Part shown: positions 1 to 64,000 of the stretch, one piece after another | How positions within the stretch are numbered: position 1 is the first letter of the stretch | How the letters are laid out: every line of letters begins with the position of its first letter | Assembly (NCBI RefSeq): GCF_011758805.1 | Contig: NZ_JAANOW010000001.1 | Location: forward strand, 2,604,001 to 2,668,000 | Source: Mycolicibacterium fluoranthenivorans | GTDB lineage: Bacteria; Actinomycetota; Actinomycetes; Mycobacteriales; Mycobacteriaceae | DNA: 64,000 bases | Direction: 5' to 3' | Notes under the pieces: model-generated | The model's database searches: none | Told to the model about the DNA's origin: nothing | What the model saw: the letters and a program-made list of their open reading frames with translations, nothing else | Translations under genes and position numbers: made by a program

Positions 1-149
<149 letters not shown>

Positions 150-150
<1 letters not shown>

Positions 151-638
151 TGGCCGACCCGGACAGGCGGGACGGTGTGCGCAGCCTGCGCATCCAGCTC
201 CTGATCGGCCTGATGTGCGTCGCGATGGTCGTCTACTTCGTCATCCTCGGCCGGATCGCCGTGGCGTTCATCGCCTCCGGCGAGGCTGCGGCCATCGGGC
301 TGGGGGTGGCGTTGCTCTTGCTGCCCATCGTCGGACTGTGGGCGATGGTGAGCACCCTGCGGGCCGGATTCGCACACCAGCGGCTGGCTCGGCTGGCCCG
401 CGAGGCCGGGATGGAGCTGGACGTCAGTGCACTGCCGAGGATGCCGTCGGGCCGGATCGACCGCGACGCGGCCGACGGGCTCTTCGAGACGGTCCGCGAG
501 GAGCTGGAAGCCGACCGGGACAACTGGGTGCGGTGGTACCGGCTGGCCCGGGCCTATGACTACGCCGGCGACCGGAGCCGCGCCCGCGAGACGATGCGCA
601 CGGCGGTCGATATGGAACGGGCCGTGGAACGCGCGTGA
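150..638 (+). CDS. Conserved two-helix membrane protein (Rv2772c-like)
   Basis: A 162-residue protein. Two hydrophobic segments, about residues 18-38 and 44-66, form a membrane hairpin. The cytoplasmic C-terminal part holds a short helical stretch (DNWVRWYRLARAYDYAGDRSRARETM) that looks like a single tetratricopeptide-type helical pair. The start ATG overlaps the dapB stop (TGATG), implying translational coupling. The function is unknown; its position directly after dapB is the same as I recall for Rv2772c in M. tuberculosis. Confidence 0.8.
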
Positions 639-1084
639 AGCTGCTGGTCGTGCACCACACCCCGTCGCCGCATTGCCAGGAGATGTTCGAGGCGGTGCTT
701 TCGGGTGCGACGGATCCGGAGATCGAAGGCGTCGAGGTGGTGCGCCGTCCGGCACTGACGGTGTCGCCGGTGGACATGCTGGAAGCCGACGGGTATCTGC
801 TCGGCAGCCCGGTCAACCTGGGATATCTGAGCGGGGCGCTCAAACATGCCTTCGACGAGTCGTACTACCAGATCCTCGATTCCACCCGGGGCAGGCCGTT
901 CGGACTATGGCTGCACGGCAATGAGGGCACCGAGGGTGCCGAGCGTGCCATCACCGGGATCACTGCGGGACTGGGCTGGGTGAAAGCGGCCGAGTATGTC
1001 GTGGTCTCGGGGAAGCCCGCCAAATCCGACCTCGAGGCGTGCTGGAATCTGGGGGCGACGGTCGCCGCTGCGCTGACCGCGTGA
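635..1084 (+). CDS. Flavodoxin-fold NAD(P)H-dependent FMN reductase-like protein (Rv2771c-like)
   Basis: A 149-residue protein with the flavodoxin fold. It begins MKLLVVHHTPSP, a beta strand followed by the phosphate-binding loop for FMN, then LLGSPVNLGYLSGALKHAFD, the usual second flavin loop. This suggests a soluble flavoprotein oxidoreductase; the substrate is unknown. The GTG start overlaps the previous gene by 4 bp, so dapB, the membrane protein and this gene look like one operon. Synteny with M. tuberculosis Rv2771c supports the call. Confidence 0.8.
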   Translation: MKLLVVHHTPSPHCQEMFEAVLSGATDPEIEGVEVVRRPALTVSPVDMLEADGYLLGSPVNLGYLSGALKHAFDESYYQILDSTRGRPFGLWLHGNEGTEGAERAITGITAGLGWVKAAEYVVVSGKPAKSDLEACWNLGATVAAALTA

Positions 1085-1155
1085 TCGGCAATAATCAGAG
1101 ATTGCCCTGGTCTTCGGATGGGTCGGGGTGTCACCAATCGACGGGAGAACCTGAT

Positions 1156-2103
1156 ATGGCGGTGTTGGTCAACGCCGACAACTTTGTTCGCGCCGAGACA
1201 CACAGGATGTTCGCCGATATCCAGCGCGACGCGGGCGGGGTCAATGTGTTCCGGCACAACCGGCTGCCGGCGTCGATCGACGAGCAGACCGTCATCCGCC
1301 TGAACCGGGACACCTTGTACAGCTTCGCCATCCTCGACCTTGCAGAGCCGGCCTGGCTCTCCCTTCCCGACTCCGCCGGGCGGTACATGTCCGCGATGGT
1401 GGTGAACGAGGACCACTACATCAACGTCATCCTGCACGAGCCGGGCCGCCACCTTCTGACACAGGAGCTGAGTGGATCACGGTACGTCATGGTCGGTGTC
1501 CGCACCCTGGTCGATCCGCTCGACCCTGACGATGTCGCTGCGGTAAGCGCCCTGCAGGATCGTATGAAGCTGGAAACGAGTTCTTCGGAAGCCTTCATCG
1601 CGCCGGATTACGACCGCGGAAGTCTGGACAAGACACGCGAAGCCCTGCTGAGCCTGGCGAGTGGTCTGACCGAATTCGAGCGGACATTCGGACGTCCGGA
1701 CGAGGTGGATCCGGTCCACCATCTCATCGGCACCGCCGCAGGATGGGGAGGGTTGCCGACGTCGGAGGCTTCCTATGTCGGTGTCGATCCGGCGTTACCG
1801 CCGGGCGAGTACGAGCTGACCTTCAAAGATGTTCCGGTGGAGGCATTCTGGTCGGTCTCGGTATACAACGCCGCTGGTTTCTTCGAGCCGAACCCACGAA
1901 ACCTGTACTCGGTCAACAGTATCACCGGAGTGCCGAACGAGGACGGCTCGATCACCGTGCGCTTGCGGGCCGAGGTCGGCGACGACGCCCCGCCCAATTG
2001 CATCGTCACTCCGATTGGCTGGAACTACCTGATTCGGCTGTACCGCCCGCGCAGCGAGTTCTTCACCGGCGCTTGGACAGTGCCTGCGCTCGCCGTCGGG
2101 TGA
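1156..2103 (+). CDS. DUF1254/DUF1214 domain protein
   Basis: A 315-residue protein. The N-terminal half (RLNRDTLYSFAILDL, then MSAMVVNEDHYINVI) is typical of DUF1254. The C-terminal half (EAFWSVSVYNAAGFFEPNPRN to the end) is typical of DUF1214, which folds as a jelly roll. No signal peptide is apparent, unlike many exported relatives. The chosen ATG is preceded by a GGGAGA ribosome binding site at good spacing. The family has no settled biochemical role. It lies alone between the dapB group and a convergent P450 gene. Confidence 0.75.
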   Translation: MAVLVNADNFVRAETHRMFADIQRDAGGVNVFRHNRLPASIDEQTVIRLNRDTLYSFAILDLAEPAWLSLPDSAGRYMSAMVVNEDHYINVILHEPGRHLLTQELSGSRYVMVGVRTLVDPLDPDDVAAVSALQDRMKLETSSSEAFIAPDYDRGSLDKTREALLSLASGLTEFERTFGRPDEVDPVHHLIGTAAGWGGLPTSEASYVGVDPALPPGEYELTFKDVPVEAFWSVSVYNAAGFFEPNPRNLYSVNSITGVPNEDGSITVRLRAEVGDDAPPNCIVTPIGWNYLIRLYRPRSEFFTGAWTVPALAVG

Positions 2104-2104
2104 A

Positions 2105-3286
2105 TCAGCCGCCGAACACCATCGGCACGACGAGCGGCCCCCGGATGGCCGGCGTGTCCCGCCACCGCACCGCCCCGTGCAGAACGGGTTGGCGGGCGAG
2201 GATCTTCGGCAGGGCGATCGAGATCTCGAGGGCCGCCAGCGCGCCGCCCAGGCAGTAGTGCGCGCCGTATCCGAAGGACAGGGGGGCCGGTGCCGTTCTG
2301 TCGAGCCGGAAGCGGTCGGGTTCCTCGAACACGGCGGGATCGCGATTGGCGGCAGCGATCACGACCAGGGTGCTCTCGCCGGCTGCGATCTCGACACCGT
2401 CGAGTTCGTGGGGCTCGATGGCGGTGCGGACGGTGGATTGCACCGGCGCGTCGAGGCGGAGCAGTTCGGTGATCACCGCCGGGTCTGCAGCGTCGATGCG
2501 GTCGGCGATGCGAGTGCCGTCACCACCCGGGGTGAGCAGCGTGACCATTGCCGCGCCCAGAAGATTGGCGGTGGTCTCGTGTCCGGCCACGGCGATGAGG
2601 ATGGCCGTCATGACGACTTCGTCGAGCGACAGGTCGGGATCGCCGGCGAGGAAACTCAACAGATCGTCGCCGGGGTGCACCCGGCGGTCGGCCGCGGTGG
2701 GCAGGAATTGGGCCATCAGCCTCGCCGAGGCGGTGGCACCCGCGGCCATCTCGTCCGGGTCGGCAAGGGTCCCGAGCATGCGGATGATGACGGGGGAGAC
2801 CTCGCGCAGCAGATGGGCGGCCTCGGCATCGAGGTCCAGCCACGCGCTGACCACCGCGATGGGCAGCGGAAGGGCGATATCGGCCATGAAGTCGAATTCG
2901 CGTCCGGTGGGCGGATGGCCGATCAGATCGTCGGCGATGGACTCCACACCCGAGCCGAGGTTCTCGATGAAGCTGCGGGTGAAGACATCCCGGACCGACC
3001 CGCGTAGTCGACGATGGTCGGCGCCGTCGGCGAAAAGCATGGATCTGCGCGAGAACTCGCGACTGACGGCATCCGAGGACGCCTGGGCCAGCGCGTTGGC
3101 GAACGGATCGCTGGTCCAGCCGGTGCCACCGAGCACCTGACGGGCCGCGTCATAACTCAGGATCAGCCAGGCTTGGGCGGCCTCGTCCCACACCACACTG
3201 CCCTCGGCGCGGCGGGCCTCGTAGAACTCGTACGGATCGGCGGCCTCCCACGGCAGGCGGGCACCGGTGATATCAGCGCTGGTCAT
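2105..3286 (-). CDS. Cytochrome P450
   Basis: A 393-residue soluble bacterial P450. The I-helix motif AGHETTAN (oxygen activation), the ExxR pair in ELLRLDAPVQSTVR and the haem-binding loop FGYGAHYCLGG with its cysteine ligand are all present, so it should be an active monooxygenase. The substrate cannot be inferred. The start is placed at the ATG giving MTSADITG; an upstream ATG would add 16 residues and a longer overlap. The gene overlaps the end of the preceding ABC1-kinase gene, suggesting a two-gene operon divergent from a TetR regulator. Confidence 0.9.
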   Translation of the reverse strand: MTSADITGARLPWEAADPYEFYEARRAEGSVVWDEAAQAWLILSYDAARQVLGGTGWTSDPFANALAQASSDAVSREFSRRSMLFADGADHRRLRGSVRDVFTRSFIENLGSGVESIADDLIGHPPTGREFDFMADIALPLPIAVVSAWLDLDAEAAHLLREVSPVIIRMLGTLADPDEMAAGATASARLMAQFLPTAADRRVHPGDDLLSFLAGDPDLSLDEVVMTAILIAVAGHETTANLLGAAMVTLLTPGGDGTRIADRIDAADPAVITELLRLDAPVQSTVRTAIEPHELDGVEIAAGESTLVVIAAANRDPAVFEEPDRFRLDRTAPAPLSFGYGAHYCLGGALAALEISIALPKILARQPVLHGAVRWRDTPAIRGPLVVPMVFGG

Positions 3287-4700
3287 GGTGATCCAGTCCG
3301 AACGGGAGGCCGCGCTCTTTGACCCAGGCGACATGCCTTCGGCCGAGATCGCTGACGGGTTCGGCTATCCCGTCCATATCGTCGAGCATGGCCCGCGCGT
3401 GGTACGTGGCGTGCAATGCGGTGAAGATGGCGTTCATCGACAGGTTGAGCCGGGAGAAGAACACGAAATCGGGCGGCACCGACATCCGGCGCATCGGGTG
3501 ATCAGCGGACCGCACGTCGATGAGGTACTCGATGGCGCGTGCGGAGGCCTCTTCGGTGTACGTGGCCGGCTGCGGACCGAGGATCTCGTGGATGATGCCC
3601 GCGTACCACTGAAAGGTCTCTTCAGCCGTGAGCGTGGAATCCGCGGTCAGGAAACCGCTTTCGACCATCAGTTCGCGCAGCTCGTCCTTGCGCCGGTTCA
3701 CCGCCGTGTGCATCATCGTGACGATCATCTGGCGGGTGTGCTCGGTGAGCACCTTCACGCAGCCGAAGTCGAGGAAGCCGACGGTGCCGTCGAGGCCGAA
3801 TCGGTAGTTGCCGGGGTGGGGGTCGGCGTGGAACAGATTGCCGTGTCGGTACGAGCCGGTGATGAATCGCGTGAGCACCTCGGCCCAGGTGTTCTTGAGA
3901 TCCTGGTCGGCCTGTTGGGCTGCGGCCCAATCCAGTCCATCGAGATACGTCATGGTCAGCACACGGTCGGCCGAGGCCTCGGGAATCACCTCGGGCACCC
4001 GGATGAACGGATGACCGCGATACAGCTCACCGAAGGCACGGATGTGGGCCGCTTCCTGCCGGTAGTCGAGTTCTTCGGAGATGCGTGCCGAGATCTCGGC
4101 GGCGGCCTCCCCGATATCGGGCATCGCAGCACCCAGCGTTCCCGCCGCGCCGGCAGCGAACCGGAAGACGGTGGAGAGCAGCTCGGTATTGGACAGGTCA
4201 TCGCGGATGGCCTGCGCCACGCCCGGGTACTGGATCTTGACGGCCACCCGACGACCGTCATGCAGGACGGCGCGGTGTACCTGACCGATGGAGGCCGCCG
4301 CGACCGGTTCGGCGTCGAACTCGGCGAACACGGCATCGACCGGCCTGCCCAGCTCATTCTCCAGGGTGCGCAGCGCCAGCGTGCTGTCCATGGGCGGGGC
4401 GTCGGCCTGCAGGCTGGTTAGGGCTTTCTGATACGGCGTGAGCTCACCCGCACCGATCGCGCCGGCATCCACCATCGACACCAACTGGCCGGCCTTCATC
4501 AGGACGCCCTTGGAACGGCCGAGCAGTTCCACGTACCGCTCGGCGGTGCGCTCATGGAACCGTTCCACGGCGCCGGTGTTGCCCGCCTTCTCCCGCAATG
4601 TGGCCACCACCCGGCCCCCGGCGGCCCGGGCGGTGAACCCGGCCACCGGCATCGTGCGACGGACCCGGCCACGCGGGACCGCGCGATCGTCACCGGACAT
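3273..4700 (-). CDS. ABC1/UbiB (ADCK) family atypical kinase
   Basis: A 475-residue atypical protein-kinase-like protein. Visible motifs are the family-specific KxGQ (LMKAGQLVS, about residue 65), the VAVK lysine in RRVAVKIQYPGV, and the catalytic and metal-binding region HADPHPGNYRFG followed by FLDFGC. UbiB relatives act in isoprenoid quinone and lipid biology; the mycobacterial substrate is unknown. It is the first gene of a probable operon with the downstream P450, a pairing that hints at lipid or isoprenoid metabolism (inference). It is divergent from the TetR gene, its likely regulator. Confidence 0.85.
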   Translation of the reverse strand: MSGDDRAVPRGRVRRTMPVAGFTARAAGGRVVATLREKAGNTGAVERFHERTAERYVELLGRSKGVLMKAGQLVSMVDAGAIGAGELTPYQKALTSLQADAPPMDSTLALRTLENELGRPVDAVFAEFDAEPVAAASIGQVHRAVLHDGRRVAVKIQYPGVAQAIRDDLSNTELLSTVFRFAAGAAGTLGAAMPDIGEAAAEISARISEELDYRQEAAHIRAFGELYRGHPFIRVPEVIPEASADRVLTMTYLDGLDWAAAQQADQDLKNTWAEVLTRFITGSYRHGNLFHADPHPGNYRFGLDGTVGFLDFGCVKVLTEHTRQMIVTMMHTAVNRRKDELRELMVESGFLTADSTLTAEETFQWYAGIIHEILGPQPATYTEEASARAIEYLIDVRSADHPMRRMSVPPDFVFFSRLNLSMNAIFTALHATYHARAMLDDMDGIAEPVSDLGRRHVAWVKERGLPFGLDHHDQR

Positions 4701-4777
4701 CAGGGTCCTCCTCGGGCGGCCCGCTTGCTATAGTGCAGTCATACCAAATATATGTACTCACTTATGGACGGTCAAGG
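4701..4777. promoter_or_regulatory. Divergent promoter region, ABC1 kinase / TetR
   Basis: This short AT-rich gap separates two divergently transcribed genes. On the plus strand TATAGT at 4729-4734 is a good -10 hexamer for the TetR gene. The gap must also hold the kinase-P450 promoter and probably the TetR operator, but I could not identify a convincing long palindrome. Confidence 0.45.
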
Positions 4778-5377
4778 GTGGACATATCGACCAAGGAACG
4801 ACTGGTCAATGAGGGCATGCGGCTGTTCGGCGAGCAGGGCTACCGGGCGACCAGCATCAACCAGATCGAGAAGGCCGCCGGCCTTGTCCCGGGCTGCGGC
4901 GCGCTCTACAACCACTTCAAATCCAAGGAAGCCCTGCTCACGGCCGGCATCGACCGCCAGCTCGACAGGCGCAGGGCGATGCGCGACATCAGTGCACTGT
5001 TCGCAGGTCTGGGTGATCTGCGCACCGAGCTCACCCTGCTGTGTCGCTACCTGCTGAGCGTCCTGGACCAGGAGGGTGAGTTCCTCCAGGTCGCGGCGCG
5101 GACCCCCGCCGCAGACTCCGCCCGCGTGCACGATGCGTACGCCGCGCTCGTCGACGGACTGTGCACCGAACTCGCGGGCTGGCTCACCGCCTGCGCGCCC
5201 GACCTGGCGCCGGCCGACGCCCGCCGGGTCGCGACCTTGGGTGTGAACGCCCTGCTCGGAAAACGGGTCAGCAGCATCGTATTCCGCGCACCGCAGCCCG
5301 ATATCGCGGACGAGGACTATGTCGCGGAGTGGACCGTCATGCTGGCCGACCGCATCGAGTCCCTGCGTCAAAACTGA
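4778..5377 (+). CDS. TetR family transcriptional regulator
   Basis: A 199-residue regulator from the chosen GTG (VDISTKERL). The N-terminal helix-turn-helix is typical: MRLFGEQGYRATSINQIEKAAGL followed by LYNHFKSKEALL. The C-terminal ligand-binding domain is helical. A start 45 bp upstream is possible but would place the promoter inside the gene. It is divergent from the ABC1-kinase/P450 pair and probably represses it and itself; the ligand is unknown. Confidence 0.85.
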   Translation: MDISTKERLVNEGMRLFGEQGYRATSINQIEKAAGLVPGCGALYNHFKSKEALLTAGIDRQLDRRRAMRDISALFAGLGDLRTELTLLCRYLLSVLDQEGEFLQVAARTPAADSARVHDAYAALVDGLCTELAGWLTACAPDLAPADARRVATLGVNALLGKRVSSIVFRAPQPDIADEDYVAEWTVMLADRIESLRQN

Positions 5378-5386
5378 CGCGGGCGG

Positions 5387-5392
5387 TAGGCT
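5387..5392 (+). promoter_or_regulatory. Leaderless -10 element (TAGGCT) for small membrane protein
   Basis: TAGGCT is followed by exactly 7 nt and then the ATG of the next gene, the spacing expected when transcription begins at the start codon. Confidence 0.6.
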
Positions 5393-5399
5393 CCCCGCT

Positions 5400-5855
5400 A
5401 TGCCTGGGATCGCTGAACTCGCACTTGGCGCCGCGCCGATCGCCGGTGGGGCCATGTTGGGTGTGATCGCGGGGAACCTCAAACCGCCGGACATGCGCGG
5501 GCTCATCGCCAAGGATCTCGACCTGCTCGAGCGTATTCCGCCGGATCAGGTCGAGCGCAAAGCGCGGCTGCAGGCCAGCATCGACATGCGCATCGACGAA
5601 CTGATCAGCGCGGGTGAGCGCAGCCGTGAGATCCGCGAGGCGGCGCTGTCCTACCGGGGTAATTGGCGTGACATCGTGGTGTTTCTCTGCGCCGTGCTGT
5701 TCACCATCGTGTGGTGGAACGTCAGCCATAGTCGCACCAACTGGCTGGTGATGTTCATCGCGATGATCATCGTGTCGGTGGCCGCCGGAATCTACGCCGG
5801 CCGTGGTGTGCTGCGGGCGGTGCGGACCTTCCTGCACCGCGACGACACTCAGTAG
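5400..5855 (+). CDS. Conserved membrane protein
   Basis: A 151-residue protein. It has an N-terminal apolar segment (GAAPIAGGAMLGVIAGNL), a charged helical middle likely to form a coiled coil (residues 30-85) and two C-terminal transmembrane helices (about 93-111 and 118-138). I do not recognise the family. The ATG is chosen because a leaderless -10 element precedes it by 7 nt. It converges with, and overlaps by a few bases, the CitE-like gene on the other strand. Confidence 0.65.
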   Translation: MPGIAELALGAAPIAGGAMLGVIAGNLKPPDMRGLIAKDLDLLERIPPDQVERKARLQASIDMRIDELISAGERSREIREAALSYRGNWRDIVVFLCAVLFTIVWWNVSHSRTNWLVMFIAMIIVSVAAGIYAGRGVLRAVRTFLHRDDTQ

Positions 5856-6766
5856 TGGAAGGTGTCCGACGGCGCGGGGATGTGATCGGGGTCGTCGCCG
5901 AAGTCGGACTCGTGGATGCCATAGGCCTTCGCCAGATCCAGGATCTTGTTGGCGCGCGCGATGCGCGGCAGATCCGAGCCGTTGCGGATTTCGCCGCCGT
6001 CCCGCTGGAACTCGGTGAAAAACTCTCGGGCCCAGCTGATTTCCTCTTGTGAGGGGGACAGCCCCTCGTTCACCGTGGGGCACTGCTCGGGGGTCAGGCA
6101 GATCTTGCCCGTCATCCCGAACTCCGCCGACACGGCGGTCGCCTCGCTGAGCTTGCGGGCGCTCGACCCGACCGTGGGCCCGTCGATGGCACTGGGCAGC
6201 TGTGCGGCCTTGGCGGCGATGGTGAACCGCGACCTGGCGTAGGCCAGCGTGGCGGGGTTGTCCCCGAATCCGGTGTCGCGGCGGAAGTCGCCGATGCCGA
6301 AAGCCAGCCGGAACGTACCCTTGGCCGCCGCGATCTCGGTGATGCGTTCCAGCCCACGGGCCGTCTCCACCAGCGCCACGATCGGCACGTCGGGCAGGCG
6401 CCGCGCGGTCTCGGTGACATGGTCGACGGACTCGACCATGGCGAGCATGACGCCGCCGACCGAGGTGCCGCTCAGCATCTCCAGATCGTCGGCCCACCAC
6501 GGTGTGCCGAATCCGTTGATCCGGACCCAGTCGGTGTTGCCGTCGCCCAGCCAGCGCACCACGTTGCCGCGGGCGTGATCCTTGTCCTTCGGGGCCACCG
6601 CGTCTTCGATGTCGAGGATCACGATGTCCGCGCGGGACTGGGCGGCCGCCGCGAAACGGTCGTACTGGGCGCCGTTGACCAGCAGCCAGCTGCGCGCGAG
6701 TACCGGGTCGATCCGGAATCCGGGCTCGGCGGGGTCGGGTTCGAAGGTGCTGGGCTGGTCGTACAC
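5849..6766 (-). CDS. CitE-like HpcH/HpaI family CoA ester lyase
   Basis: A 305-residue TIM-barrel protein of the citrate lyase beta subunit-like family. DIVILDIEDAVAPKDKDHAR carries the acidic metal-binding residues, VRINGFGT and ALVETARGLERI are typical of CitE and malyl/citramalyl-CoA lyases, and AFGIGDFRRDTG follows. Stand-alone CitE proteins in mycobacteria lack the other citrate-lyase subunits and cleave or form short acyl-CoA esters. The exact substrate is not predictable. The start codon is GTG. It may be co-transcribed with the DLH gene upstream on the same strand. Confidence 0.8.
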   Translation of the reverse strand: MYDQPSTFEPDPAEPGFRIDPVLARSWLLVNGAQYDRFAAAAQSRADIVILDIEDAVAPKDKDHARGNVVRWLGDGNTDWVRINGFGTPWWADDLEMLSGTSVGGVMLAMVESVDHVTETARRLPDVPIVALVETARGLERITEIAAAKGTFRLAFGIGDFRRDTGFGDNPATLAYARSRFTIAAKAAQLPSAIDGPTVGSSARKLSEATAVSAEFGMTGKICLTPEQCPTVNEGLSPSQEEISWAREFFTEFQRDGGEIRNGSDLPRIARANKILDLAKAYGIHESDFGDDPDHIPAPSDTFHY

Positions 6767-6788
6767 GCCGTCAATCGTCGCTTACCGG

Positions 6789-7538
6789 CTACGCCCGGGC
6801 GAAAGCGGCCCCGAGAACTCGTTCGGTGTTCGACCAATGCCGCTCGGCGGCCGCCTCGTCGTACACCGCCGCGTTGTCGGGCACCGCGAAACCGTGCGCG
6901 GCGGAATAGAACTCGATGGTGTGTTCGACGGCGGCGCCGGACAGGGCATCCTCGAGCCGCTTGGCGTCGTCGGTGGTGAAGGAGGCGTCGTTCTCGGCGG
7001 CGCCGACATAGACGACCGCGGTGATCTTGTCGGCCCGCAGATGCGGGCTGTCCGGATCGTCCTCAACCGCCAGCCGGCCACCGTGAAACGACAGCGCCGC
7101 CGCGACGCGCTCGGGTACCCGGGTGGCCACGATCAGGGAGGCCCGCCCGCCCATGCAGTAGCCGGTGGTGCCGAACTTGTCGCCGGCGACATCGGGCCGG
7201 GCCGCCAGATAGTCGAAGAACGCCTCGGCATCGGCCGCGAAGATCTTCGGGGTGAGCGTGCCCATCAGCTCGAAGAGCTGCTTGCGCTGCTCCTGGTCGG
7301 TGAACACGGTGTTGAGGTCGAAGGGGCCCCAGCCCGGGGTGCGGTAGTAGACATCGGGTACCAGCACCACATAGCCGAAGCCGGCCAGTTGGGCCGCCAT
7401 CTGGTCGAACGTGGGACGCAGGCCGCCGGCGTCGGGGAACATCACGACAGCGGGCCAGGGGCCGGTCCCGTCGGGCGTGGCCACGGTGACGGTGCAGGTG
7501 CCGTCGACAGTGGTGATGGTGTCTTGGGTGATCGGCAT
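6789..7538 (-). CDS. Dienelactone hydrolase family protein (Rv2765-like)
   Basis: A 249-residue alpha/beta hydrolase of the DLH type. The nucleophile cysteine is in GYCMGG, and the catalytic histidine is probably in SAAHGFAVP near the C-terminus. DLH enzymes hydrolyse lactones or esters; the physiological substrate here is unknown. Its place immediately before thyA and divergent from it matches the M. tuberculosis locus Rv2765-thyA-dfrA as I recall it, which supports the chromosomal identification. Confidence 0.85.
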   Translation of the reverse strand: MPITQDTITTVDGTCTVTVATPDGTGPWPAVVMFPDAGGLRPTFDQMAAQLAGFGYVVLVPDVYYRTPGWGPFDLNTVFTDQEQRKQLFELMGTLTPKIFAADAEAFFDYLAARPDVAGDKFGTTGYCMGGRASLIVATRVPERVAAALSFHGGRLAVEDDPDSPHLRADKITAVVYVGAAENDASFTTDDAKRLEDALSGAAVEHTIEFYSAAHGFAVPDNAAVYDEAAAERHWSNTERVLGAAFARA

Positions 7539-7568
7539 GGTGTCCGTTCTACCTCAGGTGTTCGGACG

Positions 7569-7574
7569 TAAACT
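7569..7574 (+). promoter_or_regulatory. -10 element (TAAACT) of thyA-dfrA
   Basis: TAAACT lies 6 nt before the GTG chosen for thyA, so the transcript is probably leaderless. No ribosome binding site is visible. Confidence 0.55.
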
Positions 7575-7580
7575 GTGCGC

Positions 7581-8381
7581 GTGCCGATTGCCACCCCGTA
7601 CGAGGATCTGCTGCGTCTGGTGCTGGAGCGGGGCACGCCGAAGTCCGACCGCACCGGTACCGGAACGCGCAGCCTGTTCGGCCACCAGATGCGATACGAC
7701 CTCAACTCGGGCTTCCCGCTGATCACCACCAAGAAGGTGCACACCAAGTCGATCGTCTACGAATTGTTGTGGTTCCTGCGGGGTGACTCGAATGTGCGCT
7801 GGCTGCAGGAGCGCGGCGTCACCATCTGGGACGAATGGGCTTCCGACACCGGTGATCTGGGCCCGGTCTATGGCGTGCAGTGGCGGTCCTGGCCGACGCC
7901 GTCCGGCGAGCACATCGACCAGATCAGCCAAGCCCTGGAACTGCTCAAACGCGATCCCGACAGTCGCCGCAACATCGTCTCGGCCTGGAACGTCGGCGAG
8001 ATCCCGCAGATGGCCCTGCCGCCGTGCCATGCGTTCTTCCAGTTCTATGTCGCGGACGGGCGGCTGAGCTGCCAGCTCTACCAGCGCAGCGCCGACCTGT
8101 TCCTCGGCGTGCCGTTCAACATCGCCAGCTACGCGCTGCTCACCCACATGATGGCGGCCCAGGCCGGCTTGGGGGTGGGGGAGTTCGTGTGGACGGGCGG
8201 GGACTGTCACATCTATGACAACCACGTCGATCAGGTCACCCTGCAGCTGTCCCGCGATCCGCGACCCTACCCGGAACTTGTTCTGGCCCATCGTGATTCG
8301 ATCTTCCATTACACCTATGACGATATCGAGATCAAGAACTACGACCCGCACCCGGGGATCAAGGCCCCCGTGGCGGTATGA
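7581..8381 (+). CDS. thyA: Thymidylate synthase (folate-dependent)
   Basis: A 266-residue ThyA that makes dTMP from dUMP with methylene-tetrahydrofolate in the cytoplasm. The catalytic cysteine is in LPPCHAFF, the phosphate-binding arginines are in [11 protein letters not shown], and [10 protein letters not shown] contacts the nucleotide. Length and sequence agree with mycobacterial ThyA. The GTG reading [10 protein letters not shown] is preferred to one 6 nt upstream because the latter abuts the -10 box. It overlaps dfrA by 4 bp, coupling dTMP synthesis to recycling of dihydrofolate. Confidence 0.97.
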
Positions 8382-8851
8382 CGACAGCGCTGATCTGGGC
8401 GCAGTCCACCTCGGGGGTGATCGGCCGGGACAACGGAATCCCCTGGCGGCTGCCCGAAGACCAGGCCCGATTCAAAGAGTTGACCATGGGTCAGACCGTG
8501 ATCATGGGCAGGTCGACCTGGGAGTCTCTGCCCGCCAAGGTGCGCCCACTGCCCGGGCGCCGCAATGTGGTGGTGACCCGAGACGCGAGCTATGTGGCCG
8601 ACGGGGCCGAGGTGGTCACCGCGCTGCCGGATGACCTCGAGGGTTGGGTGATCGGCGGGGCCCAGCTGTATGCGCTGGCGTTGCCGTTGGCCGACCGGGT
8701 GGAGGTCACCGAGATCGATATCGACGTCGACGGCGATGCGTTCGCCCCGGTGCTCGACGATTCCTGGTCGGTGAGCCACGGCCCGTGGCTGACCAGCGAC
8801 TCCGGGCTGCGCTACCGGTTCAACGGTTACCGCCGCTTGTCGGTGGCATAG
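8378..8851 (+). CDS. dfrA: Dihydrofolate reductase
   Basis: A 157-residue DHFR that reduces the dihydrofolate released by ThyA to tetrahydrofolate using NADPH. Landmarks are [14 protein letters not shown] (substrate and cofactor loop with the active-site acid), [19 protein letters not shown] and the GGAQLY nucleotide-binding turn. This is the target of trimethoprim-type antifolates. The ATGA overlap with thyA shows translational coupling. Confidence 0.97.
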
Positions 8852-8865
8852 GGCACGATGACCCG

Positions 8866-10080
8866 GTGCCCTCTCTGACCGTTGCGCAGGCCCGTCGCAT
8901 CGCCATCGCCGCGCAGGGCTTCCACGAGCCTCGTCCCGCGGGCGCCGTCACCCGCGCGCATCTGAAGCGATTGATCGCCAGAATCCAGGTGCTGCAGCTG
9001 GATTCGATATCGGTCGCGGTGCGTGCCCACTACGCGCCGGTGTTCAGCCGGCTCGGCGGCTACGACCGCGATGTGCTGGACCGGGCCGCCTGGAGCCACA
9101 GTGCGAGGAGTCCGCGGTTGCTGGTCGAGTACTGGGCGCACGAGGCGGCGCTGATGGCGGTCGAGGACTGGCCGCTGCTGCGCTGGCGCATGCGGGAATA
9201 CACGCACGGCCGGTGGGGTACCGAGATCGTCCGCAAGAACCAGCAGCTGGTCGAGGACGTCCTCGCCGCCGTGGACGTGCTCGGGCCGTCCACCGCCGGT
9301 CAGATCGAGGCGCACCTGGAGTCTGAACCGCGTGGCCGCAAAGGTCCCGCCAAGAAGGAGATGTGGGATCGCAGCGATACCAAGTGGGTGGCCGAGGCGC
9401 TGTTCGCCTCCGGCAGGCTGACGACGGCGACCCGGGTGGGTTTTGCTCGGCACTACGACCTGGCCGAGAAGGTGCTGCCGCCGGACGTGGTGGCCCGTGA
9501 GGTTGATGATCAGGAAGCTGTGCGCGAGTTGATCTTGCGTGCCGCCGGTGCCCTCGGGGTGGCGACCGAGACGGATCTACGGGACTACTTCCGGCTGAGT
9601 CCCAAGCAGAGCAAGCCCACGGTGGCGGCGCTGGTAGCCGAAGGCGAACTCGAGCCGGTCGAGATCGACGGAACGCCCGCCTACCTGCGGGCCGGGCAGA
9701 AGGTGCCGCGCCTCGACCGGGGCACGGCGCTGCTGTGCCCGTTCGATCCGCTGATCTTCTTCCGGCCCCGGGTGGAGCGCCTGTTCGGCTTTCACTACCG
9801 CATCGAGATCTATGTACCCGCACCGAAGCGCCAATTCGGTTACTACGTATGGCCTTTCCTTCTCGACGGTGAGCTGGTGGGCCGGGTGGACCTCAAACGC
9901 GCCGACAACGCGCTGCATGTGGTCGGGGCGTTCGCCGAGGACGGCCAGGACCGGTCCCGAGTGGCCGCCGCCCTTTCCGTCGAGCTGCAGGCGATGGCCG
10001 GCTGGCTGGGCGTGGGCGGGGTGACGGTGGGCGATCGCGGGGATCTGGCCGTGCCGCTGCGCCGCGTGGTCGGGAGCTAG
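8866..10080 (+). CDS. Winged-helix HTH_42 protein, AlkX/YcaQ-like DNA glycosylase family
   Basis: A 404-residue HTH_42 (formerly DUF1006) protein. Early residues VLQLDSISVAVRAHYAPVF carry a Q-x-D motif at the position where YcaQ/AlkX glycosylases have QxD; azinomycin-resistance AlkZ proteins have QxQ. Later CPFDPLIFFRPR and FGYYVWPFL are typical of the family. E. coli YcaQ unhooks interstrand crosslinks, so a DNA-repair role is reasonable, though untested here. The GTG start sits 14 nt after dfrA, suggesting read-through. It converges with the glycoside hydrolase gene with a 4-bp overlap. Confidence 0.75.
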   Translation: MPSLTVAQARRIAIAAQGFHEPRPAGAVTRAHLKRLIARIQVLQLDSISVAVRAHYAPVFSRLGGYDRDVLDRAAWSHSARSPRLLVEYWAHEAALMAVEDWPLLRWRMREYTHGRWGTEIVRKNQQLVEDVLAAVDVLGPSTAGQIEAHLESEPRGRKGPAKKEMWDRSDTKWVAEALFASGRLTTATRVGFARHYDLAEKVLPPDVVAREVDDQEAVRELILRAAGALGVATETDLRDYFRLSPKQSKPTVAALVAEGELEPVEIDGTPAYLRAGQKVPRLDRGTALLCPFDPLIFFRPRVERLFGFHYRIEIYVPAPKRQFGYYVWPFLLDGELVGRVDLKRADNALHVVGAFAEDGQDRSRVAAALSVELQAMAGWLGVGGVTVGDRGDLAVPLRRVVGS

Positions 10081-12128
10081 TCGGCACTCTCGTGCGAGGT
10101 GCTCGTCGACTCGGAGCTCTGCGCCTTGGATGCCCCGCTCTGGCGGTGGGTTGCGGCGCGCTGCGCGGTTGACGGTGCGGTGCGTCGCGGCGATGTGGTG
10201 GACGCGGTCGACGATGTCGACTCGTCGGCGGTCGCCTTGGCGGGCTTGGTCCGCTTGGTCTTCTTCTGTGGCTTGGCGGTCTTCGTGGACGTCGACGCCG
10301 CCGTGGTGTCGGACGCCGCATCGGTATCGCCCGCCTTGGTCGTCGACGAGGGGTCCGTCGACGCCGAGGTGGCGGAATCCTTCGCAGTGTCGGCGGTCGA
10401 GGACGTCTCCTGCGCGGCGGACGTGGTTTCCGCCGTGGTGGCCGCCTTCTCCTCCGTGGCGGAAGCCGTGACGGTGTCGGTCGACTCCGCCTGAGTCACC
10501 GCGGATGCCGCGACCGTCGCCGAGGTTTTGGCCACCGCGGATGTTGCTGACGTCGTGGAGGTTTCGGATACCGCCGTCGTCTCTGCGGCGGTGGTATCCG
10601 CCTCGGCGGTGACTGTCGAGGCCACCGTGGCCGATGTCGCCGTCGCGGCCAGGGCGGTGGTGCCGGTGGTCGTCGACGTGGTCGAGGTGGTCGACGTGGC
10701 TGATGCCTTGGCGGCCGACAGTGCCGTCGTGACCGCACTGACCACGCTGTTCAGTGCCGTGGTGATGCCGGTCTGTACGTTGCCCACCGCCGTCGAAAGA
10801 CTGTTGACCACCGCGGTGGCGATCACCTTGATGCTCGTCAGCTGCGCCCACGCGGCGCCGAACGTGGTGCCGATCGTGGCTTTGATCGAGACGATGAACT
10901 GCTGCAGGTTCTTCACGAATCGGGTGTACGCGTTGCCGTCGTCGGTCTCGGTGGGGAAGACGGGCGTGTACCCGGCCTCGGCCAGGGTCGGGTTGGCTGC
11001 CAGCCAGGCGGCGAGCACAGCCGCCGCATCCTTGGCGGTCCAGTCGTCGGTGTAGAGGCCCCAGTTGTCCTCGATGTTGCCGTCGCCGGTGTCCTGATCC
11101 ACCAGTGAGTAGATGAACATCGGCCCCACGCCCGTCAGGGTCGACCACGCCTCGAGGAAATCCTGGAGAAACTCCGATTGCATTGCCTCGGTGTACGAAC
11201 CGGTGGTGGGCATACCGTACTCGGTGGCCCAGATCAGCTTGTCCGTATCGCCATTGGCATCCATCAGGGCGCGGATTGCCTCGACCTGCTCGATGGCCGA
11301 ATCGACCGTGCCGGTGCCGGCGCTGAATTCGCTCGCCAGGCTGTAGGGGTGGATAGACAGCGCATCGAAGTAGTCGGCCGCACCGGCGGCGTACATCTGC
11401 TCGATGAAGTCGACGGCATTGATCGTGTCCGTACCCAGCGATACTCCGGAGCCCACCACCCCGCCGACTACGGTGGCATCGGGGTCGGCGGCCTTGATGG
11501 CGGTGTAGGCAGCTTTGAGAAGTTCGGTGTAGTCCTGTGCCGACGGCGTCGGTGACCATCCCAGATATCCGTTGGGCTCGTTCCAGACCTCGTACGCGGA
11601 GATCAGCTGGTTTCCGTCGTTGGCACTGGCGCCATACCGGGTGGCCAGTGCGCTGACGAACGACGCGTAGTCCGTGTAATCGGACGGCTCCCCGTTGGCG
11701 ACGGTGTAGCCGTAGTCCGAGGCCCAGGTCGGGGTGCTGGTGACACAGGCGGTGACGGCGATCCCGCGTTCGGCGGCCGCGGCGATGACGGTGTCGAGAC
11801 TCGACCAGTCGTACTCGCCCTCGGTGGCTTCGATGTTGCGCCAGGGCACCAGGATGCGAATCTGAGTGACACCCAGCGCGTCCAGGCTGTCCATGGCGGA
11901 GGCGAGGTCGTCGGCGGACATGTAGTAGAAGTCGGATTCGGCGATGCCCGCCGCGGTCGAACTGGTGTCGACCGTGGCGGTCAGGACGTAGGGCGACGTG
12001 GCTTGCCGGATGGCGCGGGGTTCCGGCGGCGTGGACAGGTGCGCGCCCGCGGTCACCACGATCGCGGCCAACAGGGGGGCGCCGAATTTGACCGAATCGG
12101 TGCCACAGCGGCCAAGGATCTTCTTCAT
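10077..12128 (-). CDS. Secreted clan GH-A glycoside hydrolase-like protein with Thr/Ser/Ala-rich tail
   Basis: About 683 residues. An N-terminal signal sequence (MKKILGRCGTDSVKFGAPLLA and on) precedes a TIM-barrel glycosidase domain, roughly residues 45-345. The motif YEVWNEPNGYLGW holds the likely acid/base glutamate, and WATEYGMP the likely nucleophile, as in GH5/GH39-type enzymes. After residue 400 a helical stretch leads into about 200 residues almost entirely of Thr, Ser, Ala, Val, Asp and Glu, ending in a Lys-rich patch and a Ser/Thr tail. The start with GGAG at 8-nt spacing is chosen; two upstream ATGs are possible. The substrate is unknown. Confidence 0.75.
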   Translation of the reverse strand: MKKILGRCGTDSVKFGAPLLAAIVVTAGAHLSTPPEPRAIRQATSPYVLTATVDTSSTAAGIAESDFYYMSADDLASAMDSLDALGVTQIRILVPWRNIEATEGEYDWSSLDTVIAAAAERGIAVTACVTSTPTWASDYGYTVANGEPSDYTDYASFVSALATRYGASANDGNQLISAYEVWNEPNGYLGWSPTPSAQDYTELLKAAYTAIKAADPDATVVGGVVGSGVSLGTDTINAVDFIEQMYAAGAADYFDALSIHPYSLASEFSAGTGTVDSAIEQVEAIRALMDANGDTDKLIWATEYGMPTTGSYTEAMQSEFLQDFLEAWSTLTGVGPMFIYSLVDQDTGDGNIEDNWGLYTDDWTAKDAAAVLAAWLAANPTLAEAGYTPVFPTETDDGNAYTRFVKNLQQFIVSIKATIGTTFGAAWAQLTSIKVIATAVVNSLSTAVGNVQTGITTALNSVVSAVTTALSAAKASATSTTSTTSTTTGTTALAATATSATVASTVTAEADTTAAETTAVSETSTTSATSAVAKTSATVAASAVTQAESTDTVTASATEEKAATTAETTSAAQETSSTADTAKDSATSASTDPSSTTKAGDTDAASDTTAASTSTKTAKPQKKTKRTKPAKATADESTSSTASTTSPRRTAPSTAQRAATHRQSGASKAQSSESTSTSHESAD

Positions 12129-12220
12129 TGCCATGACTCCAGTCACTCTCTACTAAAAGTGCTCCAGCGAATGCTGCAGACCTTAAGCACGTTGACAGGA
12201 ATTGTCTTTGTTTCCCGGCT

Positions 12221-12261
12221 AAATATATGCGCAACTATTGGCACAGTGCGCGCATATATTT
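12221..12261. repeat. 12-bp perfect inverted repeat in long upstream region of the glycoside hydrolase
   Basis: AAATATATGCGC and its exact complement GCGCATATATTT are separated by 17 bp. The element lies about 90-130 bp upstream of the glycoside hydrolase start in an unusually AT-rich gap (about 12150-12530) where I see no gene. It could be a regulator binding site or an RNA hairpin in an mRNA leader. Confidence 0.5.
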
Positions 12262-12612
12262 CTCATAGGCGGTAACAATTATCTGCATTAGGGCAAACTG
12301 TCAACGCATGCCATTCGTCAATTACACGGACTGGGCTCAGCGTGACAATTGGCGTCAAATTGCCTGTGGTGGAGAGAGTTTAGGGACAGGTGTCGATATT
12401 CCGACCTTTGTATGCGGCAAATCAAACTCTCGGTTGCAAATGTAGTAAATATCCGCCAGTCATTCTGCGCAACCGAACCAGTCCGATTGGCCCGGGCCGC
12501 CGTCTCATTTTCTGAGGAATTTCACAGCTGAAGAGACGGCCGGGTCGAATGCAGCGGTGCGGCTATGCCTTTCCCGGGCAGCGGTGCGGGCGTCGGGTCC
12601 GGGCGCTCGAGA

Positions 12613-12658
12613 GCGGAAAGCGATACCGCCGGCGATCGCCGGCGATATCGCTTTCCGC
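12613..12658 (-). terminator. Strong hairpin terminator after the APC permease gene
   Basis: A 46-bp near-perfect inverted repeat, outer arms GCGGAAAGCGAT and ATCGCTTTCCGC with GCCGGCGATCGCCGGC at the centre, lies just past the permease stop codon. There is no U tract, which is usual for mycobacterial intrinsic terminators. Confidence 0.6.
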
Positions 12659-12674
12659 GGTTGACTGGCGGCGG

Positions 12675-14069
12675 TTACGCGTCGTGGACGGGGACCGATG
12701 CGCGCCGGCCGCGTGCGACGTTGACGCCGAAGACGATGGCGCCGATCGCCAGCCACACCAGGCCGCCGATCTTCGCCAGTGGATCGGCATTGAACAGGAC
12801 GTAGGCGATGATCATGAAGCCCACCGCGGGCACCACCAGGTGCAGCAGGTAGTTCTTCGACTTCTGGCGCACCAGGTAGTACCAGGCCACCGAGATGTGC
12901 AGCAGGCAGAACCCGAACAGGGCGCCGAAGTTCACCAGTGAGGAGATCAGCCCGATCTGGCCCACGAAGAACAGCACCAGCACCAGGCTCAGCGCGCTGA
13001 CCACCAGGATGGCGGCGAACGGCACCCGGCGTGAGCTGATGATGGACAGGAATGCCGGCAGCTGACGGTCCCGGCTCATCGAGAACAGCAGCCGGCTGGT
13101 CGCGGCTTGAGCCGCCATGGCGTTCGCGAATCCCACGGCCAGCACGTTGACCACGAAGAACGCGTTCATCCAACCGGTGTTCGAGGCGGCCTGCACCAAC
13201 AGGAAGAAGGCGTTACCGACCTCGTCGTCGCTGAAGGATTCGCGGCCGCCGGCGAGCAGGCTGGCAAGCCAGGTCTGGGCGATGAACAGGCCGGCGACGA
13301 CGAACAACGCGATGATCATCGCGCGGCCCGCGGGATTGCGCTTGCCCGTGGATTCCTCGGCCAGCGTGGAGATCCCGTCGAAGCCGAGGAAGCTCAGCAC
13401 GGCGATGGACAGGGCGCCCGCGATCAGCGGGGCGCTGATGGCGCCCGAGTTCCAGATTGGTGTGGTGCTCCACATGACATGGGGCAGGGTCTGGCCGTTG
13501 ATGGCGCGCACCGCGATGACCACGAACACCACCAGGAACACCAGCTCGATGGCCAGGAACAGTCGGTTCACGATCTTCAGCGACCCGACGCCCAGCAGAT
13601 TGATGACGGTGTTGACGACCACGAAGACGACGGCCCACACCCAGCGCGGGGTACCCGGGAAGAGGCCGATCATGGATTCTGCGGCGAACACGTACAGCAA
13701 GGTGGGGATCAGCAGATAGTCCAGCAGGATGGCCCAGCCTGCGAAGAATCCGAGCCCGGGGTGGATGCCGCGGCCCACGTAGGCGAACACCGAGCCGGCC
13801 AGCGGAAAAGACTTGGCCATCTGTGCGTATGCCAGTGCGGTGAACACCATGGCGACCAGGCCGATGAGATAGACCAGCGGCACCATGCCGGAGGCGCTGT
13901 TGTACACGGTGCCGAAGATGGTCCACGGCGCGATGGGCACCATGAACACGAGCCCGTAGACGATGAGGTCGACGGTCGACATCGACCGGTTGAGTTCCTG
14001 TTTGTACCCGAATGATTCGAGGCTGCGTTGCCCCTCACCGGTGGTGAGGTGGGCGGAGGTGGTGGCCAT
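12675..14069 (-). CDS. APC superfamily amino-acid permease
   Basis: A 464-residue inner-membrane protein with about twelve hydrophobic helices. The APC signature is seen in the first helix region (IVYGLVFMVPIAPWTIFG), then FPLAGSVFAYVGRG and LGFDGISTLAEES, which resemble ethanolamine and amino-acid transporters. It probably imports an amino acid or amine. It lies 30 bp downstream of the S33 peptidase gene on the same strand, and the two probably form an operon that frees and imports, or imports and processes, a peptide or amide substrate (inference). Confidence 0.85.
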   Translation of the reverse strand: MATTSAHLTTGEGQRSLESFGYKQELNRSMSTVDLIVYGLVFMVPIAPWTIFGTVYNSASGMVPLVYLIGLVAMVFTALAYAQMAKSFPLAGSVFAYVGRGIHPGLGFFAGWAILLDYLLIPTLLYVFAAESMIGLFPGTPRWVWAVVFVVVNTVINLLGVGSLKIVNRLFLAIELVFLVVFVVIAVRAINGQTLPHVMWSTTPIWNSGAISAPLIAGALSIAVLSFLGFDGISTLAEESTGKRNPAGRAMIIALFVVAGLFIAQTWLASLLAGGRESFSDDEVGNAFFLLVQAASNTGWMNAFFVVNVLAVGFANAMAAQAATSRLLFSMSRDRQLPAFLSIISSRRVPFAAILVVSALSLVLVLFFVGQIGLISSLVNFGALFGFCLLHISVAWYYLVRQKSKNYLLHLVVPAVGFMIIAYVLFNADPLAKIGGLVWLAIGAIVFGVNVARGRRASVPVHDA

Positions 14070-14099
14070 GGGTGTGTCCTGTCGGATTGGTGGTGGGGA

Positions 14100-15029
14100 T
14101 CAGACCCGGGCGTCGGCGGCCAGATCGTGCAGGGCCAAGAAATCCGCGATCACCGCGCGGAATTCCTCGGGTTTCTCCAGGTGCGTGCAGTGGCTGGTGT
14201 CGGGGAAGACGTGACTGCGGGCGTCGGGGATGTGGTCGACGTAGGGCTGCCACGTCGCCGGGGTGGCTTCGTCGAATTCGCCGGCGACGACGAGCACGGG
14301 TGCGGTGATCGAGGGCAGGCGCTCGATCACCGTCCAGTGGCGCATCGTGCCGATGACGTGAAACTCGTTGGGGCCGTTCATGGTGTGGTAGACGGTGGGC
14401 TCGTCCAACATCTGTGCCTCGCTGTCGGCGAAGTCCTTGGGCATCGGCACCACCCGGCAGACGTGGCGGCGGTAGAACTCTTCGGTGGCGGCCAGGTATT
14501 CGGGATCGGTGACGGTGCCGTCGGCCTCGTGGCGGTCCAGGGCGGCTTGCGTGTCGGCGGGGAGCTGCGCCCGCAGTTCGGCTGCGCCCTCGACCCACAG
14601 TTGCATCGACGCCGGGGAGTTGCAGATGGTCAGCGACGCCAGCCCGTCGGGTCGCAGGACGGCGATCTCGGCGCCGAGCATGCCGCCCCAGGACTGTCCC
14701 AGCACGTGGTAGGACTCGATGCCCAGCGCGGTCCGGACGGCGTGGAATTCCTCGACGAACAGTTTCGGGGTCCAGAAGTCGGTCGGCGCGTCGGGCAGAT
14801 GGGTGCTGCGGCCGCAGCCGATCTGGTCGTAGTGCACCACGGTGCGGCCGGTCTCGTCGGCGAGTGCGGCGATGTTGGCGACGTAGTCGTGCGCCATCCC
14901 GGGTCCGCCGTGCAGGACGATCAGGGGCAGCGCCGCGGGGCGCGGGTTGTCGGGGGTCGTGATCTGGACCCAGGTCTCGTGCTCGCGGAACGGGACCATG
15001 CGGGTGAAACGTGGCATGAGGCTCAGCAT
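14100..15029 (-). CDS. Proline iminopeptidase-like alpha/beta hydrolase (peptidase S33)
   Basis: A 309-residue alpha/beta hydrolase. LHGGPG is the oxyanion motif of prolyl iminopeptidases, GQSWGG the nucleophile elbow with the catalytic Ser, and VVAGEFDEATP and the DTSHCTHLE histidine region complete the triad. S33 enzymes remove N-terminal proline or hydrolyse related amides. Two possible ATG starts lie 12 nt apart. A TAACGT -10 candidate overlaps a palindromic operator just upstream, shared with the divergent GntR regulator. Confidence 0.8.
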   Translation of the reverse strand: MLSLMPRFTRMVPFREHETWVQITTPDNPRPAALPLIVLHGGPGMAHDYVANIAALADETGRTVVHYDQIGCGRSTHLPDAPTDFWTPKLFVEEFHAVRTALGIESYHVLGQSWGGMLGAEIAVLRPDGLASLTICNSPASMQLWVEGAAELRAQLPADTQAALDRHEADGTVTDPEYLAATEEFYRRHVCRVVPMPKDFADSEAQMLDEPTVYHTMNGPNEFHVIGTMRHWTVIERLPSITAPVLVVAGEFDEATPATWQPYVDHIPDARSHVFPDTSHCTHLEKPEEFRAVIADFLALHDLAADARV

Positions 15030-15035
15030 GGGACG

Positions 15036-15062
15036 TTAAAGGTCTCGCTGCAAGACCATTAA
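15036..15062. promoter_or_regulatory. Candidate GntR operator in the divergent peptidase/regulator promoter
   Basis: A 27-bp inverted repeat has 10-bp arms TTAAAGGTCT and AGACCATTAA with one mismatch and a 7-bp spacer. It overlaps the likely -10 (TAACGT on the minus strand) of the peptidase-permease operon. The GGTCT/AGACC core resembles the TGGT-ACCA type sites bound by FadR-subfamily GntR proteins, and a gene for one starts 35 bp away. Confidence 0.6.
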
Positions 15063-15097
15063 TCAGCTTTTAACATTCGGTATCGATACTGTGCGCA

Positions 15098-15889
15098 ATG
15101 ACTGTGGAAGGGAGTGCCGCGATGACCCGGTCGGTCGGCGTGGGCATGCCCGGACTCTTGGAGAGCCGGCTTCAGTCGCCTTCGCGGGTGGACGAGATCA
15201 CCGATCGGCTGGTCACGGCCATTGCCATCGGGGAGTACCTGCCCGGGGCGCGGCTGCCGTCCGAACGAGATCTCGCCGCGGCCCTGTGTGTCGGCCGGAT
15301 GACGGTACGTGCGGCGCTGGCCCGGCTGGTCGAGCGGGGACTGGTCGAAACCAGGCGGGGTCGCGGTGGCGGAAGTTACGTGCTGTTGCAATGGCCGGAA
15401 TCCTCCACCGACTCGGTGGGGCGCACGCTGACCATCCGGGTCGGGGAGCTACGTGACCGGTGCGACGCCATCTGCCGGCTGCACGGCGCGGTCTGCCGGG
15501 CGGCGGCCGAATCCCGTTCGGACGGCGATATCGCCATGTTGCGGGACCGGCTGGCCGCGTACGGCGATGCCGAGAGCGGACTGGCGGCACAACAGGCCGA
15601 CAGTGCGCTGCACCTGGCCATCATGGACGCGGCGCACAACGCCGTCCTCAAACAGGTGCTGCTGGAACTGGAGGCCTCGGTGAGCATCGGTGCGCCCGCG
15701 CACGTGTGGGGCGAACCCGAGACCATGCGGCAGATGGAGATTCGGGCCTTGCGTGAGCACGAGCACCTCATCGACGCGATCGCCGACGGTCGCGGTGACG
15801 ATGCCGAGGCGCTGGCGCGTGCGCATGTGGCCATCGACTTCGAGAACATCTCCACGGCGATGCGCCGCGCCGGCGTGCTCGTGGAGTGA
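15098..15889 (+). CDS. GntR family regulator, FadR (FCD) subfamily
   Basis: A 263-residue regulator. An N-terminal winged helix (LPSERDLAAALCVGRMTVRAAL ... GLVETRRGRGGGSYV, residues about 45-100) is followed by a helical FCD effector domain with a metal-binding type histidine region (ADSALHLAIMDAAHN, then REHEHLIDAI). GATACT precedes the ATG by 7 nt, so it is probably leaderless. It is divergent from the S33 peptidase and APC permease genes and likely represses them until an organic acid or amino-acid-like ligand binds. Confidence 0.85.
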   Translation: MTVEGSAAMTRSVGVGMPGLLESRLQSPSRVDEITDRLVTAIAIGEYLPGARLPSERDLAAALCVGRMTVRAALARLVERGLVETRRGRGGGSYVLLQWPESSTDSVGRTLTIRVGELRDRCDAICRLHGAVCRAAAESRSDGDIAMLRDRLAAYGDAESGLAAQQADSALHLAIMDAAHNAVLKQVLLELEASVSIGAPAHVWGEPETMRQMEIRALREHEHLIDAIADGRGDDAEALARAHVAIDFENISTAMRRAGVLVE

Positions 15890-15911
15890 ATCCGGCCGGG
15901 CCCGTTCGCCG

Positions 15912-17496
<1,585 letters not shown>

Positions 17497-17565
17497 TCGC
17501 TACTGGGCTATTGAGCACGCCCCTTTTCCAGAGCCTGCCAGCCGGATGGGCGATCACTGCTTGTG

Positions 17566-17571
17566 TAGGCT
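17566..17571 (+). promoter_or_regulatory. Leaderless -10 element (TAGGCT) of the foreign rnj operon
   Basis: TAGGCT, 7 nt, then GTG: the same leaderless layout as host genes, although this is the left end of the foreign block. It favours the GTG start over an ATG 33 nt upstream and gives the block its own promoter. Confidence 0.55.
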
Positions 17572-17578
17572 GCGTCTG

Positions 17579-19267
17579 GTGACCATTGCAGCGCCAATGC
17601 CTCTGGCTGAGGACGACATAAATGCCCTAAGAATCTACTCTCTAGGCGGCATCGGCGAGATCGGCCGCAACATGACAGTGTTTGAGTCGCAAGGCCGTCT
17701 TCTTATCGTCGATTGTGGTGTGATGTTCCCTGAGTCCGAGCACCCGGGCATCGACGTCATCCTTCCCGATATGAGAGCTATCGAAGATAGGTTGGCCGAT
17801 ATCGAAGCACTGGTCCTGACACACGGCCATGAGGATCATATAGGCGCGATACCTTTTCTACTCCGGATGCGACCGGATTTGCCAGTTGTCGGTGCTGAGT
17901 TCACCCTTGCGCTCGTGGGCGCAAAGTGCGCGGAGAAAGGTCTCAAACCGCGGACGATTGAGGTCGTTCCGGGTCAGAATATTGAGTTTGGCCCATACCG
18001 CTGTGAATTCATTTCGGTATGTCATTCGATTCCCGATTCCATGGCGATTGCCATTCGCACCACTGCGGGGCTTATTTTGCATACGGGGGATCTTAAGCTC
18101 GATCAACTCCCAATCGACGGCGTGACAACGGATCTCTCCAGATTTGGCGCACTCGGCGCGGAGGGCGTGGATCTGCTCCTGGTCGATTCTACAAATGCCG
18201 ATGTGCCGGGATTCGTAGGATACGAACGAGATATCGCTCCGGTGCTGGACAACCAGGTGCGCCGTGCTCGCGGTCGCGTGATTATGACTTCTTTCGCGAG
18301 CAATATCCACCGTATTCAGCAAGCAGTGGACGTCGCGATATCCAACGAGCGTAACATCTGTTTCGTAGGTAGGTCTATGCTGCGAAATGTTGCGATAGCA
18401 CAAGAGCGTGGCTTGCTGGTCGTCCCTAGTGGATCCGAAGTATCTATTAGTGAGGCAGCGACCATGCCGGATCATCGTCTCGCGATAGTGTGTACTGGTT
18501 CGCAGGGCGAACCGCTATCCGCCCTCGCGCGGATGGCAGAAGGTACGCACAGACAAATTTCGATCACTGAAGGCGATTTGATACTATTCGCCTCTTCTCT
18601 CGTTCCGGGTAACGAAACCGCGGTGTACCGGCTAGTTAATAATCTCATACATAAGGGCGCTAGCGTAATCACGCAGAATGACTATCCGATTCACGTATCT
18701 GGTCACGCGAATGCTGGCGAGCTATTATTTCTCTATAATTTGATAAAGCCTCGAAATGTCGTTCCGGTACACGGTGAATGGCGGCATCTAGCGGCCAATG
18801 CCAGATTGGCGAAGCTCACTGGAATTGATGAACGCAATGTGCTGGTGGCTCGAAATGGGTTAGTGATGGACCTTCGAAACGGCGTTTTGGAGACGGCCGG
18901 TCAGTTGCCTGTAGGCATGGTTTACGTTGACGGGAGCGTGGTGGGTGACATCGACGATACGACCATTTCGCACCGGCGCATCCTCGGCGAGGATGGATTC
19001 ATTTCTGCTATAGCCACTGTAGATCTCAATGCCCGCTGCACCGTGGGCAAGCCCGTACTTAACGCACGGGGGTTCTCGGCGGACTCGACAGCCCTCGAAA
19101 CCGTATCAATCGAGGTAGAAGCCGCGGTAAAGCAAGCCCTGGAAGATAGTGAGGTTACTCCCGAGCACCTCGTTAGGGAGATGCGACGAGTCATTGGCCG
19201 TTGGGTTTCGAGGACATATAAGCGGAAGCCGATGATCGTACCGACTGTGGTCGAGATAAGCTCCTGA
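17579..19267 (+). CDS. rnj: Ribonuclease J, divergent horizontally acquired copy
   Basis: A 562-residue RNase J, a cytoplasmic metallo-beta-lactamase-fold 5'-3' exo/endonuclease for mRNA decay and rRNA maturation. Catalytic motifs are intact: THGHEDHIGAIPF, LHTGDLKLDQLP, DSTNADVPGF, and HVSGHANAGELLF followed by PVHGEWRHL. Base composition is clearly more AT-rich than dapA or ftsK, with codons such as ATA and TTA. HGEWRHL and the ending WVSRTYKRKPMIVPTVVEISS are closer to Streptomyces-type RNase J than to the HGTWRML and WVGETYRRQPM forms I recall from mycobacteria. It probably supplies the cell's RNase J, since the resident copy survives only as a 3' remnant in this window. Confidence 0.92.
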   Translation: MTIAAPMPLAEDDINALRIYSLGGIGEIGRNMTVFESQGRLLIVDCGVMFPESEHPGIDVILPDMRAIEDRLADIEALVLTHGHEDHIGAIPFLLRMRPDLPVVGAEFTLALVGAKCAEKGLKPRTIEVVPGQNIEFGPYRCEFISVCHSIPDSMAIAIRTTAGLILHTGDLKLDQLPIDGVTTDLSRFGALGAEGVDLLLVDSTNADVPGFVGYERDIAPVLDNQVRRARGRVIMTSFASNIHRIQQAVDVAISNERNICFVGRSMLRNVAIAQERGLLVVPSGSEVSISEAATMPDHRLAIVCTGSQGEPLSALARMAEGTHRQISITEGDLILFASSLVPGNETAVYRLVNNLIHKGASVITQNDYPIHVSGHANAGELLFLYNLIKPRNVVPVHGEWRHLAANARLAKLTGIDERNVLVARNGLVMDLRNGVLETAGQLPVGMVYVDGSVVGDIDDTTISHRRILGEDGFISAIATVDLNARCTVGKPVLNARGFSADSTALETVSIEVEAAVKQALEDSEVTPEHLVREMRRVIGRWVSRTYKRKPMIVPTVVEISS

Positions 19268-19286
19268 GCGCGGTGTTACCTACGCC

Positions 19287-20015
19287 GTGAAACGGGCAGC
19301 CCTCGACACTCTCGCAGTCTATTCCGATCGTCCAATCGATGCGGTTCTATTCGACTGGGGCGGCACTTTGGCCCAGTACCTCGGCGATACTCCGCGGGAG
19401 TGCGTTTATTTCGCTGCGAACCAAGTGTTGCCGAGTCGCATAGCTGACTCGTTTGCCGACGTGGTATCGCAATTAATTGAACAATCTTGGTCAGCCGGAC
19501 CGAACGTTAGGGATACCATAAGCTCGCTCACTATGCGAGCAGTGAGTATAACGGAAAATCCCGAGATCACGGAAGATATCGGACGGCTGTTTATTGGATC
19601 TTTTCTTAGCGTCCTGGCAACTTTAATACGGCACAACAATACGGCAGCGACGGTTCTGGCAGGTATAAGGCGACAAGGCATCAAAACGGCGATGGTATGC
19701 AACACGATCTGGCCAGCAGCTTGGCACGATGACCTATTGGCTAGAGATGGCCTTATCGCACTGTTGCCTATCCGTACGTATTCTAGCCAGACCTTCGTCC
19801 GCAAGCCTGAGCCAAGAGCATTCCAAATTGTGTTGGATCGGCTACAAGTTAAAGCACATGGCTGTGTATTTGTCGGAGATCGAGGCGACGAGGACATTGA
19901 CGGGGCGGCGGCGATGGGCATGGCTACAATCTGGGTGCGGAATGGCTATAGTGAGCCTTTCCTGCATCGACCTGACCAGGTCATTGATTCAGTTAGTGAA
20001 TTAGTTGCTGATTGA
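19287..20015 (+). CDS. HAD-superfamily hydrolase in foreign cassette
   Basis: A 242-residue HAD hydrolase. Motif I is VLFDWGGTL: the nucleophile Asp is present but the usual second Asp (DxD) is Gly, as in some HAD subgroups with altered acid/base chemistry. Motif II Thr is in MVCNTIW, motif III Lys in VRKPEPRAF, and motif IV is VFVGDRGDEDIDGA. It may be a small-molecule or nucleotide phosphatase; the substrate is unknown. It starts with GTG 19 bp after rnj, is AT-rich, and its stop is almost contiguous with the next gene, so the four genes look like one operon. Confidence 0.8.
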   Translation: MKRAALDTLAVYSDRPIDAVLFDWGGTLAQYLGDTPRECVYFAANQVLPSRIADSFADVVSQLIEQSWSAGPNVRDTISSLTMRAVSITENPEITEDIGRLFIGSFLSVLATLIRHNNTAATVLAGIRRQGIKTAMVCNTIWPAAWHDDLLARDGLIALLPIRTYSSQTFVRKPEPRAFQIVLDRLQVKAHGCVFVGDRGDEDIDGAAAMGMATIWVRNGYSEPFLHRPDQVIDSVSELVAD

Positions 20016-20020
20016 CCACG

Positions 20021-20731
20021 ATGACTTCTAGTGTTTTGCGACTGCGTGAAAGACTATCCAATAGTGTGCTGATTGCGATTAGACGCGCGGGCATTCCGGC
20101 GGATGCGCTCTACGGATCGTGGGCGTTCGGTGACTTTCATCTCGATGAAGGACGGTTGGAAACGTTCAGCGATTTAGATCTGATGATTCCTGCTGGATCA
20201 GTGTCCGACTCTGCTTTGTCGTCCTTTCAGGGGACTTTGTCCCAGATAATCCCATTAACAATTTCGGTGAGACGTCACGACGACTTGGCCGGCGATATCA
20301 GTAGCGCAAGTGACCGGTGGATTACTCTAGTTGGCTTCGCCTCGTCGATAAGTAAAAAGGATCGACCTATAGAGTCGAATTATCGTTCGTATCTGGAGGC
20401 GAAGACTCTGCTAATGTTGTTGCGCGAGGATCGCGATTCCAGATACGCTGAAGTAGCCGAGGGAATCGGGACCAGTGCGGCGCGAAACGCGCTAGATCTA
20501 AAGACCGGCGCCGCTTCGAGATGGGATCGCGATTCGTACTTAACCGTACTGTTGGATGGCGTTACTGAACCATTTCGGACGATTATGTCTTTGATTTTGC
20601 AATGTGGAGAGATAGACTTGCAAATTGTAGAAATGCTATGTTGTGGTCTGGACGGTGTGGCACACGAAATGCCGGCTACACTCACGTCGCATACACGATC
20701 AAAGTTGGCCGAAATGCGAAAGTATATCTGA
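20021..20731 (+). CDS. Pol-beta superfamily nucleotidyltransferase in foreign cassette
   Basis: A 236-residue protein. The nucleotidyltransferase signature is visible early: LYGSWAFGDFHLDEG then FSDLDLMIP, that is GS-x-x-x-G followed by D-x-D metal ligands. The remaining 150 residues are mostly helical and not recognised. It could transfer a nucleotide to a protein, RNA or small molecule. It is shorter than typical CD-NTases of CBASS, and I see no CBASS accessory genes. The ATG is preferred to a TTG 9 nt upstream that would overlap the HAD gene. The next gene starts 2 bp after its stop. Confidence 0.7.
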   Translation: MTSSVLRLRERLSNSVLIAIRRAGIPADALYGSWAFGDFHLDEGRLETFSDLDLMIPAGSVSDSALSSFQGTLSQIIPLTISVRRHDDLAGDISSASDRWITLVGFASSISKKDRPIESNYRSYLEAKTLLMLLREDRDSRYAEVAEGIGTSAARNALDLKTGAASRWDRDSYLTVLLDGVTEPFRTIMSLILQCGEIDLQIVEMLCCGLDGVAHEMPATLTSHTRSKLAEMRKYI

Positions 20732-20732
20732 C

Positions 20733-21605
20733 ATGCGGCAGGATAACGTGCTATTTATTACTCTCGACTCTTGCCGATTAGACACTGCGATATCGACTCA
20801 CACTCCGAACCTGGATCGAATTGGCCGATTGATTCCTAGTTATACGACCGCAACGTTTACATTGCCAGCTCATTTATCATTCTTTTCAGGTTTCCTTCCA
20901 GTGCCGACCGGACCGCACTTGTATCTTGGCCGGTATGCACGGGTATGGCGATCGCAAGCGGCGCGGCCGACATCGAAAGCTGTTTACGAATGGATTGATA
21001 CTCCGACAATTATCGAGCATTATGGCCGACGTGGCTATCTGGTGCATGGGGTTGGGGGCGTCCAATTCTTTGACCCACGGAATGAAGCGAATTTTCTGCC
21101 CGCGCTATTCGATTCATTCGAATATTGCGGACCGAGTGCCGGCCAAGCAATCGAGGATGGCCCGGTGGCGTTTACAGCGCATGCACTCGAGACGGCGGTT
21201 GCAAAGATGAATGGGACCGTGCCGTTCTTCCTCTTTGCGAACCTGAGCGAAACGCATTATCCTTACCACTCGCCCGGATGTTCGGACGACGAGGCGACCC
21301 GTGACGCGTTGAGAATCATGCAGTTGTCGGAAGGCGAGAAACGGTATCCGGCGATTGCCGAGGGAAGACTTATCGAATTGCTACAGCCTGCACGTACTCG
21401 ACAACGGGAGTCATTGCGGTGGATTGACACGATGTTGGGGCGAGTCCTGGACATCTTGTTAAATGCGGAAATGCCAACTCTCATTGTGGTCTGCGCCGAT
21501 CACGGCGAATCATTCGGTGAAGGCGGACTTGTTGGCCACGGGCATCCCGCTCCAGAAGTAATGACTGTGCCGATGTGGGCTGGTCTGGTAGGCCCAACCC
21601 ACTAG
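20733..21605 (+). CDS. Alkaline phosphatase/sulfatase superfamily metalloenzyme in foreign cassette
   Basis: A 290-residue protein of the alkaline-phosphatase fold. DNVLFITLDSCRLDT holds the first metal ligand. TFTLPAHLSFFSGF aligns with the sulfatase C/S-x-P-S-R signature but has Thr at the nucleophile position, so a formylglycine sulfatase is unlikely and a phospho- or phosphodiester hydrolase/transferase is favoured. NLSETHYPYHSPG and CADHGESFGEGGLVGHGHP supply further metal ligands. No signal peptide is seen, so it should be cytosolic. It lies 2 bp after the nucleotidyltransferase gene in the same operon. The function is unknown. Confidence 0.75.
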   Translation: MRQDNVLFITLDSCRLDTAISTHTPNLDRIGRLIPSYTTATFTLPAHLSFFSGFLPVPTGPHLYLGRYARVWRSQAARPTSKAVYEWIDTPTIIEHYGRRGYLVHGVGGVQFFDPRNEANFLPALFDSFEYCGPSAGQAIEDGPVAFTAHALETAVAKMNGTVPFFLFANLSETHYPYHSPGCSDDEATRDALRIMQLSEGEKRYPAIAEGRLIELLQPARTRQRESLRWIDTMLGRVLDILLNAEMPTLIVVCADHGESFGEGGLVGHGHPAPEVMTVPMWAGLVGPTH

Positions 21606-21649
21606 AAATGCGCGAGTTAATATTGCGCGCGCTCAGCTTTGAATGCCTG

Positions 21650-21655
21650 TAGTAT
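21650..21655 (+). promoter_or_regulatory. Leaderless -10 element (TAGTAT) of the membrane-protein gene
   Basis: TAGTAT, 7 nt, then ATG. This gives the last gene of the foreign block its own promoter and start, separate from the rnj-led operon. Confidence 0.55.
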
Positions 21656-21662
21656 CCGGCGA

Positions 21663-23186
21663 ATGACGACCGAGATGCCGATGCCCGTTGGTGACGAGTC
21701 CATTGCCGATACTCCGTTGCGGTGGGCGCCTGAAAGTCGTCCCTTGAGTCGGCATGAATTCTATCTTGTATATCCGTTCAAGACGCAACTACAGGATATA
21801 ACAGAATTGCGCATGTGGGACAACTACACTCACCGTCTCACGAATGCGCAGCTAGAGCGCGAGTTGCGCGACTCCTATGCTTTTCTGCCGCACGCTAGGA
21901 ATTCACATTACGCGCGCTTTGCGGGCGATCTTGAGGAAGCAGATTTGTGCATCTTCGATGGCTATCGGAACGGCACCAATTCCGTTCGATTGACTTTACG
22001 TAGTTCCGAACATTTGAAGTACTTTCCACGTCGCGCGACCGTATTTCGGGCAGACAAAACTTACTTTACTATCAGTGTTGATGTCGGATGGGTAGATATT
22101 TTCTTGTTTCCTTCTGGGTTTGGCTTTCTAGTATACAAATTCTCAACCAGTAAGTTAACTGTCGAGGATGCAGGTGTTGTTCATCGAAGTATAAAAAAGG
22201 TCTACTACCGGGAGCGTTTGCGGGTGAATCCCCCGGTGCTTCACATAATAGGTCATCTTGAACGAAACTGGCAGACGATGTTAGCCGATTTGTTGTCTGA
22301 ATTTGATGCCGATATTGCGGATGAATGGGCGCAGACGCACGCTTCAAGTTTTCGTGTGATGAGCTTAGCGATCGGTCCGGATCTGGCGAATGATGGCATT
22401 CGATACGGCAATATTGAGGGTTCTGAGGAGGGGCATTTAATCTCGCTGATCACAGGTGAGGACCTTTCGACTATTTCCCATCCGGGCAAGGATTTGGTAG
22501 ATACGAGCCGTAAGCGAGGTAGGTTGGCCTACTGGCGCGACTGGTCGGGACTTTTTCTCTGGGATGATGTTGCGTTCATCGGAACGGAAACGGAATTCAC
22601 CACAACTCACCTCGTTCATAATGTCGAGGCTATGTATCTGCCGCTATTTATCTACACTCTCTATCAAAGTCTTCGGCTTAGTGAGATATCAGTACAGCTC
22701 GGTGCATTGTCAGTTGAGGCGCGTGCCAAGCGTAATGGTGTGCTAGGTAAGCTGGAAAAGCTCAATTCTGAACTTCGCTTTTTTCGTAGCAACTTCATGT
22801 TCTGGGAGATTAGTCGTCAGCCAGTAATGGCAGCCCTGTTTAATCGTCTCGTATCGCACTTTGAAACTGGTTTGCTCTTTGAACAGATCGAACACGATAT
22901 CGAACGAATGTATCAACAAGAGCGGACCGTAGGGCAGGAGCGGCTGGCGCTTTTCGTGGGGTTGGCGACATTTTTTGCATTACCGGTTGGCGGGTTGCTG
23001 GCGGCGTTCAGCGGGTCAGTATCAAGCTTTCTTCACGATAGTTGGATGAGGTGGCTCCTTACGGTTTTTGTTGTCACACTTTCAGCGCTCGGATGGCTAG
23101 TGGCCTCGGATCGCGTGAGGGTCCCGCTAAGGGAGGATTGGGCAAAGATCAGACGCCGGATATTGTTTGGGCGTCGGTTGTCTTAG
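21663..23186 (+). CDS. Uncharacterised protein with two C-terminal membrane helices (CorA-like layout)
   Basis: A 507-residue AT-rich gene product. About 300 residues of mixed alpha/beta sequence are followed by long helices (about 330-440) containing charged, possibly coiled-coil stretches (GVLGKLEKLNSELRFF, QIEHDIERMYQQERTVGQ). Two transmembrane helices follow: FVGLATFFALPVGGLLAAF and WLLTVFVVTLSALGWLVA. A basic cytosolic tail ends the protein. This order resembles CorA-type channels, but the GMN selectivity motif is absent and no homology is claimed. It could be a membrane effector or sensor of the cassette. I do not recognise the family. Confidence 0.65.
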   Translation: MTTEMPMPVGDESIADTPLRWAPESRPLSRHEFYLVYPFKTQLQDITELRMWDNYTHRLTNAQLERELRDSYAFLPHARNSHYARFAGDLEEADLCIFDGYRNGTNSVRLTLRSSEHLKYFPRRATVFRADKTYFTISVDVGWVDIFLFPSGFGFLVYKFSTSKLTVEDAGVVHRSIKKVYYRERLRVNPPVLHIIGHLERNWQTMLADLLSEFDADIADEWAQTHASSFRVMSLAIGPDLANDGIRYGNIEGSEEGHLISLITGEDLSTISHPGKDLVDTSRKRGRLAYWRDWSGLFLWDDVAFIGTETEFTTTHLVHNVEAMYLPLFIYTLYQSLRLSEISVQLGALSVEARAKRNGVLGKLEKLNSELRFFRSNFMFWEISRQPVMAALFNRLVSHFETGLLFEQIEHDIERMYQQERTVGQERLALFVGLATFFALPVGGLLAAFSGSVSSFLHDSWMRWLLTVFVVTLSALGWLVASDRVRVPLREDWAKIRRRILFGRRLS

Positions 23187-23449
23187 TGCCGGTTTGATCG
23201 TCGTTACTGGGGGATAGCGGCGTGTGTGTGCATATGGGTTGGATGACATGGTGGCACCGCAAACGTTCGCGTATTGGTGTGTGAGGCGCAGCGCCTTTGG
23301 TTGGCACCGCCCCGCCCTAACGGAAGGCTTCGGCGAACGGCCGGTCGCTCGCCTTGCATTTCACCGACGCAATGTTGCCGCTCAGGGGTGAGGGCAGCCG
23401 TCAGAGGTAGTTCGGGGGCCTCTTGAAAGATCACACCGGCTGTCCGAGC
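23187..23449. other. Non-coding scar between the foreign cassette and the rnj remnant
   Basis: I find no convincing gene in these 263 bp. Composition returns towards host GC. The left end (GTCGTTACTGGG) matches 11 of 12 bases of GTCGCTACTGGG at the dapA stop, a possible flanking direct repeat. A GC-rich hairpin (TGCCGCTCA-GGGG-TGAGGGCA, one bulge) lies at 23376-23396. The last bases before the remnant resemble a degraded rnj sequence. The segment may be recombination debris. Confidence 0.4.
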
Positions 23450-23512
23450 AAGTGGGTCGGCGAGGTGTACCGCCGCCAGCCGATGATCGTGCCGACGGTG
23501 ATCGAGGTCTGA
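23450..23512 (+). pseudogene. rnj: Surviving 3' end of the resident mycobacterial rnj
   Basis: An open stretch of 20 codons plus stop reads KWVGEVYRRQPMIVPTVIEV, essentially the C-terminus of mycobacterial RNase J as I know it (M. tuberculosis ends KWVGETYRRQPMIVPTVIEV). It has host-like GC and abuts the methyltransferase gene exactly as an intact rnj would. Upstream of the first Lys the similarity stops. It therefore appears to be the leftover of the native gene after replacement by the foreign copy some 4 kb upstream. Confidence 0.88.
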
Positions 23513-24385
23513 TCAGACCCGCACCGCCACGGCGGCCCACTCGATGGGCGAGGCGGTCAGTTTCCGTCCGGTCGGACGGATGTAGGTGTCGCGGTAGTAG
23601 CTCGGTCCGGCCTGCTCGATCAACCGCCACCCGTAGCCGGCCAGGATCTCCTCGACCCGTTCCGGCACGAAACCCGATTTCCATACCTGGCGGCGTACGC
23701 GGAACCGGCGGTGCAGCGCTCGCGCGCCGTACAGGTTGGCGCCGTCGATGAAGTCCTGCCGGATGTAGGTGAAGATCATCCGGCTGCCGGGTACGACGGC
23801 GCGCAGCTGCTCGAATGTCGCATGCAGGGCCTGCGGGGTGAGGTACTGGGTGACCCCCTCCCAGATGAACAAGGTGTGTCCGGTGTCGTGGAAGCCAGCG
23901 GCGGCCAGCGCGGCGACCACGTCATCCCGCTCGAAATCGACGCTCACCAGGCGTACCGACGCCGGTACCGAGCCGAAAACCCGTTGTACCGTGGCGGTTT
24001 TGCGGTCGATGTTGAGTTGCTGATCGACCTCGAACACCGGGAGATCGCTGTAGCGGGCAATCCGGTAGGGGCGGGTGTCCAGGCCCGCACCGAGGATGAC
24101 GACGGTGTCGAACTCGGTGACCGGATCGGAGACCCGTTCGTCGATATAGCGTTTGCGGCAGGCGATGCTGGCCCACAGGCCGGGACCGGACCGTTCGGTT
24201 GCGGCGACCACCGCCCGGCGCAGCATGCCGAGGCGCAGCAACCCGACCACCGTGCGCATGCCGCCGGGCAGGAAAGATTGCGCCAGATCGTCATCGACCA
24301 ACCGGCGTTGCGGTGCCTCATGGTGCTCGACCGCCGCCAGCACCATCGGCCCGAAAGCCGTCTGCGCCTCCGGATTCCCTGCCAT
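23513..24385 (-). CDS. SAM-dependent methyltransferase, LCM family (Rv2751-like)
   Basis: A 290-residue methyltransferase of the leucine-carboxyl-methyltransferase-like family common in mycobacteria. VVILGAGLDTRPYR is the SAM-binding glycine-rich loop, FEVDQQLNI carries the acidic residue contacting the ribose, and FIWEGVTQYLTPQAL is the family's conserved active-site region. The substrate is unknown. A GGGGGG-rich ribosome binding site precedes the ATG. Its position just after rnj, convergent with it, matches Rv2751-Rv2752c. Confidence 0.85.
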   Translation of the reverse strand: MAGNPEAQTAFGPMVLAAVEHHEAPQRRLVDDDLAQSFLPGGMRTVVGLLRLGMLRRAVVAATERSGPGLWASIACRKRYIDERVSDPVTEFDTVVILGAGLDTRPYRIARYSDLPVFEVDQQLNIDRKTATVQRVFGSVPASVRLVSVDFERDDVVAALAAAGFHDTGHTLFIWEGVTQYLTPQALHATFEQLRAVVPGSRMIFTYIRQDFIDGANLYGARALHRRFRVRRQVWKSGFVPERVEEILAGYGWRLIEQAGPSYYRDTYIRPTGRKLTASPIEWAAVAVRV

Positions 24386-24408
24386 CGGCCGCCCCCCTTT
24401 TGTTGTGC

Positions 24409-25227
24409 TCAGCGTTTGTTGACGTACCCCGCATCCACCGGAAGCGCCACCCCCGTCACGTAGCGCGCCGCGTCGGACACCAACCAGTACACCGCATTGG
24501 CAATGTCCTCGGGTTCCAGCGTCTGCACCGGCAGGGCGTTGGTCATATCCGGTCCGCGGAAGGACTGCTGCGCCATCCCCTCAAGCCAGGACCGAGTGAA
24601 CTCGTTGTCGATCATCGGGGTGTTCACCCCCGCGGGATGCACCGAGTTCACCCGGATATTGAACTGTGCCAGGAAATTCGCGTACACCCGCATCAGGCCG
24701 ACGACACCGTGCTTGGCCGCGGCGTAGCCCACCGACCCGCCGACCGGCGAGCCCAGACCGACCAGTCCGGCCACCGAGCTGGTGAGCACGATCGCCCCGC
24801 CGTTGCCGAACTTGATCATCGGCTTCATCGCGACGTCGACGGTGTGGTAGACGCCGGTGAGGTTCACGTCGAGCACGTCCTGCCAGGCGTTCTCGTCGGC
24901 CATCGGCGCGATACCCGCGTTGGCGATCACGATATCGAGCCGGTCGCCGAGCGCCTCGGTACCTGCCCGCAGCGCCGTCTTGAGGGAATCTCGGTCGCGG
25001 ACATCGGCTTCCGTGGCGAAGATGCGCGCGCCGGACTCTTCGACGAGCTTGACGGTGGCCGCCATGTCGTCGCGGGTGGCCAGCGGGTAGGGCACCGACG
25101 CGATCTGATCGCAGAGATCGACGGCGATGATATCGGCGCCTTCGGACGCCAGTTTCAGCGCGTGCGCGCGACCCTGGCCGCGCGCGGCGCCGGTGATGAA
25201 GGCAACTTTGCCGGTCAGGGCGGCCAC
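24409..25227 (-). CDS. Mycofactocin-type short-chain dehydrogenase/reductase (Rv2750-like)
   Basis: A 272-residue SDR. The [12 protein letters not shown] cofactor loop is followed by an insertion after the second strand ([19 protein letters not shown]) characteristic of SDRs whose NAD is thought to be recycled through mycofactocin. Catalytic Ser (LTSSVAG), Tyr and Lys (YAAAKHG) are present. Substrates are probably alcohols; none can be named. A GTG start is chosen so that the protein begins at the conserved [10 protein letters not shown]. It follows the small monooxygenase-like gene at a short distance on the same strand. Confidence 0.85.
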
Positions 25228-25234
25228 GGGTGCC

Positions 25235-25546
25235 CTACCGCAACTTGCCCTTGGCGGGATCGCCGGCGACCACCGGTGCGAGCATCTTGATATCCGGTGC
25301 GCCGTCGAGGTGCTCGCCGATGGTGCCGAACAACGCGCCGATCGCGGGCGCGGTGCTGTGCGTCTTGAGCGCCTCCTCGTCGGCCCACTGCTCGACGAAG
25401 ACGAAGGTGCCATTGGCCTCATGAAGCGAGTACAGCTCGCAGCCCGGCTCGGAATGGACGGCCTCGATCGCCGTCTTGGCGGCGTCACGAACGAGGTCGA
25501 TGGACTCAGGCTTGGCGGTCAGGGTGGCGACGACGACAACAGGCAT
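25235..25546 (-). CDS. Antibiotic biosynthesis monooxygenase (ABM) domain protein (Rv2749-like)
   Basis: A 103-residue dimeric ferredoxin-like-fold protein: [22 protein letters not shown], then [28 protein letters not shown], the classic ABM pattern with a conserved Glu-Trp pair. Members degrade or oxygenate small aromatic compounds or act as quinol monooxygenases. It is followed within 10 bp by the SDR gene, so the two probably work on one pathway. The order matches Rv2749-Rv2750. Confidence 0.8.
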
Positions 25547-25690
25547 GACTAGGCGGCTCCTCGATGAGTGTGACCAGACAGTTGTCCAGTCTACGTTCCT
25601 AGGGCAGGAGCGCAGCGACCCGGCACATTTCCGCATGTGATGACGCATCGGTAGGCAATCGAGACCCATTTGTGACAGGTGTGGCAGATG

Positions 25691-25718
25691 TTGAATCTGG
25701 GGCTATTGCGACTAGGCT
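25691..25718 (+). promoter_or_regulatory. ftsK: Promoter of ftsK with leaderless start
   Basis: TTGAAT (-35 candidate) and TAGGCT (-10) are separated by 16 bp. The ATG begins 7 nt after the -10, so the transcript should be leaderless. This argues for the ATG giving MANKTAARS rather than an in-frame start 54 nt upstream. Confidence 0.6.
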
Positions 25719-25725
25719 TGAGGCC

Positions 25726-28356
<2,631 letters not shown>

Positions 28357-28368
28357 AACGGCGAGCTC

Positions 28369-28890
28369 TCAGAGCGTGAGCAGCATCCGGGTGTTGCCCA
28401 GGATGTTCGGTTTCACGTAGGACAGGTCGAGGAACTCGGCGACACCGGTGTCGTACGAGCGGCACATCTCCTCGTACACCTCGGCGGTCACCGGGGTGCC
28501 TTCGATCTCGGTGAACCCGTGGCGGCCGAAGAAATCGGTCTCGAAGGTCAGCACGAAGATGCGCTGGAGGTGCAGTTCGCGCGCCACGTCGAGCAGCTGC
28601 GCCACCACCCGGTGCCCGACGCCCGCGCCGCGCACCTTCGGGTGCACCGCGACCGTGCGCACCTCACCCAGATCGGCCCACAGAACGTGCAGGGCGCCAC
28701 AGCCGACGATCTCGCCACCGAGCTCGCCGACCCAGAACTCCTGGACGGCCTCATAGAGGTTGACCAGGTTCTTCTCCAGCAGGATCTTCCCTGCGTAGAT
28801 GTCGACGAGCGCTTTGATGGCCGGTACATCGGACGTCCGGGCCCTGCGCACAATCAGGGGATCGACCAGCTGATCAGGCGCCTCATTCAC
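28369..28890 (-). CDS. argA: Amino-acid N-acetyltransferase (N-acetylglutamate synthase, GNAT type)
   Basis: A 173-residue GNAT protein, the short mycobacterial ArgA (Rv2747) that acetylates glutamate or glutamine in the first step of arginine synthesis. The acetyl-CoA pyrophosphate loop is VHPKVRGAGVGHRVV, and VNLYEAVQEFWVGE and ILGNTRMLL match the M. tuberculosis protein closely. The GTG start is chosen because TACTCT lies 7 nt upstream. It converges with ftsK and is divergent from pgsA. Confidence 0.9.
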   Translation of the reverse strand: MNEAPDQLVDPLIVRRARTSDVPAIKALVDIYAGKILLEKNLVNLYEAVQEFWVGELGGEIVGCGALHVLWADLGEVRTVAVHPKVRGAGVGHRVVAQLLDVARELHLQRIFVLTFETDFFGRHGFTEIEGTPVTAEVYEEMCRSYDTGVAEFLDLSYVKPNILGNTRMLLTL

Positions 28891-28897
28891 AGCAGCG

Positions 28898-28926
28898 AGA
28901 GTATCGGCATGCGCAACCGATATCCT
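28898..28926. promoter_or_regulatory. Back-to-back leaderless promoters of argA and pgsA
   Basis: On the minus strand TACTCT lies 7 nt before the argA GTG. On the plus strand TATCCT lies 7 nt before a GTG of pgsA. The two -10 hexamers are only 17 bp apart, so each polymerase footprint must cover the other promoter. Confidence 0.6.
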
Positions 28927-28933
28927 GATGCCC

Positions 28934-29521
28934 GTGCCGGGCCAACCAGATATCGATCCTGCGGTACCCCGCGCGTCCGTCGCCAATATCGCCAACCTGC
29001 TGACGGGCGTGCGCCTGGTGCTCGTGCCGGTGTTCGTCTACACCCTGTTCATCGGTGACGGCCATGAAACGTTCTGGCGGACAACTGCATTCGTGATCTT
29101 CGCGGTGGCGGTCATCACCGATCACTTCGACGGTGCGCTGGCCCGCAGCTACGGCATGGTCACCGAGTTCGGCAAACTGGCCGATCCGATCGCGGACAAA
29201 CTGCTGATCGGCGCGGCCCTGGTCGGTCTTTCGATGCTCGGCGATCTGCCCTGGTGGATCACCGTCGTCATCCTGGTCCGCGAGATCGGTGTGACGGTGC
29301 TGCGGCTGGCGGTGCTGCGGCACGGGGTCATCCCGGCCAGCCGGGGCGGCAAGCTGAAGACGCTGGTCCAGGCGGTGGCGATCGGTCTTCTGATCCTGCC
29401 GCTGTCGGGTCTTTGGCTCACCACGGCGACCGTGATCATGTGGGTCGCGGTGGTGCTCACGGTGCTGACGGGCATCGACTATGTGATCTCGGCCATCAAG
29501 GATTCCCGGACACGTTCCTGA
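28934..29521 (+). CDS. pgsA: CDP-alcohol phosphatidyltransferase (PgsA family)
   Basis: A 195-residue membrane enzyme with the CDP-alcohol motif DG-x2-AR-x8-G-x3-D-x3-D spread over [23 protein letters not shown]. Several hydrophobic helices follow. It corresponds to PgsA3 (Rv2746c), expected to make phosphatidylglycerophosphate from CDP-diacylglycerol and glycerol-3-phosphate; paralogues use inositol phosphate, so the exact alcohol is inferred. A GTG start with a leaderless -10 is preferred to an ATG 6 nt upstream that touches the -10. Confidence 0.88.
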
Positions 29522-29525
29522 CTTC

Positions 29526-29552
29526 GGGAACCGACGGCGCACCGGTCGCGTT
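29526..29552 (+). promoter_or_regulatory. SigE-like promoter upstream of clgR
   Basis: GGGAAC and CGTT are separated by 17 bp, matching the GGAAC-N16-18-CGTT pattern of mycobacterial SigE promoters. It lies about 40 bp upstream of clgR, which is known to be SigE-dependent in M. tuberculosis. Confidence 0.55.
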
Positions 29553-29594
29553 GATCCGAGTAGGTCAAGCCGCCCGACGTTGAAGGAGACCGCG

Positions 29595-29930
29595 ATGACG
29601 ACGACATTGCTGCGCCAGGTGATCGGCGAGGTGCTGCGGCATGCGCGGACCGCCCAGGGCCGGACCCTGCGTGACGTGTCCGACGCCGCCCGGGTCAGCC
29701 TGGGCTATCTGTCCGAGGTGGAGCGTGGCCGCAAGGAGCCGTCCAGTGAGCTGCTCGCCTCGATCTGCGAAGCGCTCGACGTGCCGTTGTCCAGCGTGCT
29801 GTTCGACGCCGGTGAACAGATGGCGCGTCAGGAGGCGGGTGCGGGCTACGGCGTCGGATGTATCGACGAGACCACGAAGGTCGTCATTCCTCAGGTTGCG
29901 GCTCCGATTGCGTCGATGGCGGTGGCCTGA
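29595..29930 (+). CDS. clgR: Transcriptional regulator ClgR
   Basis: A 111-residue XRE-type activator of Clp protease and envelope-stress genes. The helix-turn-helix [28 protein letters not shown] is nearly identical to Rv2745c. The C-terminus ends in SMAVA, resembling the hydrophobic AVA-type tail by which ClgR is itself degraded by ClpP. A strong ribosome binding site (GAAGGAGA) precedes the ATG, in contrast to the many leaderless neighbours. It leads the clgR-pspA-pspM operon. Confidence 0.93.
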
Positions 29931-30003
29931 CGCCCTGGTTAACCGATAGGTTGGCACCAAGCAAAAGCGCAATCTCGACAGATACGAAGGCGGAAACGTT
30001 CCC

Positions 30004-30816
30004 ATGGCCAATCCGTTCGTCAAGGCGTGGAAATACCTCACGGCGCTGTTCAACTCCAAGATCGACGAGCACGCCGACCCGAAGATCCAGATCCAGCAGG
30101 CCATCGAAGAGGCGCAGCGTCAGCACCAGGCACTCACCCAGCAGGCTGCCCAGGTCATCGGCAACCAGCGGCAGCTGGAGATGCGCCTGAACCGTCAACT
30201 CGCCGATATCGAGAAGCTGCAGGCCAACGTCCGCCAAGCCCTGACGCTGGCCGACCAGGCCACCGCCGCCGGGGACGCCGCCAAGGCCACCGAGTACACC
30301 AACGCCGCCGAAGCGTTCGCGGCGCAGCTGGTGACGGGCGAGCAGAGCGTCGAGGACCTCAAGGCCCTGCACGACCAGTCGTTGCAGGCGGCCGGGCAGG
30401 CCAAGAAGGCGGTCGAGCAGAACGCCATGGTGCTGCAGCAGAAGATCGCCGAGCGCACCAAGCTGCTCAGCCAGCTCGAGCAGGCCAAGATGCAGGAGCA
30501 GGTCAGCAAGTCGCTGCAGTCGATGAGCGAGATCGCCGCGCCCGGTACCACCCCGAACCTCGACGAAGTGCGGGAGAAGATCGAGCGCCGCTACGCCAAC
30601 GCGATGGGCGCCACCGAGCTGGCTCAGAACTCGGTGCAGGGCCGCATGATGGAAGTGCAGCAGGCAAGCGTGCAGATGGCCGGGCATTCCCGGCTGGAGC
30701 AGATCAGGGCGTCGATGCGCGGTGAGGCACTCCCGTCCGGTGGCGCTGCTGCCGCGCCGGCCGGCCCGGCCGTCAACCCGCCGGCGGCTGCTCCCGAAGA
30801 CCGGCTCTCCCAGTAG
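30004..30816 (+). CDS. pspA: Phage-shock protein PspA/IM30 family, 35-kDa antigen
   Basis: A 270-residue PspA homologue (Rv2744c). Nearly the whole length is amphipathic, Gln- and Glu-rich coiled coil ([20 protein letters not shown] and onwards), with an N-terminal amphipathic helix ([18 protein letters not shown]) for membrane binding and a Pro/Ala-rich tail. It binds damaged inner membrane and restrains ClgR in the mycobacterial Psp system. It sits 73 bp after clgR and 9 bp before pspM. Confidence 0.93.
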
Positions 30817-30825
30817 GTTTCGCAC

Positions 30826-31626
30826 ATGATGGGGAGTTCGCAGTCAGGCCGCCGGGAGACCATCTCGGGCCTGATGCAGCGCGGTATCGACACCGCTGCC
30901 GAGTTCTCCGATGTGCTTGCCCAGAAGCTGGCCGCGGCTGCCGACCCGCGCGCCAAACTGCTGCGTAAGCGGCGCTGGGCGCGGCGGCTGGCGTGGTTCT
31001 TCGCGGCCACCACCGGATTCTGGATCCTGGTGACCGGCGTGCTGGCGTCCTGGAGCACCCCGGTGTGGGCGCTCATCGTCACCGGTGCGATCGCTGCGGC
31101 TGCCGCCTTCCCGACCACGCTGCTGTTCCTCCGGTATCGCTGGTTGCGGCGTGAACCGCTGCCGGAGACCGCGGCGCCGCGCCGGCTGCCGCCCCGCGGG
31201 TCGGTGGCCCGCGCACCGATGTCGGCGCTGGCTTCCTCCGAACGCGGACTGCTGTCGCTGCTGGGCGTGCTGTCGCGATCGCGGCTGTTACCCGACGGCG
31301 AACTGCGCGAGATCTCCGTGGTGGCGGCACAGACGGCGTCGACCATGGCCGCGACGGCAGCCGAGGTGGTGGCGATGGAGCGGGCCGCCGCCGTGTCACC
31401 GCAATCGCGGACCCATCTGGCACCCACCATCGACGCGTTCACCGTCCAGTTGCACGCCGGCGCCCGGCAGTACGGCGACATGGTCACCGCTGCAGCGCAA
31501 TTGGTGTCGGCGGTCAACGCGCCGACGACGGCCGCGCGCTACCGCGACGAGCTGACCGGGGCCACCGATCGGCTGCAGGGCTGGGCGCAGGCGTACCACG
31601 AGCTGGGCCAGTTGCGCGGCGCCTAG
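30826..31626 (+). CDS. pspM: Membrane partner of PspA (PspM, Rv2743c-like)
   Basis: A 266-residue protein with two adjacent transmembrane helices, about residues 55-73 and 80-100, flanked by cytosolic helical regions. Its place immediately after pspA and its two-helix topology match Rv2743c (PspM), which anchors PspA at the membrane. The C-terminal helical region (ATMAATAAEVVAMERAAAV and on) is likely the PspA-facing or oligomerising part (inference). Confidence 0.82.
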   Translation: MMGSSQSGRRETISGLMQRGIDTAAEFSDVLAQKLAAAADPRAKLLRKRRWARRLAWFFAATTGFWILVTGVLASWSTPVWALIVTGAIAAAAAFPTTLLFLRYRWLRREPLPETAAPRRLPPRGSVARAPMSALASSERGLLSLLGVLSRSRLLPDGELREISVVAAQTASTMAATAAEVVAMERAAAVSPQSRTHLAPTIDAFTVQLHAGARQYGDMVTAAAQLVSAVNAPTTAARYRDELTGATDRLQGWAQAYHELGQLRGA

Positions 31627-31631
31627 ATCGT

Positions 31632-32045
31632 CTAGATGTCGTGGGTGCCCGTCTCGGCACCGTCCGGGCGGGGCCCGAACCGCTCGATGTAGGACCGGTG
31701 CTTGTCGGCGTCTTTCTCCCGCTGGATCTTGTCGATCAGATGCGGGTCCAGACCGTGCACCCGAAGCATGTGCTTGCGCCAGATCTTGTTCAGGGCGTGC
31801 GAGAAATAGATGAACGGGATGAGGATCGGGATCGTCATGCTCGCCCGTGTGACCAAATCCGTGGGGACGAACCAGAACGGGATGAGGATCAGCACCGCCG
31901 GGACCAGCACCCGCACCATCACCCGCCGGGTCGCGCCCGGTCCGGTCAGGTCGTTGCGGACCCAGTCCAGCATCGAATCCGGCAGTCGCCGGTTGCAGCA
32001 GTAGCCGATCAGCTGGAACAGGTTGGGTGTGGTGCGTTCGCTCAT
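31632..32045 (-). CDS. DUF5313 family membrane protein
   Basis: A 137-residue protein, probably DUF5313. An N-terminal helical region (LFQLIGYCCNRRLPDSMLDWVRNDLTGPG) precedes two transmembrane helices (about 44-60 and 68-86) and a charged tail rich in Lys, His and Asp (HLIDKIQREKDADKHRSYIERFG). The locus position after pspM hints at envelope stress, but this gene is on the opposite strand and the link is weak. It converges with pspM and overlaps the ephG end by 4 bp, so it is co-transcribed with ephG. Confidence 0.7.
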   Translation of the reverse strand: MSERTTPNLFQLIGYCCNRRLPDSMLDWVRNDLTGPGATRRVMVRVLVPAVLILIPFWFVPTDLVTRASMTIPILIPFIYFSHALNKIWRKHMLRVHGLDPHLIDKIQREKDADKHRSYIERFGPRPDGAETGTHDI

Positions 32046-32494
32046 GTCAGCTTGGGACGCAGGGCGGGGATCAGCGCGCCGAGCACGCCGCGCACGATGG
32101 CCTTGGCGAAGTCGAACTGGTCGAAGTAGTCGCGCCACAGGGTGATCCGGCCGTCGTGCACCTCGAACACCCCGCACACCCAGAACTGCAGCCGCACGGG
32201 GCCGAAGATCAGCACATCGGTGCGTTCGTTGAGCACGGACGCACCGTCGGCGGCCGAGCGGTGGATCAACACGTCGAAGCCGAGGCTGGGCCGCTCCATG
32301 GCGCGGAACAGCTTGATCGCACGGCGGCGGCCGTAGACGGTCGGCAAGCCGACATTCTGGTAGACGAGATTCTCGTCGAGAAGTTCGGCGGCGGCATCCA
32401 GGTCGGGTGCACGCAGCGTGTTCAGGAATGCCTCGACGGTGGCGATGTTCTCGGCCCCCGCCCGGTGCTCGGCGGCCACCTGCTGCTCTGTCAT
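32042..32494 (-). CDS. ephG: Limonene-1,2-epoxide hydrolase family protein EphG
   Basis: A 150-residue SnoaL/LEH-fold epoxide hydrolase. VEAFLNTLRAPDLDAAAELLDENLVYQNVG, the ERTDVLIFGPVRLQFWVCGVFEV strands and ITLWRDYFDQFDF carry the Asp-Arg-Asp catalytic set typical of limonene epoxide hydrolases and match Rv2740 (EphG). It likely hydrolyses bulky lipid or sterol epoxides. The start has TACCCT 7 nt upstream and is probably leaderless. Confidence 0.88.
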   Translation of the reverse strand: MTEQQVAAEHRAGAENIATVEAFLNTLRAPDLDAAAELLDENLVYQNVGLPTVYGRRRAIKLFRAMERPSLGFDVLIHRSAADGASVLNERTDVLIFGPVRLQFWVCGVFEVHDGRITLWRDYFDQFDFAKAIVRGVLGALIPALRPKLT

Positions 32495-32501
32495 GTCCCT
32501 C

Positions 32502-32507
32502 AGGGTA
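32502..32507 (-). promoter_or_regulatory. Leaderless -10 element (TACCCT) of ephG
   Basis: On the minus strand TACCCT is followed by 7 nt and the ephG ATG. Confidence 0.55.
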
Positions 32508-32536
32508 GAGGGTCGCGCGTGTGGCAGGGTGGGCGC

Positions 32537-33709
32537 GTGCGCGTCGCGGTGGTCGCCGGGCCTGATCCCGGACATGCATTCCCGGCGATCGCACTGTGCC
32601 TGCGTTTCCTGGCTGCCGGCGATGCACCGACGCTGCTGACGGGCGCACAGTGGCTGGAGACCGCCCGGGCCGCCGGAGTCGATGCGGTGCTGCTGGCCGG
32701 GCTGGATCCGCAGGACGGCGAGGACGACGGCGACGCCGGCGCCAAGATCCACCATCGTGCGGCCAGGATGGCGCAACTCAATCTGGCTGGATTGCGTTCC
32801 GTGGCGCCGGACCTGGTGGTCTCCGACGTCATCACCGTGTGCGGTGGGATGGCGGCCGAACTGCTCGGGCTGCCGTGGGTCGAACTCAACCCACATCCGC
32901 TGTATCTGCCGTCGAAGGGGCTGCCGCCGTTGGGCAGCGGTCTCGCCCCGGGCGTGGGACTGCGCGGCCGGGCCCGCGACGGGCTGATGCGGGCCCTGAC
33001 GGCACGGTCGGTCCGAGACGGGGACCGGCAGCGGGCCCAGGCGCGCGCCGGAATCGGGTTGCCGGCAGCAGATCCGGGCCCGTTACGCCGGCTCATCGCC
33101 ACCCTTCCGGCCCTGGAGGTGCCCCGCCCGGACTGGCCGGCGGAGGCCGTGGTGGTCGGGCCGCTGCATTTCGAGCCGACCTCACACGTGCTGCACCCTC
33201 CGGCGGGTGACGGGCCACTGGTCGTGGTCGCACCGTCGACGGCGACGACCGGTACCGCCGGCCTGGCGGAAGTCGCGCTGTCGGCGCTGAGGCCCGGGCA
33301 GAATCTGCCCGAGGGCACGCGGGTGGCGGTCTCCCGGCTGGCCGGCGCCGATATGGAGATCCCGCCGTGGGCGGTGGTCGGGCTGGGCCGCCAGGACGAA
33401 CTCCTGGCCCAGGCCGATGTGATGGTGTGTGGTGGTGGCCACGGCATCGTGTCCAAGACCTTGTTGCACGGTGTGCCGCTGGTGACGGTACCCGGCGGCG
33501 GCGACCAGTGGGAGATCGCCAATCGTGTTGTGCGCCAAGGTAGCGGGCCGCTGATCCGGCCGTTGTCGGCGGAAGCGTTGGTGACGGCGGTGTCCGAGGT
33601 GCTCTCGGGCCCGTCCCATCGCGGCGCGGCGCAACGGGCCGCGGCGAGTGCCGGCACGGTGGCGGATCCGGTACGGGTGTGCCATGACGCACTGTCGGCT
33701 GCTGGGTAG
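32537..33709 (+). CDS. GT1-family glycosyltransferase (Rv2739c-like)
   Basis: A 390-residue GT-B fold enzyme of the macrolide/UDP-glycosyltransferase family. The start RVAVVAGPDPGHAFPAIAL is the usual N-terminal acceptor-domain strand. The donor-binding C-terminal signature is ADVMVCGGGHGIVSKTLLHGVPLVTVPGGGDQWEIANRV. The acceptor is unknown. The GTG start was chosen to begin at the first strand. It is divergent from ephG and is followed 10 bp later by DUF3046, as in M. tuberculosis. Confidence 0.85.
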   Translation: MRVAVVAGPDPGHAFPAIALCLRFLAAGDAPTLLTGAQWLETARAAGVDAVLLAGLDPQDGEDDGDAGAKIHHRAARMAQLNLAGLRSVAPDLVVSDVITVCGGMAAELLGLPWVELNPHPLYLPSKGLPPLGSGLAPGVGLRGRARDGLMRALTARSVRDGDRQRAQARAGIGLPAADPGPLRRLIATLPALEVPRPDWPAEAVVVGPLHFEPTSHVLHPPAGDGPLVVVAPSTATTGTAGLAEVALSALRPGQNLPEGTRVAVSRLAGADMEIPPWAVVGLGRQDELLAQADVMVCGGGHGIVSKTLLHGVPLVTVPGGGDQWEIANRVVRQGSGPLIRPLSAEALVTAVSEVLSGPSHRGAAQRAAASAGTVADPVRVCHDALSAAG

Positions 33710-33718
33710 GTTGGTGGC

Positions 33719-33910
33719 GTGCGGCTCACCGAATTCAACGAACGTGTCACCGGGCAGTTCGGCGCGGCCTATGGCGCCTCGGTGCTGGTGGACCACGTGT
33801 TGAGTGGGATCGGGCGTACCGCTGCGGAGGCCATCGAGGCCGGTGTCGAACCGCGCGACGTGTGGCGGGCGCTCTGTGCGGATTTCGAGGTGCCGCGCGA
33901 CGTGTGGTGA
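33719..33910 (+). CDS. DUF3046 protein (Rv2738c-like)
   Basis: A 63-residue protein beginning MRLTEFNERV, with DVWRALCADFEVP near the end, the standard DUF3046 pattern. Its role is unknown. In most mycobacteria it lies next to recA; here a 14-kb hydrogenase cluster intervenes. TAGGTT precedes the GTG by 6 nt, suggesting a leaderless start. Most of its length is overlapped on the opposite strand by the end of the DUF6390-like gene. Confidence 0.85.
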   Translation: MRLTEFNERVTGQFGAAYGASVLVDHVLSGIGRTAAEAIEAGVEPRDVWRALCADFEVPRDVW

Positions 33911-34638
33911 GCCCGCGCCGCCGCGACCAACTCCAGCGTCCTGGCGGTGGCGGTGTCGAGTGCGGCGCATTCGGTGTCGTCGAGCGTCCCGCACACCCAG
34001 TCCCAGTGCGCGGAGACGGCCTCACCCGGCACCGGCCGGGCCACCAGCGACACACCGTCGCGGTGCCACCGGACGTGTTCGGGGGCAGGCGCTCCCAGCC
34101 GGAGATCGCCGTCGGTGAACGTCAGCGGCCGCGACAGCATCAGTACGTGTTCGTCGGTGACCGATACGACCGTTCCCCAGCGGATACGGCAGTTCTGCAT
34201 GACGCGCAGCGGTGTGGCCGGGTCGCGATCGAGCAACCGGATCCAGGGATAGACCGCGAACACGTGGAAGCTGTGGTGGGCGAGCACCCCGGCCGGATCC
34301 AGCGGGGCCGTCAACATCCCGGTGGTCTGTCGGTGAAACGCGGTGCGCAGCCGCTGCAGCAACTCCCGCGGGTTGACGTCAGCCAGCAGGGCGCCGCCCA
34401 CCCAGTAGGCGCGGACCACCTCGGCGTCGAGTGGATCGTCGAGGCCGGCCGCATCCGCGATGGCTCGCAGGTACGGCCACGCGCCGTCGAATTCGACCGC
34501 GTGCCCGGCGAGTCCGGAGGGTCCGCGGGCATCCGGATTCACCGGCCCGCAGTAACCCAGCTCGTTGGGCGGATAGGCGTACCGGGCGAACAGCGCGTGG
34601 CCCGGCGGGATGTCGTCGTGCGCGGTATCCGGGCTCAT
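33769..34638 (-). CDS. DUF6390-like protein, last gene of the hydrogenase block
   Basis: A 289-residue protein starting MSPDTAHDDIPPGHALFARYAYPPNELGYCGP. A helical core (residues 50-240) has conserved-looking HSFHVFAVYPWIRLL and NCRIRWGTVVSV stretches. I associate this type with actinobacterial hydrogenase loci (DUF6390), without firm functional knowledge. The last 47 residues are low-complexity Ser, Thr, Ala and Arg and are simply the antisense of DUF3046, so the natural stop was probably lost. It follows hypE with no gap. Confidence 0.65.
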   Translation of the reverse strand: MSPDTAHDDIPPGHALFARYAYPPNELGYCGPVNPDARGPSGLAGHAVEFDGAWPYLRAIADAAGLDDPLDAEVVRAYWVGGALLADVNPRELLQRLRTAFHRQTTGMLTAPLDPAGVLAHHSFHVFAVYPWIRLLDRDPATPLRVMQNCRIRWGTVVSVTDEHVLMLSRPLTFTDGDLRLGAPAPEHVRWHRDGVSLVARPVPGEAVSAHWDWVCGTLDDTECAALDTATARTLELVAAARAHHTSRGTSKSAQSARHTSRGSTPASMASAAVRPIPLNTWSTSTEAP

Positions 34639-35700
34639 TCAGCAGATCCGCGGTAGCTGTTCACCGATCGGCAGGTCCACCACCCGGGTACCGCCGAGCG
34701 CGGTCCGTGCCACCACCATGCCCGGATGGTCGGGAACGCAGTGACCGATCACGGCGGCGTGCGCACCCAGCGGATGGGCGCGCATCGCGGCCAGCACCCG
34801 ATCGGCGTCGGCCGGGCGCACGAACGCCAACAGCTTGCCCTCGTTGGCCACCTGCAGCGGGTCGAGGCCGAGCAGTCCGCACGCGTCGCGCACCTCGCCG
34901 GGGATGGGGAAGTGGCGTTCGTCCAGCGCCACCCCGACGCCCGCGGCCGTGGCGATCTCGTTCAAGGTGGCGGCCACGCCGCCGCGGGTGGGGTCGCGCA
35001 GCACGTGCAGATCGGCACCGGTGTCGAGCATCGCGGACACCAGACCGTGCAGCGGCGCGGTGTCACTGGCGATGGTGGTCGCGAACTCCAGGCCCTCGCG
35101 GCAACTGAGCACCGCCACCCCGTGCACCCCGATATCGCCGCTGACGATCACCACATCGCCCGGGACCGCCCGCTGCGGACGGATATCGGCCCGGTCGTCG
35201 ATGACGCCGATGCCGGCGGTGTTGATGAAGACGCCGTCGCCGTGGCCGGCGTCGACGACCTTGGTGTCTCCGGTGACCAGCCGGACCCCGGCGGCCAGCG
35301 CGGCGGTGCCGAGGGCGCTCGCCACGTGGGCGATGTCCTGCAGCGCGGTGCCCTCCTCCAGGATGAACGCCGTGGACAAGGCCAGCGGTTGCGCGCCCAC
35401 CATCGCCAGATCGTTGACCGTGCCGTTCACCGCGAGATCGCCGATCGTGCCGCCGGGAAAGACCAACGGCCGCACCACGAACGTGTCGGTGGAGAAGGCC
35501 AGCCGCACACCGCCCAGCCCGATGACGGCGGCATCGCCGAGCCCCGCGTCGGCCGCCGTGCCGTAGGCGGGCAGGAAGAGATGTTCGATCAACTCCGCCG
35601 ACATCGCACCACCTCCGCCGTGCCCCATCACGATGTTGGGCGCATCGCGCAGCGGTGCGGGGCACACCCACGACTGGAGGTCGATCGACACGTCAGACAT
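34639..35700 (-). CDS. hypE: Hydrogenase maturation factor HypE
   Basis: A 353-residue PurM-like ATPase that dehydrates the carbamoyl group delivered by HypF to a thiocyanate, the source of the CN ligands of the [NiFe] site. [18 protein letters not shown] opens the ATP-binding region and [17 protein letters not shown] is the conserved loop. The protein ends PRIC, so the essential C-terminal cysteine is present. It overlaps hypD by 8 bp in the cluster. Confidence 0.95.
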
Positions 35701-36793
35701 GGGTCACCTCCAGTCGTCGGTAGAGGTAGTAGGCGGCGCAGGCGCCCTCCGAGGAGACCATCGTCGCGCCCAGCGGATTGCGGGGCGTGCATTCGCGGCC
35801 GAACGCCGCGCACTCATGCGGTGTGATCAGACCCTGCAATACCTCACCGGACCGGCAGATCGCCGACTCGGCGGTGTGGATGCCGCTCACCGAGAACCGG
35901 TGTTCGGCATCGAAGTCGCGGTAGGCGTTCGACAATCGCCAACCGCTGCGGGGGATCATGCCGATCCCGCGCCAGGTGCGGTCGGTGACGTCGAAAACAT
36001 CGGCCAGCATCGCCTTTGCGGCGACATTGCCGTGTTCCTGCACGGCACGCGGATAGGCGTTCTCCAGCTCGTGGCGGCCGGATTCCAACTGGATCACTGT
36101 GCGCCGGATACCTTCCAGGATGTCCAGCGGCTCGAATCCGGTGACCACGATCGGGATCCGGTACTTCTCGGTCAGCGGCGGGTACTCGCCGGTGCCCATC
36201 ACACAGCACACGTGCCCGGCGGCAAGGAACGCCTGCACCCGGCACGTCGGCGACTCCATGATCGCCGCGATCGCCGGGGGCACCAGCACATGGGACACCA
36301 GAAGCGAGAAGTTGCCGATACCTTGGCGTTTGGCCTGGTACACGGTCATGGCGTTGGCGGGTGCGGTCGTCTCGAAGCCGATGCCGAAGAACACCACCTG
36401 CCGGTCCGGGTTCTCGCGCGCAATGGTCAGCGCATCCAGTGGTGAGTACACCACCCGGACGTCGGCGCCTTCGCTCTTGACCCGGAAGAGATCCTTCGCA
36501 CTGCCCGGCACCCGCAGCATGTCGCCGAACGAGCAGAAGATCACCTCGGGTCGGGCCGCGATGTCCAGGGCCTTGTCGATCATCTCCAGTGGTGTGACAC
36601 ACACCGGGCAGCCGGGACCGTGGATCATCTCTATCTCGTCGGGCAGTAGCTGGTCGATACCATGCCGGATGATCGAATGTGTCTGTCCGCCACAGACTTC
36701 CATGATCGACCAGCGCCTGCTGGTGGCCGCGCGGATCTGTTCGACCAGCTTGCCGGCCAGTGCAGGATCGCTGAACTCGTCCAGATACTTCAT
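35693..36793 (-). CDS. hypD: Hydrogenase maturation factor HypD
   Basis: A 366-residue iron-sulfur scaffold on which the Fe(CN)2CO unit is assembled with Hyp[10 protein letters not shown] is the iron-ligand motif, [11 protein letters not shown] the second cysteine motif, and [11 protein letters not shown] the third. C-terminal cysteines of the [4Fe-4S] cluster are in [25 protein letters not shown] and EGACAAYY. The start overlaps the hypC stop (4 bp). Confidence 0.96.
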
Positions 36794-37107
36794 GGTGTCA
36801 CCTCGGTGGTTGCCGTGCGCTCGGGCGAGGTCAGCCCCGCCTGCCTTGCCGCGATCTCGAATCCGTCCCCGAATTCCTCGTCGAGCACCCCGAGATGCTC
36901 GAACTCCGCCAACGTCCGCTTGGCCGATTCCTCGTCGAGGCGCTGGATCGCAAACCCCACATGAACCACGACGTAGTCGCCGACGGCCGCATCGGGGATG
37001 TACTGCAGGCAGACCTCTTTCTGGATGCCGCCGAAGTCGACCAGCGACATCAGGGTGCCGTCCCGGTCGGCGAGGTTCAGGATCTTTCCCGGAACTGCCA
37101 AACACAT
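36790..37107 (-). CDS. hypC: Hydrogenase maturation chaperone HypC, extended form
   Basis: A 105-residue HypC beginning [10 protein letters not shown]; the Cys2 needed to bind HypD and iron is present. The beta-barrel core ends about residue 75. A C-terminal extension of about 30 residues ([20 protein letters not shown]) is longer than in a standard HypC. It delivers the iron unit to the large-subunit precursor. It is one of two HypC-type proteins in this cluster. Confidence 0.93.
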
Positions 37108-37135
37108 GGTGCCTCCTTCTTTCGACCGACAGCTC

Positions 37136-39430
37136 TCACGACGAGTTCCCCACCAGCAATTGGCCGAGCGCGATACCGCCGTCGTTCGGCGGCACCCGGT
37201 GGTGGGTGAGGACCTCGAAACCTCGGGCGTCCAGGCCGTCCACGGCGAGGCCGAGCAGCAGCGCATTCTGGAACACCCCGCCGGACAACGCGACGACCGG
37301 TGCAGTGCGGGCGGCGGTCCGGGCGAGTTCGATGATCAGGTCGGCGACCGCCCGGTGAAAGCGCGCCCCGATCACGCCGGTCGGCACACCGAGTCGCGCG
37401 TCGGTGAGCACGGCGGCCAACACCGGGCCGGGGTCGATGACCGCCGGGTCGCCCGCTTCGACGGGGAAGACATACGCCGTTGCGCCGCAGGACCTGTCGC
37501 GTGAGTAGCCCTCCAGTTCGATCGCGGCCTGGGCCTCATAGGCGACCACCTGGCGTACTCCGGCGAGTGCCGACACCGCATCGAACAGCCGGCCCATACT
37601 GGACGTCGGAACGCATCCGAGTCCGGTCTGCAGCTGGTGGGCCAGTACGCGGCGTTCCTCGTCCGGGCAGGCGCGCACGGGGGCCAGGTCGTCATCCCAG
37701 GGCAGGCCGGCCGCCCACAAGTGTGCCAGTGCCATCCGGTACGGACGCAGCACGCTGATATCCCCGCCGGGCAGCGGCACGTACTTCAGCTGAGCCAGCC
37801 GCCGGTAGCCCTTGTAGTCGGCGAGCAACACCTCACCGCCCCAGATCGCGCCGTCGGGGCCGTAACCCGTTCCATCGAAGGCGAACCCGAGAACCGGCTG
37901 CGCACCGTCCAGACCGTGCTCGGCCATCACCGCGGCGATATGGGCATGGTGGTGCTGCACGGACCGGACCGGCCGGCCCGCGGCGTTGCGGCGCGCCCAG
38001 GCCGTCGACCGGTAGCCGGGGTGCGCGTCGGCGACGAGGATCTCCGGCGTCACACCGGTCAGCGCTTGCAGATGGTGTCGGGCCGAGTCGAATGCCGACA
38101 GGGTGGCCAGATCGTCCATATCGCCGATGTGCTGGCTCAGCCAGGCGTACTTCCCGGCGGCCACGGCCATGGTGTTCTTCAGGTCGGCCCCCACCGCCAA
38201 AGTCGGTGGCACCGGTGCCGGGAGCGCGACCGGTAGCGGTGCATATCCGCGGGAGCGGCGGATGGGTATCTGACGCCGCGCACACACCCGGACCACCGAA
38301 TCGTCGCACGGTGCCAGGATCGCTCGGTCGTGCATCAGCCAACCATCGGCGAGTGGCCCGAGCCGATCGACGGCATCGTCGTCGGTGAAGCAGATCGGTT
38401 CGCCACCGAGGTTTCCCGACGTCATCACCAGTGCGGTCGGGCCGGGTTCGTCACCGGGCAGCCCGAACAACAGGGTGTGCAGCGGTGTGTACGCCAGCAT
38501 GACACCGAGATCGGGGAGCTGCGGCGCCACGGCGCCGGCCACCGGGCCACCAGGTCGGCGGGGTAGCAGCACAATCGGGCGTTGCGGGCTCGTCAGCACC
38601 CGTTCGGCGGGGAGGTTCACCTCGGCGATGGTGTGCGCAGTCGCCAGGCCGGCCACCATCACCGCGAACGGCTTGTCGCCGCGGCGCTTTCGGATCCGCA
38701 GTTCGGTGACCGCCGCGCTGTCGGCGGCATCGCAGGCCAGGTGATAGCCACCGATACCCTTGACGGCCAGGATCCCGCCGCGGCGCAACAGGTCTCGCGC
38801 CCGCCGCAGCCCGTCCTCGCCTGGGGTGCGGTGTCCGTCGTGATCCCGGAAGGTCGGCGTCGGTCCACAGTCGGGGCAGCAGATGGGTTGTGCGTGGAAG
38901 CGCCGGTCGGCGGGGTCGGCGTACTCCCGGGCGCATGCGCCACACATCGGGAAGGTCGCCATGGTGGTGGCGGCGCGGTCATAGGGCAGGGACGCCGTGA
39001 TGGTGAAACGTGGTCCGCAATTGGTGCAGTTGACGAAAGCGTGCCGGTATCGCCGGTCGGTGGGATCGCGTTGTTCGGCGACGCACTCATCGCAGATCGC
39101 CACGTCGGGGGAGGCCAGCGTGCGGCCCCCATCGGAGTGGGTGGTGTCGGCGATGGTGAAACCGGTGCCACCTCGCGGCGGAAGATCCTGTGTCCGAACG
39201 GCTTCGATCACCGCCAGGGGTGGCGGCCGATCCTGCAACATGGTCAGGAAACCGGCCACGTCGGTGGCGTCACCTTCGATCTCGATGATCGCGCCCGAGC
39301 TGTCGTTGCGCACCGATCCGGCCAGGCCCAGCGCGGCCGCGGTGGTGTACACGAACGGCCGGAAGCCGACGCCCTGGACCACGCCGTGCACCCGGATACT
39401 CAGCCGGCGGCGCCGATCGGTGGCCGTCAT
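37136..39430 (-). CDS. hypF: Carbamoyltransferase HypF
   Basis: A 764-residue multidomain protein. The N-terminal acylphosphatase domain has GVVQGVGFRPFVY, then two zinc motifs (CDECVAEQ with CTNCGPR, and CGACAREY with CCPDCGP). A YrdC-like domain (RRGGILAVKGIGGYHLACDA) and a Kae1-like C-terminal domain (VQHHHAHIAAVMAEHG, LSGGVFQN) follow. It converts carbamoyl phosphate to the cyanide precursor handed to HypE. The order and full length indicate an intact enzyme. It overlaps the second hypC gene by 4 bp. Confidence 0.96.
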   Translation of the reverse strand: MTATDRRRRLSIRVHGVVQGVGFRPFVYTTAAALGLAGSVRNDSSGAIIEIEGDATDVAGFLTMLQDRPPPLAVIEAVRTQDLPPRGGTGFTIADTTHSDGGRTLASPDVAICDECVAEQRDPTDRRYRHAFVNCTNCGPRFTITASLPYDRAATTMATFPMCGACAREYADPADRRFHAQPICCPDCGPTPTFRDHDGHRTPGEDGLRRARDLLRRGGILAVKGIGGYHLACDAADSAAVTELRIRKRRGDKPFAVMVAGLATAHTIAEVNLPAERVLTSPQRPIVLLPRRPGGPVAGAVAPQLPDLGVMLAYTPLHTLLFGLPGDEPGPTALVMTSGNLGGEPICFTDDDAVDRLGPLADGWLMHDRAILAPCDDSVVRVCARRQIPIRRSRGYAPLPVALPAPVPPTLAVGADLKNTMAVAAGKYAWLSQHIGDMDDLATLSAFDSARHHLQALTGVTPEILVADAHPGYRSTAWARRNAAGRPVRSVQHHHAHIAAVMAEHGLDGAQPVLGFAFDGTGYGPDGAIWGGEVLLADYKGYRRLAQLKYVPLPGGDISVLRPYRMALAHLWAAGLPWDDDLAPVRACPDEERRVLAHQLQTGLGCVPTSSMGRLFDAVSALAGVRQVVAYEAQAAIELEGYSRDRSCGATAYVFPVEAGDPAVIDPGPVLAAVLTDARLGVPTGVIGARFHRAVADLIIELARTAARTAPVVALSGGVFQNALLLGLAVDGLDARGFEVLTHHRVPPNDGGIALGQLLVGNSS

Positions 39431-39678
39431 GGCCCGGGTCCGTCGGTGCCGCTGCCCATCAGCTTCAACCCGTCCAGTGCGGTGTGCGCACCTGCGGAGT
39501 CGGTCTTCTCGACCACGAAGCCCATGTGGATGATGACCCAGTCGCCGGGGTCGAACGTCTCCTCGGGCAGCATGCCGACGTTCACCTTGCGCGGTTCGCC
39601 TGCCACCTCGACGAGCGCGAGCTGATCGCCGTAGCCGTCGAGCATCCGGATCATCCGCCCCGGTATCCCCAGACACAT
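39427..39678 (-). CDS. Second HypC/HupF-type chaperone
   Basis: An 83-residue HypC-family protein beginning MCLGIPGRMI, with the N-terminal Cys2 and a C-terminal GFVVEK strand. A paralogue of the longer HypC lies 2.3 kb downstream. Actinobacterial uptake-hydrogenase loci often have two HypC-like proteins, one possibly specific to the large-subunit precursor or protecting it in oxygen (as proposed for HupF). Which does what here is inference. Confidence 0.88.
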   Translation of the reverse strand: MCLGIPGRMIRMLDGYGDQLALVEVAGEPRKVNVGMLPEETFDPGDWVIIHMGFVVEKTDSAGAHTALDGLKLMGSGTDGPGP

Positions 39679-39681
39679 GAT

Positions 39682-40179
39682 TCAGCCCTCCCGCGCCGGG
39701 ACGCGGGCCAGCAGGTCTGCGATGACACGGTCGACGGCGCTGACCGCACCCGGGATGGCGGCCGCCACCGGGCCGGACAGGCCGATGCCGTCCTCGACAC
39801 TGCCGGTCTCGCAGCCGATGACGACGGTGTGCGGTGGCGTACCGCCGAGTGCTTCCAGGCTGGCGAACACCGTGGCAGGATCCATCGCGTGCGCGTCCAG
39901 ACCTGTTGTGGCCACCTGTGATTCGTGGTCGGTCTCGAAGATGTGCACGGTGCCCGGTTCGCCCCGGCAGGGGAGGGCGTCGACGAGCACCAGCGCGTCC
40001 CATCCATCGAGCAGGTCGTAGGCCAGGTGCACACCTCGAATGCCGTAGTCGACCAGGTGAACGCCCGGCTGCGCCGGATGGGCCTGACGCAGTACCTCGG
40101 GGCCGAAACCGTCGTCTCCGAGGAAGATGTTGCCGATCCCGGCTACCAGAATTCTTGGCGTGATCGCCGCCTCCGTCAC
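39682..40179 (-). CDS. [NiFe]-hydrogenase maturation endopeptidase (HyaD/HupD family)
   Basis: A 165-residue protease that clips the large-subunit C-terminus after nickel insertion. ILVAGIGNIFLGDDGFG carries the first nickel-sensing acid, VHLVDYGIRG the second acidic residue, and LVLVDALPCRGEPG and GLDAHAMDPA complete the fold. Its expected substrate is the HhyL tail after DPCLPCGVH. The GTG start overlaps the stop of the small membrane peptide upstream (GTGA). Confidence 0.88.
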   Translation of the reverse strand: MTEAAITPRILVAGIGNIFLGDDGFGPEVLRQAHPAQPGVHLVDYGIRGVHLAYDLLDGWDALVLVDALPCRGEPGTVHIFETDHESQVATTGLDAHAMDPATVFASLEALGGTPPHTVVIGCETGSVEDGIGLSGPVAAAIPGAVSAVDRVIADLLARVPAREG

Positions 40180-40295
40180 ATCCGGCGCATGCGCAGGTAG
40201 CGCCGCGCATCCGGGATGGAGCGCAATCCGAGGACCACTCCGGCCACCACCACCACGACGGCGACCGTCACGGCCACCCAACCCACTACTTCCAT
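40176..40295 (-). CDS. 39-residue single-helix membrane peptide (DUF6893-like)
   Basis: A complete small gene in the hydrogenase operon. It reads MEVVGWVAVTVAVVVVVAGV and so on: one transmembrane helix, then a short basic tail (RSIPDARRYLRMRRM). Its start overlaps the end of the upstream gene by 10 bp, and its TGA overlaps the GTG of the endopeptidase gene, so it is embedded in a chain of translationally coupled genes. I associate it with the DUF6893 small-protein family. It might anchor the soluble hydrogenase or its partners to the membrane (inference). Confidence 0.7.
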   Translation of the reverse strand: MEVVGWVAVTVAVVVVVAGVVLGLRSIPDARRYLRMRRM

Positions 40296-41656
40296 TTCGG
40301 CTTCCCTTCGATCATCGGTTCGACACTCGGCGGTTCGACACTCAGTGGTTCGACCTCGTCGGGTGCGAAGTAGAGATGGCGGCCGTACCAGTCGTGCAGG
40401 TCGGCGCCGGGGTCGTCCTCGATGACGACGCCGATCTGCCGGTCACCGTCGACGGTCTCGTGCACGGAGGTGACCCGCGCGATCTTGCCGGCGAAGAAGA
40501 TGTCCTGTGCGTCGGCCCGCCGTGCGGGCCGCAGCCGGACTCGGCTGTCGCGGCTCACCCGCACCCCGCCGACCAGGACTGCGTCGATCTCGGGGTCGAC
40601 GGCGTTGTCCGCCAGCGGATCCCACCAGTCGACCCCGTCCGGGATCTCCGGTATCAGTCCCGGTGCGGTGGCGCCACCGCGCGGATCGCGCAGGACACCG
40701 TGCAGGTTCAGCAGCGCCTCCGGTGACATCGCTTCGCAGCGGTCGATGATCTGCGCGGCCAGCGGATCGGTGGCCCGGGCCTGGGCCTTCTCGTCATCGG
40801 TCATCGTCATCACCCGCAGCGTGAGGATCTCGTCGATCTCGGTCGAGTCGTAGAGTGCTCCTTCGCTCTGTTCGGCGATCTCGGGGTGGTCGTAGAGGAT
40901 GATCGGCGAGACCAGCATCACGGAGGTGTCGCCGGGCGGGCCCGCCAGCACGGGAAAACACCGGTACTGCCGGCAGCGGCCGACTGCGTCGAGAGCCGAT
41001 GCCGGCGGCTCCAGCAGTGACACGAAATCGCCGCCGCTCACCCGGGCGATGAGGTGCGTACCGATCAACGAGGCCGCGATCGCGGTGTCCTTGTCCGCCG
41101 GTGGCGGGCCGATATTGCGCAGGGACAGACTGATTCGTCGTAGCCCGTCATCGGTTTCGGTACGCACGGTAAGCTCCGCGTGAAGCTCCGCGCGGGTGCG
41201 CACCAACCGGCCGCCGTCGATCTGTTCGGTGTCACAGCCGGCGGGGACGACCACCGGGAAGGTCTGCGGGACGGCCAGTGCGGATCGGTCCAACGGCCCG
41301 AACGACCGTTCGCATTCGACCGCTTCATCCCAGGTCAGCCACGATCGAGCGGCCGCGGTGAGTTCGGCGACGGGTTCGAATCCGACGCCGGCTCGACGTT
41401 GCACCGCACGGTGCTGCAACTGCAGGAACCGCACGGTGACCGTGAGCGCGACATCGGGTCCGGGTGCCAGGAGCACCTGGGCCGACAACGTGTCGTCCTC
41501 GCCGATGCTCCGTTCGGCCGCCCGCGCCGGGCCGAGCACGCCGAACTGCCAGCGGGACTGGTTCTTACCCGAGGTCGCCCGGTACGGGTAGAGCAGGTAG
41601 CCCTCGTAGAGCACTGCATCGGCGACGGCTCTGACCCGATCTGCCGCGGTGCTCAT
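40286..41656 (-). CDS. Uncharacterised hydrogenase-cluster protein, 456 aa
   Basis: The start is MSTAADRVRAVADAVLYEGYLLYPYRATSGKNQSRW. A long beta-rich body contains paired sub-sequences and no membrane segment. The C-terminal region has HGVLRDPRGG, then VGGVRVSRDSRVRLRPARRADAQDIFFAGKIARV, resembling a small beta-barrel. The final residues are acidic and Pro-rich repeats (VEPLSVEPPSVEPMIEG). I recognise it only as a conserved neighbour of group 1h hydrogenases. It overlaps genes on both sides, consistent with an operon and stoichiometric expression. Confidence 0.65.
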   Translation of the reverse strand: MSTAADRVRAVADAVLYEGYLLYPYRATSGKNQSRWQFGVLGPARAAERSIGEDDTLSAQVLLAPGPDVALTVTVRFLQLQHRAVQRRAGVGFEPVAELTAAARSWLTWDEAVECERSFGPLDRSALAVPQTFPVVVPAGCDTEQIDGGRLVRTRAELHAELTVRTETDDGLRRISLSLRNIGPPPADKDTAIAASLIGTHLIARVSGGDFVSLLEPPASALDAVGRCRQYRCFPVLAGPPGDTSVMLVSPIILYDHPEIAEQSEGALYDSTEIDEILTLRVMTMTDDEKAQARATDPLAAQIIDRCEAMSPEALLNLHGVLRDPRGGATAPGLIPEIPDGVDWWDPLADNAVDPEIDAVLVGGVRVSRDSRVRLRPARRADAQDIFFAGKIARVTSVHETVDGDRQIGVVIEDDPGADLHDWYGRHLYFAPDEVEPLSVEPPSVEPMIEGKPKWK

Positions 41657-42294
41657 CGGGCGTCCTGCACGGCGGTTTCCAGCAGCGCGGTGATGGCGGC
41701 GTCCAGCCCCAGCATGCCGTGCGCGGATTTGTAGGTGACCAGTGCCTTGATGGTGTCATGGTCCAACCGCACCCAGCCGGTGTTCGGGAAGTGCAGATCG
41801 ATGAGCTCACGCCACACCGAGACCGGCATATCGTAGTGGTCCTCGCGGTCCCACGGGATCTGGTGGACGGCGAAGTTGTGGTGGCCCTTGGTGAATACCG
41901 TGCCGCTGAACAGGAATTGCAAAGGGATGACGTCGTCCCGCAGGGCATGGAGGTACTTGGCCGCGGTGACCTCGAGATCGTAGGTGCACACCAGGGGCAG
42001 TTCGATCTGCGTGGTGCCGGAGAACCCCGGCACCATCGCGGTGGTGTGTTGCCACAAGAAGCTGTGTTGGGTGGAACTCCACCGGTCTCGGGTGCCGAAC
42101 AGGTCGAGCAGGCCGGCCGCCTCGTCGTCGGTATAGCCACGGCGCAGCGGTTCGACACGCACCTGACAGCGCAGCGCGATGGCGTGCACGGGTTCGTCGC
42201 CGACGGCGGCGATCCCGATTCGCGCGGTGAGCAGCGGTGTCACCGCGTACGGCTCGGGAGCCACCGCCAGCACCGCGAACGTCATATCGCTCAC
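41653..42294 (-). CDS. DUF6084-like hydrogenase-cluster protein
   Basis: A 213-residue soluble protein from the GTG that overlaps the upstream stop (GTGA). It is beta-rich, with RCQVRVEPLRRGY, LWQHTTAMVPGFSG, LPLVCTYDLEVTAAKYLHAL, IPWDREDHYDMPVSVWRELIDLHFPN and a helical C-terminus. The function is unknown; I match it from memory to DUF6084, found in actinobacterial hydrogenase operons. It may be an assembly or electron-transfer accessory of Hhy (inference from context). Confidence 0.65.
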   Translation of the reverse strand: MSDMTFAVLAVAPEPYAVTPLLTARIGIAAVGDEPVHAIALRCQVRVEPLRRGYTDDEAAGLLDLFGTRDRWSSTQHSFLWQHTTAMVPGFSGTTQIELPLVCTYDLEVTAAKYLHALRDDVIPLQFLFSGTVFTKGHHNFAVHQIPWDREDHYDMPVSVWRELIDLHFPNTGWVRLDHDTIKALVTYKSAHGMLGLDAAITALLETAVQDAR

Positions 42295-42923
42295 CGCAGG
42301 ACCACCTTGCTGCGTGCGGCGACGTGAGCGAAGAACTCGTCGACGAACCGGCGCACCTGTTGGCCGCCGTCGAAGCCGTGCCACAGCATGCGCAGCCGGC
42401 CCACGAACTCGTAGCAGGCATCGATCGGCACCAGATAGCTCTCCAGCGGCATCACGGATTCGTCGGGTACCCGCAGGATGAGTGCCTCGGTGTCCTCGGC
42501 AAGCAAGTCGACCCGCGGGTCCGCGGTGCGGATCTGATCCCAGATCGTCAGGTCCAGCTCGGACTCGGTCGCTCCCGCCGGACCCGGATAGAACGCCACC
42601 GTGCGCTGGAGCGCGGAATTGTCGAAGAAGAACGCCAATCCCACCGGGATCTGGAGCAGTTCCCACTCGCGGCGTCCGAGCGCGAAGTCGGGGAAGGCCA
42701 GATACCGGTCCGGCACCGCGCGGTAGCGCAGCGCCGCGGAGGTGTCGGTGAACAGCAGATAGCAGCCCCGGCAGACGCACATCAGTTGCCGGCCTTCGAT
42801 ATCGACCACGTGCTGGTGTTCGCCGGCGATCTGCTCGGAGCACATCTCGCAGCGTTCACCCGCCGGGACGGGCTCGGCACGGTTGGACCGGATCCGCGCC
42901 AGCACATCGTAGGCGCCGGTCAT
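42291..42923 (-). CDS. DUF5947-like protein with four-cysteine metal site
   Basis: A 210-residue protein. CEMC (about residue 25) and CVCRGC (about residue 50) form a likely zinc or Fe-S site separated by HQHVVDIEGRQLM. A large alpha/beta domain follows with YLAFPDFALGRREWELLQIPVGLAFF. Its role is unknown; it lies directly downstream of hhyE and overlaps it by 4 bp. Being metal-binding and next to HhyE, it could help insert a cluster or pass electrons (inference). Confidence 0.65.
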   Translation of the reverse strand: MTGAYDVLARIRSNRAEPVPAGERCEMCSEQIAGEHQHVVDIEGRQLMCVCRGCYLLFTDTSAALRYRAVPDRYLAFPDFALGRREWELLQIPVGLAFFFDNSALQRTVAFYPGPAGATESELDLTIWDQIRTADPRVDLLAEDTEALILRVPDESVMPLESYLVPIDACYEFVGRLRMLWHGFDGGQQVRRFVDEFFAHVAARSKVVLR

Positions 42924-43867
42924 GAGACACCCGCGGCGATGGACAGCACGCCGTCGCGCACCAGCACCGGCATCGGTTCGAGATGAATGGTGGCGCTGTC
43001 GGTCCCGTCGATACACGCCCCGGCACGGACGACGTCGAAATGCGCGTGGCAACGCGGACAGCGCAGCACCGGGTCGGGGGACGCCATCCGCCGGTGTAGT
43101 GCCGCACCGGCCAGGGAACCGCCGCAGTTCCCGCACCGGTCCCGGTAGGCGAACACGTCGTCGCGGACCCGGCAGGCCAGCACCGTGGCGTCGGACACCC
43201 GGAATCCACCCACCTCGCCGTCGCCGAGGTCGGCGAGTTCCGGCACGGGATGCCAGACGGCCTGGGCGTGCGCCGCGTGGTGGCTGTCGCGGTGGACTCG
43301 GCTGAGCAGCGATTGCGCCGGGATGACACCGGTGGTCGGTGCGCTCTCGGCGGGCACCACCTCGATGGCCGTGACCTCCGGGGCCGCGGCATGGATGGCG
43401 TCCTCGACGGCGAGTTCCAGTGTCACGGCCGAGGATGGGCAGGTCTTGCAACTACCCGCGAACTGCAGGCGGACCTCGGCGCCGCCGGGTGTGTCGGTGA
43501 CGCCGAGCAGGGTGACGTCGCCGCCGTGCGAGCCGAGATAGGGCCGGACCTTGTCGAGGGCGTCCTCGATACGCCGCGTCATATCGTGGGGATGAAGACC
43601 ATGGACCAACAGCAGGCTGGCGATCAGATCGTCGGCGGCGAACTCTTCGGTGAGTGCGGAATGCGTGGTGCCGGTCAGCCGGATGATCCGGTGCAGCGCA
43701 GCCCCGTACAGGTCGGTGATCTCACCTGCCAGCCGCTCGGCGCGTTCGCGCGCCACGGGCCCGCCCGTCGCGCTGGCGTCGAGCAGGGTCTGTATCCGAT
43801 CGCCCGCCGTGCGCCAATAGGCGTCGTCCTGGGTTTCCTCGGGCGCTGACAATCCAGGCGGGCCCAT
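42920..43867 (-). CDS. hhyE: Hydrogenase-associated NifU-domain / Rieske-like iron-sulfur protein HhyE
   Basis: A 315-residue fusion. After a helical N-terminus, residues about 95-165 form a NifU C-terminal-like domain with the CxxC pair in AGSCKTCPSSAV. Residues about 215-300 resemble a Rieske ferredoxin, but the ligands read CGNC and CPRCHAH instead of the usual CxH and CxxH, so the cluster may be held by Cys only or be different. In M. smegmatis the HhyE protein is reported to be needed for Hhy electron output. It starts 4 bp after hhyL on the same strand. Confidence 0.8.
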   Translation of the reverse strand: MGPPGLSAPEETQDDAYWRTAGDRIQTLLDASATGGPVARERAERLAGEITDLYGAALHRIIRLTGTTHSALTEEFAADDLIASLLLVHGLHPHDMTRRIEDALDKVRPYLGSHGGDVTLLGVTDTPGGAEVRLQFAGSCKTCPSSAVTLELAVEDAIHAAAPEVTAIEVVPAESAPTTGVIPAQSLLSRVHRDSHHAAHAQAVWHPVPELADLGDGEVGGFRVSDATVLACRVRDDVFAYRDRCGNCGGSLAGAALHRRMASPDPVLRCPRCHAHFDVVRAGACIDGTDSATIHLEPMPVLVRDGVLSIAAGVS

Positions 43868-43870
43868 AGG

Positions 43871-45667
43871 CTATTCCCCGGTGACGGACTGGGTGGGCGA
43901 GTGCAGCTTGTCCAGCGTCTTCCCGTCACCCAGATACATGTGCACCCCGCAGGGCAGGCAGGGATCGAAACTTCGGACCGTGCGCATGATGTCGATACCC
44001 TTGAAGTTCTCCCGGTCGTTCTCCTCGAAGATCGGTTGTCCCTGCACCGCATCCTCATAGGGCCCCGGGGTGCCGTAACTGTCCCGGGGGTTGGCGTTCC
44101 ATGGAGTCGGCGGGTACGGGTGGTAGTTGGCGATCTTGCCGTCCCGGATCACCATGTGGTGGCTCAGCACACCCCGGACGGCCTCGGTGAACCCACAGCC
44201 GATCGCTTCGTCGGGAACATCGAAGCGCTCCCAGGTCTTGGTGCGGCCGGCGCGGATCTCGACGAGTGCCTTCTCCGCGAAATGCAGTGCGCACGCCGCC
44301 GCATAGGCCTGGAAGTAGGTGCGGGCACGGTTGCGTTCGAGGGTGTTGCTGCCGTGCACGGGGATCTTCCACTCCAGTTCGACCGGCCCCTTCAGGATGG
44401 TCTTGGGCAGGTTGATCTGCACGCTGTGCCCGGTCGACTTCACGTAGCCGATATCGACGAGCCCGGCCAGCGCGGTAGACCAGAGCCGGGCCAGTGGACC
44501 ACCGCCGGTGTCCAGTGCGAGGTGGTCCTTGCCGTCGAACCAGCGCGGCGACATCACCCAGCTGTACTTGTCGTCCATATCCCGCTTCTGCGGGTGCGGG
44601 TTGGTGTGCTGGTTCCACGGGTGCCGCCGGTCCACCGGATTACCCAGGGGATCGTTGCGTACGAAGGTCTCCTGGTCGGTCCAGTCGTCGTAGTACGAAC
44701 TGCCCAACAGGATCCGGATTCCGAGATTGATGTCCACCAGCGAGTGCGTGACCAGCTTGCCGTCCACCACCACACCGGGGGTCACGAACATCGCGTCGCC
44801 CCAGCGCTCCATGTCCTTGTACGCGAAGTTGCACACCTCGGGATCCTGGAAGGAGCCCCAGCAGCCGAGCAGCGTGCGGCGCAGCCCGACCCGTTCGTAG
44901 CCGGGTAGCGCTTCGTAGAAGAAGTCGAACAGGTCGTCGTGCATGGGGACGACTTTCTTCATGAACTCGACATAGCGCATCAGCCGGGTCATGTAGTCGG
45001 TCATCAGCTGGATGGTGGCGACGGTGCCGACGCCGCCGGGGTACAGCGTGGACGGATGCACGTGCCGGCCTTCCATCAGGCAGAACATCTCCCGCGTCCA
45101 GCGACTGACCTGCAGGGCCTCCCGGTAGAACTCGCCGGTGAACGGATTGAGCGAGCGCATGATGTCGGCGATGGTCCGGTATCCGTGCTCCGGCGCGTGC
45201 GGAGCGGCGGTGTTCTCGGCCTTGGCCAGCACACTCGGATTGGTCTCGGCGACCATCTTCTCGCAGTAGTCGACGCCGACCAGGTTCTCCTGAAAGATGT
45301 TGTGGTCGAACATGTACTCGGCGGCCTCACCGAGATTGACGATCCACTCGCCCAGATGCGGCGGTTTCACGCCATAGGCCATGTTCTGCGCATAGCAGGA
45401 GCAGGTGGCGTGGTTGTCACCGCAGATCCCGCAGATGCGGCTGGTGATGAAGTGCGCGTCGCGCGGATCTTTGCCCTTCATGAAGATCGAGTAGCCGCGG
45501 AAGATCGACGACGTGCTGTGGCATTCCACCACCTCGCGGTTCTCGAAGTCGATCTTGGTGTAGATGCCGAGGCTGCCGACGATCCGGGTGATCGGATCCC
45601 AGGCCATCTCCACCAGTTGGCCGGGCTCGCGCTTCACCTCTGAGGGCTCCGGAATGATCGTTGTCAT
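43871..45667 (-). CDS. hhyL: Group 1h [NiFe]-hydrogenase large subunit HhyL
   Basis: A 598-residue catalytic subunit oxidising H2. The first nickel motif is SRICGICGDNHATCSC and the second DPCLPCGVH, so all four Cys ligands are present. The 22 residues after that His (MYLGDGKTLDKLHSPTQSVTGE) are the expected cleaved C-terminal extension, matching the endopeptidase in the cluster. Sequence type and neighbours point to the actinobacterial high-affinity group 1h enzyme that scavenges atmospheric H2 during starvation. Confidence 0.95.
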   Translation of the reverse strand: MTTIIPEPSEVKREPGQLVEMAWDPITRIVGSLGIYTKIDFENREVVECHSTSSIFRGYSIFMKGKDPRDAHFITSRICGICGDNHATCSCYAQNMAYGVKPPHLGEWIVNLGEAAEYMFDHNIFQENLVGVDYCEKMVAETNPSVLAKAENTAAPHAPEHGYRTIADIMRSLNPFTGEFYREALQVSRWTREMFCLMEGRHVHPSTLYPGGVGTVATIQLMTDYMTRLMRYVEFMKKVVPMHDDLFDFFYEALPGYERVGLRRTLLGCWGSFQDPEVCNFAYKDMERWGDAMFVTPGVVVDGKLVTHSLVDINLGIRILLGSSYYDDWTDQETFVRNDPLGNPVDRRHPWNQHTNPHPQKRDMDDKYSWVMSPRWFDGKDHLALDTGGGPLARLWSTALAGLVDIGYVKSTGHSVQINLPKTILKGPVELEWKIPVHGSNTLERNRARTYFQAYAAACALHFAEKALVEIRAGRTKTWERFDVPDEAIGCGFTEAVRGVLSHHMVIRDGKIANYHPYPPTPWNANPRDSYGTPGPYEDAVQGQPIFEENDRENFKGIDIMRTVRSFDPCLPCGVHMYLGDGKTLDKLHSPTQSVTGE

Positions 45668-45729
45668 GGACTTCGCTCCCTCGATGAACCTCTTCGCAGT
45701 GACGGATGCCGAGCCGCAGCCGTGCGCAG

Positions 45730-46785
45730 TCACCAGGTGCGGGTGGCACCCGATTCGAGCGTGGTGCCCCGGTGCCGCCAGCGTGGTTCCTGGTCCACGG
45801 TGTGTCCGGTGATGTGCCGCAGGCTGCGGATGACCGAGCCGTACAGGCCCGACGCCGCGGTGGACACCTTGCCGCCCGGCGGCTCGTCCATGAAGGGCAT
45901 GAACTTGTCCGGGAACCCCGGCATGGTGCAGCCGATACAGATACCACCCACATTCGGGCAGCCACCGATCCCGTTGATCCAGCCCCGTTTCGGTACGTTG
46001 CACTTCACGACCGGACCCCAACAGCCAAGTTTGACAATGCATTTGGGCGAACCGTACGCATGGGCGAAATCGCCCTGTTCGTAGTATCCGGCCCGATCAC
46101 AACCCTCGTGCACAGTCGCTCCGAACAGCCACGTCGGCCGCAACGCCTCGTCCAGGGGGATCATCGGTGCTTGATCGGTCGCCATGTACAACAGGTACGT
46201 GAGCGTCTCGGACAGGTTGTCGGGATGGATCGGGCAGCCCGGAACGCAGACGATGGGGATACCCGCCTTGCTCTTCCAATCCCAGCCGAGGTAGTCGGGC
46301 ACACCCATCGCGCCGGTCGGGTTTCCGGCCATCGCATGGATGCCGCCGTAGGTCGCACAGGTACCCACGGCCACCACCGCGGTTGCCTTGGGAGCCAACC
46401 GATCCAGCCATTCGCTGGTCGTCATCGGTTGTCCGGTGGCGGGGTCGTTGCCGAACCCGCACCAGTAGCCGTCGTCGTGCAACTGCTCGTTGGGTATCGA
46501 CCCCTCGACGACCAGCACGAACGGCTCCAATTCGCCGCGGTCGGCCCGGAAGAACCACTCGAGGAAGTCGTCGGCGCCGCCGGTCGGGCCGCATTCGAAG
46601 TCGATCAGCGGCCAGTGCACGGCGATCTTGGGCAGGCCGGGAAGGGCACCGAGCGCGATCTCCTCGATGCTGGGCTGGGTGGCGGCAGTCAACGCCACGG
46701 AATCGCCATCACAACTCAGACCGGCGTTGATCCAGAGCACGTGGATCAACGTCTCTTCTGCTTTGACTGCTGCCGAAGTGGGCAT
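45730..46785 (-). CDS. hhyS: Group 1h [NiFe]-hydrogenase small subunit HhyS
   Basis: A 351-residue electron-transfer subunit. The N-terminal motif GLSCDGDSVAL has Asp where standard hydrogenases have Cys near the active-site-proximal cluster, a hallmark of oxygen-insensitive group 1h enzymes with a 3Cys-1Asp ligand set. VGTCATYGG, CVPGCPIHPDNL, HEGCDRAGYYEQGDF, CIVKLGCWGP and CPNVGGICIGCTMPGFPD supply the remaining cluster ligands. No twin-arginine signal is visible, so the enzyme should stay on the cytosolic side. A 62-bp gap separates it from hhyL. Confidence 0.94.
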   Translation of the reverse strand: MPTSAAVKAEETLIHVLWINAGLSCDGDSVALTAATQPSIEEIALGALPGLPKIAVHWPLIDFECGPTGGADDFLEWFFRADRGELEPFVLVVEGSIPNEQLHDDGYWCGFGNDPATGQPMTTSEWLDRLAPKATAVVAVGTCATYGGIHAMAGNPTGAMGVPDYLGWDWKSKAGIPIVCVPGCPIHPDNLSETLTYLLYMATDQAPMIPLDEALRPTWLFGATVHEGCDRAGYYEQGDFAHAYGSPKCIVKLGCWGPVVKCNVPKRGWINGIGGCPNVGGICIGCTMPGFPDKFMPFMDEPPGGKVSTAASGLYGSVIRSLRHITGHTVDQEPRWRHRGTTLESGATRTW

Positions 46786-46901
46786 AGCGCAGTTCTTTCC
46801 GGGACGGGCTGGGCCCCTGCGTCGATCTTCCCGGGGATGAGCTGGATCCCCGCCGCCGCAGGAGTCGACGTTCGGCCCGTTGTGCGGCGCTGTTACTCGG
46901 T
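46786..46901 (-). promoter_or_regulatory. Gap between hypB and hhyS, possible internal promoter
   Basis: This is the longest non-coding gap inside the hydrogenase block. A GGAAAG ribosome binding site precedes hhyS. A small stem (CTCGG-AGTAAA-CCGAG, minus strand) overlaps the hypB stop. I see no clear -10/-35 pair, so independent transcription of hhySL is only possible. Confidence 0.3.
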
Positions 46902-47717
46902 TTACTCCGAGGGGTTGGCCTTGTCAATGGACCGGATGGACCCAGACCTCCGTTCGACCAAAGCATCAGGGCCGGAGTCGATCCAGTCGTACCAGGCGGT
47001 CATGCCCTGGCCCGTCGCCGCCGACAGCAGCAGGACGTCCGCAGTCGGGTTCACCGAGCGCACCGCGTGTCCGAAGGCGTCGAGATCGAAGTCCACGTAG
47101 GGGAGCAGATCGACCTTGTTGACGACGATCAATCCCGCCGCCGCGAACATGTGCGGATACTTCAGCGGCTTGTCCGCACCTTCGGTGACCGAGATGACGA
47201 CCACCATCGCGCGCTCGCCCAGGTCGAACAGCGCCGGGCAGACCAGATTGCCGACGTTCTCGATGAACAACAGTGAATTCGGCTCAGGGGCCAGGGTATT
47301 CAATGCGCTCTCGATCATCTGCGCATCGAGATGACAGCCCGCTCCGGTATTCACCTGCACGGCCCGCGCTCCGGCGGCCCGGATGCGTTCGGCATCGAGC
47401 AGGGTTTCCTGATCGCCTTCGATGACCGCGACGGTGCGCTGCGGGGCCAACCCGCCGATGGTGCGTTCGAGAAGGGTGGTCTTGCCGGCCCCCGGTGAAC
47501 TGGTGATGTTGAGGGCCAGGATATTTTGCTCCGCCAGCCGGGCCCGATTCAGTTGCGCGATGTGGTCGTTCTTCGCGAGAACCTTCTGTTCCAGCGAGAT
47601 GGTCTCGGTACGAGAGTGGCTGTGCGGATGGTCGTGGGAATGCGAATGGTCGTGCGAGTGGTGTCCGGGCAGGGTGATGGTTGCCGCGTCCTCGCCGCAG
47701 CCGCAGGTGGCGCACAT
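46902..47717 (-). CDS. hypB: Hydrogenase nickel-incorporation GTPase HypB
   Basis: A 271-residue metallochaperone that, with HypA, loads nickel into HhyL. The N-terminal MCATCGCG is the high-affinity nickel CxxCxC-type motif, followed by a His-rich stretch ([18 protein letters not shown]) that stores metal. The GTPase has P-loop [15 protein letters not shown], the metal switch [11 protein letters not shown] and the guanine motif NKVD. It is downstream of hypA with essentially no gap. Confidence 0.96.
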
Positions 47718-47718
47718 C

Positions 47719-48048
47719 TCAGCTCACTTCCATCGAGAGGATCCTGAGTTCTCGGCCGGTGAGTACCTCGACGTCGGCGCTGCCGCAGCGGCACAGCAGG
47801 ATCGGGTCGGTCACCGCGAAGCGTGCGCCGCATCCTCGGCAGTGGGCCCAGCCGGGTGGGATGTCCAGGTCCAGCCGTGCGCCGTCGGCGACGGTCCCCG
47901 CGGCGGCCAGGTCGAAACAGAACCGCATCGCGTCGGGTACCACCGCGCACAGTGCGCCGATCTCGACCCTGACGCTGTGCACCCGGCGCCCCGCGGCATG
48001 CTCGCATACCGCATCGACGACGCTCTGGGTGATGGACAACTCGTGCAC
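47719..48048 (-). CDS. hypA: Hydrogenase nickel-insertion protein HypA
   Basis: A 109-residue HypA. Starting at GTG, it reads [13 protein letters not shown], the conserved nickel-binding N-terminus (MHE). The zinc loop uses CRGCGARF and CRCG. It hands nickel to the large-subunit precursor with HypB. A reading frame 99 nt longer is open but would extend beyond the invariant MHE start. It is the first gene of the hydrogenase block and is divergent from recA. Confidence 0.94.
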
Positions 48049-48170
48049 ATGTGCCCCGATTCGGGCTGGATCAATCCACGATAGGTCCAGATCGGCGAAG
48101 GCACAACGAAGCCGTCCTCGCCGGGCGGTCACGGGTCCTCCCGCCACTGGCGCGGCGTGTCACCTTGCCT

Positions 48171-48186
48171 TCGAACACCTGTTCGC
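48171..48186 (+). promoter_or_regulatory. LexA (SOS) box upstream of recA
   Basis: TCGAACACCTGTTCGC fits the mycobacterial LexA box TCGAAC-N4-GTTCGA with one end mismatch. A TAATGT -10 candidate starts at the next base, so LexA binding would block this recA promoter. Confidence 0.85.
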
Positions 48187-48215
48187 TAATGTGGTGGGCA
48201 ATCGACTGAGCTGAC

Positions 48216-48238
48216 TTGTCGGTGGTTTGTCTTAGTGT
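48216..48238 (+). promoter_or_regulatory. RecA-NDp (PafBC-type) promoter of recA
   Basis: TTGTCGGTG, exactly 8 bp, then TAGTGT, a full match to the LexA-independent DNA-damage promoter motif TTGTCRGTG-N8-TANNNT of mycobacteria, which PafBC activates. It lies about 58 bp before the recA ATG. Confidence 0.85.
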
Positions 48239-48295
48239 CACGCCCAACCGACCGGAACACCGGTCAACCGCACGACTACCGGAGAGGTATCACCC

Positions 48296-49339
48296 ATGGC
48301 GCCACAGGCTCCTGATCGCGAAAAGGCACTCGAACTGGCGATGGCCCAGATCGAGAAGAATTACGGCAAAGGCTCGGTGATGCGCCTCGGTGAAGAGGTG
48401 CGTCAGCCGATCTCGGTCATTCCGACCGGATCGATCGCGCTGGACGTGGCGCTGGGTATCGGTGGCTTGCCGCGTGGCCGGGTCGTCGAGATCTACGGCC
48501 CGGAATCCTCGGGTAAGACCACCGTCGCCCTGCATGCGGTGGCCAATGCCCAGGCCGCCGGCGGTATCGCCGCCTTCATCGACGCCGAGCACGCTCTGGA
48601 CCCCGAGTACGCCCAGAAGCTCGGCGTGGACACCGACGCGCTGTTGGTCTCCCAGCCCGATACCGGTGAGCAGGCCCTCGAGATCGCCGACATGCTGGTG
48701 CGCTCCGGCGCGCTGGACATCTTGGTGATCGACTCGGTGGCCGCTCTGGTGCCGCGCGCCGAGATCGAGGGCGAGATGGGTGACAGCCATGTCGGTCTGC
48801 AGGCCCGTTTGATGAGCCAGGCGCTGCGGAAGATGACTGGTGCGCTGAACAATTCGGGCACCACCGCGATCTTCATCAACCAGCTGCGCGAGAAGATCGG
48901 CGTGATGTTCGGCTCGCCCGAGACCACGACCGGCGGTAAAGCGCTCAAGTTCTACGCCTCCGTGCGTCTGGACGTCCGCCGGATCGAGACGCTCAAGGAC
49001 GGCACCGACGCCGTGGGTAACCGCACCCGGGTGAAGGTCGTCAAGAACAAGGTGTCCCCGCCGTTCAAACAGGCTGAATTCGACATTCTGTACGGTCACG
49101 GCATCAGCCGGGAGGGTTCGCTCATCGATATGGGCGTCGAGCACGGCTTCATCCGCAAGTCCGGCTCATGGTTCACCTATGAGGGCGAACAGCTCGGGCA
49201 GGGTAAAGAGAACGCCCGGAAGTTCCTGCTGGAGAATCCCGATGTCGGCAACGAGGTCGAGAAGAAGATCAAGGAAAAGCTCGGCATCGGTGCCGTGGTG
49301 ACCAGTGATGACGTTCTGCCCGCCCCAGTCGACTTCTGA
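48296..49339 (+). CDS. recA: Recombinase RecA
   Basis: A 347-residue RecA. Walker A is GPESSGKTT, the Walker B strand is [13 protein letters not shown], loop L2 is [13 protein letters not shown], and the acidic-containing C-terminus is present. No intein interrupts it, unlike in M. tuberculosis. It catalyses strand exchange and LexA self-cleavage. A GGAGAGG ribosome binding site lies upstream of the ATG, and two damage-responsive promoters precede it. It overlaps recX. Confidence 0.98.
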
Positions 49340-49841
49340 GACCGGTCCGGCCGAGGGACCCAAGCGCGAGGAGCAGGCGCGGGATGTGTGCCTGCGTCTG
49401 CTCACCGTGCGAGCCCGCACCCGGGCCGAACTGGAAGCGCAGCTGACCAAACGGGGCTACCCCGACGACGTCAGCGCCCGGGTGCTGGACCGGCTCACTC
49501 AGGTCGGGCTCATCGATGACACCGCCTTCGCGCAGGAGTGGGTGCGCTCCAGGCGTGCCAACTCGGGAAAAGGCAAGCGCGCGTTGGCCTCTGAGCTCCG
49601 CACCAAAGGTGTGGACGCCGAGGTGATCGCCGAGACGCTCGACAGCGTCGACGCGGGGGAGTGGCGGGTGCAGGCCGAGCAGTTGGTGGCCACCCGGCTG
49701 CGCCGGGAGAACCTCGACGACGAAGCCAAGGTCACCCGCCGGCTGGTCGGCATGCTGGCCCGCCGGGGTTACCACCAGGCCATGGCCTTCGATGTGGTCA
49801 AGACGCAGCTGGCGCAGGAGCGGGCCCGGCGGGTCGTCTAG
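49305..49841 (+). CDS. recX: Regulatory protein RecX
   Basis: A 178-residue RecX with three-helix repeats: [47 protein letters not shown] and [21 protein letters not shown]. It inhibits RecA filaments. The start lies inside recA (35-bp overlap), as is common in mycobacteria, so its translation is coupled to recA. Two ATG codons are adjacent at the start. The stop lies in a short tandem repeat. Confidence 0.93.
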
Positions 49842-49878
49842 ATGGCCCCGCTTGTCTAGATGGCCCCGCTTGTCTAGA
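49836..49878. repeat. 18-bp tandem repeat at the recX stop
   Basis: GTCTAGATGGCCCCGCTT is present in two perfect copies plus a partial third (GTCTAGA). The first copy includes the last Val codon and stop of recX, and the last touches the end of the SDR gene, so the repeat fills the whole convergent gap. It looks like a recent slippage duplication. Confidence 0.8.
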
Positions 49879-50626
49879 TAGCGAAGCCGCCGTCGATGTT
49901 CCAGGTGACTCCGGTGATGTAGCCGGCCTCCGGGGATGCGAGAAATGCGACCGCACTGGCAATGTCGCGGGGCTGCCCGTACCGGCCGACGGCGATGAGT
50001 GGACGTACCTGATCGGAGAATCCACCCTCCTCAGGGTTCATGTCGGTGGCGACCGGACCCGGCTGGATCGTATTGACGGTGACCCCGCGGGGACCCAGCT
50101 CGCGTACCAGTCCTCGGGTCAGCCCGGCGACCGCTGCCTTGGTGAGTGCGTATACAGAGAACCCTGTCATCGGGGCCCGGTCGGCGTTGACGCTGCCGAT
50201 GGTGATGATGCGCCCGCCCTCACCGAGATGCGGCACCGCGCGCTGGATTCCCGCGAAGACTCCGCGCACATTGACCGCGACCATGCGGTCGAACTCTGCG
50301 AGTGGGAAGTCCTCGATCGGGCCGCCCGCGGCGACTCCGGCGTTGTTGACCAAGATGTCCAGCCCACCCAGCCGGGACACCGTCTCGTCGACTGCGGCAT
50401 TCACCGCGTCGGCGTCGGCGCTGTCGGCCTGGATGGCTGCCACCTGGGCACCGGCCGCGCGCAGCTCGGAGGCCAGCGCCTCGGCGGTCTCGGCCGACGA
50501 TTGGTAGGTGAACGCGACGGCGGCGCCGTCGGCGGCCAACCGCCGGACGATCTCGGCGCCGATCCCTCGGGATCCGCCCGTGACCAGGGCACGCCGTCCG
50601 GTCAGGGGTGCGGTCGAAGTGGTCAT
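49874..50626 (-). CDS. Short-chain dehydrogenase/reductase
   Basis: A 250-residue classical SDR. The cofactor motif is TGGSRGIGAEI, the NNAG motif is ILVNNAGVA, catalytic Ser is in IGSVNAD and Tyr-Lys in YALTKAAVAG. It resembles FabG/glucose dehydrogenase-type enzymes; the substrate is unknown. It is divergent from a TetR regulator with a palindrome between them, so it is probably the regulator's target. It lies in the otherwise conserved recX-glu interval. Confidence 0.85.
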   Translation of the reverse strand: MTTSTAPLTGRRALVTGGSRGIGAEIVRRLAADGAAVAFTYQSSAETAEALASELRAAGAQVAAIQADSADADAVNAAVDETVSRLGGLDILVNNAGVAAGGPIEDFPLAEFDRMVAVNVRGVFAGIQRAVPHLGEGGRIITIGSVNADRAPMTGFSVYALTKAAVAGLTRGLVRELGPRGVTVNTIQPGPVATDMNPEEGGFSDQVRPLIAVGRYGQPRDIASAVAFLASPEAGYITGVTWNIDGGFAI

Positions 50627-50657
50627 AGGGTCCTCCAGTGCTGGGAAGTTTCTTACG

Positions 50658-50669
50658 AACCGATCGGTT
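50658..50669. promoter_or_regulatory. Palindromic TetR operator candidate
   Basis: AACCGATCGGTT is a perfect 12-bp palindrome. It sits 32 bp upstream of the SDR start and in the promoter gap to the divergent TetR gene, the usual position for autoregulation. Confidence 0.6.
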
Positions 50670-50747
50670 ACTAACTACGTTGGGCTCAAGCGGTTGCGCG
50701 ACGGGATCATTCCTCACTGTGACCGGAGTCACATATGAGGAGTGGTG

Positions 50748-51329
50748 ATGGCGATCGGTAGGCCCCGCGAGTTCGACCCGCAACGGGTGCTCGACACCGC
50801 GATGCGGTTGTTCTGGCGGCATGGCTATGACGGGGTGTCCATCAGCGACCTGACCGAGGCCACCGGGATCAACCGTCGCAGTCTGTATGCGCAATTCGGC
50901 TGCAAGGAAAAGCTTTTCCGGGACGCGGTGCAGCACTACGTCGCGGGGTACGGCAACTATGCGGCCGTGGCGCTGGCCGAGCCGACCGCGCGTGATGTGG
51001 CATCGGCAATGGTGCACGGCGCGGCCGACGCCACCTCCATGGCCGACCTCCCGCACGGATGTCTGCTGGTGCAGAGCGCGCTGGCGGTCAGCGCCGAAGC
51101 CGCTCCGCTATACGCCGGCCTGGCCGAATTGCGAGAGGCCGGGGTGCAGGTGCTGGCGCAGCGGTTCGCCGAGGCGCAGGCCGCCGGCGAACTGGCCGGC
51201 GAAGATCCCGGTGCGCTGGCGCGCTGGATCTCCTCGGTCTGCCAGGGCATCGCGGTACAGGCTGCCGGCGGCGCGACCCGCGACGAACTGCACGCCGTCG
51301 CCGACCGGGCACTACGGGCCTGGCCCTAA
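50748..51329 (+). CDS. TetR family transcriptional regulator
   Basis: A 193-residue TetR/AcrR regulator. The start AIGRPREFDPQRVLDTAMRLFWRHGYDGVSISDLTEATGINRRSLYAQFGCKEKLF is the classic AcrR-type DNA-binding domain; a C-terminal tetracyclin-repressor-like domain follows. GAGGAG precedes the ATG. It likely represses the divergent SDR gene through the nearby palindrome. Its end overlaps the glu permease gene on the other strand by 4 bp. Confidence 0.88.
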   Translation: MAIGRPREFDPQRVLDTAMRLFWRHGYDGVSISDLTEATGINRRSLYAQFGCKEKLFRDAVQHYVAGYGNYAAVALAEPTARDVASAMVHGAADATSMADLPHGCLLVQSALAVSAEAAPLYAGLAELREAGVQVLAQRFAEAQAAGELAGEDPGALARWISSVCQGIAVQAAGGATRDELHAVADRALRAWP

Positions 51330-52192
51330 ACGGCGGAGCCGTCCTGGACCAGCGGTCGGGCGGCCAGCGGTTCCGGCCCCTTCTTGGACCGGCGTAAGCG
51401 GGCTTCCAGGCGGGTGGCCAGCGCCGACAGGGCGAAGTTGAGGCTGATCATCAGCGCGGCGATCACCATCAGCGCCGGGATCAAGTTGCCGTACGACGTC
51501 CCGACGCTGGTGCCCTGGCGGACCATCTCGACAAAGGTGATCTGGTAGCCGATCGCGGTGTCCTTGAGGACCACCACCATCTGCGATACCAGTACCGGCA
51601 ACATCGACGTGATGGCCTGCGGCAACTGGATGGAGCGCATGGTCTGCCCCCACGTCAGACCCAGGGCCGAGGCGGCTTCGCCCTGCCCGCGGGGAAGGGC
51701 GTGCACACCGGTGCGGACGATCTCGGCGATCACCGCACTGTTGTACAGCGTGAGCCCGGTGACCACGCCCGCCAGTGCCAGCTGTTTCGAGGGGAACACG
51801 TCGTATGCCGCGAACAACGCATACGCGAACAGCATCATGATGAGCACCGGCACCGCGCGGAAGAACTCCACGAACGTCGCGCACGCCCAGCTCACCACGG
51901 GCACCGGGGACAAGCGGCCCACGCCCAGTACACAACCGAGCGCCAGCGCCAGCACGATGGACAGCGCCGCAGCGGTCAAGGTGCCCTGCACACCCTCCAG
52001 CACGTAGTTCTTCCAGAGGTTTGCGGTCAGGAACGGCTCCCACTTGGCCGCCGTGAACTGTCCCGCGGCGGCGAACTTCCAGATCAACCAGCCGAAGATC
52101 AGGGCGAACACCGCTACCGTCGCCACGGCGAGAATCGCGTGCCGCACCCGGGCCCGGGGACCTGGCGCGTCATAGAGAACGGACCCGCTCAT
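51326..52192 (-). CDS. gluD: Glutamate-type ABC transporter permease (GluD-like)
   Basis: A 288-residue inner-membrane permease of the polar amino-acid (HisM/GluD) family. An N-terminal helix is followed by about five more. The EAA loop for contacting the ATPase is recognisable (GEAASALGLTWGQTMRSIQLPQA). The GTLTAAALSIVLALALG and VEFFRAVPVLIMM stretches are typical. It is the last gene of a four-gene operon and overlaps gluC by 4 bp. Confidence 0.88.
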   Translation of the reverse strand: MSGSVLYDAPGPRARVRHAILAVATVAVFALIFGWLIWKFAAAGQFTAAKWEPFLTANLWKNYVLEGVQGTLTAAALSIVLALALGCVLGVGRLSPVPVVSWACATFVEFFRAVPVLIMMLFAYALFAAYDVFPSKQLALAGVVTGLTLYNSAVIAEIVRTGVHALPRGQGEAASALGLTWGQTMRSIQLPQAITSMLPVLVSQMVVVLKDTAIGYQITFVEMVRQGTSVGTSYGNLIPALMVIAALMISLNFALSALATRLEARLRRSKKGPEPLAARPLVQDGSAV

Positions 52193-52869
52193 CGCAGCAC
52201 CGCCCAGCGTTTGCCGAGCCAGCCGAAGAGCAACCCCATGGGCAAGGTCAGGATCACGAATCCGGCCGCGAAGATCCCGCCGACAACCAGCAGCGCCGAG
52301 GAGTTCTCGATCATCTCCTTCATCAACAGCGCGGCCTCGGCCACACCGATCGCCGAGGCGATGGTGGTGTTCTTGGTCAGCGCGATCAGCACCGAGCCCA
52401 ACGGGATGATGACCGCACGAAACGCCTGCGGCAGCAGGATGATCCGCAGATTCTGGCTGAACGTCAGACCGAGTGATCGGGCCGCTTCGGCCTGCCCGAC
52501 GGGCACGGTGTTCACCCCGGACCGGATCGCCTCACACACGAACGACGCCGTATAGACCGTCAATCCGAGCACCGCCAGCCGGAAGTTGCTGTCGACGATC
52601 GACGTCGGCGACTTCGGATCGGTCAGGGTGATGTGGAGGGTGTTCGCCAGCCCCAATGAGCAGAACACCAGGATCAGCGTCAGCGGGGTGTTGCGCACCA
52701 CGTTGACATAGGTGGTGCCCATCGCGCGCATGATGGGCACCGGCGACAGCCGCATCGCCGCGAGCAGGGTGCCCAGGATCACGGCACCGACCGCGGCGTA
52801 GGCGGTCAGTTCGACCGTCGTCCCGAACGCGCCGAGGATGTTGTAGTCGCGCCCGCCGAAATGCAGCAC
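52189..52869 (-). CDS. gluC: Glutamate-type ABC transporter permease (GluC-like)
   Basis: A 226-residue permease pairing with GluD. TTVELTAYAAVGAVILGTLLAAMRLSPVP and YVNVVRNTPLTLILVF are typical amino-acid permease helices, and GQAEAARSLGLTFSQNLRIILLPQA is the EAA loop that docks with GluA. Its place between the binding protein and gluD fits the glu operon of Corynebacterium and M. smegmatis. Confidence 0.88.
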   Translation of the reverse strand: MLHFGGRDYNILGAFGTTVELTAYAAVGAVILGTLLAAMRLSPVPIMRAMGTTYVNVVRNTPLTLILVFCSLGLANTLHITLTDPKSPTSIVDSNFRLAVLGLTVYTASFVCEAIRSGVNTVPVGQAEAARSLGLTFSQNLRIILLPQAFRAVIIPLGSVLIALTKNTTIASAIGVAEAALLMKEMIENSSALLVVGGIFAAGFVILTLPMGLLFGWLGKRWAVLR

Positions 52870-52880
52870 CGGCTGCCCGC

Positions 52881-53690
52881 CTACTTGTCGACGGTCGGCG
52901 GCGTCGGTGTGGCGATACCGGCCGGGCCGAGATTCTTGTCGAAGGCCGCCTTCCAGGCGCCGTCGGCTTCCATCTTGGTGATGGCATCGTTGATCTTGGT
53001 GCGCAGTTCGGTATCGCCCTTCTTCAGGCCGATGCCGTAACGCTCCTCGGAGAACGGCTTGCCGACGATCTTGAAGGTGCCCGGGCTCTGGGCGGCGTAG
53101 CCGGCCAGGATCACCTCATCGGTGGTCACCGCGTCGATCGCGCCGGTCTTGAGCGCCTCGACGCAGGCCGAATAGGTGTCGTACTGCTGCAACTGCACGC
53201 CGGGGTACTTGTCCTTGATGCGCTGCGCGGGGGTGGAGCCGCTGACCGAGCAGAGCTTCTTGTTGTCCTGCAGCGACTCGGGGCCGGTGATATCGGAGTT
53301 GTCGGCCTTGACCAGCAGACTCTGCCCGGTGATCAGGTAGGGCCCGGCGAAGTCGACCTTCTCCTTGCGGGCATCGGTGATCGAATAGGTGGCCACGATG
53401 TAGTCGACCTGGTCGTTCTGGATCAGTGTCTCGCGCTGCCCCGAGGGGGACTCCTTGAACTCGATGTCCTCCGGCTTGTATCCGAGTTGACCGGCGACAT
53501 ACGTCGCGACATCCACGTCGAAACCGCTGTAGGTGCCGTCCGGGTTCTTCAGGCCCAGGCCGGGCTGGTCGAACTTGATGCCGACGGTCACCTTCTTGCT
53601 GTCGTTGCCCCCGCCACCGCAGGCGGCCAGGGACAACGGCAGGGCGGCGGCCACCAAGAGGGCGGCGGCTACCCGGATTCGCGATGACAT
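52881..53690 (-). CDS. gluB: Glutamate-binding lipoprotein (GluB-like)
   Basis: A 269-residue extracytoplasmic solute-binding protein. The signal sequence ends in a lipobox LAAC at residues 21-24, so it is lipid-anchored to the outer face of the inner membrane. VTVGIKFDQPGLGLKNPDGTYSGFDVDVATYVA and DYIVATYSITDARKEKVDFAGPY are typical of family 3 amino-acid binding proteins. It captures glutamate or a related amino acid for GluCD. Confidence 0.92.
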   Translation of the reverse strand: MSSRIRVAAALLVAAALPLSLAACGGGGNDSKKVTVGIKFDQPGLGLKNPDGTYSGFDVDVATYVAGQLGYKPEDIEFKESPSGQRETLIQNDQVDYIVATYSITDARKEKVDFAGPYLITGQSLLVKADNSDITGPESLQDNKKLCSVSGSTPAQRIKDKYPGVQLQQYDTYSACVEALKTGAIDAVTTDEVILAGYAAQSPGTFKIVGKPFSEERYGIGLKKGDTELRTKINDAITKMEADGAWKAAFDKNLGPAGIATPTPPTVDK

Positions 53691-53707
53691 GAGCGCTCCT
53701 TACTGAT

Positions 53708-54460
53708 TCAGTGGTTCAGGATCTTGCCGAGGAAGTCTTTGGCGCGGTCCGACTGCGGATTGGTGAAGAACTGCTCTGGTTCGGCATCCTCGACCACTGC
53801 GCCGTCGGCCATGAACACCACGCGCTGGGACGCCCGCCGGGCGAATCCCATCTCATGGGTGACCACCAGCATGGTCATCCCCTCGGTGGCGAGGTCGGTC
53901 ATCACGGCCAGCACCTCGTTGATCATCTCCGGATCGAGGGCACTGGTCGGTTCGTCGAACAACATCACCTTGGGGTGCATCGCCAACGACCGCGCGATGG
54001 CCACGCGCTGCTGCTGGCCGCCGGACAACTGCGCCGGATACTTGTCGGCCTGGCTGGCGATCCCGACTCGTTCCAGGAGCGCCTGCGCCTCGGTGCGGGC
54101 CTTGTCCTTGTCGGTCTTACGCACCTTGACCGGCGCCAGCATGACGTTTTCCAGAATTGTCTTGTGCGCGAACAGATTGAACGACTGGAACACCATGCCG
54201 ACATCGGAACGCAGCTGCGCCAGTTTGCGTCCCTCCTCGGGCAGCACGACGCCGTCGATCGCAATGGTGCCCGAGTCGATGGGTTCGAGCCGATTGATCG
54301 TCCGGCACAGCGTCGACTTGCCAGAACCCGATGGTCCCAGGATCACCACGACCTGCCCGCGCGGCACGTCGAGGTTGATGTCCTTGAGGACATGCAGGGA
54401 GCCGAAGTGTTTGTCAACCCCCTGTATCGAGATCATCGGGACCGAGGTCGCGGTGGTCAT
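53708..54460 (-). CDS. gluA: Glutamate-type ABC transporter ATPase (GluA-like)
   Basis: A 250-residue ATPase. Walker A is GPSGSGKST, the Q-loop [13 protein letters not shown], the ABC signature [13 protein letters not shown], Walker [14 protein letters not shown] and the switch His is in VVTHEMGF. It energises uptake by GluC/GluD. The ATG is chosen because TAGGGT lies 8 nt upstream; an open frame extends further but lacks family sequence. It is the first gene of the operon, divergent from miaB. Confidence 0.93.
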
Positions 54461-54513
54461 GGGTTCTGACCCTACCCAGGGAACGTTCAGCTTGGGGCGT
54501 ATCGGCATCCCCG

Positions 54514-54519
54514 TAACAT
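54514..54519 (+). promoter_or_regulatory. Leaderless -10 element (TAACAT) of miaB
   Basis: TAACAT is followed by 7 nt and GTG, pointing to the GTG 9 nt downstream of an ATG as the true start. Confidence 0.55.
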
Positions 54520-54526
54520 GATTGTC

Positions 54527-56056
54527 GTGACTTCCATGGTGGCGCGCGAGGGCAAAGCGTCCGTAGGCGCTGAATCGACCCCACGCACCTACCAGGTGCG
54601 CACGTACGGCTGTCAGATGAACGTGCACGATTCCGAACGGCTTGCCGGGCTGCTCGACGCCGCCGGCTATGTTGCGGCCGAGGAGGGCGCCGACGCCGAC
54701 ATCGTGGTGTTCAACACGTGCGCGGTGCGCGAGAACGCCGACAACAAGCTCTACGGCAACCTCAGCCACCTCGCGCCCCGGCGCAGCGCCGACCCCAACA
54801 TGCAGATCGCCGTCGGTGGCTGCCTGGCGCAGAAGGACCGCGACGCGGTGCTCACCAAGGCGCCGTGGGTCGACGTGGTGTTCGGCACCCACAACATCGG
54901 GTCACTGCCGGTGCTGCTGGAACGGGCCAGGCATCAGCGTGCGGCACAGGTGGAAATCGCGGAGGTGCTGCAGGAATTCCCCTCGGCGCTGCCGGCCTCG
55001 CGTGAATCCGCTTACGCGGCATGGGTTTCCATCTCGGTGGGGTGCAACAACACGTGCACGTTCTGCATCGTCCCGTCACTGCGCGGCAAAGAGGTCGACC
55101 GCAGGCCCGGCGATATCCTGGCCGAAGTGCAGACACTGGTCGACCAGGGGGTGCTCGAGATCACCCTGCTGGGCCAGAACGTCAACGCCTACGGTGTGTC
55201 GTTCGCCGACCCCGACATTCCGCGCAACCGCGGTGCGTTCGCCGATCTGCTGCGCGCATGCGGGCGTATCGAGGGCCTCGAACGCGTGCGGTTCACCTCC
55301 CCGCACCCGGCCGAATTCACCGATGACGTGATCGAGGCCATGGCCACCACCCCGAATGTCTGCCCGACCCTGCACATGCCGCTGCAGTCCGGTTCGGATC
55401 GGGTGCTCAAGGCGATGCGCCGGTCCTACCGGGCCGAGCGCTACCTCGGCATCATCGACCGGGTGCGTTCGGTGATCCCGAGCGCCGCGATCACCACCGA
55501 CATCATCGTCGGGTTCCCCGGCGAGACCGAGGAGGATTTCCAGGCGACCCTGGATGTGGTGCGCCAGGCGCGATTCGCCGGCGCGTACACCTTCCAGTAC
55601 TCCAAGCGGCCCGGCACGCCGGCCGCCGAACTGCCCGATCAGCTGCCCAAAGCCGTTGTCACGGAACGCTATCAGCGCCTGATCGCGCTGCAGGAGGACA
55701 TCTCCTGGCAGGAGAACAAGGCGCAGATCGGCAGCACGGTCGAACTGCTGGTCGCGGCCGGCGAAGGACGTAAGGATGCGGCCACCTCGCGAATGTCCGG
55801 CCGGGCCCGCGACGGTCGCCTGGTGCACTTCGCACCCGGTGCGGCGCAGATCCGGCCGGGTGACATCGTGACCACGGAGATCACCCGGGCAGCGCCCCAT
55901 CACCTAGTGGCCGACGGTGCCGTCCTGAGTCATCGTCGCACCAGAGCCGGGGACGCGCACGCCGCGGGACAGCGCCCGGTGACCGGGGTCGGCCTCGGTA
56001 TGCCCGGTATCGGCGAGCCGGCGCAGGCGCCGGCGCAAGCGGGGTGCGCGCGATGA
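54527..56056 (+). CDS. miaB: tRNA-2-methylthio-N6-dimethylallyladenosine synthase
   Basis: A 509-residue radical-SAM methylthiotransferase that completes ms2i6A at tRNA position 37 after MiaA. N-terminal cluster cysteines are in [19 protein letters not shown] and VGGCLAQ. The radical-SAM motif is CNNTCTFC. The TRAM domain ([16 protein letters not shown] ... [11 protein letters not shown]) is followed by an extra tail of about 50 Gly/Ala/Pro-rich residues not needed by the family. Its end overlaps the next gene. Confidence 0.95.
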
Positions 56057-56634
56057 GCGACAAGAACTTCGACGCCTACAAGGACGATATCGAGGCCGCC
56101 GAGCGCCGCGTTGCCTCCGAGATCGACCCTGGTGCACGAGCCGTCGTGGTCGCTGTGCTGGTGTTCGTGGTGGCACTGTCGTTCGTGCTGCCGCACATGG
56201 GTGGCACCCGCGGACTCGATGTGCTGACCGGCGACCAGACCGCCATCAACGACGGCGTGGCACTGCCGTCGCGGGTGTTCGTCTGGCTGGCTCTGGTGTT
56301 CGGCGTGGGCTTCTCCATCGCCGCGCTGCTGACCCGGCGCTGGACGCTGTCCTGGATCGCACTGGCCGGCACGGCGGTGGCGTGCCCGGCCGGCATGCTG
56401 GCCGTGTGGTCGCGCCAGACCGCCACGCACGGACATCCGGGACCGGGTATCGGGCTGATCATCGGCTGGATCGCGATCATCCTGCTGGCCTACCACTGGG
56501 CGCGGGTGGTATGGGTGCGCACCTCCGTACAGCTGGCCGCTGAGGAGCAGCGCCGCCGCGCGGTCGCGCATCGTCAAAGCAAGGGCCTGCTCGACGGTTT
56601 CGGCGACGATCCGCCGGCGGCGAAAACGGACTGA
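56053..56634 (+). CDS. Conserved membrane protein (Rv2732c-like)
   Basis: A 193-residue protein. A short charged N-terminus ([23 protein letters not shown]) is followed by four hydrophobic segments (about 30-48, 74-92, 97-115, 131-150) and a basic tail. The ATG overlaps the miaB stop (ATGA). The same order miaB then membrane protein is found in M. tuberculosis (Rv2733c-Rv2732c). The function is unknown. Confidence 0.82.
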
Positions 56635-56643
56635 GTCGACCGC

Positions 56644-57987
56644 CTAGCGCTTCTTGTGCACGGCCTCGGCGGCGGTCCCCGCCCATTCGCGCCACTGCGC
56701 GGCGCTGGCCCGGGCCTGCTCGGCGTCCTTGGTGCGGCCGGCGGCCTCCGCCTTCTCGGCCTGCTTCTCGAACTGTTCGGCGCGCTCGCGGAACTGGTCG
56801 GCGCGGGCCTGCGCCTCGGCGTCGACATGGTTCACCGCACTGGCGTCGCGGACCTTCTTCTCGACCGCCCGCATCCGGCGTTCGAGTTCGGCCGAACGTT
56901 CGCGCGGCACCTTGCCGATGGCGTCCCACTTGTCCCCGATCGCCCGAAATGCTGCGCGTGCAGCCTCGGGATCGCTGACGTCGAGCGCCTCGGCCTCGAC
57001 CAGTAGCGCCTCCTTGGCCGCCGCATTCGCGCCGAACTCGGCGTCGCGCTCGGCATTGATGGCGTTACGCGCCGCGAAGAACGTGTCCTGGGCGGCCTTG
57101 AATCGGGCCCAGAGCGCGTCGTCGACATCCTTGGCAGCCCGGCCGGCGGCCTTCCACTGGGCCAGCAGATCGCGGAAGGTCGACGCGGTGGCGGCCCAGT
57201 CGGTCGAATCGCTGAGTCGCTCGGCCTGCTCGCACAGGGCTTCCTTGGCCTGCCGGACACCGACGCGTTCCCGGTCGAGCTCGGCGAAATGCGAACCGCG
57301 GCGCCGGTTGAACGCCTCGCGGGCGGCCGAGTACCGCTTCCACAGGGCGTCGTCGGTCTTGCGGTCCAGCCCGGTGATGGTGCGCCACTCGTCGAGGATC
57401 TCGCGCAGCCGGTCGCCGGCGGCCTTCCACTGGGTGGAGGTGGCGGCAAGCTCCTCGGCCTCGGCGGCCAGCGCTTCCTTGCGGGCGGTTTGCGTGGCGC
57501 GGTGTTCGTCGCGCCGCGCGCGTTCGGCGGCTGCCGCGTCGCCGGCATGCTCGACGATGGCGGTCAGCCTGGCGTGCACGGCATCGACGTCGCCGAGCAC
57601 GGCGGCGTTCGGCAGCCCCTCCAACAGGCCGGCCGCGGCCGTCTTGATCTTGCGGGCGTCACCGCTGCCCGAGGCGAGTCGCGTCTCGAGCAGGGCGACC
57701 TCGGTGTGCAGATCGTCGTAGCGGCGTCCGAAGTGGACGAACGCGGCCTCGGCATCACCGGCTTGCCAGGAGCCGATGACTCGCTCACCGGCGGCGGTGA
57801 TCAACACCACGGTGCCGTCGGGGTCGACGCGCCCGAACCGGTGCGGATCGACGGCACTGGTGGCCGGGGCCGGGGCGACCGGGGTCGCGGCGGGTGCAGC
57901 GCTCGGATGGGGGCCCGGACGTGGGCCCGGCCGCGGCCCGGGGCGCGGCGCCGGCTTGGGAGTATTCGAATCGCTGGTCGTCATCAC
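56644..57987 (-). CDS. DUF349 repeat protein (Rv2731-like)
   Basis: A 447-residue protein. A Pro/Gly/Arg-rich N-terminus ([13 protein letters not shown]) is followed by a small beta domain ([24 protein letters not shown]), then several DUF349 helical repeats recognisable by [49 protein letters not shown] and [19 protein letters not shown] charged coiled coil ends the protein. DUF349 proteins are linked to RNA or ribosome-related functions in other bacteria; the role here is unknown. Confidence 0.85.
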
Positions 57988-58253
57988 TGTTCCTCACACC
58001 TCCGCGCGGTGTGATCCGCGCACCTGCCGCGCGACGCGGCGCCCAATAGCTTCCGCTCGCTATTGAAGCAGGTCACCGGCGGACATGCGCACGCCTTCGC
58101 GATGCGTGCCCGTTGTGGGGTGCTCGCACCGCCCGATTCGGCGGAGGCGCGACGCCGATATCGCCGCTCCGCCGGCACTCGCCGCGCTGGTCGTCGCGGT
58201 GCCGGCCCGCGGTGGGGCGGGTTGGGCGGCGGAACCCACCCCGCCGCTCGCGC

Positions 58254-58259
58254 TAACGT
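58254..58259 (+). promoter_or_regulatory. Leaderless -10 element (TAACGT) for the dioxygenase-like gene and miaA
   Basis: TAACGT, 7 nt, then GTG. It sits at the end of the 279-bp gap after the DUF349 start, in which I see no gene, and probably drives the dioxygenase-like gene, miaA and dapF together. Confidence 0.55.
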
Positions 58260-58266
58260 GGCGGGC

Positions 58267-59037
58267 GTGTTGGCCGCCATCGCAGTGATCCCGTCGGCTC
58301 CTGTGCTGGTGCCGGAGCTTGCCGGCGCGGCCGCCGCCGAACTGGCCGATATGCGCACGGCTGTCCTGGCGGCGGCCTCGGCCCTGCCGTCGCGTTGGAT
58401 CGTGGTCGGGACGGGGCGCGACACCGGCCTGATCGGGCCCGGCGATGCGGGCACCTTCGCCGGTTACGGGGTCGATCTGCCGGTGCGTCTGTCGCCCGAC
58501 GCGACCGGCCCGGTGACCGAGCTGCCGCTGTGCGCGCTGATCGCCGGGTGGGTGCGGGGGCAGGTGGCAGCGCAGGCCTGCGCCGAGGTGAGGGTGTACC
58601 GCGACGATCTGGATACGCCCGCGGCACTGACCGCCGGACGTGAGCTGCGCGTCACGATCGACCAGGCCGGCGACGACATCGGCGTGCTCGTCGTCGCCGA
58701 CGGTGTACACACCCTGACCCCGTGGGCCCCCGGTGGGTACGACCCGGATTCGCCTGCCGCCCAGCAGGCGCTCGACGATGCCCTGGCCGCAGGTGACACC
58801 GCGGCGCTGGCCCGGCTCGATGCGGGTGTGCTGGGCCGGGCGGCCTATCAGGTGCTGGCCGGGCTGGGGACGCCTTCTCACGCCGAGGAGCTCTACCGCG
58901 GGGCGCCCTACGGGGTGGGGTACTTCGTGGGCGTGTGGACGCCGGCGGGGGGATGTGCACCGGCGGGCTGGAGCGCAGCGACCGGGGGATGTGCACCGGC
59001 GGGCTGGAGCGCAGCGACCGGGGGATGTGAACCGTGA
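58267..59037 (+). CDS. Class III extradiol dioxygenase-like protein (Rv2728c-like) with repetitive tail
   Basis: A 256-residue protein of the LigB/MEMO-like fold: [39 protein letters not shown] and [13 protein letters not shown]. It corresponds in position to Rv2728c, of unknown function. The conserved domain ends with a YFVGVWTP strand; after it comes a recent 12-residue duplication ([12 protein letters not shown] twice, then GGCEP). The GTG start has a leaderless -10 element, and the stop overlaps miaA. Confidence 0.8.
58948..59030 (+). repeat. 36-bp in-frame tandem repeat at the 3' end of the dioxygenase-like gene
   Basis: Two exact 36-bp copies and an 11-bp partial third start GGGGGATGTGCACC and contain GGAGCGCAGCGACC, a 14-mer also found before ftsK. 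The duplication lengthens the protein without a frameshift and runs up to the miaA start. Confidence 0.85.
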
Positions 59038-59933
59038 GACCGGTCGCAGTCATCGGACCCACGGGCACCGGGAAGTCGGCGCTGGCGCTGGACCTGGCCG
59101 AACGGCTCGGCGGGGAGATCGTGAACGCCGACGCGATGCAGCTCTACCGGGGCATGGACATCGGGACCGCCAAACTTCCCGTGGCGCAGCGCCGTGGAAT
59201 CCCGCATCACCAACTCGACGTCATCGACGTCACCGTGAACGCGTCGGTCGCGCGCTACCAGGAAAGCGCCGCCGCCGATATCGAGGCGATCATGAACCGC
59301 GGCGCGGTACCGGTGATCGTCGGCGGATCGATGCTCTACATCCAGTCGCTGTTGGATCAGTGGTCGTTCCCGGCCACCGATCCGGTGGTGCGGGCCCGCT
59401 GGGAGGCGCGGCTGGCCGAGGTGGGTGTCGCGGCCCTGCACGCCGAACTCACCCGGGTCGATCCGCAGGCCGGCGCCTCCATCCTGGACAGTGACGGCAG
59501 GCGCATCGTGCGCGCGCTGGAGGTGGTGGAACTCACCGGCCAACCGTTCGCCGCCTCGGCACCCCGGATCGGCACACCGCGCTGGGACACCGCGATCATC
59601 GGATTAGACTGGGACACAGCTGTTTTGGACGATCGGCTGCAGCAACGCACCGATGCGATGTTCGATGACGGGCTGGTCGCCGAAGTGACCGGACTGATCG
59701 CCAAGGGGCTGCGCACGGGCGTGACGGCGTCGCGGGCGCTGGGTTACGCCCAGGTGCTGGCCGACTTGGACGCCGGTGGCGACGGATCGTCCGCGCGGGA
59801 GCCCACCTTCGTGGGCACCCGCCGCTATGTGCGCCGGCAACGGTCCTGGTTCCGCCGCGACCACCGGGTGCACTGGCTCGACGGTTCGGCGCCGGACCTG
59901 GCCACGGCCGCAGTGGCTATCCTGGACAAATGA
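59034..59933 (+). CDS. miaA: tRNA dimethylallyltransferase
   Basis: A 299-residue enzyme that prenylates adenosine 37 of tRNAs, providing the substrate for MiaB. The P-loop is [12 protein letters not shown], and [26 protein letters not shown] and the [15 protein letters not shown] tRNA-binding helix are all standard. It starts with GTG, overlapping the previous stop, and overlaps dapF by 4 bp at its end. Confidence 0.96.
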
Positions 59934-60832
59934 AGTTTGCGAAGGGGCACGGGACGCAGAACGATTTCGTGCTGCTGCCCGACCTGGAGGCACAGGCGCG
60001 GCTCACGCCGGCCGCGGTGTCCGCATTGTGCGACCGGCGCCGCGGACTGGGGGCAGACGGCGTGCTGCGCGTCACCACCGCCGGCGCGGCATTGCGCGCA
60101 GGGGTCTTCGGTGCGCTACCCGAAGGGGTGGCTGCGCAGGACTGGTACATGGACTACCGCAATGCCGACGGTTCGATCGCCCAGATGTGCGGGAACGGGG
60201 TCCGGGTGTTCACCCACTACCTTCGGGCCTCCGGGCTGGAGCGACGCGACGAGTTCGTCGTGGGATCGCTGGCCGGGCCGCGCCCGGTGGTGGTGCACCA
60301 CGGCGATGATGTCAACGCCGAGGTGACCGTCGACATGGGCAAGGCCAACGTGGTGGGTAGCGGATCGGCCGTCGTCGCCGGGCGCAGCTTCGACGGGCTG
60401 GCCGTCGACGTCGGCAACCCACACCTGGCGTGTGTGACCGACCTGAGCACGACGGCGCTGGCGGTGCTCGATGTCGCGGCTCCGGTGTCCTTCGACGCGG
60501 CTCAGTTCCCCGAAGGAGTCAACGTCGAGGTGCTGACCGCGCCCCAGAAACTCCCCGAGTCGCTGCGCTCCGGCCCGTCGGTCGACGGGTTTGTCTCGAT
60601 GCGCGTACACGAGCGTGGTGTCGGCGAAACCCGTTCCTGTGGAACGGGAACGGTGGCCGCAGTGGTCGCGGCCCTGCAGCACACCGGGGCGAGCACCGGT
60701 TCTCTGCTGGTGCGCATTCCCGGCGGTGAGGTCACCGTCACCGTCACCGAGGCCACCAGCTACCTGCGCGGCCCATCGGTGCTCGTCGCCCACGGCGAGA
60801 TCGCCGACACCTGGTGGGACGCGCAGATTTGA
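59930..60832 (+). CDS. dapF: Diaminopimelate epimerase
   Basis: A 300-residue cofactor-free racemase making meso-diaminopimelate for lysine and peptidoglycan. The two catalytic cysteines are in MCGNGVRVF and [23 protein letters not shown] at the start is the substrate loop. With dapB and dapA this gives three enzymes of one pathway in the window. Coupled to miaA by an ATGA overlap. Confidence 0.97.
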
Positions 60833-60907
60833 GCCGGGCCCCCTCTTCGGCAGCGCCGAAAACGGTTCGCCAATCGGCAACCTGGCGTGTCACCATCGGT
60901 ATCACTC

Positions 60908-62311
60908 ATGACTGAATCTCCGCATCGCGACCCGACCGTCGGCGAACTCGCCCTCGAAGACCGCGCCGCGCTGCGTCGCGTGGCCGGACTGTCGACCGAA
61001 CTGGCCGATGTCACCGAGGTCGAATACCGCCAGTTGCGCCTCGAGCGGGTGGTGCTGGTGGGGGTGTGGACCGAGGGCAGCGCCGCCGATGCCGATGCCA
61101 GCCTGGCCGAATTGGCCGCCCTGGCCGAGACCGCCGGCTCGGAAGTGCTCGAAGGGTTGGTCCAGCGCCGTGACAAGCCGGATCCGTCGACCTACATCGG
61201 ATCGGGCAAGGCACAGGAGCTGCGCGAGATGGTGCTGGCCACCGGTGCCGACACCGTCATCTGCGACGGTGAGCTGTCGCCAGCCCAGCTGAACTCGCTG
61301 GAGAAGATCGTCAAGGTCAAGGTCATCGACCGCACCGCGTTGATCCTGGACATCTTCGCCCAGCACGCGACCTCCGCCGAGGGCAAGGCTCAGGTGGCCT
61401 TCGCGCAGATGGAGTACATGCTGCCCAGGCTGCGGGGCTGGGGCGAGTCGATGTCGCGTCAGGGCGGCGGCGCCGGCGGCAGCAGCGGCGGGGTGGGCAC
61501 CCGCGGTCCCGGTGAGACGAAGATCGAGACCGACCGGCGCCGGATCCGCGAGCGAATGAGCAAGCTGCGCCGCGAGATTCGCGATATGAAGAAGATTCGC
61601 GATACCCAGCGGGGCAAGCGGCGCTCGGCCGACATCCCCGCGGTGGCGATCGTCGGCTACACCAACGCGGGTAAGTCCAGTCTGCTCAATGCACTGACGG
61701 GTGCCGGGGTGCTGGTGGAGAACGCGCTGTTCGCCACCCTGGAACCCACCACGCGGCGCGGGCAACTGGCGGACGGTCGCCCGTTCGTGCTCACCGATAC
61801 TGTCGGATTCGTGCGGCACCTGCCCACCCAGCTGGTCGAGGCATTCCGCTCGACGCTGGAGGAGGTGGTCGATGCGGATCTGCTGGTACACGTCGTCGAC
61901 GGCTCCGATGTGAATCCGATGGCCCAGATCAGTGCCGTGCGCCAGGTCGTGCGCGATGTGTACGCCGAGCATGACCGGTCCGTCGCGCCCGAACTCGTGG
62001 TGGTCAACAAGATCGACGCCGCCGGCGATCTGGCCCTGGCGCAACTGCGCCGTGCGCTACCCGACGCGGTGTTCGTGTCCGCACGCACCGGCGAGGGACT
62101 CGACCTGCTGCAGCAGCGGTTGACCGCCCTGGTCGAACCGACCGACGCCTTCATCGACGTCACCATCCCGTACGACCGGGGTGACCTGGTGGCGAGGGTG
62201 CACGCCGAGGGGCGTATCGACGCGACTGAGCACACCGCGGACGGCACCAGGATCACCGCGCGGGTGCCGGTTTCGCTGGCCGCGAGCCTGCGCGAGTACA
62301 GCAGCGGATAA
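60908..62311 (+). CDS. hflX: GTPase HflX
   Basis: A 467-residue ribosome-associated GTPase that splits stalled or stressed ribosomes. An N-terminal nucleotide-binding domain (PDPSTYIGSGKAQELRE) and a Gly-rich hinge (GGGAGGSSGGVGTRGPGETKIETDRR) precede the G domain with P-loop GYTNAGKSS, DTVGFV and NKID. In mycobacteria it is linked to macrolide tolerance. The start is uncertain; an in-frame GTG lies 21 nt upstream. It converges with the PE-PPE gene. Confidence 0.93.
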   Translation: MTESPHRDPTVGELALEDRAALRRVAGLSTELADVTEVEYRQLRLERVVLVGVWTEGSAADADASLAELAALAETAGSEVLEGLVQRRDKPDPSTYIGSGKAQELREMVLATGADTVICDGELSPAQLNSLEKIVKVKVIDRTALILDIFAQHATSAEGKAQVAFAQMEYMLPRLRGWGESMSRQGGGAGGSSGGVGTRGPGETKIETDRRRIRERMSKLRREIRDMKKIRDTQRGKRRSADIPAVAIVGYTNAGKSSLLNALTGAGVLVENALFATLEPTTRRGQLADGRPFVLTDTVGFVRHLPTQLVEAFRSTLEEVVDADLLVHVVDGSDVNPMAQISAVRQVVRDVYAEHDRSVAPELVVVNKIDAAGDLALAQLRRALPDAVFVSARTGEGLDLLQQRLTALVEPTDAFIDVTIPYDRGDLVARVHAEGRIDATEHTADGTRITARVPVSLAASLREYSSG

Positions 62312-62321
62312 CGCGGACGGG

Positions 62322-63980
62322 TCAGGCAGCCGCCGCGGCGGTTGAAGTGCTGTCCTTGGCGGCCGCCGGTGTGGTGGATTCCGCGGTGGTGCTGGGGGTT
62401 TCGGGCTTCGATTCAGGTGTGGTGTCCGGTTTGGCGGCGGGCTGGGTCTGTGCTTCGGTGCCGGTCTTGGTGGTGCCGGAGGTGGTGCCGTGCTTGCCGG
62501 TCACGGTGTCGTGGAACTGACGTACCAGCTGGGCCAGCGGCGCGGAGCCGATCGGCCCACGCACCTTGGGCCGGGGTGTGACGGGCGTGCTCGGCGGCTC
62601 GGTCTTGGTGTCGGTGGTCTCCGGGGTCTCGGTCTTCTTGTTGTCGCCGGGATCAGTGGCCTCGGTCTTGTTGTCCACCAAGGTTTTCGGGGTTTCCTGG
62701 GTGTCCTTCTTGGCGGTCGCCAGGTTGGTCGCCAGGTTGGTCGCCAGGTTGGTCGCCGTGGTGGTCGTCGTGGTGGTCGCTGTGGTGGTCGCCGTGGCAT
62801 TCGCCGCGGCCAGGTTGGTCGAGGTGACCGGCGCGGGCTTTGGCGGCGCTTTGATGCCGATATCGGCGAGGGCGGCCTTGACGCCTTCGCCGAGGGCCTT
62901 GACGATATCGCCGGTGAGCTTGACGGGATTGATGTTGAGCGGGATCAGCCGGAAGGGGGCCGGCACGCCGGGGCTGAGGGTGCGGTCGTACCCGGTGTCG
63001 ATGAGCACGCGCAGGACCGGTTCGAGCAGGTCCACGATCGGCTTGACGATGAAGCTGGTGTGGGTGAACCCGCCGAATTCCAGGAACGGCCGGACCAGCG
63101 GCAGCGTCTTGGTGGGGATGGTGATGTAGCGGGTGTCGCCGTAGTCGCTCCAGTTGGCCTGGTTGTCGAGTTCGGCTTTCAGTTCGTCTTCGGTGTACCC
63201 GTCGGGTAGTTCGTTGGGACCGGTGCGGCCATTGGGTGCCAGGTAGCTGCCGTGCACGTACCAGAAGCCGGCCAGGGCGTTGAGGGTGGCCAGTGCGTTG
63301 AGCGGATAGAGCGGGAAGTCGGATACGCCGTCGTATTCGAACGCGATATCGGTGGCGCAGCGCTCGTCACAGGTGTTGGTCGGCGCGGGCAGGCCGAAGG
63401 TGGCGTCCAGGATCGGTACGTGCCCCAGGAGGGCGAGCCGTTCGAACAGTCCGCCGTTGGGCCGGTTGGTGTTCCCGATCATCACGAATGAGATGGCGTC
63501 CGGATTGGCGCCCAGGTCGCCGAGATTGCGCTTCTCGCGGCTGACGATATTGCCGCCCTGCGAGTACCCGAAGATGACGATCGGGGTGTTCGGTGTTCCG
63601 GGTGGCGTCGGATGCAGTGTCCCGTCGAGGGTGGATTCGAGAGTGGCCAGGCCCTTACCCGTCGACACATCCCACTTGGCGCCGCTGAGGCCGCCCCACC
63701 CGGCCAGCGGGATGGGCCAGAACTGTGCCGGGTAGTCGATGGGTTTCACCGTGCAGTCGGTCGACGTGCTCGAGCACGACGGTGTGTAGGGCGCGACGTA
63801 GTAGTCCAGTGCGTGGGCGATGTAGTTGTCCACCTTGGTCGCATCCGGGACGCCGGTGCCGGGCACCAGGAGCACGGTCGCGGCCAGGGCGACGGCCATG
63901 CTCATCGTCGCACCGATGGCGACGAACACGGCCGTCAGCAGCGCCAGCACGGTCAGTACGGATCGTTTTGCGATATCCAT
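62322..63980 (-). CDS. Secreted PE-PPE domain serine hydrolase with Thr-rich tail
   Basis: A 552-residue protein. The signal sequence (MDIAKRSVLTVLALLTAVFVAIGATMSMAVALAA region) precedes a PE-PPE alpha/beta-hydrolase domain: VLLVPGTGVPDATKV, then the nucleophile elbow IFGYSQGGNI, and two Cys pairs (SCSSTSTDC, CDERC) likely forming disulfides. From about residue 390 the chain is a Thr/Ala/Lys/Glu/Pro-rich tail with a short repeat (NLAT three times). No PE or PPE domain is attached. It is probably an exported esterase or lipase. Confidence 0.82.
   Translation of the reverse strand: MDIAKRSVLTVLALLTAVFVAIGATMSMAVALAATVLLVPGTGVPDATKVDNYIAHALDYYVAPYTPSCSSTSTDCTVKPIDYPAQFWPIPLAGWGGLSGAKWDVSTGKGLATLESTLDGTLHPTPPGTPNTPIVIFGYSQGGNIVSREKRNLGDLGANPDAISFVMIGNTNRPNGGLFERLALLGHVPILDATFGLPAPTNTCDERCATDIAFEYDGVSDFPLYPLNALATLNALAGFWYVHGSYLAPNGRTGPNELPDGYTEDELKAELDNQANWSDYGDTRYITIPTKTLPLVRPFLEFGGFTHTSFIVKPIVDLLEPVLRVLIDTGYDRTLSPGVPAPFRLIPLNINPVKLTGDIVKALGEGVKAALADIGIKAPPKPAPVTSTNLAAANATATTTATTTTTTTATNLATNLATNLATAKKDTQETPKTLVDNKTEATDPGDNKKTETPETTDTKTEPPSTPVTPRPKVRGPIGSAPLAQLVRQFHDTVTGKHGTTSGTTKTGTEAQTQPAAKPDTTPESKPETPSTTAESTTPAAAKDSTSTAAAAA
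62715..62757 (-). repeat. 12-bp tandem repeat in the PE-PPE protein tail
   Basis: GGTCGCCAGGTT (plus strand) is repeated 3.6 times head to tail, encoding ATNLATNLATNLAT on the minus strand. It is a variable-number candidate in a low-complexity tail. Confidence 0.8.
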
Positions 63981-64000
63981 CTGCTCACCTTGTCGTCCGA

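Follow-up and report, generated by a model that had tools for sequence, protein, structure and literature searches.

Introduction

CorA effectors of type III CRISPR systems are paired with a phosphodiesterase (PMC10600005). In Hailong and Panoptes, signals made by an enzyme keep a membrane effector shut (PMC13275509, PMC12657230). The Pol-beta nucleotidyltransferase (NTase) motif of Hailong is also found in CBASS and other NTases (PMC12265719). RNase J of M. tuberculosis influences how RNA decays, how rRNA matures and how well drugs are tolerated (PMC9312406). Because RNase J shapes these processes, natural RNase J swaps are informative experiments.

This study was concerned with one such swap in Mycolicibacterium fluoranthenivorans (genome G000), located in a 64,000-nucleotide stretch of DNA that is called the window. 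The best explanation of the locus, to which we give a probability of about 45%, is that an AT-rich block of five genes replaced the native rnj, that the foreign RNase J is likely the new housekeeping enzyme, and that the other four genes form a predicted nucleotide-signalled, membrane-acting defence module.

Results

The GC content of positions 17497-23447 is 0.527, compared with 0.663 and 0.668 in the flanking 5 kb, and sliding windows agree. GC3 is 0.567 in the foreign rnj and 0.51-0.54 in the other four block genes, compared with 0.84-0.91 in five host genes (dapA, the methyltransferase gene, ftsK and two more). These values bear out an earlier note on this DNA, which had called the block foreign. 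The block genes are co-directional, in the order RNase J, HAD hydrolase, Pol-beta-type NTase, alkaline-phosphatase-fold hydrolase and CorA-like protein, with gaps of 1-57 bp between them from rnj through the CorA-like gene (Table 1).

Homology to the closest sampled relative, G234, is continuous until 17492 and begins again at 23448, with patchy rnj-to-rnj similarity between these points; in G178 and G004 homology likewise resumes at 23448. The native rnj is left over as 65 bp, consisting of 20 codons, the stop codon and 2 nt; the earlier note had put the remainder at its last 20 codons. It had also proposed a comparison of the dapA-methyltransferase interval in sister strains, and the native rnj is found there in the closest sampled relatives. 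For the non-coding stretch at the right end of the block, blastn at E 1e-3 found nothing similar in G234, G178, G004 or G041. No integrase or transposase occurs among the five block genes, which matched other families or none, and no tRNA was found within the window, as the note had reported. Its suggestion of homologous replacement stays plausible, in that a 29-bp repeat joins both rnj ends, and stands as an inferred mechanism.

Table 1. Features of the replaced rnj locus, in window coordinates.
Feature	Position	Strand	Evidence
dapA, host gene, left border	16594..17496	+	GC3 0.867; groups with G234 in the dapA tree (100/96)
Foreign leader, 82 bp	17497..17578	+	TAGGCT (-10-like) ends 7 nt before GTG; predicted leaderless promoter
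RNase J, rare lineage, genome's only RNase J	17579..19267	+	TIGR00649; catalytic HGHEDH and beta-CASP motifs
HAD-type hydrolase	19287..20015	+	PF00702, E 5.2e-16; motif I is DWGGT
Pol-beta-type NTase, 236 aa, helical C-terminal part	20021..20731	+	Motif and homologues; model pLDDT 79.5
Alkaline-phosphatase-fold hydrolase, predicted phosphodiesterase/transferase	20733..21605	+	PF00884, E 1.1e-13
CorA-like membrane protein	21663..23186	+	Soluble part of about 300 residues, stalk helix, two C-terminal TM helices
Non-coding stretch	23187..23447	.	GC 0.617
Native rnj 3' remnant, KWVGEVYRRQPMIVPTVIEV-stop	23448..23512	+	Aligns to native rnj ends in G234, G178 and G004
LCM-family methyltransferase, host gene, right border	23513..24385	-	PF04072, E 1e-43; GC3 0.842
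29-bp direct repeat	19227..19255 (left copy, foreign rnj end); 23478-23506 (right copy)	+	90% identical

The five gene calls of the earlier note were upheld by matches to TIGR00649, PF00702 and PF00884, by the NTase motif and by two hydrophobic segments. The RNase J matched TIGR00649 over its full length at 478.6 bits (cut-off 400), and alignment to its relatives places the start most likely at the GTG at 17579 and not at 17546. HGHEDH, the metal-binding HxHxDH motif, and the other motif residues are invariant in the five RNase Js of this lineage, and they align to those of solved RNase Js. In the leader, the 13 nt GCTTGTGTAGGCT are identical in the leader of a second genome, G041, with a spacing of 7 nt in both. 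In G234, dapA and rnj overlap, unlike the leader-separated arrangement here. A search for another rnj in the genome, which the earlier note had called for, found none; the sole other match was a 76-residue piece at 34% identity. The genome's only RNase J is thus a rare variant, because the foreign block occupies the place of the native rnj.

This RNase J lineage is very rare, with at least five clusters found. In a tree of 69 rows its five members grouped together (100/100) on a branch of 1.02, and the natives of the genus grouped apart (100/100). Among 396 genomes of the genus, 388 of which gave a match, only G000 and G041 carried the lineage; 397 genomes of the order added no member, and viral contigs queried with RNase J yielded no further locus. 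Matches were present on plasmids (55 records at E 1e-40) and phages (30 records at E 1e-5), every one less than 60% identical, and therefore none belongs to the lineage. The GARP/FYMINK ratio of the five lineage members is 1.31-1.45, versus 1.65-2.48 in 165 others, and these are the five lowest values of the 170 compared. This AT-rich-type protein composition in all five members suggests that the lineage has long resided in AT-rich, probably mobile, DNA.

G041 carries the lineage RNase J at the same dapA-methyltransferase locus, and the end of the methyltransferase gene lies 213 bp further on. No CorA-like or phosphatase-fold gene was found in this assembly, which is 89% complete. Thus, the RNase J and the cassette are separable; a need of either for the other, as a reading of the earlier note's suggestion that this RNase J matters to the cassette, is not supported in that form. 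In the dapA tree (51 rows) G041 grouped with G278 and G012 (97/90) and G000 with G234, so the two carriers are not sisters. The G041 rnj has a host-like GC3 of 0.833, which fits an older arrival.

The NTase call rests on its motif, GSWAFGD...SDLDL...HDDL, which is invariant in 4/4 sequences, as are the residues of the carboxylate site (G32, S33, D51, D53, D87 and D88). The NTase had no Pfam match of its own and no PADLOC family at E 0.1 at the sequence level, so it is not classed as a CBASS CD-NTase. The phosphatase-fold hydrolase has Thr (TLPAH) where sulfatase has CxPxR in an alignment to choline sulfatase, and it matched the STM4013 family at E 6.3e-37 and 127 bits, under the cut-off of 250. 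The hydrophobic segments of the CorA-like protein lie near residues 427-450 and 462-483 by hydropathy, and TAGTAT, part of a predicted leaderless promoter of its own, ends 7 nt before the ATG at 21663. PADLOC CorA models matched all five CorA-like members (window protein E 1.4e-11, in the C-terminal part only).

Relatives of the RNase J, NTase and CorA-like protein lie on one 55,840-bp contig, taken to be the same contig from its equal length, with the NTase 47% and the CorA-like protein 54% identical to the block proteins. Therefore the linkage recurs. In addition, the NTase clusters had a CorA-like partner in 4/4 cases (G000 and three pairs matched by equal contig size). Two of the three large protein searches scored candidates up to a set number. 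The earlier note had said that recurrence of all five genes, with different flanks, would support a mobile system; for the three proteins with which the large protein set was searched, recurrence is seen on what is, by its length, one other contig. No further loci came from alignment scans of genome contigs with the CorA-like protein and NTase, or from viral contigs queried with the CorA-like, NTase and phosphatase-fold proteins. Neither the CorA-like protein nor the NTase was found on plasmids by tblastn, and the CorA-like profile found only the own genome among 296 genomes of the phylum.

Discussion

The position and borders of the block, its composition, the single rnj, the native rnj in relatives, the rare separate lineage and the cassette-free second locus are established. 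On the best reading, what takes over from the host gene and then stays is the RNase J. The four genes linked to it are predicted to make up a nucleotide-signal and membrane-effector module, probably anti-phage. The block would have come from mobile, AT-rich DNA, and recombination between dapA and the 3' end of rnj would have brought it in. Transcription of rnj and the cassette would start from a leaderless promoter where dapA and rnj meet, and the CorA-like gene may also be read from its own promoter. The CorA-like channel would be gated by a nucleotide signal from the NTase; the phosphatase-fold and HAD enzymes would remove or trim this signal, and infection would perturb it so that the channel halts growth. 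As the likely new housekeeping gene, the foreign rnj would fix the block in place, and it would be retained even without the cassette because it is the only rnj, perhaps the case of G041.

Several other explanations were weighed against this one. First, the RNase J may be a working part of the module, degrading or sensing an oligonucleotide made by the NTase, with the balance of the two enzymes gating the channel. The RNase J shares the AT-rich composition and the closely spaced co-directional series, its whole lineage has the AT-rich-type protein composition, and it is linked on the second contig (by size) despite the divergence of its neighbors there. In addition, Hailong is set off when a phage exonuclease activity clears away its DNA oligomers (PMC12657230). 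However, G041 retains the lineage RNase J with no cassette at that locus, and there is no sign of oligonucleotide synthesis by the NTase; we consider this explanation unlikely.

Secondly, the RNase J may be the selected cargo, a version on which some inhibitor, toxin or phage protein has no effect, and the other four genes passengers. It is retained alone in G041, lineage-specific replacements occur at 30 sites conserved in at least 93% of the 165 other RNase Js, and plasmids in three other genera bear an RNase J with a recurring neighbor set. The catalytic motifs are unaltered, however, and the most striking replacement, N148C, falls at a tolerant site, because solved RNase Js from other groups have Thr there. 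We know of no inhibitor, which also counts against this explanation, and it appears improbable. Third, and just as doubtful, the four genes may be a small-molecule tailoring or detoxifying cassette with an aminoglycoside-type NTase, two hydrolases and a CorA-like transporter. Against this, the models that match all five CorA-like members are defence-associated, the Pfam CorA transporter model matched one of the five (E 0.021), and a profile search recognised no biosynthetic enzymes in the block.

A bolder proposal, which we regard as rather remote, is a mobile immune module whose own RNase J replaces the host's only one and, in a second role as nuclease, controls how much of an oligonucleotide from the NTase is there to gate the CorA-like channel. 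The channel would then open whenever a phage attacked either RNA decay or that oligonucleotide. Lastly, vertical inheritance with ordinary divergence would suit the identities between G000 and G041, about 82-83% for both dapA and RNase J, but this and a chance mosaic of unrelated insertions are highly improbable, being already contradicted by the native rnj in near relatives of G000 (G234, G178) and G041 (G278, G012), the single composition of all five genes and the recurring linkage.

A central RNA-decay enzyme is here an exchangeable, probably mobile gene, and a rare RNase J lineage replaced the native gene in two non-sister species, once with the cassette and once without. The reason for carrying a housekeeping nuclease becomes directly testable. 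Should the cassette be a defence module, it would unite an NTase with a CorA-like channel and an enzyme of the alkaline-phosphatase fold, a combination apparently undescribed in the papers listed by searches of an open-licence library, judged by titles and abstract starts.

Comparison with known systems

The foreign RNase J resembles native actinobacterial RNase J (5a0t, 7wnt) in its full length and catalytic motifs, but it lies on its own long branch and is about 51-55% identical to the genus natives. Like integrative elements whose insertion site is a core gene's 3' end, the block is bordered by copies of the target 3' end (the 29-bp repeat). Unlike in those elements, no integrase is present and the entire gene was exchanged, not just its end.

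By analogy, the nearest working counterparts of the cassette would be Hailong and CorA/SAM-AMP signalling, and it is assigned to neither. Hailong (HalA/HalB) likewise has a Pol-beta-type NTase adjoining a membrane protein, and the helical C-terminal part of the NTase gave weak structural matches to HalB, with no sequence-level HalB match among PDB chains. The locus differs in having genes for a HAD enzyme, a phosphatase-fold enzyme and an RNase J as well, and in a CorA-type membrane protein; the Hailong protein compared was HalB. With type III CRISPR CorA/SAM-AMP signalling, as described in PMC10600005, the cassette appears to share a CorA-like C-terminal part (PADLOC models in 5/5, Pfam CorA in 1/5 at E 0.021) and an adjacent predicted phosphodiesterase. 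However, the hydrolase here has an alkaline-phosphatase fold and is not NrN or DEDD, and an NTase is present. Cas10 (PF22335) gave 0 matches in the own genome, with the control positive in 5/14 named genomes. Panoptes (mCpol-2TMbeta) and CBASS differ in that the NTase here has no PADLOC match and its partner's TM helices are C-terminal, whereas those of 2TMbeta are N-terminal; the likeness lies in the idea of a nucleotide enzyme that controls a two-helix membrane effector (PMC12657230).

Replacement of the native RNase J gene

The closest sampled relative of the source genome is G234: ftsK matches were found in 246 genomes besides the source, and the one in G234, 86% identical over its full length, scored highest. 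In G234, dapA overlaps the native RNase J gene (rnj), and the methyltransferase gene then lies downstream of rnj. The native RNase J of G234 scored 1054 bits against chain 7wnt, which we take to be the M. tuberculosis RNase J, and dapA-rnj-methyltransferase-ftsK is the gene order known from the M. tuberculosis genus; the source is therefore very likely a mycobacterium. Continuous homology between the window and G234 stops at the dapA stop codon and restarts at position 23448, which is 65 bp ahead of the end of native rnj; homology to two other genomes, G178 and G004, restarts at the same base. The interval between these break points has only patchy rnj-to-rnj similarity. Because of these break points, and because the source genome has one RNase J, native rnj was replaced rather than duplicated. 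A 29-bp repeat with 90% identity is common to the ends of foreign and native rnj and could be a substrate for recombination.

The replacing block has a GC content of 0.527 across 17497-23447, with 0.663 and 0.668 in the flanking 5 kb, and gaps of 1 to 57 bp separate its genes from rnj onward. GC3 was 0.51-0.57 in all five block genes versus 0.84-0.91 in five host genes, and this single composition suggests one source for the block.

Genes of the block and the stretch that follows them in the window
Feature	Position	Strand	Length
RNase J	17579-19267	+	
HAD hydrolase	19287-20015	+	
Nucleotidyltransferase (NTase)	20021-20731	+	
Alkaline-phosphatase-fold hydrolase	20733-21605	+	
CorA-like membrane protein	21663-23186	+	
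Stretch directly ahead of the native rnj tail			261 bp

Rarity of the RNase J lineage

The large protein search with RNase J scored candidates from 5.8 billion proteins. Near relatives among the matches listed (the best 120 of 7858 hits) were only four: P0010 (83%), P0011 (81%), P0012 (79%) and P0013 (76%). The remaining matches were at or below 60%, save for P0014 (49%, chimeric-looking) and P0087, which is a piece of the window protein itself. In the RNase J tree (69 rows) the five lineage members form one group with 100/100 support and a branch length of 1.02, separate from the genus natives. An RNase J match was found in 388 of 396 genus genomes; in the E-value-ranked matches listed, the lineage form was present only in the source genome and in G041, with the next best at 53-55%. 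The order genomes (n=397, 394 with a match) contained no outlier beyond the source genome (1200 bits; next 799). Two RNase J matches per genome were obtained in several members of family f16 and in G254 of the order set. In G023, whose stated completeness is 100%, neither RNase J nor ftsK had a match, and the region is perhaps missing from its assembly.

The catalytic motifs of the lineage are intact. Between the two genus copies pN was 0.108 and pS 0.782 (saturated), a difference as would arise under purifying selection. The GARP/FYMINK ratio was 1.31-1.45 in the five lineage proteins versus 1.65-2.48 in 165 others; the low ratios may be a trace of residence in AT-rich DNA, which would point to mobile elements in this group.

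RNase J genes were also seen on plasmids of Brevibacterium (L062), Cellulosimicrobium (L063) and Arthrobacter (L064), and in all three cases the neighbours are a release factor 3 gene, an MFS transporter, a SulP anion transporter and a MerR regulator. This set is a recurring cargo, and no account of it was found among the best matches of a longer list in the literature search.

A second locus in G041

In the G041 assembly (89% complete, 630 contigs) the lineage gene follows thyX and dapA. Its stop codon is followed by 213 bp and then an opposite-strand reading frame ending SASPLEWTATAIKA-stop, taken here to be the C-terminal end of the methyltransferase; just its last 17 residues are on the contig. 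The methyltransferase ends TASPIEWAAVAVRV-stop in the window, and the ends in G234 and G178 are SPIEW-type. The 213-bp spacer (L043:56-268) contains repeated CCGAGACTGTAG / ACAACAACTACAG-type motifs. Neither the CorA-like nor the phosphatase-fold gene was found in this 89% complete assembly. G041 shows that the lineage RNase J is able to stand at this locus without the other four genes (the cassette). The dapA tree places G041 with G278/G012 and the source genome with G234, so the two are not sisters. GC3 of the G041 rnj is host-like (0.833 vs 0.854 in dapA) and its protein, P0010, retains the AT-rich-type composition; for these reasons it looks like an older arrival.

At the position of thyX in G041, the window has a cytidine/dCMP-deaminase-like gene (PF00383; 15912-16490, minus strand). 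A Thy1 match is absent from the source genome and G234, so the flavin-dependent thymidylate synthase seems to have been lost in their branch.

Predicted promoters

The rnj leaders of the source genome and G041 have GCTTGTGTAGGCT in common, and in both TAGGCT ends 7 nt ahead of the start codon. Leaderless mycobacterial promoters are laid out in this way, with a -10-like hexamer at such a distance. TAGTAT of the CorA-like gene and TAATCT of host dapA are at the same 7-nt distance, and the exact layout was absent at the HAD, NTase, phosphatase-fold and ftsK starts. As a background rate, this layout occurred at 5 of the 209 ATG/GTG triplets within the block and at 8 of the 2148 within host stretches.

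The cassette and its proposed function

The CorA-like gene was found in 1 of 248 genus genomes. NTase relatives P0002, P0003 and P0004 (46-55%) are on contigs of <=6,909, 55,840 and 6,364 bp, respectively, and CorA-like relatives P0006, P0007, P0008 and P0009 (49-70%) on contigs of <=6,909, 5,872, 6,364 and 55,840 bp; the contig of RNase J P0011 is also 55,840 bp. Because contigs of equal length were taken as the same contig, the NTase and CorA-like genes are read as occurring together in all four NTase clusters (source genome included), and with the lineage RNase J in two of its five clusters. Among the matches listed, no cassette gene was on a contig matching P0012 or P0013 in length.

We suggest, by analogy, a scheme in which the NTase would make a signal, the CorA-like channel would receive it, and the phosphatase-fold and HAD enzymes would erase it. 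Most simply, the foreign RNase J would be a replacement core gene that holds the block in place and so retains it in the genome; a bolder alternative would give RNase J a direct part in the signal.

A nucleotide-signalled membrane effector is of a kind already known. What would be new, if our reading is right, is the make-up of the block and its capture of rnj; no apparent description of this gene combination was found in the titles and abstract openings of the open-licence literature searched. In CorA/SAM-AMP signalling, the CorA effector has a partner phosphodiesterase (PMC10600005), and the cassette resembles it in having a CorA-like membrane protein plus a predicted eraser enzyme. In Hailong and Panoptes, a signal holds the membrane effector quiet (PMC13275509, PMC12657230, PMC12265719), and the likeness is the signal-controlled membrane effector that is predicted for the cassette.
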